A model generated the notes under the pieces. That model searched no databases and had not been told where the DNA came from. It saw only the letters and a list, made by a program, of their open reading frames with translations. The position numbers and the translations under genes were made by a program. From positions 1-37,182 of the forward strand of contig JAACFF010000013.1 of assembly GCA_009937635.1 (NCBI GenBank): a stretch of DNA of 37,182 nucleotides, given 5' to 3'. Positions 1 to 37,182 of this stretch are shown here, in pieces; the first letter of the stretch is position 1; each line of letters begins with the position of its first letter. The stretch comes from Chloroflexota bacterium (GTDB lineage: Bacteria; Chloroflexota; Anaerolineae; Promineifilales; Promineifilaceae).

Positions 1-2
1 CA

Positions 3-644
3 TCCTGGCAAAATCCTTTTTACACCCTCGGTGAAGAAATCGCCAACATCGTGACCCACGGCATCGGCACGGTATTGGCTGTGGCCGGGTTAACAACCCT
101 GGTGGTGCTGGCTGCGATGTATGGCGACGCCTGGCGCATGGTGAGCTTCACCATCTACGGCAGCAGCCTGATCATCCTATACCTCGCTTCGACCCTTTAC
201 CACAGCGTGCAGCACCCACGGGCGAAACGCGTCTTTCGCATCCTGGACCACACCTCGATCTACGTGTTTATCGCCGGATGTTACACTCCCTTTTTGTTGA
301 TTGGCACGCGCAGCGCGATGGACTGGCTGTTGCTGGCACTGGTCTGGGGCATGGCCATGGCCGGCATCATTTGGAAGATATTCTTTCTCGGCCGTCTTGA
401 AGTCCTGGCTACGCTCATGTACGTATTCATGGGTTGGATGGGCGTGCTTGCTTTCAGACAGATACTGGTTAATTTACCTCCGGCTGGGGTGACGATGCTC
501 TTCGCCGGGGGGATCGTCTATACCGTCGGCGTCCTCTTCTATGCCTGGGAAAAACTGCCCTACAACCACGCCATCTGGCACCTTTTTGTCTTGGGCGGCA
601 GCATCTGCCATTTCTTCGCCATGGTGACCCTGGTTCCCACCTAA
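3..644 (+). CDS. Hemolysin III family (PAQR-like) membrane protein, 5' partial
   Basis: The reading frame is open from the first bases of the window (in frame from base 3), so the true start lies upstream; the GTG at 51 is internal because the residues before it (Y-T-L-G-E-E-I-A-N) match the usual N-terminus of the family. The product is a polytopic membrane protein of the Hly-III/YqfA family, related to PAQR receptors. About seven hydrophobic segments are visible. Family hallmarks are the early T-H-G-I-G, the S-T-L-Y-H-S motif, the L-D-H-T-S-I-Y segment and the late N-H-A-I-W-H-L-F-V stretch; these conserved His and Asp residues form the presumed metal site of the superfamily. The function of bacterial members is poorly defined, with haemolysis, lipid hydrolase and membrane-homeostasis roles proposed. 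A short hairpin (AAAGGG at 653-658, CCCTTT at 668-673) follows the stop codon. Confidence 0.9.
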   Translation, partial: SWQNPFYTLGEEIANIVTHGIGTVLAVAGLTTLVVLAAMYGDAWRMVSFTIYGSSLIILYLASTLYHSVQHPRAKRVFRILDHTSIYVFIAGCYTPFLLIGTRSAMDWLLLALVWGMAMAGIIWKIFFLGRLEVLATLMYVFMGWMGVLAFRQILVNLPPAGVTMLFAGGIVYTVGVLFYAWEKLPYNHAIWHLFVLGGSICHFFAMVTLVPT

Positions 645-677
645 AGTTTATCAAAGGGATGCCTACACCCTTTCTCA

Positions 678-697
678 AATCTGCGAAATCTTTGATG
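678..697 (+). repeat. Short dispersed intergenic repeat, copy 1
   Basis: The 20-base sequence AATCTGCGAAATCTTTGATG occurs here, identically at 4320-4339, and with one change (A to C) at 7643-7662. Each copy sits at a gene boundary. Its role is unknown. It may be a scar of an old insertion or a dispersed intergenic repeat. Confidence 0.6.
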
Positions 698-733
698 GTT
701 TTTGGGCTGGATTAAGTTCAAATGGAGTTTTCT

Positions 734-1234
734 ATGCTAGGAATAGAGATGTTCAAAACGCAGTTTGCCTACAACGCCTGGGCCAACAAGCATATCTTTG
801 ACCAGGCAGCGTTGGTCACCGAGGAACAGTTCAACGAAGCTTCCATGGTCGGCGAGCGCAGCCTGCGCCAGATCCTGACTCACATGGTCCAAATAGAACG
901 TGTATGGCGCTTATTGGCCCGAGATGGACAAGTAGAGCCATCCCAGTTGCCGTCATCTGAATCGCTGCCCTCGGCGAAAGCCATGCAAGCTGTGCAAACG
1001 CAGGAACAGCAGCAAATGGAGAGTTTGCTATCCACTTTGAATGAAGCGGATCTAGCTGCTCAGATGACCATCAAGCGCTGGGACGGCGTCGAAGTCGTCA
1101 TGACGCGCTGGCATATGCTGTCACACCTGTTACTGCACAGCATGCAGCACCGCAGTGAAGCGGCCGTTCTCCTGACCCAATACGGCCGATCCCCAGGAGA
1201 CATCGACTTCTTATTTTTCACATTCGCTAGCTGA
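734..1234 (+). CDS. DinB/YfiT-like putative metal-dependent protein
   Basis: This is a 166-residue four-helix-bundle protein of the DinB-like superfamily, whose members bind a metal through a His triad and include thiol-dependent transferases (for example bacillithiol or mycothiol S-transferases). The N-terminal F-A-Y-N-A-W-A-N-K-H is typical, followed by a first conserved His (about residue 50, in L-T-H-M-V) and a C-terminal H-x3-H pair (about residues 135 and 139). These are the likely metal ligands. The ATG at 734 is preferred over the ATG at 722 because TGGAG at 723-727 lies 6 bases upstream and would otherwise fall inside the gene. The substrate cannot be told from the sequence. It appears monocistronic: nearly 80 bases separate it from the preceding gene and about 200 bases from the next leader. 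Confidence 0.85.
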   Translation: MLGIEMFKTQFAYNAWANKHIFDQAALVTEEQFNEASMVGERSLRQILTHMVQIERVWRLLARDGQVEPSQLPSSESLPSAKAMQAVQTQEQQQMESLLSTLNEADLAAQMTIKRWDGVEVVMTRWHMLSHLLLHSMQHRSEAAVLLTQYGRSPGDIDFLFFTFAS

Positions 1235-1322
1235 AATCCTGGATTTTTGCTATGCTTCAATTATTAGCAAAAGAGCCAGATCAACCTTCTTAGATCCTTG
1301 ATAAGATATTTATTCAACCCAT

Positions 1323-1376
1323 GTAGCTGCGACGCTGCTTCACCACGCATACAACGTGATTGCGTAATCGAGGCTA
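1323..1376 (+). promoter_or_regulatory. Possible folded leader region upstream of the SpoIIAA-like gene
   Basis: The gap after the DinB-like gene contains nested inverted repeats: GTAGC near 1324 pairs with GCTAC near 1372, enclosing ACGCA...TGCGT with an 11-base loop. No recognised riboswitch core was seen. The region precedes two tiny ORFs and a structured repeat, so it could be part of a long regulatory 5' leader. Confidence is low because the stems are short. Confidence 0.25.
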
Positions 1377-1438
1377 CGCTTAATGTTTGGCTGTCGCCTG
1401 ACGGCTTAAAGCTGTCCCCTGTTCACAAAGGAGACTAC

Positions 1439-1462
1439 ATGGGCTGGCGCCCACCACCATGA
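1439..1462 (+). CDS. Candidate leader peptide M-G-W-R-P-P-P
   Basis: A seven-codon ORF (ATG GGC TGG CGC CCA CCA CCA TGA) follows a strong Shine-Dalgarno sequence (AAAGGAG at 1427-1433, 5 bases before the ATG). It ends in three consecutive Pro codons and then a stop codon, the kind of sequence that slows or stalls ribosomes unless EF-P acts. Its stop overlaps the ATG of a second small ORF (ATGA at 1459-1462). It may act as a regulatory upstream ORF for the SpoIIAA-like gene at 1527. The sequence facts are direct; the role is inferred. It could also be a chance ORF. Confidence 0.4.
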   Translation: MGWRPPP

Positions 1463-1527
1463 ACGTAAAGCAACCTTTCCAGGTTGCGATCAAGCTGGAA
1501 AGCTTGATTTACGAAGGAGCAATTTAA
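1459..1527 (+). CDS. Second short upstream ORF (22 codons), coupled at both ends
   Basis: This ORF begins at the ATG that overlaps the stop of the preceding seven-codon ORF (ATGA) and ends with TAA overlapping the ATG of the SpoIIAA-like gene (TAATG at 1525-1529). It runs through the structured 50-base repeat. The second repeat copy (6500-6549) is open in the matching frame (shared peptide core Q-P-F-Q-V-A-I-K-L, then E/D-S-L) and also runs into a stop overlapping the next start codon, but has no obvious ATG. The frame may be conserved only because the repeat is conserved as RNA or DNA. Translation is unproven. Confidence 0.3.
   Translation: MNVKQPFQVAIKLESLIYEGAI
1464..1513 (+). repeat. Structured 50-base repeat, copy 1 (predicted three-way junction)
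   Basis: Fifty bases fold on paper into an outer stem (CGTAAA / TTTACG), a first hairpin (GCAACC, loop TTTCCA, GGTTGC), a GAT linker and a second hairpin (CAAGCT, loop GGAA, AGCTTG). A Shine-Dalgarno AAGGAG (1514-1519) follows at once, with the ATG at 1527. A second copy of exactly the same length lies at 6500-6549 before another gene. Differences between copies fall in loops or preserve pairing: outer pairs A-T and A-T become G-T wobble and C-G. It could be a cis-acting RNA or a REP-like dispersed palindrome. Confidence 0.7.
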
Positions 1528-1889
1528 TGTACGAACTAGAAAAAGTACCCGATACAAACGTCCTTCTCCTCACGGCCAAAGGCAAAATAACCGACGACGA
1601 TTACGAGGATGTGCTCATTCCCGCCTTGGATTCGACCCTGGAGAAATACGACAAGGTGCGGATATTGGTCCATTTTGGTGAAGATTATGAGGGCATCGAA
1701 GGAGATGCCGTGTGGGATGACACCAAAGTGGGTCTCAAGCACTTTACCCATTTTGAAAAGTGCGCCGTCGTGTCCGATGTGATGTGGCTCCGCCGTTCCA
1801 TCAAGGCCTTTGGTTTTCTTATTCCCGGTGAGGTGAAACTCTTCTATAACGAAGAACTCACTGCCGCCACCGATTGGGTCAAACAATAA
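1527..1889 (+). CDS. SpoIIAA-like (STAS/SEC14-type) domain protein
   Basis: This is a 120-residue single-domain protein of the SpoIIAA-like/DUF3478 group (STAS/SEC14 fold). It has the usual beginning (strand, L-L-L-T-A-K-G-K-I-T-D-D-D-Y), a central V-R-I-L-V-H-F segment, D-x-K-V-G-L-K-H-F-T-H-F-E-K-C-A-V-V-S-D, and a C-terminal P-G-E-V-K-L-F. Members are small cytosolic proteins proposed to bind lipids or hydrophobic ligands or to act as regulatory switches, with no established enzymatic role. Start choice is supported by AAGGAG 7 bases upstream. The gene lies behind an unusual leader with two tiny ORFs and a structured repeat, which suggests post-transcriptional control. Its 3' end overlaps the start of the next reading frame by 16 bases. 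Confidence 0.85.
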   Translation: MYELEKVPDTNVLLLTAKGKITDDDYEDVLIPALDSTLEKYDKVRILVHFGEDYEGIEGDAVWDDTKVGLKHFTHFEKCAVVSDVMWLRRSIKAFGFLIPGEVKLFYNEELTAATDWVKQ

Positions 1890-2296
1890 ACGCGCTACAA
1901 GTTGCCAACTTTTCGAAAGTTGGTGTGGTGTTGGCCGGACCCAGCCCTCGATCGCTAATCGATCCCGTCACACCCAATGAACTGCGCCAGGCCGTTCTTG
2001 GAATCTTATGGTGGTGGGAACGCCAGCTTGAGGACAACAGCCTGCTGCAAGAAAGCGCCTATCAAGTGTATGCGATCCTCAGTATGTGCCGCGTACTTTA
2101 TACAATCCAGCACGGCACCATTGTTTCCAAACCGGTCGCCGCCCGCTGGGCGAGAGAGGTTTTGCCTGAACGATGGATCTTGCTAATCGATTTAGCCTCA
2201 GTCTGGCAGCCAGATGCACCCATGGATCATTTACCCGAAACATTGGCCTTCATCCGCTATACTCTTAACCATAGTCAAGAAAATAATCTAAATTGA
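1874..2296 (+). CDS. AadA-like C-terminal (DUF4111) fragment, probable gene remnant
   Basis: The 140-residue frame resembles only the C-terminal helical domain of ANT(3'')/AadA-type nucleotidyltransferases: G-P-x-P-R-S-L-I-D-P-V, then a W-W-W-E-x-Q-L-E helix, L-S-M-C-R-V-L-Y-T-I-Q-H-G-T-I-V-S-K and A-x-x-W-A-R-E-V-L-P. The N-terminal nucleotidyltransferase core with its G-S and D-x-D motifs is absent; full-length relatives are about 250-260 residues. The only early start is a TTG inside the preceding gene. The fragment should therefore have no transferase activity. It is probably the tail of a gene whose front half was lost, and another truncated gene follows directly. A function as a stand-alone helical domain cannot be excluded, because the frame has stayed open. 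Confidence 0.6.
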   Translation: MGQTINALQVANFSKVGVVLAGPSPRSLIDPVTPNELRQAVLGILWWWERQLEDNSLLQESAYQVYAILSMCRVLYTIQHGTIVSKPVAARWAREVLPERWILLIDLASVWQPDAPMDHLPETLAFIRYTLNHSQENNLN

Positions 2297-2308
2297 GAAA
2301 TCGGCACC

Positions 2309-2728
2309 ATGCCTACAGAAGAAATCACAAATTCCACGCCAACCATGTTCCCCAACACCGATCCCCAGGCAAACGTTCTATTGGGCGGCAGATTGCCCCG
2401 GCAGCGCCTGGAGCTCCCGCGCGACCGATCCATGCTTGAAGCCTTGTCCAGCAACGGCGGCGTGCTTGGTCTCATCTGGTTTGGGCATCGGGATATCGAT
2501 AGCGTTGTGCAGGATATTGAAACGGCGCTGGAGGTAATGGGGCCAGATCATATCGGACTGGGCAGCGATCATTTTGGCTTGGAATTGGCTCCAATTGGGC
2601 TGGAAGATATCTCCAAAGCCCCATCCATCACCCAAAAATTGGTTGAACGGGGCCATGACGACGAGACGATACTGAAGTTTTTAGGTGGCAATTATCTGCG
2701 GGTTTTTGAAGAAGTATGGGGAGCGTAG
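2309..2728 (+). CDS. C-terminal fragment of membrane (renal-type) dipeptidase, family M19
   Basis: The 139-residue frame matches the last third of M19 dipeptidases: M-L-E-A-L-S-S-N-G-G-V-L-G, then a helix ending G-P-D-H-I-G-L-G-S-D, then I-G-L-E-D-I-S-K-A-P, and I-L-K-F-L-G-G-N-Y-L-R-V-F. Complete enzymes are roughly 320-400 residues, and their metal ligands (N-terminal H-x-D, a central Glu and two His) lie in the missing part. Only the late Asp (G-S-D) remains, so catalysis is not expected. About 20-30 N-terminal residues show no family resemblance and may be translated junction sequence. No Shine-Dalgarno sequence is evident before the ATG. Best read as a gene remnant next to the AadA-like remnant. 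Confidence 0.6.
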   Translation: MPTEEITNSTPTMFPNTDPQANVLLGGRLPRQRLELPRDRSMLEALSSNGGVLGLIWFGHRDIDSVVQDIETALEVMGPDHIGLGSDHFGLELAPIGLEDISKAPSITQKLVERGHDDETILKFLGGNYLRVFEEVWGA

Positions 2729-2796
2729 CGGGGCATACTCACGGATGTGTTGAAAGCGCTCCTTGCCCTTTCAGGCGCTCCGCATTGGAGGTAACC

Positions 2797-4260
2797 ATGA
2801 AGCATTTTCTCTTAATAAGCTTGGCGCTATTTTTCCTGGTCGCGTGCCAGACATTCCAGCCCGAAACCACGGCCGTTTCCGCCACACCTGCCCAAGACAG
2901 CACCACCACTGAAGAAACCCCGGCCACATCAACACCCCTGTCGCTGGCGGCTGAAGCAACGGCCGTTCCCATCACCGGCCTTGGCGATCCCTTCTACCCT
3001 GAGCTGGGCGACGGCGGGATCGATGTCCTTCATTATGACCTGGATCTGAATGTAGACGTGGAAGCTGCAACGATTCAAGGCACAACCACAATCGAGGCCA
3101 TCGTCACCGAACCCCGTACCTGGTTTGCCCTCGATCTCGCTGGCTTGGAGGTGGAAGAGGTGAGCGTGAATGGCGATCCCGCCAGTTTCGATCTGCAAGA
3201 ATCCAAGTTAACCATCTTTCCTGCAGAGGAACTCCCTCAGAACGAGCCATTTACGGCCGTGATCCAATATGCCGGCGAACCGCAGCCAATCAATGACCCG
3301 GGAGCGCCCATCCCCCTCGGCTGGCAAAGCCACAGCAGCGGAACCTTTGTCGTCTCGGAACCCACGGGAGCCATGAATTGGTTCCCCAACAACAACCATC
3401 CCACCGACAAAGCGACCTATACTTTACGCTTCACACTGCCCCAGCCCTATGAGATTGTTTCCAACGGCATCCTGATCGAGTCGGAGCAAGCTGACGGCGA
3501 CAATATCTTTGTCTGGCAGATGGATCAACCGATGGCCAGCTACCTGGCCATCGCCCAGATCAACCAGTATGACGTAGAAGAAGAGCAAACGGACAGCGGT
3601 GTTTCCATCCGCAACTATTTCCCTTTGGACACGCCCCACGAAGTTCGCGACGCCTTTGATCAGACCCCGCAGATGATCGCCTTCATGGAGGAAACCATAG
3701 CTCCTTACCCCTTTGACAGCTACGGCGTCGTTTTACTTGGCCAGCCGACTGGCTGGGCTTTGGAAACACAGAGCCTCTCTACCTATGGGGCTGATGGCCC
3801 ATCACAGCCAAGCGTCGTGATTCACGAACTCTCCCACCAATGGTTTGGCGACGATGTCTCCGTCGCTTCTTGGCAGGACATCTGGCTAAATGAAGGTTTC
3901 GCAACCTACTTTGAGCAGTTGTGGTTAGAGTACAGCGGGCAAGGAGATATCGAGATCGCCATGGATGGCATGTACCAGTGGTTGGCTGAAAACAACATAC
4001 CGTCGCCCATCCCTGCCGAAGTCAGCGATCTTTTCACCGCGCCGGTATACATGCGTGGTGCTTACACCCTTCATGCCCTGCGGCAGACCGTGGGCGATGA
4101 CAAGTTCTTCCAAATTCTGCGCACGTATTATGACCGCCACCAGGGAAGCGCCGCCAGCACGGCCGACTTCATCGCCGTCGCCGAGGAAGTGGGTGGGCAA
4201 ACGGCCGTCAATATTCTTAATGATTGGCTCTACGCCAGCACAATCCCGGCTCAAAGGTGA
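2797..4260 (+). CDS. M1-family zinc metallopeptidase, predicted lipoprotein
   Basis: This 487-residue gluzincin aminopeptidase has a lipoprotein signal (hydrophobic stretch ending L-V-A-C, Cys17), a Thr/Ser-rich linker, an N-terminal beta domain like that of M1 peptidases, and a catalytic domain. The zinc site is visible as H-E-L-S-H (His343, Glu344, His347) and N-E-G-F-A-T-Y-F (Glu366, 19 residues after His347). The exopeptidase signature is not a textbook G-A-M-E-N but A-L-E-T-Q-S-L-S-T-Y, in the usual place. It should act outside the membrane, cleaving N-terminal residues from peptides. The ATG at 2797 is chosen over upstream GTG codons because GGAGG (2787-2791) lies just before it and the lipobox then sits correctly. 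The C-terminal domain is short compared with large M1 enzymes. Confidence 0.9.
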   Translation: MKHFLLISLALFFLVACQTFQPETTAVSATPAQDSTTTEETPATSTPLSLAAEATAVPITGLGDPFYPELGDGGIDVLHYDLDLNVDVEAATIQGTTTIEAIVTEPRTWFALDLAGLEVEEVSVNGDPASFDLQESKLTIFPAEELPQNEPFTAVIQYAGEPQPINDPGAPIPLGWQSHSSGTFVVSEPTGAMNWFPNNNHPTDKATYTLRFTLPQPYEIVSNGILIESEQADGDNIFVWQMDQPMASYLAIAQINQYDVEEEQTDSGVSIRNYFPLDTPHEVRDAFDQTPQMIAFMEETIAPYPFDSYGVVLLGQPTGWALETQSLSTYGADGPSQPSVVIHELSHQWFGDDVSVASWQDIWLNEGFATYFEQLWLEYSGQGDIEIAMDGMYQWLAENNIPSPIPAEVSDLFTAPVYMRGAYTLHALRQTVGDDKFFQILRTYYDRHQGSAASTADFIAVAEEVGGQTAVNILNDWLYASTIPAQR

Positions 4261-4299
4261 AAGGTGTCACGGGCAAGACGCCTGATACCTGACACCTTT
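4260..4299. terminator. Hairpin between convergent genes, possible bidirectional terminator
   Basis: A perfect 10-base inverted repeat, AAAGGTGTCA (4260-4269) and TGACACCTTT (4290-4299), with a 20-base loop, lies between the M1 peptidase stop and the converging glycosyltransferase gene. The ends are T-rich on one side and A-rich on the other, which would suit termination in both directions, but no long U tract is present. It could also be a dispersed palindrome. Confidence 0.45.
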
Positions 4300-4317
4300 C
4301 GGCAAAAATCAATCTGC

Positions 4318-6384
4318 CTAATCTGCGAAATCTTTGATGACTATCACCCCATCAGGCACCGATAATCCACCTGAACTGGCAGGCAGCCGCTCGCCCGTCT
4401 GTGGTAGATACAACCCCACTTGTAAACGGCATTGACCAGGATTTGTACCATCCGGCAGAATAAGAAGGTGTTCATCCGCAACAATTTCGTCAGTCGCCCA
4501 ATATTCCGTCGGCGCTGTTCCAGCGGAGGGGATACTGTCATCCTGCGTGATCACCTGGCCGTCTGCATCCAGGCAATGTACAAAAACCTTATAATTCTCA
4601 CCCATTCTCGCCGTTGCCTTCCAAAACAAAGTGACCGCCAGTTGATTTTCTACCTGGCTATTGAGACTATAGCCCAGTAGTTGAATGTGCTCGCCAAAAG
4701 CAGCCTGAACACTATTTTGCCAGGTTTCCTCGCCTAGCCCGCCTTTTGGCTCCTGTTGGCGCTCGAACACCAGGACATCAACATTGACGAAGTCCATGCG
4801 CACGTCAGGCAAATAGGGCGGCACGCGATATTCAAAGCGATTCATCAGCTGGTACTGGGTTTCTCCCTTCAATAGCTTGGCGAAGAATTGACACTCGACC
4901 AGATTTAACTCGCATACATGCTCATCCTCAAAACGGCCGAAAGTCTTCCTGTCAATAACCAAATAATCGGGTTTGCGACTTTCGATGCCTGCTTCGCCTA
5001 AATTGGCCCCTGTGTGCGCAGTGATATCCTCCTCAAACTTAAAGACGACCAGCGGGTAATTATCGATGACCCGATTCTCTCTGGGCAATTGTGGCGGGTA
5101 AGACGTATGTTCCGTTCGCGTCCCCGGTGGGATCGCACCTCGCAGGTATTCGGCGGCGGCAAGCCGGCCGTCGTTCTCAAACTGCAAAGCGACGCTGACG
5201 ACACGCAGCGCAGAGAAGAAAATGATCGCTAAGGTAATCAGGGCTACTGCCCACTGCCCAGCCCTGCTCCCCGAGCGCTGCCCATATCGCCACAAATCGC
5301 GCAAAAACCAGGCCGCCAACACGGCCAGCAGGGGGAAGGCGGGAACCATGTAGCGAATGGGGTAGAACCTGGAAAATGCGATGGGCAGTTCAAAAGCCAG
5401 CAGGATCAACAGAATGGCCAAAATGAAACGGCCGTTTTCTTTCGCTACTCCATGCTGTGCCTTGGCGATGATGAACCTGGCCGCTTGAACCAGCGCCCAA
5501 ACCGTCGCCAGGGCGAACAGGGCAAATAGAGCCAGACCCAAGCCATCTATCGTATTGCCCCACTGACCCACCAGCCCAATCGCTCGTGGTCCGGCGTACA
5601 CTCTCTGTCGCTCCAGGAAGGGTAGCAATTGCTCGAGGTAAGAACCGGCTTTTAGAATCGCCCGCGGCGTGCCCACAAAAAAGCCCAAGAAAGCCAGGAA
5701 ATAGGCCCCGGCTAGTTTAGCGACCTGCTGCCACGGATCGCGGGGCCGGCTTGAATCAACCCCGAGGAACGAGATTAGCGTAGCCCCCAACAGCAAACTT
5801 ATGCCGTTATATTTGCTCGACGCGGCCAAACCAATGGTAAAGAAACCGAGGTAGAGCCAGATACCTTTTTTTGTAGCCACGTGGTTTAGCAGCAGAAAGG
5901 CGCTTAGGGTTACAAAAAAGGTTAAGTAGATGTCTACGTGGGCATAATGGGCGATCGTGGCAAGCCCGCTGCTGCTCATCACCAACATCGCTGCCGCCAG
6001 CGCAGTAAGGCGTGAAGCGATGGCGATCAACGTCATCAATGCCGTCAAAATAACCACCAGCGCGCCCAGCAAGGCAGAAACGGCCCTGACACCCGCCAGA
6101 ATGACAACCTCATCTGCCGTGAAAAGGGACAAGATCTTGCCCGTGCCAACCATGGTGTGCAAAGGCAAGCTGGGATAAGTGATGTCCTCTGGCAGATTGT
6201 TGAGCCCTTCGCTTAAGGCGGGCATGACGCGATGCAGCCGCTCATCGATATTCCAGATAATGGGCAGGCCCCAGGTGGCGCTACTGGCTACGGCTAGAAA
6301 GAAAAGGCAAGCAAGTGCTATGAGCAGCGGCCAAAAAGCCTTATTTACGAAAGCGCTGATCGTTTGTCCAACAGAGTCTTTCAA
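4318..6384 (-). CDS. GT-C family membrane glycosyltransferase (GT39/ArnT/PMT-like)
   Basis: This 688-residue protein has about ten to twelve hydrophobic segments in its first 400 residues and a soluble C-terminal domain of roughly 250 residues. After the first membrane segment comes W-N-I-D-E-R-L-H-R-V, where acidic residues match the catalytic loop of GT-C enzymes using polyprenyl-phosphate sugars. The likely role is sugar transfer to an extracytoplasmic acceptor; donor and acceptor cannot be deduced. The C-terminal domain has a beta-sandwich look (H-I-Q-L-L-G-Y, Y-K-V-F-V-H-C-L-D, L-Q-V-G-L-Y), a pattern often found in large Chloroflexota membrane proteins. The start is a TTG, since no ATG occurs before residue 54 and a GAGG lies upstream. 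It is divergent from the AIM24 gene and convergent with the peptidase. Confidence 0.8.
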   Translation of the reverse strand: MKDSVGQTISAFVNKAFWPLLIALACLFFLAVASSATWGLPIIWNIDERLHRVMPALSEGLNNLPEDITYPSLPLHTMVGTGKILSLFTADEVVILAGVRAVSALLGALVVILTALMTLIAIASRLTALAAAMLVMSSSGLATIAHYAHVDIYLTFFVTLSAFLLLNHVATKKGIWLYLGFFTIGLAASSKYNGISLLLGATLISFLGVDSSRPRDPWQQVAKLAGAYFLAFLGFFVGTPRAILKAGSYLEQLLPFLERQRVYAGPRAIGLVGQWGNTIDGLGLALFALFALATVWALVQAARFIIAKAQHGVAKENGRFILAILLILLAFELPIAFSRFYPIRYMVPAFPLLAVLAAWFLRDLWRYGQRSGSRAGQWAVALITLAIIFFSALRVVSVALQFENDGRLAAAEYLRGAIPPGTRTEHTSYPPQLPRENRVIDNYPLVVFKFEEDITAHTGANLGEAGIESRKPDYLVIDRKTFGRFEDEHVCELNLVECQFFAKLLKGETQYQLMNRFEYRVPPYLPDVRMDFVNVDVLVFERQQEPKGGLGEETWQNSVQAAFGEHIQLLGYSLNSQVENQLAVTLFWKATARMGENYKVFVHCLDADGQVITQDDSIPSAGTAPTEYWATDEIVADEHLLILPDGTNPGQCRLQVGLYLPQTGERLPASSGGLSVPDGVIVIKDFAD
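4320..4339 (+). repeat. Short dispersed intergenic repeat, copy 2
   Basis: Identical 20-base copy of the sequence at 678-697. Here it overlaps the last codons of the minus-strand glycosyltransferase (encoding I-K-D-F-A-D and stop), so the repeat may have supplied that gene's present C-terminus. Confidence 0.6.
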
Positions 6385-6499
6385 GAAGTTGTTTCCTCTA
6401 ATCGAAGAATTCTATAGCCGGCGTCCAGCGGCTGCAAGAGCATTACGCGGTTGGCAGGCGGCACTAATCATAATACAATCTAACGCTCACCGGTACAAT

Positions 6500-6549
6500 C
6501 GTAGCGCAACCTTTCCAGGTTGCGATCAAGCTAGATAGCTTGCGTTACG
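6500..6549 (+). repeat. Structured 50-base repeat, copy 2 (predicted three-way junction)
   Basis: Second copy of the element at 1464-1513, again 50 bases. Its parts are the outer stem CGTAGC / GTTACG, hairpin GCAACC-TTTCCA-GGTTGC, GAT linker and hairpin CAAGCT-AGAT-AGCTTG. A Shine-Dalgarno AAGGAG (6550-6555) follows, and the AIM24 ATG is at 6563. The substitutions relative to copy 1 keep the helices intact. No leader ORF precedes this copy. Confidence 0.7.
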
Positions 6550-6562
6550 AAGGAGAAAAACA

Positions 6563-7261
6563 ATGAAAGTTGATGTTCGATACCGCCCAGCCTATGCCCT
6601 GGCCTTGGTCACACTCGACGCCAAAGAGAAGATCCAGGTTGAAGGCGGAGCAATGGTCGGCATGTCGGCCGATATGAAAATGGATACAGGAGCTTCGGGC
6701 GGATTTCTCAAATCCCTCGGTCGTAAAATGTTCGGAGGCGAAAGCTTTTTCCTGAACACCTACACTGGCGTCGTCGATGGGGATTCTGTCGCCCTGGCCC
6801 CGCCGCTGCCTGGTGATGTAGAAGTCATTGAAATGCACGGGGAGACGCTAATGGTGCAGTCTGGTTCGTATCTCGCCTCGTCGGAAGGGATTGAAGTTGA
6901 AACCAAGTGGTCTGGCGCCAAGACATTCTTTGGCAGCGAAGGCTTAATCATGTTGCGCATCAGTGGCACCGGCACGCTGATAGTCTCCAGCTACGGCGCT
7001 GTTCACGCTATGAACCTGGCCGATGGCCAAAAATATGTCGTCGATACAGGTCACCTGGTATCCTTTGAGGAGCATCTGCAATTCGACCTGAAGAAGGTGG
7101 CTGGTTGGAAGAGCACTTTATTCAGCGGTGAGGGCCTGGTGGTCGAGCTCACCGGTCCAGGCAAATTGACATTGCAAAGCCGCAGCCAGGACTCTTTCTT
7201 GTCCTGGCTTATCCCACAACTTCCCAAACAGACGAATTACGGGTCCTCAAGTAATAATTAG
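6563..7261 (+). CDS. AIM24 / TIGR00266 family protein
   Basis: This 232-residue all-beta protein matches the AIM24 family: Y-R-P-A-Y-A-L-A near the start, E-G-G-A-M-V-G-M-S, a G-G-E-S-F-F-L-N-T-Y-T stretch, L-A-S-S-E-G-I-E-V, and a C-terminal G-E-G-L-V-V-E-L-T-G-P-G-K-L-T-L-Q-S-R. Yeast Aim24 is a mitochondrial inner-membrane organising factor, and bacterial members have no firm function. The domain is complete. Translation is well supported by AAGGAG 7 bases before the ATG, directly after the structured repeat. The gene is transcribed away from the glycosyltransferase, and a structured intergenic region of about 420 bases follows. Confidence 0.88.
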   Translation: MKVDVRYRPAYALALVTLDAKEKIQVEGGAMVGMSADMKMDTGASGGFLKSLGRKMFGGESFFLNTYTGVVDGDSVALAPPLPGDVEVIEMHGETLMVQSGSYLASSEGIEVETKWSGAKTFFGSEGLIMLRISGTGTLIVSSYGAVHAMNLADGQKYVVDTGHLVSFEEHLQFDLKKVAGWKSTLFSGEGLVVELTGPGKLTLQSRSQDSFLSWLIPQLPKQTNYGSSSNN

Positions 7262-7334
7262 CCCTTAGGATTTTACGGGGTTTACAAGCTCTAAAGTTAC
7301 CGACATTTCTGTGATTTTTTGCCCTAACCAATGC

Positions 7335-7375
7335 GGCAGAAGGGGTCGCGGGCTTGGATCAAGATCCCTTCTGCC
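7335..7375. terminator. Hairpin downstream of the AIM24 gene
   Basis: GGCAGAAGGG at 7335-7344 pairs perfectly with CCCTTCTGCC at 7366-7375. It lies 74 bases after the AIM24 stop codon. No U tract follows, so intrinsic termination is uncertain; it may instead be an RNA 3'-end stabiliser or a repeat element. Confidence 0.35.
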
Positions 7376-7642
7376 ACTTCCTGCATATCGAGATGGTTGG
7401 AGAGGATTAACCGTCGCAAGAACACGAAATCGCAGCTACAATAAGTCAGGGAACGATTTATCAAAGGGTGTGTTCCCAATGTGTTGGAGCGAGATCTTGA
7501 TAAACGAAATGGGACGCGGACAAGACGGATGAACACGGAGATAAAAGCGGCAAGCTCAGCTCTCGTCCGGGCTCGTCAGCGTCCGGTCAAAACTGAAATG
7601 AAACACACCCTTTATCAAATCGCTCCACAAGTATTATTGGTT

Positions 7643-7662
7643 AATCTGCGCAATCTTTGATG
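7643..7662 (+). repeat. Short dispersed intergenic repeat, copy 3
   Basis: Copy of the repeat at 678-697 and 4320-4339 with a single A-to-C change (TGCGCAATC instead of TGCGAAATC). It lies 21 bases before the RDD gene, overlapping its likely 5' untranslated region. Confidence 0.55.
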
Positions 7663-7682
7663 TTGTCCAAGGAGGATGCTTC

Positions 7683-8123
7683 ATGAACAAAGCAAGCTTT
7701 TTCTCACGGTTTATCGCCTGGTTGGTAGATGGTTTCGCCATGGCCGTAATCGCCATTCTGCTCTCGTTGCTTCTTAGTGGTCTCACTGGCGTCGCCAGGG
7801 GCACCGATAGCTTTCTCTTGAGCGCTGCAGCGGGTACCCTGGGCGTGATGGTCTGGTTCGCCATCCTCATCTTGCAGTTCTTGTACTTTGGTTACTATTG
7901 GAACAAAAGCGGTCAAAGCATTGGCATGAAGCTCACTGGCATCAAAGTAATTCGCCAGGATGGCAACCTGATGTCCTACATACGCGCTGCATTAAGGGGC
8001 ACATTCGGCTACTGGGTAAGCGGTCTGATCTTCGGCCTTGGCTATATATGGGCTGCCTTCGACGGCGAAAAAGAGGCGTGGCACGATAAGATCTTTGACA
8101 CCTGGGTTGTCGAAGCCCAATAA
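7683..8123 (+). CDS. RDD family membrane protein
   Basis: This 146-residue protein has the RDD domain pattern: F-F-S-R-F-I-A-W-L-V-D-G in the first helix (Arg and Asp of the name), two or three further hydrophobic helices, G-Q-S-I-G-M-K-L-T-G-I-K-V after the second, and the closing A-W-H-D-K-I-F-D-T-W-V-V. RDD proteins are small integral membrane proteins of mostly unknown role; some are linked to Na+/H+ exchange or act as accessory membrane partners. AAGGAGG (7669-7675) precedes the ATG. The next gene on the same strand, 83 bases on, is the CARF-nuclease; a hairpin separates them, so co-transcription is possible but unproven. Confidence 0.88.
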   Translation: MNKASFFSRFIAWLVDGFAMAVIAILLSLLLSGLTGVARGTDSFLLSAAAGTLGVMVWFAILILQFLYFGYYWNKSGQSIGMKLTGIKVIRQDGNLMSYIRAALRGTFGYWVSGLIFGLGYIWAAFDGEKEAWHDKIFDTWVVEAQ

Positions 8124-8155
8124 AACAGCAGGCAACTATTGACCGGCCACCTACC

Positions 8156-8177
8156 GGCGGCGACAAAGTTCGCCGCC
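8156..8177 (+). promoter_or_regulatory. Hairpin between the RDD and CARF-nuclease genes
   Basis: GGCGGCGA (8156-8163) and TCGCCGCC (8170-8177) form a perfect GC-rich 8-base stem with a 6-base loop (CAAAGT). It ends 29 bases before the start codon of the CARF-nuclease gene. It is not followed by a U tract, so it is more likely a processing or leader structure than a terminator. Confidence 0.4.
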
Positions 8178-8206
8178 CAGGTGCAAGCCTGGACCCTATC
8201 CCCAAG

Positions 8207-9121
8207 ATGGCAATCATGAAACTAGTAGGACTTCTCGGACCCCAACCCATATTAAACCTGCTGGCCATTCGCGCCTTACAACCGCAAGAGATCTTGTTCG
8301 TCGGCACAAAGGAAACCCATGCCATAGGGCAATATTTACAAGGCCTGGCAGGCAGCAAGGCCAAAGTTCACCAGACAGAGATCTACGATCCTTATGATGC
8401 GCCCTACATGATCAAGGCTATTAACAAGAAGTTGAGCAAGCTTGGTTGGCGCTCGGATGAGACGCTTTTTGATCTTTCCGGTGGCAGCAAGTTGATGTTC
8501 TATGCCGCGACCGAATTGGCCAAGGCTCGTGAAAGTCCGGCGGCGGATATTGAACGTGTTGGCTACCGCTACCGACTCCGGCAGTTCGAATTTCAAGATC
8601 ATCAAGTAGTTATGATCCGTGACGAATACCTGCCCAGCCTGATCAGCATTGCCGATTATCTGCAATGCTACCTGCCCGGTTTCCACGAAGACGGCTTCAG
8701 CCGCGATGGGCACGGCCGTGTAGATATCGGAGGCCGATTCGAAAAAGCGGTTTACGATGCCCTGGCCCCGCATGTGGATGAAGTTATGGCCGGGGTACGG
8801 CCGTCCGGCGTGGCTAAGCAAATTGAAATCGACCTCGTCGTGCGCCAGGGCAATAACGTGGGCATCATCGAGGCCAAGACGGGGATCAAGAAAGCGGGCA
8901 TCGATCAGCTTGACACAGCCGGCAACCCTCATTACCTGGGTGATTTCCTGGCCAAGATGCTCGTCACCGGCCGTTATCTTCCCCGTGCTCACAAAGCTCT
9001 GGCCACCGCTCAAGAGATTCGCGTCATTGAGCTGCCGGGCTACAGCGATCGCGCCGGCCTCCCCTCCCAGGACAAACAGCGACTGGTCCAAACCGTACAA
9101 CAAGCCCTCGCAGGCCGCTAG
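8207..9121 (+). CDS. Orphan CARF-nuclease of the Card1/Can2 (DUF1887) type
   Basis: This 304-residue protein has two parts. Residues 1-135 look like a CARF domain: I-L-F-V-G-T-K-E (29-36) and F-D-L-S-G-G-S-K-L-M (88-97), the counterpart of the N-x-T-G-G-T-K loop that binds cyclic oligoadenylate. Residues 170-260 look like a PD-(D/E)xK nuclease: G-G-R-F-E-K-A-V-Y (Glu179), E-I-D-L-V-V (Asp209), I-I-E-A-K-T-G (Glu222, Lys224) and Gln234. Card1 and Can2 are type III CRISPR accessory nucleases that cut single-stranded RNA and/or DNA after cA4 binding. This one is shorter, apparently lacking much of the middle region of Card1 (about 370 residues). No CRISPR array or cas gene lies in the window. 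No clear Shine-Dalgarno precedes either ATG (8207 or 8216). Family is fairly certain; ligand and target are not. Confidence 0.82.
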   Translation: MAIMKLVGLLGPQPILNLLAIRALQPQEILFVGTKETHAIGQYLQGLAGSKAKVHQTEIYDPYDAPYMIKAINKKLSKLGWRSDETLFDLSGGSKLMFYAATELAKARESPAADIERVGYRYRLRQFEFQDHQVVMIRDEYLPSLISIADYLQCYLPGFHEDGFSRDGHGRVDIGGRFEKAVYDALAPHVDEVMAGVRPSGVAKQIEIDLVVRQGNNVGIIEAKTGIKKAGIDQLDTAGNPHYLGDFLAKMLVTGRYLPRAHKALATAQEIRVIELPGYSDRAGLPSQDKQRLVQTVQQALAGR

Positions 9122-9133
9122 GCACACATAATC

Positions 9134-9168
9134 AAAAGTCCAACCTCCCCCAGAAGTTGGACTTTTTT
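9134..9168 (+). terminator. Strong rho-independent terminator
   Basis: AAAAGTCCAAC (9134-9144) pairs with GTTGGACTTTT (9156-9166) across an 11-base loop and is followed by more T residues to 9168. It lies 12 bases after the CARF-nuclease stop and cleanly ends that transcription unit. Confidence 0.88.
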
Positions 9169-9181
9169 CATCTTGCCCTCC

Positions 9182-9211
9182 TTGACTCTACTCATCATTT
9201 TTTTGTATAAT
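9182..9211 (+). promoter_or_regulatory. Sigma-70-type promoter for the YfhO/PTPS-related gene
   Basis: TTGACT (9182-9187) and a perfect TATAAT (9206-9211) are separated by 18 bases, within an AT-rich stretch just after a terminator. The start codon at 9249 lies about 31 bases downstream of the expected transcription start, with GGGGAG (9237-9242) as ribosome binding site. Confidence 0.75.
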
Positions 9212-9248
9212 TTAATTAATTTAATGCCCCCATAAAGGGGAGTCGCCG

Positions 9249-11537
9249 ATGGCTGGCTCTGTAGTACATTCCGAGGTTGCAGCGCCTGAATTACCGTCAG
9301 ATGCGGAAAAGCATCTGTTGGCAGCAGTCGTTGGTCGCAAGCGTCTCCTGCTTAACCAGGAACATCTTGTGGCCGGGTTGCTGTTGCTTATCGCTGTGGC
9401 CTTCAACCTTGTGGCTCTCTATCCCGAGGTGGCGATCAAAGCGCCAATGCTCAATGATGGTGTTTTGCACGTCCTGGCTCTGGAGCGGGTAGCAGCAGCA
9501 TTAGATAAGGGGCAGATAGCCATCGATCTGTGGTTGCCTGGCGTCGCCCTGGGCTATCCTCTCTTTCACTATTACCAGCATCTGCCCTATGTCGCCCAAG
9601 CGGCTGTGTTCCACCTCTTACAGGAAAGGGTAGCCTTGCCAGATCTTTTCCGCTGGACCCATTACCTGCTCTTGAGCTTCTTCCCCATTTCCATTTACTG
9701 GTCTATGCGCCGCTTTGGTTTCCAGCGCCTGACAGCGGCGATGAGTGGATTCGTTGCATCGCTGTTAGCCACGAATGGGCTTTATGGCTTCGATTTCAGC
9801 AGCTATACCTGGTCAGGTTATGGCTTGTACACCCAACTTTGGGGCATGTTCTTCCTGCCGCCGGCTCTGGCTTCGGCCACTATTTACCTGCGCTCGGGCC
9901 GCGGTCTCCTGTTAGCCACTTTATTGCTGGCCATTACCGCCCTTTCTAACCTGGTCCTCGGTTATGTGGCCTTTGTCTCCTTGGCGGCACTTTTCTTTCT
10001 GCCACTATTGGGTCCGGCGACGCAAGAAAAACGTTCCTGGCTTCTCTGGCGCAGGGCCAAACGTTTGCTGCTGTTGTTGGCTCTGGTAGCCTTGGCGACC
10101 GCCTACTTCTGGATACCGTTTATACTGGATAGCCCCTATATAAACCGCAGCGTCTGGGAAGAGGCGGGCAAAGTGGAAGCGAACGGGATGCGCTGGACTT
10201 TATCAACCGTTGTCAGAGGGGAGCTGTTCGATTACGGCCGTTTCCCTGCCTTGACCCTGTTAGCGACAATCGGCCTGGTCATCTGCCTCTGGCGTTGGCG
10301 GGAGGAACGTTATCGCATTCCAGTTATCCTTTCCCTGCTCTGGCTGCTGCTCTATTTCGGCTGGCCTACCTGGGATGGGTTGTTGGACTTCTTGCCCTTA
10401 AGCAGCTCTTTGCACCTGCATCGCTTTATCGCCGGCGTACATCTGGGCGGGATCTTCCTCATGGGCATCGGCCTTGCTCTTCCCTGGCAGTGGGCCTTTT
10501 CCAAAGGCAAACTTGGCAGCTTAGCGACCGTGGCCATCTTCATTGTGTTACTCCTTATCCCTGTCTATAAGGAACGCAGAGCGTATCTGGTTAACAACGA
10601 GCGTTTGATGGCACAGAGCAAAGCAGCCCTTGAGCTGGAGAAAGCAGATCTCGACGCGCTTATGGCCACCTTGCGAAGTTTGCCCCCGGGCAGAGTATAT
10701 GCGGGCAATGGCGCCAACTGGGGCAAAGCATACACCGTCGGCGCCGTGCCGCTCTACGCCATACTCAACAGCGCCAGGCTGGATATGGTAGGCTATCTTT
10801 ACCACGCCCTTTCGCTCAATGCCAACATCCAGGTGCTATTTGATGAAAGCAGGCTTGAGCATTATGAACTGTTTAACGTGCGTTACGTGGTCGCTCCGGC
10901 CGGGCAGGAATTCCCAGAGTTTGTCCATCTCGTGGCCCCCTTTGGCCGGCATCGATTGTACCAGGTGCGTACCAGCGGTTACTTTGAGCTAATCAAATCA
11001 GGTAATTCGATTCCTATAAACAATGAGAACTTTTACACGGCCGTCTCGCGCTGGTTGAATAGCGACGGGCCAGGGCAAAAAGAACATCCCATCCTGGTTT
11101 GGCAGGGTCCAATCGCTGAAATTGGGCGGACCCTTAGCACAAGCGAGGAGTGTGAAACCGATCTTTTGGCTCAAGCGCCGACTCATGCTTTCTACAGCCA
11201 CCTCATCTCCGAAACAGTCGAAGAGGATGCCTATTCGGCCGTCGTTTATGTTGAGCGCCCTAGCTGCCTGATACTGAAAACGTCGTACCATCCCAACTGG
11301 CGCGCGACGGTTGACGGCGTTGAAACGCAGACCGCCATGTTGATGCCCAGCTATGTGGGGCTAAAAGTGGTTCCGGGCACGCACCTCGTGCGCATCGAAT
11401 ATCATCCAAGACGTCAGAAAGGATATCTCTCCCTGGCCGCAATCCTGATCCTCTCCCTTATGCTTCTCCTGCAACTGAGACACGGCGTGATAAAGCGCGT
11501 CAAGCAGATCAGGAGCCAGGTATTTCCACGGCCGTAA
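9249..11537 (+). CDS. Large polytopic membrane protein, PTPS-related/YfhO-like
   Basis: This 762-residue protein has about twelve to fourteen predicted membrane segments spread over residues 35-420 plus a last one near residue 730, and a large extracytoplasmic C-terminal domain. The stretch G-Y-P-L-F-H-Y-Y-Q-H-L-P-Y (about residues 100-112) is the hallmark of the 6-pyruvoyl-tetrahydropterin-synthase-related membrane family (a GT-C-like fold). The region H-P-N-W-R-A-T-V-D-G followed by V-P-G-T-H-L-V-R-I-E-Y-H-P is typical of YfhO-type proteins implicated in glycosylation of lipoteichoic acid or glycolipids. It probably handles polyprenyl-linked sugars at the cell surface; the substrate is unknown. 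It has its own promoter and a terminator before it, so it is probably monocistronic. Confidence 0.78.
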   Translation: MAGSVVHSEVAAPELPSDAEKHLLAAVVGRKRLLLNQEHLVAGLLLLIAVAFNLVALYPEVAIKAPMLNDGVLHVLALERVAAALDKGQIAIDLWLPGVALGYPLFHYYQHLPYVAQAAVFHLLQERVALPDLFRWTHYLLLSFFPISIYWSMRRFGFQRLTAAMSGFVASLLATNGLYGFDFSSYTWSGYGLYTQLWGMFFLPPALASATIYLRSGRGLLLATLLLAITALSNLVLGYVAFVSLAALFFLPLLGPATQEKRSWLLWRRAKRLLLLLALVALATAYFWIPFILDSPYINRSVWEEAGKVEANGMRWTLSTVVRGELFDYGRFPALTLLATIGLVICLWRWREERYRIPVILSLLWLLLYFGWPTWDGLLDFLPLSSSLHLHRFIAGVHLGGIFLMGIGLALPWQWAFSKGKLGSLATVAIFIVLLLIPVYKERRAYLVNNERLMAQSKAALELEKADLDALMATLRSLPPGRVYAGNGANWGKAYTVGAVPLYAILNSARLDMVGYLYHALSLNANIQVLFDESRLEHYELFNVRYVVAPAGQEFPEFVHLVAPFGRHRLYQVRTSGYFELIKSGNSIPINNENFYTAVSRWLNSDGPGQKEHPILVWQGPIAEIGRTLSTSEECETDLLAQAPTHAFYSHLISETVEEDAYSAVVYVERPSCLILKTSYHPNWRATVDGVETQTAMLMPSYVGLKVVPGTHLVRIEYHPRRQKGYLSLAAILILSLMLLLQLRHGVIKRVKQIRSQVFPRP

Positions 11538-11781
11538 TGCGCTAGAGACTCTCTTTTAAGTGACTGGTATCTACTAACCAAGCACCGGCTCAACCCCGTT
11601 AATAATTTAACAAGTCAACCATTTCCCCCCCTTCTTCCTGTACTAACGTACAGGCCCAACCTTCTCCATAGTCCGGTTCGCCGCCATCCCCAATCTACTA
11701 AACTCCACTTAACAACGAACCTTATTTGTACCTTTGTCCCTTTCCGCCTTTGCGTGAGGATATTTCTAGGAGAGTAACACC

Positions 11782-12516
11782 ATGACCGAATACAACAACA
11801 CCCCTGTAGCACTGATAACCGGCGCCAGCAAAGGGCTGGGCTTTACCCTGGCCAGTTTTCTCGCCGCACAAGGGTATAACTTGATCATCAACGCCCGTGA
11901 TGCACACCAGCTTGCAGAAACACGCGACTCGCTTCTATCCCAGGGTGGAACCGTGCGCGGTATCAGTGGTGACGTCGCCGACCCCACAAGTCGAGAACGA
12001 CTCGTCGAAACGGTTCGGCCGTTTAGCAGACTCGACCTCCTGATCAACAACGCCTCTACCCTTGGCCCATTGCCGATGCTGGCCCTGGCCGCTTATCCGC
12101 CTAAAGCAATGCAGCGCGTCTTTGAAGTCAACACCATCGCCCCCCTGGCCTTGGTGCAAGAGCTGCGTCCCTACCTGGCGGCTGCTGGTGGCCTGGTCGT
12201 CAACATTAGCAGCGATGCCGCCACCGGCGGTTACGAAGGTTGGGGTGGCTATGGCGCGAGCAAGGCCGCCCTGGACCTGCTTTCCGCCACCCTGGCCAAT
12301 GAACTGCGAGACCAAAATGTCGGCGTGGTTAGCGTCGATCCGGGCGACATGCGCACGGATATGCACCAGGATGCCTTCCCCGGTGAAGACATCTCCGACC
12401 GGCCGTTGCCGCAGGTGACCCTGCCTTTCTGGGCCTGGCTTCTCGGACAAAAACCCCTCGCTGTTTCAGGACAACGTTTGCAAGCCCAATCTGAACTATG
12501 GCAGGTGGCGGCATGA
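11782..12516 (+). CDS. Short-chain dehydrogenase/reductase (SDR)
   Basis: This 244-residue NAD(P)-dependent oxidoreductase of the classical SDR family carries the cofactor-binding T-G-A-S-K-G-L-G (about residues 14-21), the N-N-A-S motif, N-I-S-S with the catalytic Ser, and Y-G-A-S-K with the catalytic Tyr and Lys. A P-G-D-M-R-T-D-M stretch follows, as usual for the family. The substrate cannot be read from the sequence. AGGAGAG lies just before the ATG. The stop codon overlaps the start of the QueA-like gene (ATGA at 12513-12516), so the two are probably translated together and may act on related molecules. Confidence 0.9.
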   Translation: MTEYNNTPVALITGASKGLGFTLASFLAAQGYNLIINARDAHQLAETRDSLLSQGGTVRGISGDVADPTSRERLVETVRPFSRLDLLINNASTLGPLPMLALAAYPPKAMQRVFEVNTIAPLALVQELRPYLAAAGGLVVNISSDAATGGYEGWGGYGASKAALDLLSATLANELRDQNVGVVSVDPGDMRTDMHQDAFPGEDISDRPLPQVTLPFWAWLLGQKPLAVSGQRLQAQSELWQVAA

Positions 12517-13550
12517 AGCGCTCAGAACTGTTTTTTGAACGACCCGCAGAACTGGCGGCAACCCAACCCGCCGCTGCGCGCGGCCGTGCCCGTGACCAGG
12601 GACGGTTACTGGTGAGCACCCCGCGCGGACACCAACATGCCTATTTTTCTGATTTAGGGCAATTCCTCCAGGCCGGCGATCTTCTGGTCGTCAACCGCAG
12701 CGCCACCTTGCCCGCCAGCCTGCCCGCCAGCGCGAACGGCCTTGACTTCACCTTGAACCTTTCCACCGATTACGGCGCGGGACTCTGGTTGGCCGAACCG
12801 CGCCTCAGCCCGGCGCAGCCAGGCCCTGTACCCATTCTGGCCCAAGGCTCTGAAATTATAGCTGGGGTACCGGCTCGCCTGATTGCCCCTTTCCCTGGTT
12901 TGCCTCGCCTATGGTTCGTGCAGTTTTCCGGTGATATCGATACTGCCATGCTGCGCGCTGGACGGCCGATCCGCTACGGATACCTCGACGACAACTACGA
13001 TCTCGCCCACTACCAGACGATATTCGCCAACGTGCCCGGCAGCGCCGAGATGCCCTCCGCTGCCTATCCATTTACACGTCGTCTGCTGAAGGACCTACAA
13101 AGCCGGGGCGTGTTGACCGCCACCATCGTGCTGCACACCGGCGTTTCCAGCCTCGAAGTGGAAGTGGATGAGGTCGAGCAGCAGCCGCTCTATCCCGAAC
13201 CGTTCTGCGTGCCCCAGGCTACGGCCGTTGCCGTGAATCGTGCACGTGCCGAGGGCAGGAGGGTCATCGCCGTGGGCACTACGGTCGTCCGCGCCCTCGA
13301 ATCCGCCTGGCGTCATAATACCCTACAGCCCATCAGCGGCTTCACCCGGCTATACATACACCCCGGCCGCCCTGTTAACGCCGTAGATGGCTTGATCACC
13401 GGCATGCACGATCCCGTCACCAGCCACCTGGCCATGCTCTATGCTATCGCCGGACAAGATATGATCCGCACTGCGTATGCGGAAGCCGTAGGCGAGGGCT
13501 ACCGATGGCACGAGTTTGGTGACAGCCATCTGATAACAATTAACAGTTGA
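12513..13550 (+). CDS. QueA-like S-adenosylmethionine:tRNA ribosyltransferase-isomerase family protein
   Basis: This 345-residue protein resembles QueA, which moves the ribose moiety of SAM onto preQ1 in tRNA to form epoxyqueuosine. Visible family parts are the G-D-L-L-V-V-N-R-S-A-T-L-P-A-S-L region (QueA: L-N-D-T-R-V-x-P-A-R-L), L-H-T-G-V-S-S-L, and the C-terminal H-E-F-G-D-S-H-L-I. The usual L-T-N-F-H-L-P-K-S-T-L is replaced by I-T-G-M-H-D-P-V-T-S-H-L, a form I recall from actinobacterial paralogues. The substrate may thus differ from queuosine precursors; no other queuosine gene is in the window. ATG 12513 is preferred because it gives the ATGA overlap with the SDR; an in-frame GTG-type start 15 bases earlier is possible. 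Confidence 0.75.
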   Translation: MKRSELFFERPAELAATQPAAARGRARDQGRLLVSTPRGHQHAYFSDLGQFLQAGDLLVVNRSATLPASLPASANGLDFTLNLSTDYGAGLWLAEPRLSPAQPGPVPILAQGSEIIAGVPARLIAPFPGLPRLWFVQFSGDIDTAMLRAGRPIRYGYLDDNYDLAHYQTIFANVPGSAEMPSAAYPFTRRLLKDLQSRGVLTATIVLHTGVSSLEVEVDEVEQQPLYPEPFCVPQATAVAVNRARAEGRRVIAVGTTVVRALESAWRHNTLQPISGFTRLYIHPGRPVNAVDGLITGMHDPVTSHLAMLYAIAGQDMIRTAYAEAVGEGYRWHEFGDSHLITINS

Positions 13551-13586
13551 CAATCAACGGAAAACAATTAACAATCGACGTCAGCT

Positions 13587-13617
13587 GTCAGCCATCAGCT
13601 GTCAGCTGATGGCTGAC
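13587..13617. repeat. 31-base near-perfect palindrome at the start of the histidine-kinase gene
   Basis: GTCAGCCATCAGCTG (13587-13601), one T, then CAGCTGATGGCTGAC (13603-13617) form a perfect 15-base-pair stem around a single base. It ends 5 bases before the kinase ATG (13623), where a Shine-Dalgarno sequence would be expected but is not found. Upstream lies a low-complexity run with repeated AACAATTAAC-like units. It could be an operator, a cruciform or a dispersed repeat unit. Confidence 0.75.
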
Positions 13618-13622
13618 GACTG

Positions 13623-14798
13623 ATGACTTTAAAACCCCCCGCCCAACTCCTCGCTCATCGCAACCGCGAATTGGCCATTCTCAACGAAATCGCCTCCTCC
13701 TTGAACCAGGAGGTCGATCTCGATGCGGCTTTAAAGACGGCGCTGGCTAAGGTAGCCGATCTCTTGGGGTTGCGAACTGGTTGGATCTGGCTGTTGTCCG
13801 GGGAGAAAGCGGGCGAACCTTACCTGGCCGCTGCGCAAAATCTGCCGCCCGCCTTGCGCAATGAGCCCCAACGTATGGAAGGGGACTGCTACTGCTTGAG
13901 CACCTTCCGCTCCGGAGACCTCAGCGGCGCTGCCAATATCAACGTCGTCAGCTGTAGTCGTCTTTCCGGTCTCGTCGATGGTACCGGCGGCCTGCTCACC
14001 CACACTAGCGTGCCTTTATATGCTTCCCACGGCACCAGGTTGGGTGTTCTTAATGTCGCCGGATCGCAGTGGCGTGAGCTTTCGCCGGAGGAGCTGCAGC
14101 TCCTGCATACGATCGGCGATTTGCTGAGCATCACCATTGAACGCGCGCGTCTATTCGCTCGCAGCGCGCAAATAGGGGCGGCTGAAGAACGCAACCGCCT
14201 GGCGCGCGAGATTCACGATACCCTGGCCCAGAACCTGGCCGCGATAACCTTGCAGATGGAAACGGCCGATGCCCTCATCGAGGCTGGGGCTGGGCAGGAA
14301 GCTATAGCGGCAACGGTGCGCAAAGCGCTTGCACTCAGCCGTTCTGGACTTGATGAGGCGCGCCGCTCTGTTCTCGATCTGCGCGCTGCGCCTCTTGAAG
14401 GGCGTACGCTGGCTCCGGCCATGGAACGACTCGTGCAGGATTTCCAGGGGCGAACCGGCATCGCGGTTCGATTCGACCTCGTGGGCGCCCACGCTCCATT
14501 ACCGCATCGAATTGAAGTGAGCATCTATCGCATCACCCAGGAAGCGTTAGCCAATGTACAGCAGCATGCCGCGGCCAAACAAGTTGATATTAAGCTGATA
14601 GTGACTCCGGATTCTTTGCAATTGAGTATCCAGGATGATGGGCGCGGGTTTCAGCCGCAGGCCATTCCCGAGGGCCATTACGGGCTTATCGGCATCAATG
14701 AACGTGTACACTTGATGGGCGGCAAGCTTGACCTGCAAAGCGCTCCTGGTGCGGGTACGCAGTTAGCAATTTCCATTCCCCTGGAGGCAAGCTCATGA
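13623..14798 (+). CDS. GAF-domain sensor histidine kinase (NarL/HisKA_3 type)
   Basis: This 391-residue cytosolic kinase has a GAF sensor domain (about residues 25-180), a HisKA_3 dimerisation helix with R-E-I-H-D-T-L-A-Q-N (phosphoacceptor His198) and a HATPase_c domain whose N box (E-A-L-A-N-V-Q-Q-H-A) and G boxes (D-D-G-R-G-F, G-L-I-G-I-N-E-R) are intact. No membrane segments are seen, so the signal is probably internal; the GAF domain contains several Cys (C-Y-C-L, then C-S-R) that might bind a cofactor, which is speculative. The start has no Shine-Dalgarno, because a large palindrome occupies that position. Its stop overlaps the response-regulator ATG (ATGA at 14795-14798), so the pair is clearly one cognate system. 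Confidence 0.9.
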   Translation: MTLKPPAQLLAHRNRELAILNEIASSLNQEVDLDAALKTALAKVADLLGLRTGWIWLLSGEKAGEPYLAAAQNLPPALRNEPQRMEGDCYCLSTFRSGDLSGAANINVVSCSRLSGLVDGTGGLLTHTSVPLYASHGTRLGVLNVAGSQWRELSPEELQLLHTIGDLLSITIERARLFARSAQIGAAEERNRLAREIHDTLAQNLAAITLQMETADALIEAGAGQEAIAATVRKALALSRSGLDEARRSVLDLRAAPLEGRTLAPAMERLVQDFQGRTGIAVRFDLVGAHAPLPHRIEVSIYRITQEALANVQQHAAAKQVDIKLIVTPDSLQLSIQDDGRGFQPQAIPEGHYGLIGINERVHLMGGKLDLQSAPGAGTQLAISIPLEASS

Positions 14799-15442
14799 GC
14801 GAGATCGTCCAAATCCTCATCGTCGACGACCATCCCATCCTGCGCGATGGCCTCGTCGCTATCTTGAGCACCCAGCCCGATTTTACCGTCGTTGCCGAGG
14901 CGGCTTCGGGGGAGGAGGCGCTGCGCATTTTTCCAAAGCTTGTCCCCGATGTGATACTGCTAGATTTGGAGATGCCCGGCATGGATGGCGTGCAAGTTAT
15001 CAGCAAGCTGCGCCAGATTGAGCCTGAAGTTAAGATTGTGGTCTTCACCGCCTTTGACACGGACGAACGTATACTAGGCGCGGTACAGGCCGGCGCCAAA
15101 GGCTATTTGCTCAAAGGCGCGCCGCGCTCGGAACTGTTCAGCGCTATTCGCATCGTACATCGGGGGGGATCGCTGCTGCAGCCCATTGTCGCTTCGCGCC
15201 TGATGAACCAGCTTGCCGGATCGCCGCCATCATCGGACATGGTTGAAGAGCTAACTCCCAGGGAAGAAGAAGTGCTGCACCTTTTGGCCCAGGGCCGGCA
15301 GAACAAGGAGATCGCCGCCGAGCTCTTCGTCACCGAACGTACCGTCAAGTTCCACATCAGCTCCATCCTCGCCAAACTTAACGCCGGCAACCGCACCGAA
15401 GCCGTGACTATTGCCCTGCAGCAGGGGCTGGTGGAGCTGTAG
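14795..15442 (+). CDS. NarL/LuxR-family response regulator
   Basis: This 215-residue regulator has a receiver domain (residues 5-125) with the acidic pair D-D-H near the start, phosphoacceptor Asp57 in I-L-L-D-L-E-M-P-G, and Lys in Y-L-L-K-G. A LuxR-type helix-turn-helix follows (about residues 150-210): L-T-P-R-E-E-E-V-L, N-K-E-I-A-A-E-L and T-V-K-F-H-I-S-S-I-L. It is phosphorylated by the kinase encoded just upstream, with which it overlaps by four bases. The target genes are unknown. The SulP transporter 228-270 bases downstream is a natural candidate by position, but no shared operator could be shown. Confidence 0.92.
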   Translation: MSEIVQILIVDDHPILRDGLVAILSTQPDFTVVAEAASGEEALRIFPKLVPDVILLDLEMPGMDGVQVISKLRQIEPEVKIVVFTAFDTDERILGAVQAGAKGYLLKGAPRSELFSAIRIVHRGGSLLQPIVASRLMNQLAGSPPSSDMVEELTPREEEVLHLLAQGRQNKEIAAELFVTERTVKFHISSILAKLNAGNRTEAVTIALQQGLVEL

Positions 15443-15677
15443 TTCCTGGATTTTGGGCAAAGGATCTCTGCCCACTAGCGTGGTCTCTTCTATATAACTC
15501 AGATACAATAACTAAAACCTCGATGGGCGACTGAAGATGCGTTCAGATAACAATCACGTTGAAACCAAACCTCCCGTGACAGGGCGAAAACGGCCGTCTA
15601 ACAACCTGTTCAGATGCATAGATTGCAAACTATATATCTACATAGTGCGCGCGCGCTTGATCCCCTATTGTGGGTAT

Positions 15678-15693
15678 GGTGACACTTGTCACA
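15678..15693 (+). promoter_or_regulatory. Crp/FNR-family-like operator before the SulP gene
   Basis: GGTGA-CACTTG-TCACA matches the Crp half-site pattern TGTGA-N6-TCACA in nine of ten fixed positions. It lies 19 bases upstream of the preferred SulP ATG (15712). Such a site is attractive because the transporter itself ends in a Crp-like cNMP-binding fold. The position relative to a promoter is unknown, and the match rests on one site. Confidence 0.35.
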
Positions 15694-15711
15694 GACCTTG
15701 GATGGAATAGA

Positions 15712-17952
15712 ATGGATCCCAATAAGAGTCAACAATCCACTACGGCCCGGCTAAATCTGACGACTTTAACGCCCAGTGTGGTGGGCGGGCTGGTTTCTGG
15801 CTTTTACGTGGCAATCTTCATGTTCGCCTACGCGTCGCTGATTTTCACCGGAGAACTAACAGCTTTCCTGCCAAATGGCATTGGCGCTTTACTGTTCGGG
15901 GCTATCGCGGTCGGCTTGGTTATGGCCTTGACCAGCGCTATACCTAGTCTGATCGCCTCGCCGAACGACAACCCGGTGGCCATCTCGGCCATCCTGGCAA
16001 TTGCCATCACCGAAAGTATGTCCAGCTCGGCATCGCCAGCGGTTACTTTTACCACGGTGATGGTCAGCTTTGCACTGAGTTCGTTGCTTGTCGGTGTTTC
16101 GTTCATATTGATCGGCCGTTTCAAACTGGCTAATCTGGTCCGTTTCATCCCTTACCCCGTGATAGGCGGTTTCCTGGCTGGAACAGGATTGATCATATTT
16201 CGTGGCGCATTTACCGCGTCCGCCGGTGTGCCATTGACCTTGTCGACTCTAGATGAGCTGATTCAATTCGATCTTCTGAAATTGTGGGTTCCGGCGCTGA
16301 TCTTCGGCATTGTCATGATGGTCGTCCTGAATCGTTACAGTCACTTCTTGATTGTACCTGGTGTGATCTTATTAGCCGTAGCCATCTTTTATATTGGCCT
16401 GTTACTTAGCGGCACGTCAATTGATCAGGCTATTGCCGGGGGCTGGCTCATCGCGCCTGTAGATGAAGGCAGCATCTGGAGGCCGATTCTGCCGGCCGAC
16501 CTCATTAACGCTGATTGGGGGGTGATTCTCGGTCAGATCGGTACGATCCTGTCCCTGGTTCTTGTCAGCATCGTCGCCGTTTTGCTCAATACAACGGCCC
16601 TTGAATCTGCCTTCCAACGGGACATTGATATGGGGCATGAGATGAAATTCGCCGGCCTGGCCAATATGATCGCCGCCATTGGCGGCAGCGTCGCTGGCTA
16701 TCATTACGTGGGCATGTCAGTGCTGATGGACAAGATGAAAGCCAAATTGCGCCTGGTCGGCGTGATCGTAGCCCTGGTCTGTATCTTCGTCCTGATCTTC
16801 GGGGCCTCTTTCGTCTCCCTGGTACCCAAATTTATACTTGGTGGCCTGGCCTATTTCATTGGCCTGGCCTTCCTCTATGACTGGATCTACATTAGCGCCA
16901 AGAAGCTATCCCGGCTCGACTTTGCGATCATCATTGCCATAGCGATTGTGATGCTGTTATTCGGGCCTCTCGAGGGTGTGGTTTTCGGGCTTGTAATCAC
17001 GGCCGTCCTTTTTATCGTCAACTACAGCCGCAAGGATGTAATTCGACACCGGTTGTCAGGTGATAGCTATCACAGTCATGTTGATCGCCCTCAAGCCCAC
17101 CGTCAGGCACTAATTGAAAAGGGTTCGCAAATCCACATATTGACGTTGCAAGGCTTCGTCTTTTTTGGCTCATCTAATACCTTACTGCAAGGCATTCGCA
17201 ACATCATCACCGATTCGGACGAGCCTGGCGGCTACTTAATCCTTGACTTTGAAAAGGTACTGGGCCTGGATTCATCCGCCTTACACAGTTTTGTCAAGAT
17301 TCGCCAGACAGCGTCCGAACGTGGTTTCACCGTGGTCTATGCTCACCTCTCCGAAGAAGGCCGACAGGCTTTTGAACACGAGAGCTTCATAGATGGTTCG
17401 CCCCTGGTATCCCATCTCTTCCCCGATCTAGACCATGCCCTTGAGTGGTGTGAGGACCAACTGCTGAAAGCCAACGACATTGCGGTTGCTATTGATTCTC
17501 ATTCCTGGCAAGAGGAGATGGCGGAAGCATTTAATGATGTCGAGCTAGCCGAACGATTTATGACTTATCTCGAAGAAGAACGATCGGCGCCAGGTGAACA
17601 CCTGGCCATCCAGGGAGGACCATGCGACGCCATCCATTTCATGACCGCTGGTCGAGCGACCCTGCAGCTTGAATTTGAGAATGGGGAGTCAGTGCGCTTG
17701 CGAACAGTTGGACCTGGGTCGCTGATTGGCCTTGAAGGCACATTGCACCCTCATGTTCATCACTATGCCGAATCGGTAGTTGCCGATGAGGCCAGCACCT
17801 ATTTTCGTCTATCGACCGCAGCCCTGGCTCGGTTAAAAGAAAACGATGGCCCAGTAGCAGTTAAGTTTCAAGAGTTCCTCCTGGGTTATCTGGCAACGCA
17901 ATATACCAGGAGCACCGAACTGCTCAAAGATGTCTTGGCCTTAGAAGAATAA
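15712..17952 (+). CDS. SulP-family anion transporter with STAS and cNMP-binding-like domains
   Basis: This protein of about 746 residues has a SulP membrane core (residues ~20-440, about 12-14 hydrophobic segments, including F-I-P-Y-P-V-I-G-G-F and A-L-E-S-A-F), a STAS domain (~463-585, with L-D-F-E-K-V-L-G-L-D-S-S-A) and a C-terminal cyclic-nucleotide-binding-like domain (~620-735). SulP proteins transport sulfate, bicarbonate or other anions. In the last domain the phosphate-binding cassette is degenerate: the expected G-E...R-x-A is replaced by G-L-E-G-T-L...H-H-Y-A-E, so cNMP binding is doubtful. An in-frame GTG at 15670 would add 14 residues. The ATG at 15712 is preferred because the Crp-like site then lies upstream, but neither start has a good ribosome binding site. 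Confidence 0.88.
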   Translation: MDPNKSQQSTTARLNLTTLTPSVVGGLVSGFYVAIFMFAYASLIFTGELTAFLPNGIGALLFGAIAVGLVMALTSAIPSLIASPNDNPVAISAILAIAITESMSSSASPAVTFTTVMVSFALSSLLVGVSFILIGRFKLANLVRFIPYPVIGGFLAGTGLIIFRGAFTASAGVPLTLSTLDELIQFDLLKLWVPALIFGIVMMVVLNRYSHFLIVPGVILLAVAIFYIGLLLSGTSIDQAIAGGWLIAPVDEGSIWRPILPADLINADWGVILGQIGTILSLVLVSIVAVLLNTTALESAFQRDIDMGHEMKFAGLANMIAAIGGSVAGYHYVGMSVLMDKMKAKLRLVGVIVALVCIFVLIFGASFVSLVPKFILGGLAYFIGLAFLYDWIYISAKKLSRLDFAIIIAIAIVMLLFGPLEGVVFGLVITAVLFIVNYSRKDVIRHRLSGDSYHSHVDRPQAHRQALIEKGSQIHILTLQGFVFFGSSNTLLQGIRNIITDSDEPGGYLILDFEKVLGLDSSALHSFVKIRQTASERGFTVVYAHLSEEGRQAFEHESFIDGSPLVSHLFPDLDHALEWCEDQLLKANDIAVAIDSHSWQEEMAEAFNDVELAERFMTYLEEERSAPGEHLAIQGGPCDAIHFMTAGRATLQLEFENGESVRLRTVGPGSLIGLEGTLHPHVHHYAESVVADEASTYFRLSTAALARLKENDGPVAVKFQEFLLGYLATQYTRSTELLKDVLALEE

Positions 17953-18022
17953 CTTGTGATCGCTTGAGAGCGAAGGTCTGTTGTTTAATCGTCTATTAGT
18001 CAGCTTTGAAAAGGAGATAAAC

Positions 18023-19054
18023 ATGACAAAGTATAAGTTCGAATATATTTGGCAAGATGGATATGATCCCATTGCGCATATTCGTAGCAAAACGACTATC
18101 AAGGAGTTGAACTCTTTTGATGGTGATGTGTCATCGCTTGGTGACTGGTCTTTTGATGGTAGTTCAACCAGGCAAGCTGAGGGTTTTTACTCCGATTGCA
18201 TCCTAAAGCCGGTTCGAGTTTATCCTGATCCGGGCAGGAAGAATGCCTTCATAGTCTTAAGCGAGGTTTTTGCCCCAGACGGTACGCCTCACGTGACAAA
18301 TACGCGCAACTTAATTGATAATGAGGACCAGGATGATTATTGGTTTGGTTTTGAGCAAGAGTATGTGCTCATGACCGATGACGGCCGTCCGATAGGCTTT
18401 CCGGACGGTGGTTATCCCGAGCCACAAGGACCTTATTATTGCGCCGTGGGCTATCATAACATCGCCGGCCGAAACATCATTGAAGAGCATCTCGACACCT
18501 GCCTTGACGCCGGTCTGGGAATCTCCGGCATTAATGCCGAAGTAATGCTCGGACAGTGGGAATTCCAATGCTTTGGTAAGGGCGCACTTAGGGCTTGTGA
18601 TGACTTGATCGTAGCCCGCTACTTACTTTACCGGATTACGGAAAAGTACCGGGTTTTTGCTGAATTGCACCCCAAGCCGATCAAAGGTGACTGGAACGGT
18701 TCCGGCATGCACTCCAACTTCTCCAACAGCTATATTCGCGAGACCGGCGGAGAAGAGTATATCGAAGCTTTACTGGCGGGTTTCGAACCGCTGCATGCGG
18801 AACATTTGGCCGAATACGGTGCTCACAATGAGGAAAGGCTGACCGGCCGCCATGAAACAGCGTCGATGGAAAAATTCAGCTTTGGCGTGAGCAATCGCGG
18901 CGCGTCACTGCGCATTCCCATCTATACAGTTGAACACGGCTGGAAGGGATATCTGGAGGACAGACGACCGGCCTCAAACGCGGACCCGTATCGTGTGGCT
19001 GCCAGGATCATGAAAACCGTCGCCATGTCCCATGAAAATGCGATTAAGCAATAA
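18023..19054 (+). CDS. Glutamine synthetase type II (GSII)
   Basis: This 343-residue enzyme catalyses ATP-dependent glutamine formation from glutamate and ammonia. It is of the eukaryote-like GSII class rather than bacterial GSI: W-S-F-D-G-S-S-T-x-Q-A-E-G near the start, F-G-F-E-Q-E-Y-V-L-M, G-P-Y-Y-C-A-V-G, I-N-A-E-V-M-L-G-Q-W-E-F-Q, N-G-S-G-M-H-S-N-F-S, and R-G-A-S-L-R-I-P near the end. Length and motifs are complete. The ATG at 18023 has AAGGAG (18010-18015) 7 bases upstream; earlier in-frame codons lack support. GSII lacks the adenylylation tyrosine loop of GSI, so control is probably transcriptional or by metabolites. It lies 70 bases after the SulP gene and ends at a good hairpin, so the two may be one unit. 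Confidence 0.93.
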   Translation: MTKYKFEYIWQDGYDPIAHIRSKTTIKELNSFDGDVSSLGDWSFDGSSTRQAEGFYSDCILKPVRVYPDPGRKNAFIVLSEVFAPDGTPHVTNTRNLIDNEDQDDYWFGFEQEYVLMTDDGRPIGFPDGGYPEPQGPYYCAVGYHNIAGRNIIEEHLDTCLDAGLGISGINAEVMLGQWEFQCFGKGALRACDDLIVARYLLYRITEKYRVFAELHPKPIKGDWNGSGMHSNFSNSYIRETGGEEYIEALLAGFEPLHAEHLAEYGAHNEERLTGRHETASMEKFSFGVSNRGASLRIPIYTVEHGWKGYLEDRRPASNADPYRVAARIMKTVAMSHENAIKQ

Positions 19055-19073
19055 AGTTCTCTAGTCCGTTATC

Positions 19074-19115
19074 AAGACCTTCACTATATTCTGGATAGTG
19101 GAGGTCTTCTTAATT
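19074..19115 (+). terminator. Terminator hairpin after glutamine synthetase
   Basis: AAGACCTTCACTAT (19074-19087) pairs with ATAGTGGAGGTCTT (19095-19108) across a 7-base loop; one of 14 pairs is a T-G wobble. A T-rich tail follows, though interrupted. It ends the SulP/GSII unit. Confidence 0.75.
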
Positions 19116-19189
19116 TCCTTACTTGTTTCACAATGCTCCGCAATATCACTGTCACTGCCATTGCCGAATCTGATGCTGCAAAATTGGCA

Positions 19190-19217
19190 TGGACTATCTC
19201 TAGCAGCGATATATAAT
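19190..19217 (+). promoter_or_regulatory. Possible promoter for the pentapeptide gene at 19278
   Basis: A perfect TATAAT (19212-19217) lies 16 bases after TGGACT (19190-19195), a four-of-six match to the -35 consensus. The expected transcription start is about 50 bases before the ATG at 19278. Confidence 0.4.
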
Positions 19218-19277
19218 GCGATGTAAACTATGTCGTAGCTGCCTGGCTGAACAGCACGTGATATAGCGGAGGAATAG

Positions 19278-19787
19278 ATGGAAAACGCACAGCATCACAA
19301 CCTGACTTCTATGTTAGCTCTCATCCTGAAGGCCCTTGGAGATGTGGATTTAGAAGAGGTTTTCGCTCAAGCGAAACGCAAGATGGAAGCGGGCGATTTT
19401 GCCGGAGCCCAACTCGATTTGAGCAGTATCGATCTCAGCGACATCGACCTTTCAGAGGCCGATTTAACGGGCGCCAACTTGCACCAGGCCGTCCTGTCTG
19501 ATGCTGATCTGACCGAGACGGTTTTGAGTTTGGTTAATCTCGAGGAAGCTGATTTAACTGGCTCAAATATGACCGAAGCAAATTTGCACGGGGCGAACTT
19601 GCATAAGGCAAGCCTTGTAGAGGCGGAGCTTTTTGACGCCGACCTGACTGGGGCCAGGTTGGAGCGAGCGAACTTGACTGAAGCCATATTGGATGGCGCT
19701 AATCTGACTGGGGCCCATCTTGCTCACGCCGAATATGATGACAGTACCAGGTGGCCAGATGGCTTTGATCCGGCCAAGCTGATCTAA
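19278..19787 (+). CDS. Pentapeptide-repeat protein
   Basis: This 169-residue protein has a helical N-terminus (1-45) followed by some twenty A-(D/N)-L-x-x repeats (about 45-150), for example S-E-A-D-L-T-G-A-N-L. Such repeats form a right-handed quadrilateral beta helix; some members mimic DNA and bind gyrase, but most have no known role. No membrane segment or enzyme motif is present. GGAGG (19267-19271) supports the ATG. Two further pentapeptide proteins occur within 2.5 kb, one fused to an ion channel, so a shared binding or scaffold role is plausible. The next gene encodes a stand-alone receiver. Confidence 0.88.
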   Translation: MENAQHHNLTSMLALILKALGDVDLEEVFAQAKRKMEAGDFAGAQLDLSSIDLSDIDLSEADLTGANLHQAVLSDADLTETVLSLVNLEEADLTGSNMTEANLHGANLHKASLVEAELFDADLTGARLERANLTEAILDGANLTGAHLAHAEYDDSTRWPDGFDPAKLI

Positions 19788-19881
19788 CACCAAAGACAAT
19801 TCTTGCCCAGAAATTCGCTCCGAGCGTTGCCATCGTGTACAGTGATGGATTCGCAAAAGAGTGGGATATTTATTAGAGGAT

Positions 19882-20253
19882 ATGGTCATGACCAGAATTT
19901 TACTTGTAGAAGACAATGAAATGAATCGCGATATGCTATCGCGGCGTTTGAGAAAAAAGAAGTACGAGGTGATCATCGCCGTCGATGGCCAACAAGGTGT
20001 TGACATGGCCATGTCGGATAACCCGGATATCATCCTGCTCGATATGAGCCTACCGGTGATGGATGGCTGGCAGGCGGCCCGTTTTCTTAAAGCGGAGCCT
20101 ACCACAAAGGATATTCCGATTATCGCCTTGACGGCGCACGCCATGGCCGGGGATCGGGAAAAAGCATTGGAGGCCGGCGCCGACGACTACGACACCAAAC
20201 CTGTAGAATTCAAACGCCTGTTGGGAAAGATCTCTGCTTTGCTCGACAGTTAA
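19882..20253 (+). CDS. Stand-alone CheY-like receiver domain protein
   Basis: This single-domain response regulator of about 123 residues has I-L-L-V-E-D-N-E-M-N-R-D at the start, phosphoacceptor Asp54 in I-I-L-L-D-M-S-L-P-V-M-D-G, Thr in L-T-A-H-A-M and Lys in D-T-K-P-V. This is the DivK/CheY-like type often serving as a phosphorelay intermediate with hybrid kinases. No output domain is attached. Starts at 19861 (GTG), 19882 (ATG) and 19888 (ATG) are all in frame; GAGG near 19876 best serves 19882 or 19888. The two hybrid kinases encoded downstream (22.5-32.3 kb) are possible partners. A small hairpin (20252-20270) follows the stop. Confidence 0.9.
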   Translation: MVMTRILLVEDNEMNRDMLSRRLRKKKYEVIIAVDGQQGVDMAMSDNPDIILLDMSLPVMDGWQAARFLKAEPTTKDIPIIALTAHAMAGDREKALEAGADDYDTKPVEFKRLLGKISALLDS

Positions 20254-20275
20254 GTGCGTCGATAGCACTTTCTAT
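20252..20275 (+). terminator. Weak terminator-like hairpin after the receiver gene
   Basis: AAGTGC (20252-20257) pairs with GCACTT (20265-20270) over a 7-base loop, followed by a short T-rich run. The 5' arm overlaps the stop codon. The stem is short, so termination may be partial. Confidence 0.4.
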
Positions 20276-20372
20276 TACTTGTTTATTTCTTGAGGCAAGA
20301 ACTGCTTATTTTTGAAATGTGGTTGCCTTTGCTGGCCAACCGGCTTAGGCTTGAGCGAAGAGGAAAGGAGTT

Positions 20373-20882
20373 ATGACAAAGAAGAAATCAAGCAGAAAGA
20401 ACCCACAGCGTCATGTGTCCGCGCTGGCAAGATGGCAGTTCCGTGAATACGAGGTTTTAGACTTGCTTTCTGAGTTGCTGCACTGGCTCGAGGTTGCCTT
20501 GGCTGGAATCAGCGTTGCCTTTGTAGGCGTTGGTGTGCTCGTATTACTGAGCGAATTTTTGCACTTCCGCGGCGCAATTGAAGAATCAAGTCTGCACACC
20601 AGTTACGAAGAGTTGCTTTCAGACATACTGCTGCTTGTCGTGGGCATTGAATTGGCCCTGATGCTGGTGCGCAGGACGCCGGAGTCATTAATTGAGGTCA
20701 TGTTCTTTGTGGTGGCTCGCAAAATGCTGATCAAGGCCGATGGTTTTTGGGATTTACTCATCGGCGTTGCCGCTTTAGCTGGCCTATTCGCCATCCGTAT
20801 GTATCTGGTTTCAAATCCCGAAATGCATGATCATGAAGAGGAGGAACATGAGCTAGAGGAGACACAGCCTATCCTCGAGTAA
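20373..20882 (+). CDS. PsiE-like membrane protein with acidic/His-rich tail
   Basis: This 169-residue protein has about four membrane helices in residues 40-145. The segment V-G-I-E-L-A-L-M-L-V-R-R followed by V-V-A-R-K-M-L-I resembles the phosphate-starvation-inducible PsiE family, whose function is unknown. The N-terminus is strongly basic (K-K-K-S-S-R-K), fitting a cytosolic location. The C-terminal 20 residues are very acidic with His (H-D-H-E-E-E-E-H-E), a possible metal- or cation-responsive tail; that is inference. AAAGGAG (20364-20370) lies right before the ATG. It stands between a receiver gene and the pentapeptide/channel genes on the same strand, with about 120-160 bases on each side. 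Confidence 0.65.
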   Translation: MTKKKSSRKNPQRHVSALARWQFREYEVLDLLSELLHWLEVALAGISVAFVGVGVLVLLSEFLHFRGAIEESSLHTSYEELLSDILLLVVGIELALMLVRRTPESLIEVMFFVVARKMLIKADGFWDLLIGVAALAGLFAIRMYLVSNPEMHDHEEEEHELEETQPILE

Positions 20883-21039
20883 ATATCGCTTTTTTAGATG
20901 CCAGGCACTTCTCCCTATGGATTTCTCCAGGAACCGCCCTGTCAAGTGCCTATCATCTGGTACATTATTCACAATATAGAATCAAAAGACACCTGGAAAT
21001 TAAATTATTGCTTTCTACAAACAAAGATAGGAGTTCATT

Positions 21040-21441
21040 ATGTCGGAATTAACGCAGAAAGACCTTTATATGCTTCTCAACTTAAGCCAAGGCTCCCTTT
21101 GGCTGGCGCGAGCCAACCTGGAGGGCGCGCATCTGATGGGAGCCAACTTGAAGGACGCCAACCTGGAAGGGGCGAACATGAGAGCGGCCGAACTGGTTCG
21201 CGCCAATCTTTCAGGCGCTAACCTAGTGAATGCGGGACTGGAGGGAGCCAACTTGCTGCACGCCAATTTGGAAGGTGCCAAGTTGATCGGCGCCAAGTTG
21301 ACGGGCGCCAATTTAATGGGCGTAAATCTAAACCAGGCTGCTCTTGGAAACGCGCACTACAACGGCAGGACGGTGTGGCCAAGGGGCTTCGATCCCGATG
21401 ATGCCGGTGCTTTTTTGGTAGACGTGGATGAATGGTCTTGA
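21040..21441 (+). CDS. Pentapeptide-repeat protein, overlapping the channel gene
   Basis: This 133-residue protein has a near-continuous set of A-N-L-x-x repeats from about residue 23 to 110 (for example [10 protein letters not shown]). The repeats are more regular than those of the 19278 protein. No membrane segment is seen, so it is predicted cytosolic. TAGGAG (21029-21034) precedes the ATG. Its last 14 bases overlap the start of the pentapeptide-channel gene (ATG 21428), implying translational coupling. It may therefore assemble with the pentapeptide domain of the channel, a testable idea rather than something the sequence shows. Confidence 0.85.
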
Positions 21442-22447
21442 TACGGATGCAGCGCATTTAGAGATCCTGGAGCAGGGCGCCCAGGTTTGGAATCGTTGGC
21501 GCGCTGAAAACCCCGGTATACGGCCGCAATTGGCCGGTGAGGATCTGAGCGAACTCGATCTAACCGGGGTTAATCTCAGCGAGGCCGACATGTCCGAAGC
21601 TGAGCTTTTTGACAGCGACTTGAGCCAGGCCAACCTCAAAATGGCCGTGCTTGCCGGTGCAGATCTTTCTGGCGCAAAACTCAGTGACACTGAGCTCTAT
21701 AAAGCTGATCTGACCGGTGCTTTCTTGACCGGCGTTGACCTCTCAAATGCCTATCTCGCCGAGGCTATATTCCAGGGTGCTGATTTACGCGGCACGAACT
21801 TGCAGGAGGCAGATCTAACCAGTGCGGACGTTAGTGGCGCCGATCTCAGCCATTCAGATCTGACTGGCGCTAATCTCACCCACGCTAATATCGAGCTCGT
21901 TAACTTCAGTTATGCGAATCTGGCCTTGACAAACTTGATTGGCGTGCGCTACGGTGATTTTCACTCCACCCGTGGTCACTTTCTAGGCATCCGCGGGCTC
22001 GATTCTTGTTATGGCAATGCGATTTTCGTCCGTGATGCCCAGGATCGGGATTACCTGGACACGATGGAGCACAATATTGGACAAGAGCCATCGCCGAGGC
22101 AGCGTAAGATCAAGCGCGGGATGTTTGAGTTTTGGATGCGCATTGATTACGGCCGTAGCCTAACCAAGCCGGGCATCTATGCTTTAATCCTTTCCAGCCT
22201 CTTCGGTCTCATCTATTTCTTCGATATGAATCTAGGCTGGGGGCTCATGGATTATTCCGGCAGCGCCCAGAGTTGGATTACCCCCTTCTACTACTCTATC
22301 GTCACCTACACGACCCTTGGTTTCGGAGACATCACTCCCCAGCATTGGCTGGGTGAGATAATAGTGGTCATTGAAGTGATCCTTGGCTACACAACCCTGG
22401 GCCTCCTGCTGTCCATCCTGGCCAACCGCATTGCCAGACAAAGCTAA
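21428..22447 (+). CDS. Pentapeptide-repeat domain fused to a two-helix K+-type ion channel
   Basis: This 339-residue protein has a cytosolic pentapeptide-repeat domain (about residues 38-185, A-D-L-S-x units), a linker with basic residues, and a C-terminal Ion_trans_2 pore. The pore consists of one helix ([15 protein letters not shown]), a pore loop with selectivity filter T-T-L-G-F-G-D (residues 295-301) and an inner helix ([15 protein letters not shown]). The filter is close to the K+ signature T-x-G-Y/F-G-D. The N-terminal repeat domain takes the place where other channels have a regulatory domain, so it may gate or anchor the pore. Channels with pentapeptide domains are known but their gating is not worked out. 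The gene overlaps the preceding pentapeptide gene and lies 48 bases before the first hybrid kinase. Confidence 0.87.
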
Positions 22448-22495
22448 ACACGACCGTGCCTTTCATATCAAGTCCAATTTGATGTGGATTTAGTG

Positions 22496-25400
22496 ATGTC
22501 CAGAAAGAACACCTTTTTCCTCATGTTTGCTACGCTGGCGGTCTTGATGGCCGCCATTTTGTACGTCATGCTCTTGATCGTGAGGAACGAAAGCGCGATC
22601 GCTGCCGCTGAGAATCGCCGCTTGGAATCTTACAAATTGGCCGATGAATTACGCCAGACCTCCGATGATTTGACGCGCATGGCCCGAACCTATGTCGTCT
22701 CCGGGGATACGCGTTACATCGCTTACTTCAAGCGTATCGTCGACATCCGTGACGGCGAAGCTCCGCGCCCCGTTGATTACAACAGTATCTATTGGGATTT
22801 CGTCATCGCTACCGGTCAGAAACCCCGTCCAGATGGGCAGCCGGCTGCCTTGGAAGCGCTCATGCGCGAGATGAACTTCACGGCCGATGAGTTTGCCTTG
22901 TTGGGGCAAGCTCAGAATCGTTCCGATGCCCTTATCGAGCTGGAAGAGCGGGCCATGAACGCTGTCAAGGGACGTTACCCCGACGAAAACGGCGACTTCG
23001 TGATTGTAGATAAACCAGATTTCCTACTGGCGCGCGAGCTTGTGCATGGTGATGCCTATCACAACAACAAAGCCGAGATCATGGAACCCATCAACGAGTT
23101 TTTTGACAAGGTTGATGCCCGTACAACGGCCGAAGTAGCCGCTCTCCGGGCCCAAGGAAATCGACTGACCGTGCTGGCCGTGGGATTAATGCTCTCGGCG
23201 CTACTTATCATGATCATTTCCTATCTGGTGATTCAACATCGCATCATTGGCCCGGCCGAGGAGCAGCTTACAGAGGGGCAAGAACAGGCCGCACAAGGGC
23301 GGGTTGACGATGATGGGGCCGCGTCATTTTGGAATGCCTGGCCTCTTCTGGCCATTGCCCTTGTGGCCATCATCGGTATCGCCGCCTTCACCTGGTGGAA
23401 CCAATCCATACTCACACAGCGCACTCGCCAGGAATTGAGTAACTCGCTGACGACGGTGATGAATACCACCAACAAGGCAGCCGTAGATTGGATGGGCGAC
23501 CGGGAAGATGAAGCGCGGATTTGGGCCAACCTGCCTACTGTTCGTCAAGTCTGCCAAGATTTGCGGGCGGCCGGGCCGAATCAGGAAATGCGGTTGAGTA
23601 TTCTTTCCGAATCCGGCCTGAGCGAGGAACTGGACCCGCTGCTCAGCGACCGTCGCTATGAAGGATTCTTGCTCACTTCAGCGGAGGGCACGATCTTGGC
23701 CAGCCTCCAGGCGGGTGAGGTTGGGTCTGAAATTGGCGATCAAGTCCCGGAGCGTTTCTTTAGTCGGGCCATGACCGGACCTCGTTATTCCGGTGTTAGC
23801 TTACCCAGGCGTTTGCTCGGTGCTGAGGCCACAATGTTCGCCATGGCAGCAGTCCGTGATCTCCAAGGCAACCCCTTGTGCGGCTTGGCTCTGCGCATTG
23901 ATCCGGAAAGAGAATTCACTGAAATCTTGCAACGCGGTCGCATGGGCCAGTCGGGTGAGAGTTATGCCTTCAACGGCGCCGGGCAGTTGATCAGCGAGAG
24001 CCGCTTTGACGACGACTTGCGCCAGATTGGCCTGATACCGGAAGGGCAGCGTGGTATCCTCAACGTGGATATTCGCGATCCGGGGGGGAATCTTGTTGAG
24101 GGATACGAGCCGGACGTGCCCCGCGAGGAACAGCCACTGACGTTAATGGCTGGTGAAGCGACGGCCGGAAGACCAGGTCAAGATCTTGAAGGTTACAATG
24201 ATTATCGCGGCGTGCCGGTCATTGGCGCCTGGACCTGGGACGAGACCTATGGATTTGGCGTCACTACCGAGATCGACGTCGCTGAGGCTTACGCATCTTT
24301 GCGCGCGACACGCGAACAGGGCCTGGCCACTTCTGGTTTGACTATTTTCCTGATCGTAGGCCTCACTGGATTATTCATTTACAGCCGTTCAAAGATGGCG
24401 GTTGCGCAAGCAGCATTACAGTCTGAACTCGTCGAAAGAAAGCAAATAGAGGCGCAGTTGCAAAGAAGCTTCTTAGAAGCAAAGCTTCTCTATCGTTCGG
24501 CTGAACTCGCGGCGGAGGCCAATTCGGTCAACGTGGCATTGCAGAATGTGCTCAATGAGATATGTGAGCTTACCGGTTGGCCGGTTGGCCATGTCTATAC
24601 TGCGGGTGATGATGATCAGGTTGACATTTTATTCCCCACAGAAATCTGGTACCTCTCCGATCCCGAGGTTTTCTCAGAATTTCGAAGGGTTACCGAACAA
24701 ACGACTTTTGCCTTTGGAATTGGCCTCCCAGGACGCGTCCTGGAGTCTGGAAAGGTGGCCTGGATAGAAAACGTGCAGGAGGATCTTAACTTTCCCCGCC
24801 GCAACCTGACCGAAAACCTGGTGGTGAAAGGAGCGTTTGCTGTTCCTGTGATAGTCTCCGGTGCCGTCGTGGCTGTTCTTGAATTCTTCTCTGACCAGGT
24901 TGTGCAGCCGGACGAAAATCTAATTAGAGTGATGAACCACGTCGCAGAGCAACTGAGTCTCGTCTTCGAACGGCGCCAGACGGCGGAAACGCTGCTAGAA
25001 GCAGCCGAAGCAGCCGAAGCGGCAAACCGGGCCAAGAGCGCCTTCCTGGCCAATATGAGCCATGAGCTGCGAACACCTATGAACGCCATCATTGGCTACA
25101 GTGAGATGCTGGCCGAGGATGCCGAGGATGAAGGCTACGACGAATTGATCCCGGACCTAGAGAAGATCAACAGCGCCGGTCGCCACCTGTTGGGCCTCAT
25201 CAATGACGTCCTGGACCTGTCCAAAATCGAAGCAGGGCGCATGGACCTCTACCTGGAACGCTTTGATTTGAGACAAGTTTTGGATGAGGTGATGGCTACC
25301 GCCTCACCGCTCGTGGCCACGAAAAACAACCAGTTTGTGGCCGACTTCGCCGCTGATTTGGGCGATATGCGCGCCGATTTGACCAAGGTACGACAAACAT

Positions 25401-26527
25401 TGCTAAATCTCTTGTCAAATGCGGCTAAGTTTAGTGAAGATGGGATTGTCACCCTTTCAGCCCGGCGAGAGGCGCGCGATGATGAGGATTGGATCGTGTT
25501 AACTGTTTCCGATACAGGAATCGGTATCTCAGAAGATAAGCTTGACAGCGTATTTGAAGAATTCACCCAGGCAGATGATTCAACCACGCGTGAATATGGG
25601 GGTACGGGGCTTGGTTTGCCTATTAGCAGGCGTTTTTGCCTTATGATGGGAGGTGATCTTTCGGTGACTAGCGAACCTGGTAAAGGTTCCACCTTCACCG
25701 CTGAACTGCCGGCTGAGGTGTCAGTTTCCTCCTCGGCCGGCACGGAACTCCCGGCTGATGACCAAGGTACATTGGAGAAATTGGCCGGTGAGCGATCCAT
25801 ATTGGTCATTGACGACGATCCTAATGCGAGGGAATTGTTGCTGCGCTCGCTTGAGCTTGACGGCCACTTTGTCGTAACAGCCGGCAGTGGAGCGGAAGGG
25901 CTGGAATTAGCCCGGCGCTTGCAGCCGATGCTCATCACCCTGGACATCATGATGCCCGGCTTGGATGGCTGGGCCGTGTTACGAACCCTCAAAGCCGATC
26001 CCGAGCTGCATCATATCCCCGTGATCATGGTCTCCATCATCGGCGACAGGGATTTGGGATATTCACTGGGCGCGGTTGAATCTCTGACAAAACCGGTGGA
26101 CCGCAAGAAACTGCTGGAAGTTGTGCAAAAGTTTACGGACAAAGGGGGCGGGCACGTCCTGATTGTCGAGGACGACGACGATGTCCGCACTCTACTAAGG
26201 CGCACCCTCGAAGAAGTACAATGGGCCGTGTTCGAGGCGGAAAATGGCGCTGTAGCCCTGCAATGCGTGCACGAGCAGAAGCCAGACCTGATCCTGCTTG
26301 ACCTGATGATGCCCGTTATGGACGGATTTGAATTTGTGCAGAAGTTGCGCGAAGAAGAAGAGAATCGTTCGATTCCCATTATCGTCGTCACGGCAAAAGA
26401 TCTGACCGAAGAAGACCGCCGGCAGCTCGCTGGAGGAGTTGAACATATCATCGCTAAGGGCGCCTTCACCCAGGGCGACATGTTACAACAAGTTCGTGAT
26501 CTGGTATCAAGGTATGGGGTGGATTAA
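22496..26527 (+). CDS. Hybrid sensor histidine kinase with GAF, transmitter and two receivers
   Basis: This protein of about 1343 residues appears to have two stacked sensor modules. The first is an extracytoplasmic helical domain between membrane segments at ~7-30 and ~223-246. The second is a Cache-like domain (~305-610) between segments at ~280-300 and ~613-632. Then come a coiled region, a GAF domain (~661-831), HisKA with M-S-H-E-L-R-T-P-M-N (His856), HATPase_c (~961-1071, D-T-G-I-G-I and G-G-T-G-L-G-L), receiver 1 (Asp1150) and receiver 2 (Asp1269). All catalytic residues are present. The ATG at 22496 is preferred over the GTG at 22484; neither has a strong Shine-Dalgarno. The ProX-like gene starts one base after the stop codon, so the two are cotranslated, which suggests the binding protein feeds this kinase's sensor. 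Confidence 0.9.
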   Translation: MSRKNTFFLMFATLAVLMAAILYVMLLIVRNESAIAAAENRRLESYKLADELRQTSDDLTRMARTYVVSGDTRYIAYFKRIVDIRDGEAPRPVDYNSIYWDFVIATGQKPRPDGQPAALEALMREMNFTADEFALLGQAQNRSDALIELEERAMNAVKGRYPDENGDFVIVDKPDFLLARELVHGDAYHNNKAEIMEPINEFFDKVDARTTAEVAALRAQGNRLTVLAVGLMLSALLIMIISYLVIQHRIIGPAEEQLTEGQEQAAQGRVDDDGAASFWNAWPLLAIALVAIIGIAAFTWWNQSILTQRTRQELSNSLTTVMNTTNKAAVDWMGDREDEARIWANLPTVRQVCQDLRAAGPNQEMRLSILSESGLSEELDPLLSDRRYEGFLLTSAEGTILASLQAGEVGSEIGDQVPERFFSRAMTGPRYSGVSLPRRLLGAEATMFAMAAVRDLQGNPLCGLALRIDPEREFTEILQRGRMGQSGESYAFNGAGQLISESRFDDDLRQIGLIPEGQRGILNVDIRDPGGNLVEGYEPDVPREEQPLTLMAGEATAGRPGQDLEGYNDYRGVPVIGAWTWDETYGFGVTTEIDVAEAYASLRATREQGLATSGLTIFLIVGLTGLFIYSRSKMAVAQAALQSELVERKQIEAQLQRSFLEAKLLYRSAELAAEANSVNVALQNVLNEICELTGWPVGHVYTAGDDDQVDILFPTEIWYLSDPEVFSEFRRVTEQTTFAFGIGLPGRVLESGKVAWIENVQEDLNFPRRNLTENLVVKGAFAVPVIVSGAVVAVLEFFSDQVVQPDENLIRVMNHVAEQLSLVFERRQTAETLLEAAEAAEAANRAKSAFLANMSHELRTPMNAIIGYSEMLAEDAEDEGYDELIPDLEKINSAGRHLLGLINDVLDLSKIEAGRMDLYLERFDLRQVLDEVMATASPLVATKNNQFVADFAADLGDMRADLTKVRQTLLNLLSNAAKFSEDGIVTLSARREARDDEDWIVLTVSDTGIGISEDKLDSVFEEFTQADDSTTREYGGTGLGLPISRRFCLMMGGDLSVTSEPGKGSTFTAELPAEVSVSSSAGTELPADDQGTLEKLAGERSILVIDDDPNARELLLRSLELDGHFVVTAGSGAEGLELARRLQPMLITLDIMMPGLDGWAVLRTLKADPELHHIPVIMVSIIGDRDLGYSLGAVESLTKPVDRKKLLEVVQKFTDKGGGHVLIVEDDDDVRTLLRRTLEEVQWAVFEAENGAVALQCVHEQKPDLILLDLMMPVMDGFEFVQKLREEEENRSIPIIVVTAKDLTEEDRRQLAGGVEHIIAKGAFTQGDMLQQVRDLVSRYGVD

Positions 26528-26528
26528 T

Positions 26529-27563
26529 ATGACAAGAAACCCCCTTGGTAGATCTATTGTTTTTATAATGGCATTCATGGTGTTTGCCGTCGCCTGCAAC
26601 AATTTGCCAGGACGCGTTGGTAGCTTGCCCGGCCAGGGCACAACGGTTCGTATGGGACAAGCAACGTGGGACACCGGTCTATTTCAAGCACAGATTTTTA
26701 AGGCATTGCTGGAGGAACTTGGCTATGAGGTGAAAGCGCCGGAGACGGTTGATACAATAGCCTTTTATTTCTTTAGCGCCCAACGAGATCTCGATTTCTG
26801 GGCCAATGGTTGGTTTCCATTGCATGACCGCTATCTTGAATTCGAGGATGTCGCCGGGAAAATCCAACCGGTTGGTTTTCAAGTGGCAAAAGGTGCCTTA
26901 CAAGGGTATATGGTTGACAAGGCAACGGCCGACAAATTGGGCATTACCAACCTGGCTGACCTGCAAGATCCGGAATTCGCCGCCGTTTTTGATGATGATG
27001 GCGATGGCAAAGCTGATTTGATCGGTTGCAATGTGGGTTGGGGCTGTGAACAGGTCATCGATACTCAGCTAGATGCCCTCGAATTACGTGACACGGTCAC
27101 GCATGTGCAGGGTGATTATTCGCAATTGATGCAGGACACCTTAGCCCGCTACCAACAAGGCCAGCCGGTACTCTTCTATACCTGGACGCCGAACTGGACT
27201 GTTTCCGCCATGGCTCCCGGCGAAGACGTCATGTGGTTGGGCGTACCATCCTCTTCTCCAGCTGATCGCGATACGGAAGTTGCCAGCATCCCTGGCTGCC
27301 TGGAAGATCCCTGCAATATGGGATTTGAGCCCAGCGACATTCGCGTTGTCGCCAACTCCCAGTTCCTGGCTGAGAACCCGTCTGCCGCCACTCTGTTTGA
27401 ATTGGTGAAGATTCCTCTGGCAGACATAGCAAATCAAAACATACGCATGTCTGCCGGCGAGAACAGCGAAGAAGATATCCGCTTGCACGCGGAAGCGTGG
27501 ATAGACGCCAACCGTGAACAGGTTGATTTGTGGCTGGAAGCCGCCCGGCTGGCAACGCAGTAG
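26529..27563 (+). CDS. Glycine-betaine/proline (ProX/OpuAC-type) substrate-binding protein
   Basis: This 344-residue secreted binding protein has a signal sequence ending A-V-A-C (Cys23, a weak lipobox). The mature part matches the ProX/OpuAC fold: V-R-M-G-Q-A-T-W-D-T-G, L-L-E-E-L-G-Y-E-V, D-F-W-A-N-G-W-F-P-L-H-D and V-L-F-Y-T-W-T-P-N-W. Trp residues in these places form the aromatic cage for quaternary amines. A D-D-D-G-D-G-K-A-D loop resembles a calcium-binding loop. No permease or ATPase gene is nearby; instead the gene sits between two hybrid kinases, one base after the first and 33 bases before the second. It probably serves as a ligand-presenting sensor component, though a transporter elsewhere could also use it. 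ATG 26529 is chosen because longer starts lie inside the kinase gene and would lose the signal. Confidence 0.85.
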   Translation: MTRNPLGRSIVFIMAFMVFAVACNNLPGRVGSLPGQGTTVRMGQATWDTGLFQAQIFKALLEELGYEVKAPETVDTIAFYFFSAQRDLDFWANGWFPLHDRYLEFEDVAGKIQPVGFQVAKGALQGYMVDKATADKLGITNLADLQDPEFAAVFDDDGDGKADLIGCNVGWGCEQVIDTQLDALELRDTVTHVQGDYSQLMQDTLARYQQGQPVLFYTWTPNWTVSAMAPGEDVMWLGVPSSSPADRDTEVASIPGCLEDPCNMGFEPSDIRVVANSQFLAENPSAATLFELVKIPLADIANQNIRMSAGENSEEDIRLHAEAWIDANREQVDLWLEAARLATQ

Positions 27564-27596
27564 TCGATTGAGCGCTTAGAACCTTGAGCTGTTATC

Positions 27597-30500
27597 ATGT
27601 TTAAACATCTCAAAATAAGAACCAAAATTCTCCTGGCTTTCGCGATCGTCGCCATCATTGCTGTGGGCACGATTGCCTTAGTTGCTTTTGGTATCGGCCG
27701 TTCAACGCTGGAGCAAGAATCCTTCAACAAGTTAACGGCCGTGCGCGAGATGAAGGCCAGCCAGATTGAAGATTATTTCCAGCTGATAGAAGATCAAGTT
27801 CTCACCCTTTCCGCGGATCGCATGATCATTGACGCCATGAGGGAGCTGGACGGCGCCTATCATGATATCCCCGCTGAACTCGCCTTCGATGATGCGGACA
27901 TGGAACAGCTAAACATTGATCTTGAAAACTACTATCAAGAGGAGTTCTTCCGCAGATTAATTCCTAACCTGCTCAGAGAGCCCCTGTTATCCGACTACTA
28001 TCCGCAAAATATTGAAGCCAGAATCCTGCAAAATCAATACATCATTGATAATCCCCATGATACTGGCTCCAAACATCTTCTAAATAGCGCAGATGACGGC
28101 AGCACGTACAGCGCGGCCCATGAAATCTACCATCCCATCATCCGCGATTACCTGGAGCGGTTTGGTTATTATGACATCTTTCTGGTAGCCAATGACGGTA
28201 ACATCGTCTACTCCGTATTCAAGGAGGTTGACTACGGGACCTCTCTCCTCGATGGTCCCTATCGGGACAGTAACTTTGCCGAGGTCTTCAGATCCGCTTT
28301 GGAAGCAGACGACGGGGAGTTCGTTTCCTTGGTCGACTTCGAGCCCTACGATCCCTCCTACAACGCACCGGCGGCCTTCACTGCTTCTCCAATTTATGAT
28401 GGGGACGAGAGAGCTGGTGTGCTGATTTTCCAAATGCCCATCGATAGGATTAACGATGTCATGACCAACAAACAGGATTGGTCCGGGGTCGGCCTGGGAG
28501 AATCTGGAGAAACCTACTTAGTGGGTGATGATAATCTGATTCGCAATCAGTCAAGGTTCCTAATCGAGGACAGTGAGAATTATTTCAATACACTAGAAGA
28601 GATCGGCGTCCCGCTGACGACTCGGGCCAGAATTCGCAATCTCGACAGTACAATTGGTTTGCAAGAAGTGGATACTGCGGGCACGGAGGCGGCCCTAAAC
28701 GGGGAAACGGGCACCGCCATCTTCCCCGATTATCGGGGTGTACCTGTATTATCTTCCTATGCCCCGCTGGACATAAAGGATTTGGATTGGGCGATCATGA
28801 GCGAGATCGACGAAGCCGAAGCCTTCTCCTCCATCCGTTCCCTTGGTCGACGTCTTGCTATTGGCTCCCTTGGCATCATCGCCTTCATCATCATCGCCGC
28901 AATCATCTTTTCAAGAACAATTACCAGGCCGATAGAGCACCTTCAATCACAGGCCGGTGAAATCTCAGCCGGAAATCTAGATACCAAGATCAGTGTCAAC
29001 ACCAAAGACGAAATCAATGATCTGGCCCAGGCGCTGGAGTCGATGCGCCTCTCTAATAAGGACCTCATCGACGATCTGGCAGATATCAACCAGAATCTGG
29101 AAAACCTGGTGGGCGAACGAACGGCCGAACTAGAGGCCTCGGAACGTCAAACCAGTTCCATAATCGAACTGTCCAGCGACGCCATCATTGTGATCGATGA
29201 TGATGGACAAGTGCTGGTTTGGAATGACAAAGCCGAACAGCTTTTCGGATATGCCAGGGAAGATATGATTGGCAATCCGATGGATCTGATCATACCCGGC
29301 GCTCACAGAGCCAGGCACGACAAGGCATTTGCACGGGCTACCGGCGCGCATCGTCTCAATAAACCTGGGGAAATCCATGAAATAACTGGCCAACGCAAGG
29401 ATGGGCAGGAATTTCCAGTTGAGTTATCCCTTTCTCATTGGCAACTTGCAGGCAAGGATTTCTTTTCTGCCAATATTCGCGATATCACTGAGCGCAAGAA
29501 TGCAGAACAGGCTATCCGGTATCGAGAAGAACGCATTCGCTCCATTGTCGAGATTGCACCGGATGCGATCATCAGCATCAATGGTGAGCAGAACATAGTC
29601 ATGTTCAACTCCCAGGCCGAGAGGGTTTTTGGCTACACAGCCGCTGAAGTATTGGGGCAGCCTCTAGCCATGCTGATGCCGGAAAAATCCCATGCTGTTC
29701 ACCCGCATGAAGTCAATAAATTCCTGAATGAATCAGCCAATACCCGCATAATGGACAGCCGGCGTGAGATTGCAGGGCGCCGCAAAGATGGCACGATCTT
29801 TCCTGCCGAAGCCGGCATTTCCAAACTTGAAATCGATGGGCAAGTTATTTTTACCACTTTTTTCCGCGATATCACGGAACGTAGAGAGGCGGAAAGGAAG
29901 CTGACGGAAAGCGAAGCCAAACACCGGACCATTTTCCAAAACTCACCTCTCGGCTTGATCTTGTTCAACGATGAGGGATTCATCGTCGACTGCAATGAGC
30001 ATTTCGTTGAGTTGATGGGCTCCAAAAGAGAACAATTGATCGGCTTTCACACTTTGCAAGAAGCGACCGACCCGGCGGTACGAGAAGGGTTAGGGAAAGC
30101 GATAAACGGTGAGCAATATGCTTTCGAAGGCGCCTATACTTCGGCGACCGGCGGCAAGACCCGTTATCTCAGAATCATCTATAATCCTGTCAACCCTGAT
30201 CACATCCCGACGGAAGTCATTGCTACCCTTGAAGATATCTCTGAGCGTATAGAGTTGGAACAAGAGATGCGTGCAAGCGAGTCCCGTTTCCGCAGTCTCT
30301 TTGAGGATTCCCCTATATCCTTGTGGGAGGAAGATTTCTCGGCGATCAAGCAGCTCATTGACGAATTGCGTGCCGCAGGGATCGATGATTTTGCAAGTTA
30401 CTTTGACCAGCATCCGGAGGTCGTGAGCCAGGCTTCCTCGCTCATATTGGTTGAGAATGTCAATCAAGCGACCCTAGATCTTTATGGCGCGACAAGCAAG

Positions 30501-32294
30501 CAAGAACTCCTGGGCAAACTTGATACCATCTTCACCGATCAATCAACTGATGCATTCAAACATGAACTGATAGCGCTTTCCAATGGCCAGACTTACTACC
30601 AGGGGGAGATCGTCAATCGTAACTTGAATGGCGCGCTGATCGATTGCATCGTCGTCTTCTCAGTTGCGCCAGGATATGAAGACAGTTGGCAAAAGGTATT
30701 CGTTTCCATCACCGACATCACCGATCGCAAGGAGATGGAGAGTAAACTTCAACTGGCTATGCACGATGCTGAGGCGGCTAACCGCGCCAAGAGCACGTTC
30801 CTCGCCAATATGAGCCACGAGCTGCGTACGCCCATGAACGCCATCATTGGCTACAGTGAGATGTTGGCTGAGGACGCGGAAGATGAAGGGTACGACGAAT
30901 TTGTGCCCGATTTGGAAAAGATCAATACCGCAGGCCGGCATTTACTTTCACTGATTAACAGTGTCCTGGACCTATCCAAGATTGAAGCAGGGCGCATGGA
31001 CCTTTACCTGGAACGTTTTGACCTGAGGCAGATGCTTGATGAAACCGTAACCACGGTGACACCGGTTGTGACCAAAAATCACAACGATTTTGTGATTGAC
31101 TTCGCCGAGGATCTGGGAAATGTCCGTGCTGACATGACGAAACTGCGCCAGGCGCTGGTAAACTTGCTGTCCAATGCTTCCAAATTTACCGAGAATGGCG
31201 CTGTCACGTTAACTGCCAGGCGAAAAATGTATCAGGATGGGGAGTGGATCAGTCTCGCCGTTGCCGATACGGGTATCGGCATACCGGAAGACAAGCTGGA
31301 ACATATCTTTGAGGAATTCTCGCAGGCTGACGAATCGACGACTCGTAACTTCGGTGGTACAGGTTTGGGCCTGGCCATCAGCCGCCGTTTCTGTCGCATG
31401 ATGGGCGGCGATATTCTCTTGAGCAGCGAAGTGGGAAAAGGTTCGACCTTCACCATTGAGATACCGGCTGAAGTCAAGGCGGAAATGGTCACGCAAGATC
31501 CGTCTGCCCTTGCCGCGCAGGCGACACCTATCCCCCATATCCCGCTTGGTGAGCACCCCATCCTGATCATCGACGATGATCCGCAAGCTCGCGAGTTAAT
31601 ACAGCGCACATTGCAGGCTGATGGTTACAGCGTGGCGTTGGCTGCCAGTGGAGAAGAAGGTCTGGAACTGGCGCGCCAATTACAGCCATCCCTGGTCACG
31701 CTTGATATTATGATGCCGGGTATGGATGGTTGGACAACATTGCGTCAATTTAAGGCTGATCCCGCGCTTGAACATATCCCGGTGGTCATGATATCTATCG
31801 TCGGCGACAAAGAAATGGGCTACACGCTCGGCGCTTTGCAATCGCTGACAAAGCCGGTAGACCGGGAGCAGCTTTTGCAACTGGTTCAGCAGTATGCCGG
31901 GTCACAAGGTGGTGGTCGGGCCCTTGTCGTAGAGGATCACGAGCCGGTTCGCTCTCTCATGCGCAGAGCCCTTGAAGAAGCGGGCTGGAATGTGGCCGAA
32001 GCGGAAAATGGTGCCCTTGCTTTACAGCGAGTCCACGAACATAAGCCCGATCTGATCTTGCTGGACTTGATGATGCCCGTGATGGATGGTTTTGAATTCG
32101 TCTTGCAACTGCGCAAGCAAGAGCAGTACTGGGATATTCCCATCGTCGTGGTTACATCCAAAGACTTGACCGATGAAGATCGCGAGCGCCTGGTTGGCGG
32201 CGTCGAAATGATCATTGACAAGGGCGCCTATACACAAGATGAACTTCTCGATCAGCTTCGTAGCTACGTTGCGCAACATGACAGTGCGGCTTAG
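27597..32294 (+). CDS. Hybrid sensor histidine kinase with Cache, HAMP, four PAS domains and two receivers
   Basis: This 1565-residue kinase has a membrane segment (~10-32), an extracytoplasmic Cache-type sensor (~34-405), a second segment (~417-438), HAMP (~440-495), PAS domains starting near 519, 646, 774 and 896, HisKA (M-S-H-E-L-R-T-P-M-N, His1074), HATPase_c (~1181-1294), receiver 1 (Asp1370) and receiver 2 (Asp1490). The transmitter and receivers are very close to those of the kinase at 22496, including a long shared stretch around I-I-G-Y-S-E-M-L-A-E-D-A-E-D, while the sensors differ. This indicates duplication of the output cassette with a new input. With the ProX-like protein between them, both kinases may read related external cues and share downstream partners such as the stand-alone receiver at 19882. 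Confidence 0.9.
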   Translation: MFKHLKIRTKILLAFAIVAIIAVGTIALVAFGIGRSTLEQESFNKLTAVREMKASQIEDYFQLIEDQVLTLSADRMIIDAMRELDGAYHDIPAELAFDDADMEQLNIDLENYYQEEFFRRLIPNLLREPLLSDYYPQNIEARILQNQYIIDNPHDTGSKHLLNSADDGSTYSAAHEIYHPIIRDYLERFGYYDIFLVANDGNIVYSVFKEVDYGTSLLDGPYRDSNFAEVFRSALEADDGEFVSLVDFEPYDPSYNAPAAFTASPIYDGDERAGVLIFQMPIDRINDVMTNKQDWSGVGLGESGETYLVGDDNLIRNQSRFLIEDSENYFNTLEEIGVPLTTRARIRNLDSTIGLQEVDTAGTEAALNGETGTAIFPDYRGVPVLSSYAPLDIKDLDWAIMSEIDEAEAFSSIRSLGRRLAIGSLGIIAFIIIAAIIFSRTITRPIEHLQSQAGEISAGNLDTKISVNTKDEINDLAQALESMRLSNKDLIDDLADINQNLENLVGERTAELEASERQTSSIIELSSDAIIVIDDDGQVLVWNDKAEQLFGYAREDMIGNPMDLIIPGAHRARHDKAFARATGAHRLNKPGEIHEITGQRKDGQEFPVELSLSHWQLAGKDFFSANIRDITERKNAEQAIRYREERIRSIVEIAPDAIISINGEQNIVMFNSQAERVFGYTAAEVLGQPLAMLMPEKSHAVHPHEVNKFLNESANTRIMDSRREIAGRRKDGTIFPAEAGISKLEIDGQVIFTTFFRDITERREAERKLTESEAKHRTIFQNSPLGLILFNDEGFIVDCNEHFVELMGSKREQLIGFHTLQEATDPAVREGLGKAINGEQYAFEGAYTSATGGKTRYLRIIYNPVNPDHIPTEVIATLEDISERIELEQEMRASESRFRSLFEDSPISLWEEDFSAIKQLIDELRAAGIDDFASYFDQHPEVVSQASSLILVENVNQATLDLYGATSKQELLGKLDTIFTDQSTDAFKHELIALSNGQTYYQGEIVNRNLNGALIDCIVVFSVAPGYEDSWQKVFVSITDITDRKEMESKLQLAMHDAEAANRAKSTFLANMSHELRTPMNAIIGYSEMLAEDAEDEGYDEFVPDLEKINTAGRHLLSLINSVLDLSKIEAGRMDLYLERFDLRQMLDETVTTVTPVVTKNHNDFVIDFAEDLGNVRADMTKLRQALVNLLSNASKFTENGAVTLTARRKMYQDGEWISLAVADTGIGIPEDKLEHIFEEFSQADESTTRNFGGTGLGLAISRRFCRMMGGDILLSSEVGKGSTFTIEIPAEVKAEMVTQDPSALAAQATPIPHIPLGEHPILIIDDDPQARELIQRTLQADGYSVALAASGEEGLELARQLQPSLVTLDIMMPGMDGWTTLRQFKADPALEHIPVVMISIVGDKEMGYTLGALQSLTKPVDREQLLQLVQQYAGSQGGGRALVVEDHEPVRSLMRRALEEAGWNVAEAENGALALQRVHEHKPDLILLDLMMPVMDGFEFVLQLRKQEQYWDIPIVVVTSKDLTDEDRERLVGGVEMIIDKGAYTQDELLDQLRSYVAQHDSAA

Positions 32295-32386
32295 TTTTGA
32301 AGTGGTGTAGTAGAATTAATTTGCAAAGTCAGCAGTAATTGCTGCCAGATAATTGACAACTTTTTAGAAGCTAAAGGGAGATTTAA

Positions 32387-32428
32387 ATGTCACAGTCGAC
32401 AAAATCGATCAATCCTGCTGGAGCGTGA
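32387..32428 (+). CDS. Small ORF (13 codons) before the nitrilase-family gene
   Basis: The ORF starts at an ATG 6 bases after a good Shine-Dalgarno (AAAGGGAG, 32373-32380) and encodes M-S-Q-S-T-K-S-I-N-P-A-G-A. It stops three bases before the ATG of the nitrilase-family gene, whose own ribosome binding site (GGAG near 32420) is weaker and lies inside this small ORF. It may be a leader that couples translation. It could also be a decayed start of a longer gene. Confidence 0.35.
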   Translation: MSQSTKSINPAGA

Positions 32429-32431
32429 ACG

Positions 32432-33382
32432 ATGATCAAAGTTTCGGCCGTTCAATTTAATCATAGGGCAGGCGACGTCGCCTACAACCTGGCCAGAATC
32501 AATCACTTTTGTCAAAAGGCCGCGGCACAGCAGGTGCAGTTAATCGCCTTCCCGGAGATGTGCGTCACCGGCTATTGGCACGTCAGGAAGTTGCCCAGAG
32601 AAGAAATAGAGGCGCTGGCCGAGATGGTCCCTCACGGGCCAACCACGCAATACCTGAGCCAGCTCGCACAAAGGCACAAGATGTTGGTTGGCGCGGGCCT
32701 GATTGAGAAAACGGAAGACGGCCGTTTGTTCAACACCTATATCCTCTGTGACTGTGACGGTACTGTACATTCCCATCGCAAGATCCACTGTTTCATCAAC
32801 GAACATATGTCAAGCGGCGACAGCTATACCGTGTTTGATACCTCGCTTGGTTACAAAGTGGGCATACTCATCTGCTACGACAACAACATCATCGAGAATG
32901 TGCGCGTCACGGCGCTGATGGGCGCCGATATTCTCCTGGCTCCGCACCAGACTGGCGGCTGTCGCTCACGCAGCCCGCACGCCATGAGCGCTATCGACCT
33001 TGATTTGTGGCGCAAGCGGCAGCGCGATCCTCTGGCCATAGAGGCTGAGTTCAGAGGGCCCAAGGGACGAGAATGGCTCATGCGCTGGCTGCCGTCCAGA
33101 GCGCATGACAACGGCCTGTTTCTCGTCTTCAGCAATGGCGTGGGCATTGACGACGACGAGGTGCGTACGGGAAATGCGATGATCATCGACTGTTACGGCC
33201 GTATTCTGATTGAAACCTGGAAAGCACAAGACGATATGGTCACGGCCGAACTGGACATGAGCTTGCTGCAAAGCAGCACGGGACGCAGGTGGAGCAGGGG
33301 CAGAAAGCCTAATCTGTACGGGCGGCTCACGGAAGTGACGGGCGAAGAAATCGCTCCCCGGGCAGCCAGATTTTCAGCTTGA
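32432..33382 (+). CDS. Carbon-nitrogen hydrolase (nitrilase superfamily)
   Basis: This 316-residue enzyme has the nitrilase-superfamily catalytic set: Glu42 in F-P-E-M-C-V-T-G-Y, Lys117 in H-R-K-I-H and Cys148 in I-C-Y-D-N-N. It should hydrolyse or transfer an amide or nitrile through a thioester intermediate. The usual K-x-H-L-F before the Cys is K-I-H-C-F, and a longer insert follows the Cys region (about residues 165-215, G-G-C-R-S-R-S-P-H and R-G-P-K-G-R-E-W-L). I could not assign a substrate subclass from these. The gene follows the second hybrid kinase by about 140 bases and may have its own promoter. A short leader ORF lies directly upstream. Confidence 0.88.
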   Translation: MIKVSAVQFNHRAGDVAYNLARINHFCQKAAAQQVQLIAFPEMCVTGYWHVRKLPREEIEALAEMVPHGPTTQYLSQLAQRHKMLVGAGLIEKTEDGRLFNTYILCDCDGTVHSHRKIHCFINEHMSSGDSYTVFDTSLGYKVGILICYDNNIIENVRVTALMGADILLAPHQTGGCRSRSPHAMSAIDLDLWRKRQRDPLAIEAEFRGPKGREWLMRWLPSRAHDNGLFLVFSNGVGIDDDEVRTGNAMIIDCYGRILIETWKAQDDMVTAELDMSLLQSSTGRRWSRGRKPNLYGRLTEVTGEEIAPRAARFSA

Positions 33383-33539
33383 GGCAGCTGCTGACCGCTA
33401 CCGCCTCTTTCGTATAGTGCCATAGCCAGAAAAGTATGCAGAATAGAATTGGCATGCAACCTTATAACGAAAACGGTGTTTTATCATACGAGGTGGGTTT
33501 TGCGTTGCACGGGATGCACCTGATACTTGCCTGATTGGT

Positions 33540-33561
33540 AGGACTGGCGATAATCAGTCCT
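33540..33561 (+). promoter_or_regulatory. Hairpin in the leader of the holin-like gene
   Basis: AGGACTG (33540-33546) and CAGTCCT (33555-33561) form a perfect 7-base stem with an 8-base loop, about 78 bases before the start codon at 33639. A second smaller hairpin, CCAAG-GGGA-CTTGG, lies near 33587-33600. They may form a structured 5' leader; no riboswitch family was recognised. Confidence 0.35.
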
Positions 33562-33638
33562 AAGTAAGTTGGTTGATAAAGGTAACCAAGGGGACTTGGC
33601 TCCAATGTTAAGATTAACGACCTAAGGAGGTTCATGTT

Positions 33639-34004
33639 ATGGGTGTTGTATGGGGATTTTTGATTGCGCTTATCGTTTCGGCGATCGTGATTTGGATTGT
33701 TGGTAAATTGGGTCTTGGAATGACTGTTAGCGGCTTCGGAGGGGCGATCATTGCCGCGCTGGTAATTGCCATCGTCGCTGCTGTTGTTAGCTGGCTTCTG
33801 GGGCTGCTTGGTATCTCGCTTGGAGGAGGGTTATTGGGAGCGATTGTTTTGCTCATTGTCGCTGCCGTTGTCCTTCTCATAGCCGATAGGTTTGTCTCTG
33901 GTCTCGAAGTCAACGGCTTTGTCGGCGCAATCGTTGCCGCCATCGCCATCGCCGTGGTCGCCTGGCTTCTAAATTGGCTGCTTGGCCTGCTCGGCCTAGT
34001 ATAG
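33639..34004 (+). CDS. Small holin-like membrane protein (phage holin family 4 type)
   Basis: This 121-residue, very hydrophobic, Gly-rich protein has about four membrane helices and no soluble domain. It resembles the phage-holin-4-like/DUF family of small bacterial membrane proteins; a role in lysis is not implied. The two halves are alike: G-M-T-V-S-G-F-G-G-A-I-I-A-A and G-L-E-V-N-G-F-V-G-A-I-V-A-A, each ending in W-L-L-G-L-L-G or W-L-L-N-W-L-L-G-L-L-G. It therefore arose by internal duplication of a two-helix unit. A perfect AAGGAGG (33624-33630) precedes the ATG. A folded leader precedes it and a terminator follows at 34123. Confidence 0.7.
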   Translation: MGVVWGFLIALIVSAIVIWIVGKLGLGMTVSGFGGAIIAALVIAIVAAVVSWLLGLLGISLGGGLLGAIVLLIVAAVVLLIADRFVSGLEVNGFVGAIVAAIAIAVVAWLLNWLLGLLGLV

Positions 34005-34122
34005 ATTAATTCTGGAGAGGATAACAGTAAAATCCAGTCAGCGACTGGGTTTATGATAGTGACTTCAAAATGAGTTAAGGTTCCCCTAACCGTCAAAGCT
34101 CAGAATCAACCGTTAAGATTGA

Positions 34123-34165
34123 ACCTGCTCCCTGTAAATGATAGAATAACAGGGAGCAGGTTTGT
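34123..34165 (+). terminator. Rho-independent terminator after the holin-like gene
   Basis: ACCTGCTCCCTGT (34123-34135) pairs perfectly over 13 bases with ACAGGGAGCAGGT (34149-34161), with a 13-base loop and the tail TTTGTTAT. It separates the holin-like gene from the YtxH gene, whose ATG is at 34220. Confidence 0.8.
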
Positions 34166-34219
34166 TATATGAAGCACGCGGCAGTGCTCGGCTGCCGCGA
34201 TCAGGCTGGAGGTAATTTC

Positions 34220-34522
34220 ATGAAAACAGTGTTCGCTTTTATTCTCGGCACGGCCGTGGGCATGGTCGTCGCCCTCCTATTCGCCCCCAAATCGGGTACC
34301 GAACTACGCTCACAGATAAGTGAGGAAGCAGCTTTAGAACGCCAAAGAATGCAAGAAGGCTACCATCGCGCCACGGAGAAAACGCACGATCGCCTGGATA
34401 AGATGCAAGCTGACGTACAATCGTTGTTGAAGCATCAAGAAGAACAGGCTGAGGCCGTAGCGGCGGAGGCAGAAGAAGAGCCGGCAGCAGTTGAAGAGGA
34501 AGCAGAACCAGCTGAGGCATAA
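34220..34522 (+). CDS. YtxH-like membrane-anchored coiled-coil protein
   Basis: This 100-residue protein has an N-terminal membrane segment with the YtxH signature G-T-A-V-G-M-V-V-A-L-L-F-A-P-K-S-G-T-E-L-R, then a charged helical region (residues 30-75) suited to a coiled coil, and a Glu/Ala-rich tail (76-100). YtxH proteins are linked to general stress responses in Firmicutes but have no defined activity. The ATG at 34220 is chosen because TGGAGG lies directly upstream and the membrane helix then begins at residue 3; the earlier in-frame ATG at 34169 would put 17 unrelated residues first. It is enclosed by terminators at 34123 and 34585, so it forms its own transcription unit. Confidence 0.85.
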   Translation: MKTVFAFILGTAVGMVVALLFAPKSGTELRSQISEEAALERQRMQEGYHRATEKTHDRLDKMQADVQSLLKHQEEQAEAVAAEAEEEPAAVEEEAEPAEA

Positions 34523-34584
34523 ATCGACGCTAACTTGAAGAATATTCTTATAACGTAGTATCCAATTTTAAAGATCAGCGCCGA

Positions 34585-34622
34585 CAGCCAACGCCAAAAC
34601 GCCCGGCGTTGGCTGTTTGTTG
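34585..34622 (+). terminator. Rho-independent terminator after the YtxH gene
   Basis: CAGCCAACGCC (34585-34595) and GGCGTTGGCTG (34605-34615) form a perfect 11-base GC-rich stem with a 9-base loop, followed by TTTGTTGTT. Confidence 0.82.
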
Positions 34623-34695
34623 TTGGCCCAGGACGATGCCAAATATGAAACAACAAGAGAGCCACTATTTTGCCTGTGGCATGGGCCGGCATTTG

Positions 34696-34729
34696 CTGAC
34701 AGGCGTCAATGAAACTGCTATTATAGCAG
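34696..34729 (+). promoter_or_regulatory. Promoter with palindromic operator overlapping the -10 box
   Basis: CTGACA (34696-34701) and TATTAT (34719-34724) are 17 bases apart, each one base from consensus. A perfect palindrome CTGCTAT-T-ATAGCAG (34715-34729) covers the -10 box, the classic position for a repressor operator. It lies upstream of the AT-rich HD-domain gene at 34787. Confidence 0.55.
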
Positions 34730-34786
34730 ACAAAGTTTCGGGTTATTGAGGGTGATTCAATTTCATTATCGAATAGACAAATAGTT

Positions 34787-35449
34787 GTGCATCAAAAGTT
34801 CAATAAACTTCACCAACAAGTCGAACAGTATTTACAAAAAGAATCATCTGGGCATGACATTTATCATGCCGATCGAGTTTTCAAAAGTGCTATATATATT
34901 CAGTCTCATGAAGGAGGAGATGAATACGTTATCGGAGCAGCAGCTTTAGTCCATGATATTTGCAGGCCTTGGGAGAAGAAAACTGGTAAATCCCATTTTG
35001 GTCCTGAAGCTCTCCAAATCATTCGCCAAGTTTTAACTAAATCACAAGTTAAACCTGATAAAATCGAACCCATTTTAGAAGTAGTCAAACGTCACGACAT
35101 ATATGATTGGACTGATAATTCTTCTCAGAAATCAATTGAACTACAAATCGTCCAAGATGCTGATAATCTAGACGCCATCGGTGCTATTGGCATCGCCCGT
35201 ACATTTGCTTTTGGAGGGGCCCATGGGTCGACTATGTATTACCCTGGAGAAAACCTGGATTTCACGAATGATTTTGTTGAGGATCCCAATCACAAAACCT
35301 CTACTATTGCACATTTCTATGAAAAACTTCTCAAACTCAAAGACAATATGAATACTAAAACTGGAAAAAGAGTGGGGGAGAGTCGACACCAAATCATAGT
35401 GGATTTTCTTGACCAATTTTTCTCAGAATGGGAAGGTAAGTTTGACTAG
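34787..35449 (+). CDS. HD-domain phosphohydrolase
   Basis: This 220-residue HD-superfamily protein carries the metal-binding pattern H-A-D-R-V (His27), A-L-V-H-D-I-C (His56-Asp57), a further K-R-H-D-I-Y (His103-Asp104) and V-Q-D-A-D-N-L-D-A-I-G (Asp124/Asp126). It resembles the YedJ-like group of small metal-dependent phosphohydrolases acting on nucleotides or similar phosphates; the substrate is unknown. The start is a GTG without a good Shine-Dalgarno. Codon and base use is clearly more AT-rich than in the flanking genes, suggesting recent acquisition. It has its own promoter with a palindromic site and terminates at the end of a minus-strand region. Confidence 0.85.
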   Translation: MHQKFNKLHQQVEQYLQKESSGHDIYHADRVFKSAIYIQSHEGGDEYVIGAAALVHDICRPWEKKTGKSHFGPEALQIIRQVLTKSQVKPDKIEPILEVVKRHDIYDWTDNSSQKSIELQIVQDADNLDAIGAIGIARTFAFGGAHGSTMYYPGENLDFTNDFVEDPNHKTSTIAHFYEKLLKLKDNMNTKTGKRVGESRHQIIVDFLDQFFSEWEGKFD

Positions 35450-35630
35450 TATATGGGTCGTCGACGGCATTCTGTGACGGTGAATCGAAGACAACTTTGA
35501 AAAATGGCAGGCAATTGTCTTGAATGACGGCTATCTCTTGCGGCTCTTTCGCTCCCCCGAACGGCACGAACTCTTCTAGAAACTCACGCTCCCAGCGGTA
35601 AAGCCAGCGTATGGGATCGATAGGAACCAT
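35394..35630 (-). CDS. Small hypothetical protein (78 residues)
   Basis: This minus-strand frame begins 21 bases after the stop of the SnoaL-like gene and overlaps the 3' end of the HD gene by 56 bases. The first 50 residues look protein-like (R-W-L-Y-R-W-E-R-E-F-L-E-E-F, then P-Q-E-I-A-V-I-Q-D-N), while the tail, which includes the overlap, looks like translated random sequence. No family was recognised. It may be the front fragment of a longer gene disrupted by insertion of the HD region. No Shine-Dalgarno is seen. Confidence is low. Confidence 0.3.
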   Translation of the reverse strand: MVPIDPIRWLYRWEREFLEEFVPFGGAKEPQEIAVIQDNCLPFFKVVFDSPSQNAVDDPYTSQTYLPILRKIGQENPL

Positions 35631-35651
35631 GCTGGTGTCATGGGCTCGGCA

Positions 35652-36074
35652 TTATTCTCCTGGCGCGGGGATGACGCCGAGTTGTTGCATTAGATCCATC
35701 TGATCGGATTCAGTCCAACTTCCGATGATTTTGCCATTTGCATATTGGGTAATAGAAATCCCATGCGTTGCTATCTTATTACCCGTGGCTGGTATGTCTC
35801 CGAGTGGGCCGCCGTGCGTTCCTCTTGCATTCCAGCGAGTAATGACATTATCCCCGTCAGCAAGTACCATTTCGTTTGTCACTTTGAGATCGGGGAAGGC
35901 GCCAAAATACATTGCCACGAGACCTTTCAAACCTTCGCGGTTCGCCGGAACGCCGGGCGGACCGCCGTGGAATATGAAGTCAGAGGCGTAATATTCGTCA
36001 ACTGCATCAGGATTGTGTTTGTCCCATATATCTTCATGCTGGCGCATATGAATGGCCTTGATTTCTTCTGACAT
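35652..36074 (-). CDS. SnoaL-like polyketide-cyclase/ester-cyclase family protein
   Basis: This 140-residue single-domain protein has the SnoaL/NTF2-like fold: a first helix with H-E-D-I-W-D-K-H-N, Y-Y-A-S-D-F-I-F-H, then F-G-A-F-P-D-L-K-V-T-N-E-M-V-L-A-D-G-D-N-V-I-T-R-W-N, and G-I-S-I-T-Q-Y-A-N-G-K-I. This is the environmental SnoaL-like group, annotated as ester cyclase, with mostly unknown substrates. The Shine-Dalgarno GGAGAG sits in the loop of a hairpin (AGATTA at 36076-36081 and TAATCT at 36088-36093), which might limit translation. A small hypothetical frame follows on the same strand. Confidence 0.88.
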   Translation of the reverse strand: MSEEIKAIHMRQHEDIWDKHNPDAVDEYYASDFIFHGGPPGVPANREGLKGLVAMYFGAFPDLKVTNEMVLADGDNVITRWNARGTHGGPLGDIPATGNKIATHGISITQYANGKIIGSWTESDQMDLMQQLGVIPAPGE

Positions 36075-36454
36075 TAGATTACTCTCCTAATCTGACTTGG
36101 GTGCAGTTCAGGGAAACCAGCCATAGTTGTCCCTAAACTGCAAAAAGGGTTTTATTAAGCGATGCCTAGCTGAGCGTATCGGGATTGTGGTTAAATAGAT
36201 ATTTTCCCTTCAATTTAGACATCCGCAATCATAAACTCGCAGACAACTCATATAGATACCACAATAATGACATATTAAATATAATGCGTCAACATTGGGA
36301 ATTATTTCACAGGGGGCGTGGCATTCATGTCAATAAATTTATTCCCAAATATGTCGTGTGCCGTTTGGTCGGGTCCTTGCATAGCACTCAAATTAACCAA
36401 TAATCCTGTCGTTCCGCGTGCTAAGCAAGGTCCAAACACGCTTCGACAGTACAT
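36075..36454. other. Intergenic region without recognisable genes
   Basis: This 380-base stretch between the SnoaL-like gene and the IS91 remnant is AT-rich. The only longer frame (36185-36403, plus strand) has no family resemblance and no ribosome binding site. The hairpin enclosing the SnoaL Shine-Dalgarno (36076-36093) is the only structure I can support. Confidence 0.5.
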
Positions 36455-36937
36455 TTAGCCAGTAGCAGGCAGGGCAAAACCAACGGTGCGTTTGCCGCGA
36501 GTGAATTTGATGAAACCTTTGGGCAGGACATGTTGCAGAAAACGACGGATGAACTCCTCGGCGGCCACAGTGCAATACCGGGTCTTTCCTGTGTCGGAGG
36601 CCGTGTAGCGAAAAGTGACCTGACCATCCTCCAGCTTCAAGATGCGACTGTTACTGATAGCCACCCGAAAGATGTAGGGAGCCAGATACTTCAAAGCTGC
36701 CATCCCATTGCCCACGGGCTGGCAATGAACAACCCAGTCCTAAGTCCAGGTTTCGCCAGGCACCAGGGCAAACAAGTCTGTCTTTATCAGAGCATCACGA
36801 AACTTGGCTCGAAACAAGATCGAGAGCGATTTGACAGACACCAGGAAATCTTTCTTGATCGGGAGCCAGCTCTGGCCATCTTGAGACAGGCCGCCGGCGG
36901 GCACCAAATAGTGCACGTGGGGATGATAGTTCAGGTC
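36455..36937 (-). pseudogene. Decayed IS91-family (Y2/HUH) transposase
   Basis: Read on the minus strand, the frame encodes Y-H-P-H-V-H-Y-L-V-P-A-G-G-L-S (with the H-x-H of the HUH motif), D-W-V-V-H-C-Q-P-V and L-K-Y-L-A-P-Y-I-F-R-V-A-I-S-N, then G-K-T-R-Y...E-E-F-I-R-R-F-L-Q-H-V-L-P-K-G-F. These are the order and wording of IS91/IS801 transposases. An in-frame TAG (36740-36742) falls just before D-W-V-V-H, and a TGA (36938-36940) closes the frame upstream; the N-terminal zinc-binding part is gone and the C-terminus ends early. The element cannot be active. IS91 elements insert by rolling circle and leave no target duplication, so its borders cannot be seen here. Confidence 0.8.
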
Positions 36938-37085
36938 TCAGTCCAATCTTGACAATGGAATGGTTACATATTCATCAGAAGGACATGACCTTTGTCACTA
37001 GATAAGTAAAAATTGAGCATGATACTATAAGTAGGTTAATTGCATCTTTCTAGAGAAATTGGTCCGGAAAAAGAGGAGGTTAAAG

Positions 37086-37182
37086 ATGATTAATTTACAG
37101 ATGGTGGAGCAGGAGAAAAGCGTTCTGCGATGGGGTGGTCTGTCCGGTATGCTGGGTGTCATCCTCTTCGTCCTCGCTTGGG
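37086..37182 (+). CDS. Membrane protein, N-terminal part only (cut by window end)
   Basis: An ATG at 37086 follows a strong AGGAGG (37074-37079) by six bases and opens a frame that runs to the window end. The first 32 residues give a charged N-terminus (V-E-Q-E-K-S-V-L-R) and then a membrane helix (G-M-L-G-V-I-L-F-V-L-A-W). The style fits small multi-helix membrane proteins such as the DUF4386 type, but the visible part is too short to assign a family. Confidence 0.65.
   Translation, partial: MINLQMVEQEKSVLRWGGLSGMLGVILFVLAW

What the first reader, a model, noticed from the sequence alone, without database searches (positions are those of the whole stretch)
8207..9121. Orphan Card1/Can2-like CARF-nuclease with altered ligand loop and no CRISPR context
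The protein carries both halves of the Card1/Can2 architecture: a V-G-T-K-E strand end, an S-G-G-S-K loop, and E179/D209/E222-x-K224 nuclease residues. It lacks the middle region of Card1, and the usual N-x-T-G-G-T-K reads D-L-S-G-G-S-K. No CRISPR array or cas gene lies in the surrounding 37 kb. An RDD membrane protein precedes it by 83 bases and a strong terminator follows. It may be a stand-alone nucleotide-activated nuclease responding to a signal other than type III CRISPR cA4, or a remote effector of a type III system elsewhere. The family link is established knowledge; an independent role is inference.
Basis: partly seen in the sequence, partly recalled or inferred. Interest (0 to 1): 0.78.

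Follow-up and report, generated by a model that had tools for sequence, protein, structure and literature searches.

The report
Orphan CRISPR-type nuclease with remodelled sensor
A bacterial enzyme of a kind that normally cuts nucleic acids on a chemical alarm from type III CRISPR sits here in a genome where no type III CRISPR was found; its cutting half looks intact while its alarm-sensing half has changed, which makes it a good test of what such orphan enzymes now sense.

Summary
The 304-aa ORF at 8207-9121 is a full-length member of a known family of short CARF-PD-(D/E)xK nucleases (PADLOC PDLC01887, E=4e-67), related to Can2/Card1. Catalytic residues E179, D209, E222 and K224 are intact. 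In 29 other homologues, pocket positions N89, T91 and Y114 are invariant; the window and its only congener read D, S and D. Their CARF halves are the most diverged of the set, their nucleases ordinary. Most homologues lie in type III loci, and every other genome tested has Cas10 or RAMP genes; the window's own (95%-complete metagenome assembly, 658 contigs) shows neither, nor Cas1, but holds a truncated relic of Csx15, a cA4 ring-nuclease family. The sister species has two type III loci, each with its own CARF-nuclease, and keeps this third copy elsewhere. Most likely it is a Can2-type effector that left type III control and had its sensor remodelled, comparable to orphan VC1899; ligand unknown. 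The missing middle region is family-wide; the RDD neighbour is not conserved, an AIM24 gene is. Absence of type III could still be an assembly gap.

The parts
8207..9121 (+). CARF-PD-(D/E)xK nuclease, 304 aa, PADLOC family PDLC01887
   Evidence: E=4e-67, residues 6-301
8207..8656 (+). CARF sensor domain, residues 1-150
   Evidence: VIA-align Z 14.8 to Can2 7bdv over model residues 3-158; profile match to Can2, Card1, VC1899
8240..8242 (+). P12, at the position of Can2 Asp20 (E, A, G or D in the other homologues)
8306..8308 (+). T34, at the position of Can2 Thr42, kept
8471..8491 (+). ligand loop D89-L-S-G-G-S-K95 in place of N-x-T-G-G-T-K; K95 (Can2 Lys99) kept
   Evidence: N89, T91, T94 and K95 are the same in 29/29 other homologues
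8546..8557 (+). D114-I-E-R117 in place of Y-x-x-S/T (Can2 Tyr118 and Ser121, cA4 contacts)
   Evidence: contacts from PMC7969007
8657..9118 (+). PD-(D/E)xK nuclease domain, residues 151-304
   Evidence: no reliable fold obtained
8741..8743 (+). catalytic E179
   Evidence: 29/29 homologues
8831..8833 (+). catalytic D209
   Evidence: 29/29 homologues
8870..8878 (+). catalytic E222-A-K224
   Evidence: E 28/29, K 29/29 homologues
9134..9166 (.). 15-pair hairpin with T-run, likely transcription terminator
6563..7261 (+). AIM24/TIGR00266 protein; neighbour shared with the sister species (79% identical), order swapped
7683..8123 (+). RDD membrane protein, 83 bases upstream; not conserved as a neighbour

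Best explanation
It is a Can2-type CARF-PD-(D/E)xK nuclease whose ancestor was a type III CRISPR effector. In this genus the gene came to lie away from the type III loci and its sensor domain changed strongly, while the nuclease stayed under ordinary constraint. By analogy with Can2 (inferred), it works as a homodimer: a ligand in the CARF dimer interface opens the nuclease cleft and the enzyme cuts DNA and/or RNA without sequence specificity. Because side-chain contacts that Can2 makes with cA4 are gone (Tyr118 to Asp, Ser121 to Arg) and an invariant Asn is now Asp, I think it no longer answers to cA4 as its relatives do, and either senses a different small molecule or protein partner, or has low activity not regulated by cA4 as reported for VC1899. 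Shown: family, intact catalytic residues, pocket changes shared by two species, sensor-only divergence, no type III gene found in this assembly. Inferred: dimer, allostery, ligand change, and a role in defence or stress.
For: PDLC01887 4e-67. CARF fold Z 14.8 to Can2. Pocket positions 89, 91 and 114 invariant in 29 homologues, changed in both genus members; E179, D209 and K224 invariant throughout. Genus CARF half 25-27% identical to the rest against 33-40% for the others; nuclease half 34-36% against 28-37%. Stem branch 2.16 in the CARF tree, 0.51 in the nuclease tree, while other clades have roughly similar lengths in both; in the full-length and nuclease trees the pair falls in a 14-member clade whose other 12 are inside type III loci. 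Remote copies in G163, G145, G239 and G386 keep the canonical pocket, so position alone does not explain the change. Purifying selection between the two species: pN 0.28 against saturated pS 0.82, in both domains. No Cas10, RAMP, Cas1, mCpol or SMODS match in G000; broken Csx15 on G000:C381. The sister's two type III loci each have their own CARF-nuclease. Precedent: VC1899, orphan, diverged pocket, not regulated by cA4 (PMC7969007).
Against: T34 and K95, two of the four contacts shared by Can1 and Can2, are kept, so some cA4 binding may survive. The sister has type III loci that could signal in trans. Only two species of the genus are held. The genome is a metagenome assembly (95% complete, 8% contaminated, 658 contigs) in which a CRISPR locus could be missing. 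No ligand, activity or oligomer was tested, and no reliable full model was obtained.
Confidence: 0.6

Rival explanations
1. It is a remote but ordinary type III effector: it still binds cA4 (or another cyclic oligoadenylate) made by a type III complex encoded elsewhere and missed in this assembly.
For: Sister G001 has two cas10 genes and this gene on another contig. Homologues outside the core locus exist in G163, G145, G239 and G386. K95 and T34 are kept. Contig C381 ends close to a Csx15 relic.
Against: The other remote copies keep the canonical pocket and, in the three f60 species, sit beside an intact Csx15; this one does neither. Three type III or adaptation families are absent from G000 although each rings in the sister. 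Both loci of the sister already carry a CARF-nuclease.
Confidence: 0.22
2. It is a decaying leftover: after type III was lost, the sensor drifts freely and the gene will be lost.
For: Csx15 has already decayed in the same assembly. The sensor diverges faster than the nuclease.
Against: The frame is open in both species, synonymous sites are saturated while amino-acid changes stay limited in both domains, and catalytic residues are intact. The sister has type III loci with cas10 and shows the same pocket changes, so the change is not a mere consequence of losing type III.
Confidence: 0.13
3. It works with a neighbour (AIM24 or the RDD membrane protein) as a small defence or envelope-stress pair that supplies or senses the trigger.
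For: AIM24 lies within about 1 kb of the gene in both genus members, on the same strand.
Against: Gene order differs, RDD has no hit on the sister contig, only two genomes are available, and AIM24 is more conserved than the nuclease (79% against 57%).
Confidence: 0.05

Closest known systems
PADLOC PDLC01887 (CARF4--CARF_PDDEXK), short type III effectors, here sampled in the same phylum
   Same: Full-length match, about 300 aa, same catalytic residues, no Card1 middle region
   Different: Ligand pocket changed at otherwise invariant N89, T91, Y114; gene outside any type III locus; no cas10 found in the genome
Can2 / Card1 (PDB 7bdv, 6wxw)
   Same: CARF plus PD-(D/E)xK order, CARF fold, Lys99 and Thr42 equivalents
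   Different: About 60-80 residues shorter; Tyr118 and Ser121 equivalents replaced by Asp and Arg; no type III context
VC1899 of Vibrio cholerae (PDB 1xmx), orphan DUF1887 protein
   Same: Orphan CARF-nuclease, nuclease motif kept, cA4 site diverged with acidic residues
   Different: VC1899 changed all four shared contacts; here two are kept. This one groups with short type III effectors of its own phylum, which suggests a separate origin

Membership tests
PDLC01887 CARF4--CARF_PDDEXK | full-length profile match | tested here: met
   E=4e-67, residues 6-301 of 304, model 4-284 of 285
PDLC01887 CARF4--CARF_PDDEXK | location in or beside a type III CRISPR locus (typical of most homologues examined, not a strict requirement) | tested here: not met
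   no cas gene in the window; no Cas10, RAMP or Cas1 match in G000; incomplete assembly
Can2/Card1 | N-terminal CARF domain | tested here: met
   (Z 14.8, rmsd 2.9, 141 aligned to 7bdv)
Can2/Card1 | C-terminal PD-(D/E)xK nuclease with catalytic residues | tested here: met
   E179, D209, E222, K224 by sequence; fold not confirmed, model poor
Can2/Card1 | cA4-contact residues shared by Can1 and Can2 (Ser19, Thr42, Lys99, Tyr118) | tested here: not met
   Thr42 and Lys99 equivalents kept; Ser19 is G in the whole short family; Tyr118 is D114
Can2/Card1 | cA4-activated DNase/RNase activity, homodimer | not testable with these tools
   needs purified protein
Can2/Card1 | Pfam or NCBIfam family match above cut-off | tested here: not met
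   Pfam best DUF6997 0.033, below cut-off; NCBIfam TIGR02710 2e-5, below its cut-off
[quoted passage not shown]
   none found but the assembly is 95% complete in 658 contigs
VC1899-like orphan DUF1887 proteins | not regulated by cA4 | not testable with these tools
   reported for VC1899 only (PMC7969007)

The most novel reading that the evidence does not exclude
The genus has turned a type III effector into a stand-alone nuclease that senses a different signal, made by something other than Cas10, through a CARF pocket with two new acidic residues. No SMODS synthase was found in either genus member and no mCpol apart from the sister's own Cas10 palm, so the signal source would be unknown.
Probability: 0.35. 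Interest if true: 0.7.

Novelty: new variant of a known kind. Interest (0 to 1): 0.45.

Why it matters
What CARF proteins outside CRISPR sense is an open question; the orphan VC1899 has remained without a known ligand. This branch gives a close comparison: two species with a changed pocket and 28 full-length relatives with the canonical one, with a conserved nuclease on both sides. Swapping or testing the CARF halves would show directly whether the ligand changed, and the broken Csx15 suggests type III signalling was lost in this genome.

Tried and rejected
Direct phmmer against PDB: no hit; the profile of 30 sequences was needed. AlphaFold with the two sequences allowed by the tool gave poor models (pLDDT 47 whole, 41 nuclease); only the CARF half gave a meaningful fold search, so the nuclease fold is not structurally confirmed. 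Viral contigs: four scans, no usable homologue, one weak N-terminal match. Genome contigs: only the sister gene, Anaerolineales bacterium HKST-UBA48. G409 was labelled remote when the trees were built but lies beside a Cmr6 fragment and Csx15, so it counts as in-locus. G301 and G337, on contigs of 3.4 and 8.2 kb, cannot be placed. G420 is broken by a stop codon. RDD adjacency rejected as conserved. Whole-genome layout of G000 was not available as a file, so CRISPR arrays were looked for only in the window and, by repeats, in contig C381.

Full report
What is there. The ORF at 8207-9121 encodes 304 aa. PADLOC places it full length in CARF4--CARF_PDDEXK model PDLC01887 (4e-67); Pfam and NCBIfam have no match above cut-off. 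A profile of 30 homologues finds Can2 (9e-22), Card1 and VC1899 in the PDB. A low-confidence two-sequence AlphaFold model (pLDDT 47) still puts Can2 first for the CARF half (Foldseek 7e-7; VIA-align Z 14.8, rmsd 2.9, 141 residues). The nuclease half rests on sequence: E179, D209, E222, K224.

Homologues. Of 98 genomes (own and related), 7 have it; of 400 drawn from the phylum, 28 match at 1e-12, three of them by short partial matches; in all 52 held genomes of the family, only G000, G001 and G038 have the full gene. I aligned the window, the sister and 29 others, one of which (G420) is broken by a stop codon.

Context of the homologues. The Cas10 palm (PF22335) was found in all genomes tested except G000 and G038; G038 (78% complete) has three RAMP genes beside its copy. 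RAMPs (PF03787) were found in all but G000 and G337. By coordinates about 21 copies lie beside type III genes. Clearly apart are G163, G145 and G239 (185-360 kb from the listed RAMPs), one of two copies in G386, and G001, where the gene is on an 18-kb contig other than its two type III contigs. The G163 and G239 copies have Csx15 next door, G163 also a CARF3-HTH gene, and G145 has Csx15 at the same place, so these may remain cA4-signalling modules (Csx15 family members are cA4-specific ring nuclease or cA4 binder, PMC13148439). G409 lies beside a Cmr6 fragment. G301 and G337 are on short contigs.

The window's own genome. G000 has no match to RAMPs, Cas10 palm, Cas1, mCpol or SMODS, and PDLC01880 finds only the window gene. 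It does have a Csx15 relic at G000:C381:11137-11409: 89 residues of the C-terminal part are 63% identical to the sister's Csx15, the N-terminal part is missing and stops lie just upstream in frame. The sister's intact Csx15 lies in its type III locus on C201, beside a CARF-nuclease. This fits loss of a type III locus in G000, but the assembly is a fragmented, 8%-contaminated metagenome bin and C381 ends about 190 bases beyond the relic.

The sensor. Mapping from Can2 (contacts in PMC7969007): Thr42 = T34 and Lys99 = K95, kept; Tyr118 = D114 and Ser121 = R117, lost; Asp20 = P12. N89, T91 and Y114 are the same in 29 of 29 others, including remote copies, and changed in both genus members. Mean identity of the genus CARF half to the other homologues is 25-27%, the lowest of the set; the nuclease half is 34-36%, among the highest. 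Stem branch: 2.16 in the CARF tree, 0.51 in the nuclease tree; other clades have 1.27/1.36, 1.06/1.10, 1.14/0.77 and 0.41/0.90. In the full-length and nuclease trees the pair lies in a clade of 14 whose other 12 are in-locus effectors; in the CARF tree it stands apart on its long branch. Between the two species pN is 0.28 and pS 0.82 (saturated), so both domains are under constraint.

Neighbours. AIM24 lies close by in both species (79% identical) in swapped order; RDD does not recur on the sister contig.

Mechanism. Can2 is a cA4-activated dimer whose nuclease cleft is thought to open on binding (PMC7969007). The fold and catalytic residues here make the same output likely (inference). The input is probably different (inference): the lost contacts and added acidic residues resemble VC1899, which has weak RNase activity not regulated by cA4 (PMC7969007). 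CARF genes not linked to CRISPR are known in each CARF family (PMC4012209), so an orphan is not new as a kind; a sensor-specific change inside a type III effector family, with canonical relatives at hand, is the useful part.

Limits. No ligand or activity data; two species only; orphan status rests on an incomplete genome; no reliable nuclease model; the trees were built with G409 labelled as remote, which does not affect the placement of the genus.

Noticed in passing
L112 (G000:C381) 11137-11409, minus strand: Truncated Csx15 without its N-terminal part and with stops just upstream in frame, in a genome without other type III genes found; likely relic.
   Followed up: partly
L093 8996-11547 (G163); similar in L094, L095: Small module away from type III loci in three species of one genus: CARF-nuclease and Csx15, in G163 also a CARF3-HTH regulator, with canonical pocket.
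   Followed up: partly
L042 (G001:C201) and L043 (G001:C385): Sister species carries two type III loci (Cas10b-like and Cas10d-like), each with its own longer CARF-PD-(D/E)xK effector; the first also has a reverse transcriptase and Cas6.
   Followed up: partly
L097 and L092 (G386): Two copies of the family in one genome, one in a type III locus and one 0.9 Mb away.
   Followed up: no
L096 (G420): Homologue interrupted by a TAG codon.
   Followed up: no
window 22484-32294: Two large hybrid histidine kinases (1347 and 1565 aa) flanking an OpuAC-type substrate-binding protein.
   Followed up: no
window 15670-17952: Sulfate-permease family transporter with STAS and cyclic-nucleotide-binding domains.
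   Followed up: no
L112 1211-5926: 1571-aa ORF made of about 100-residue tandem repeats (300-base period).
   Followed up: no
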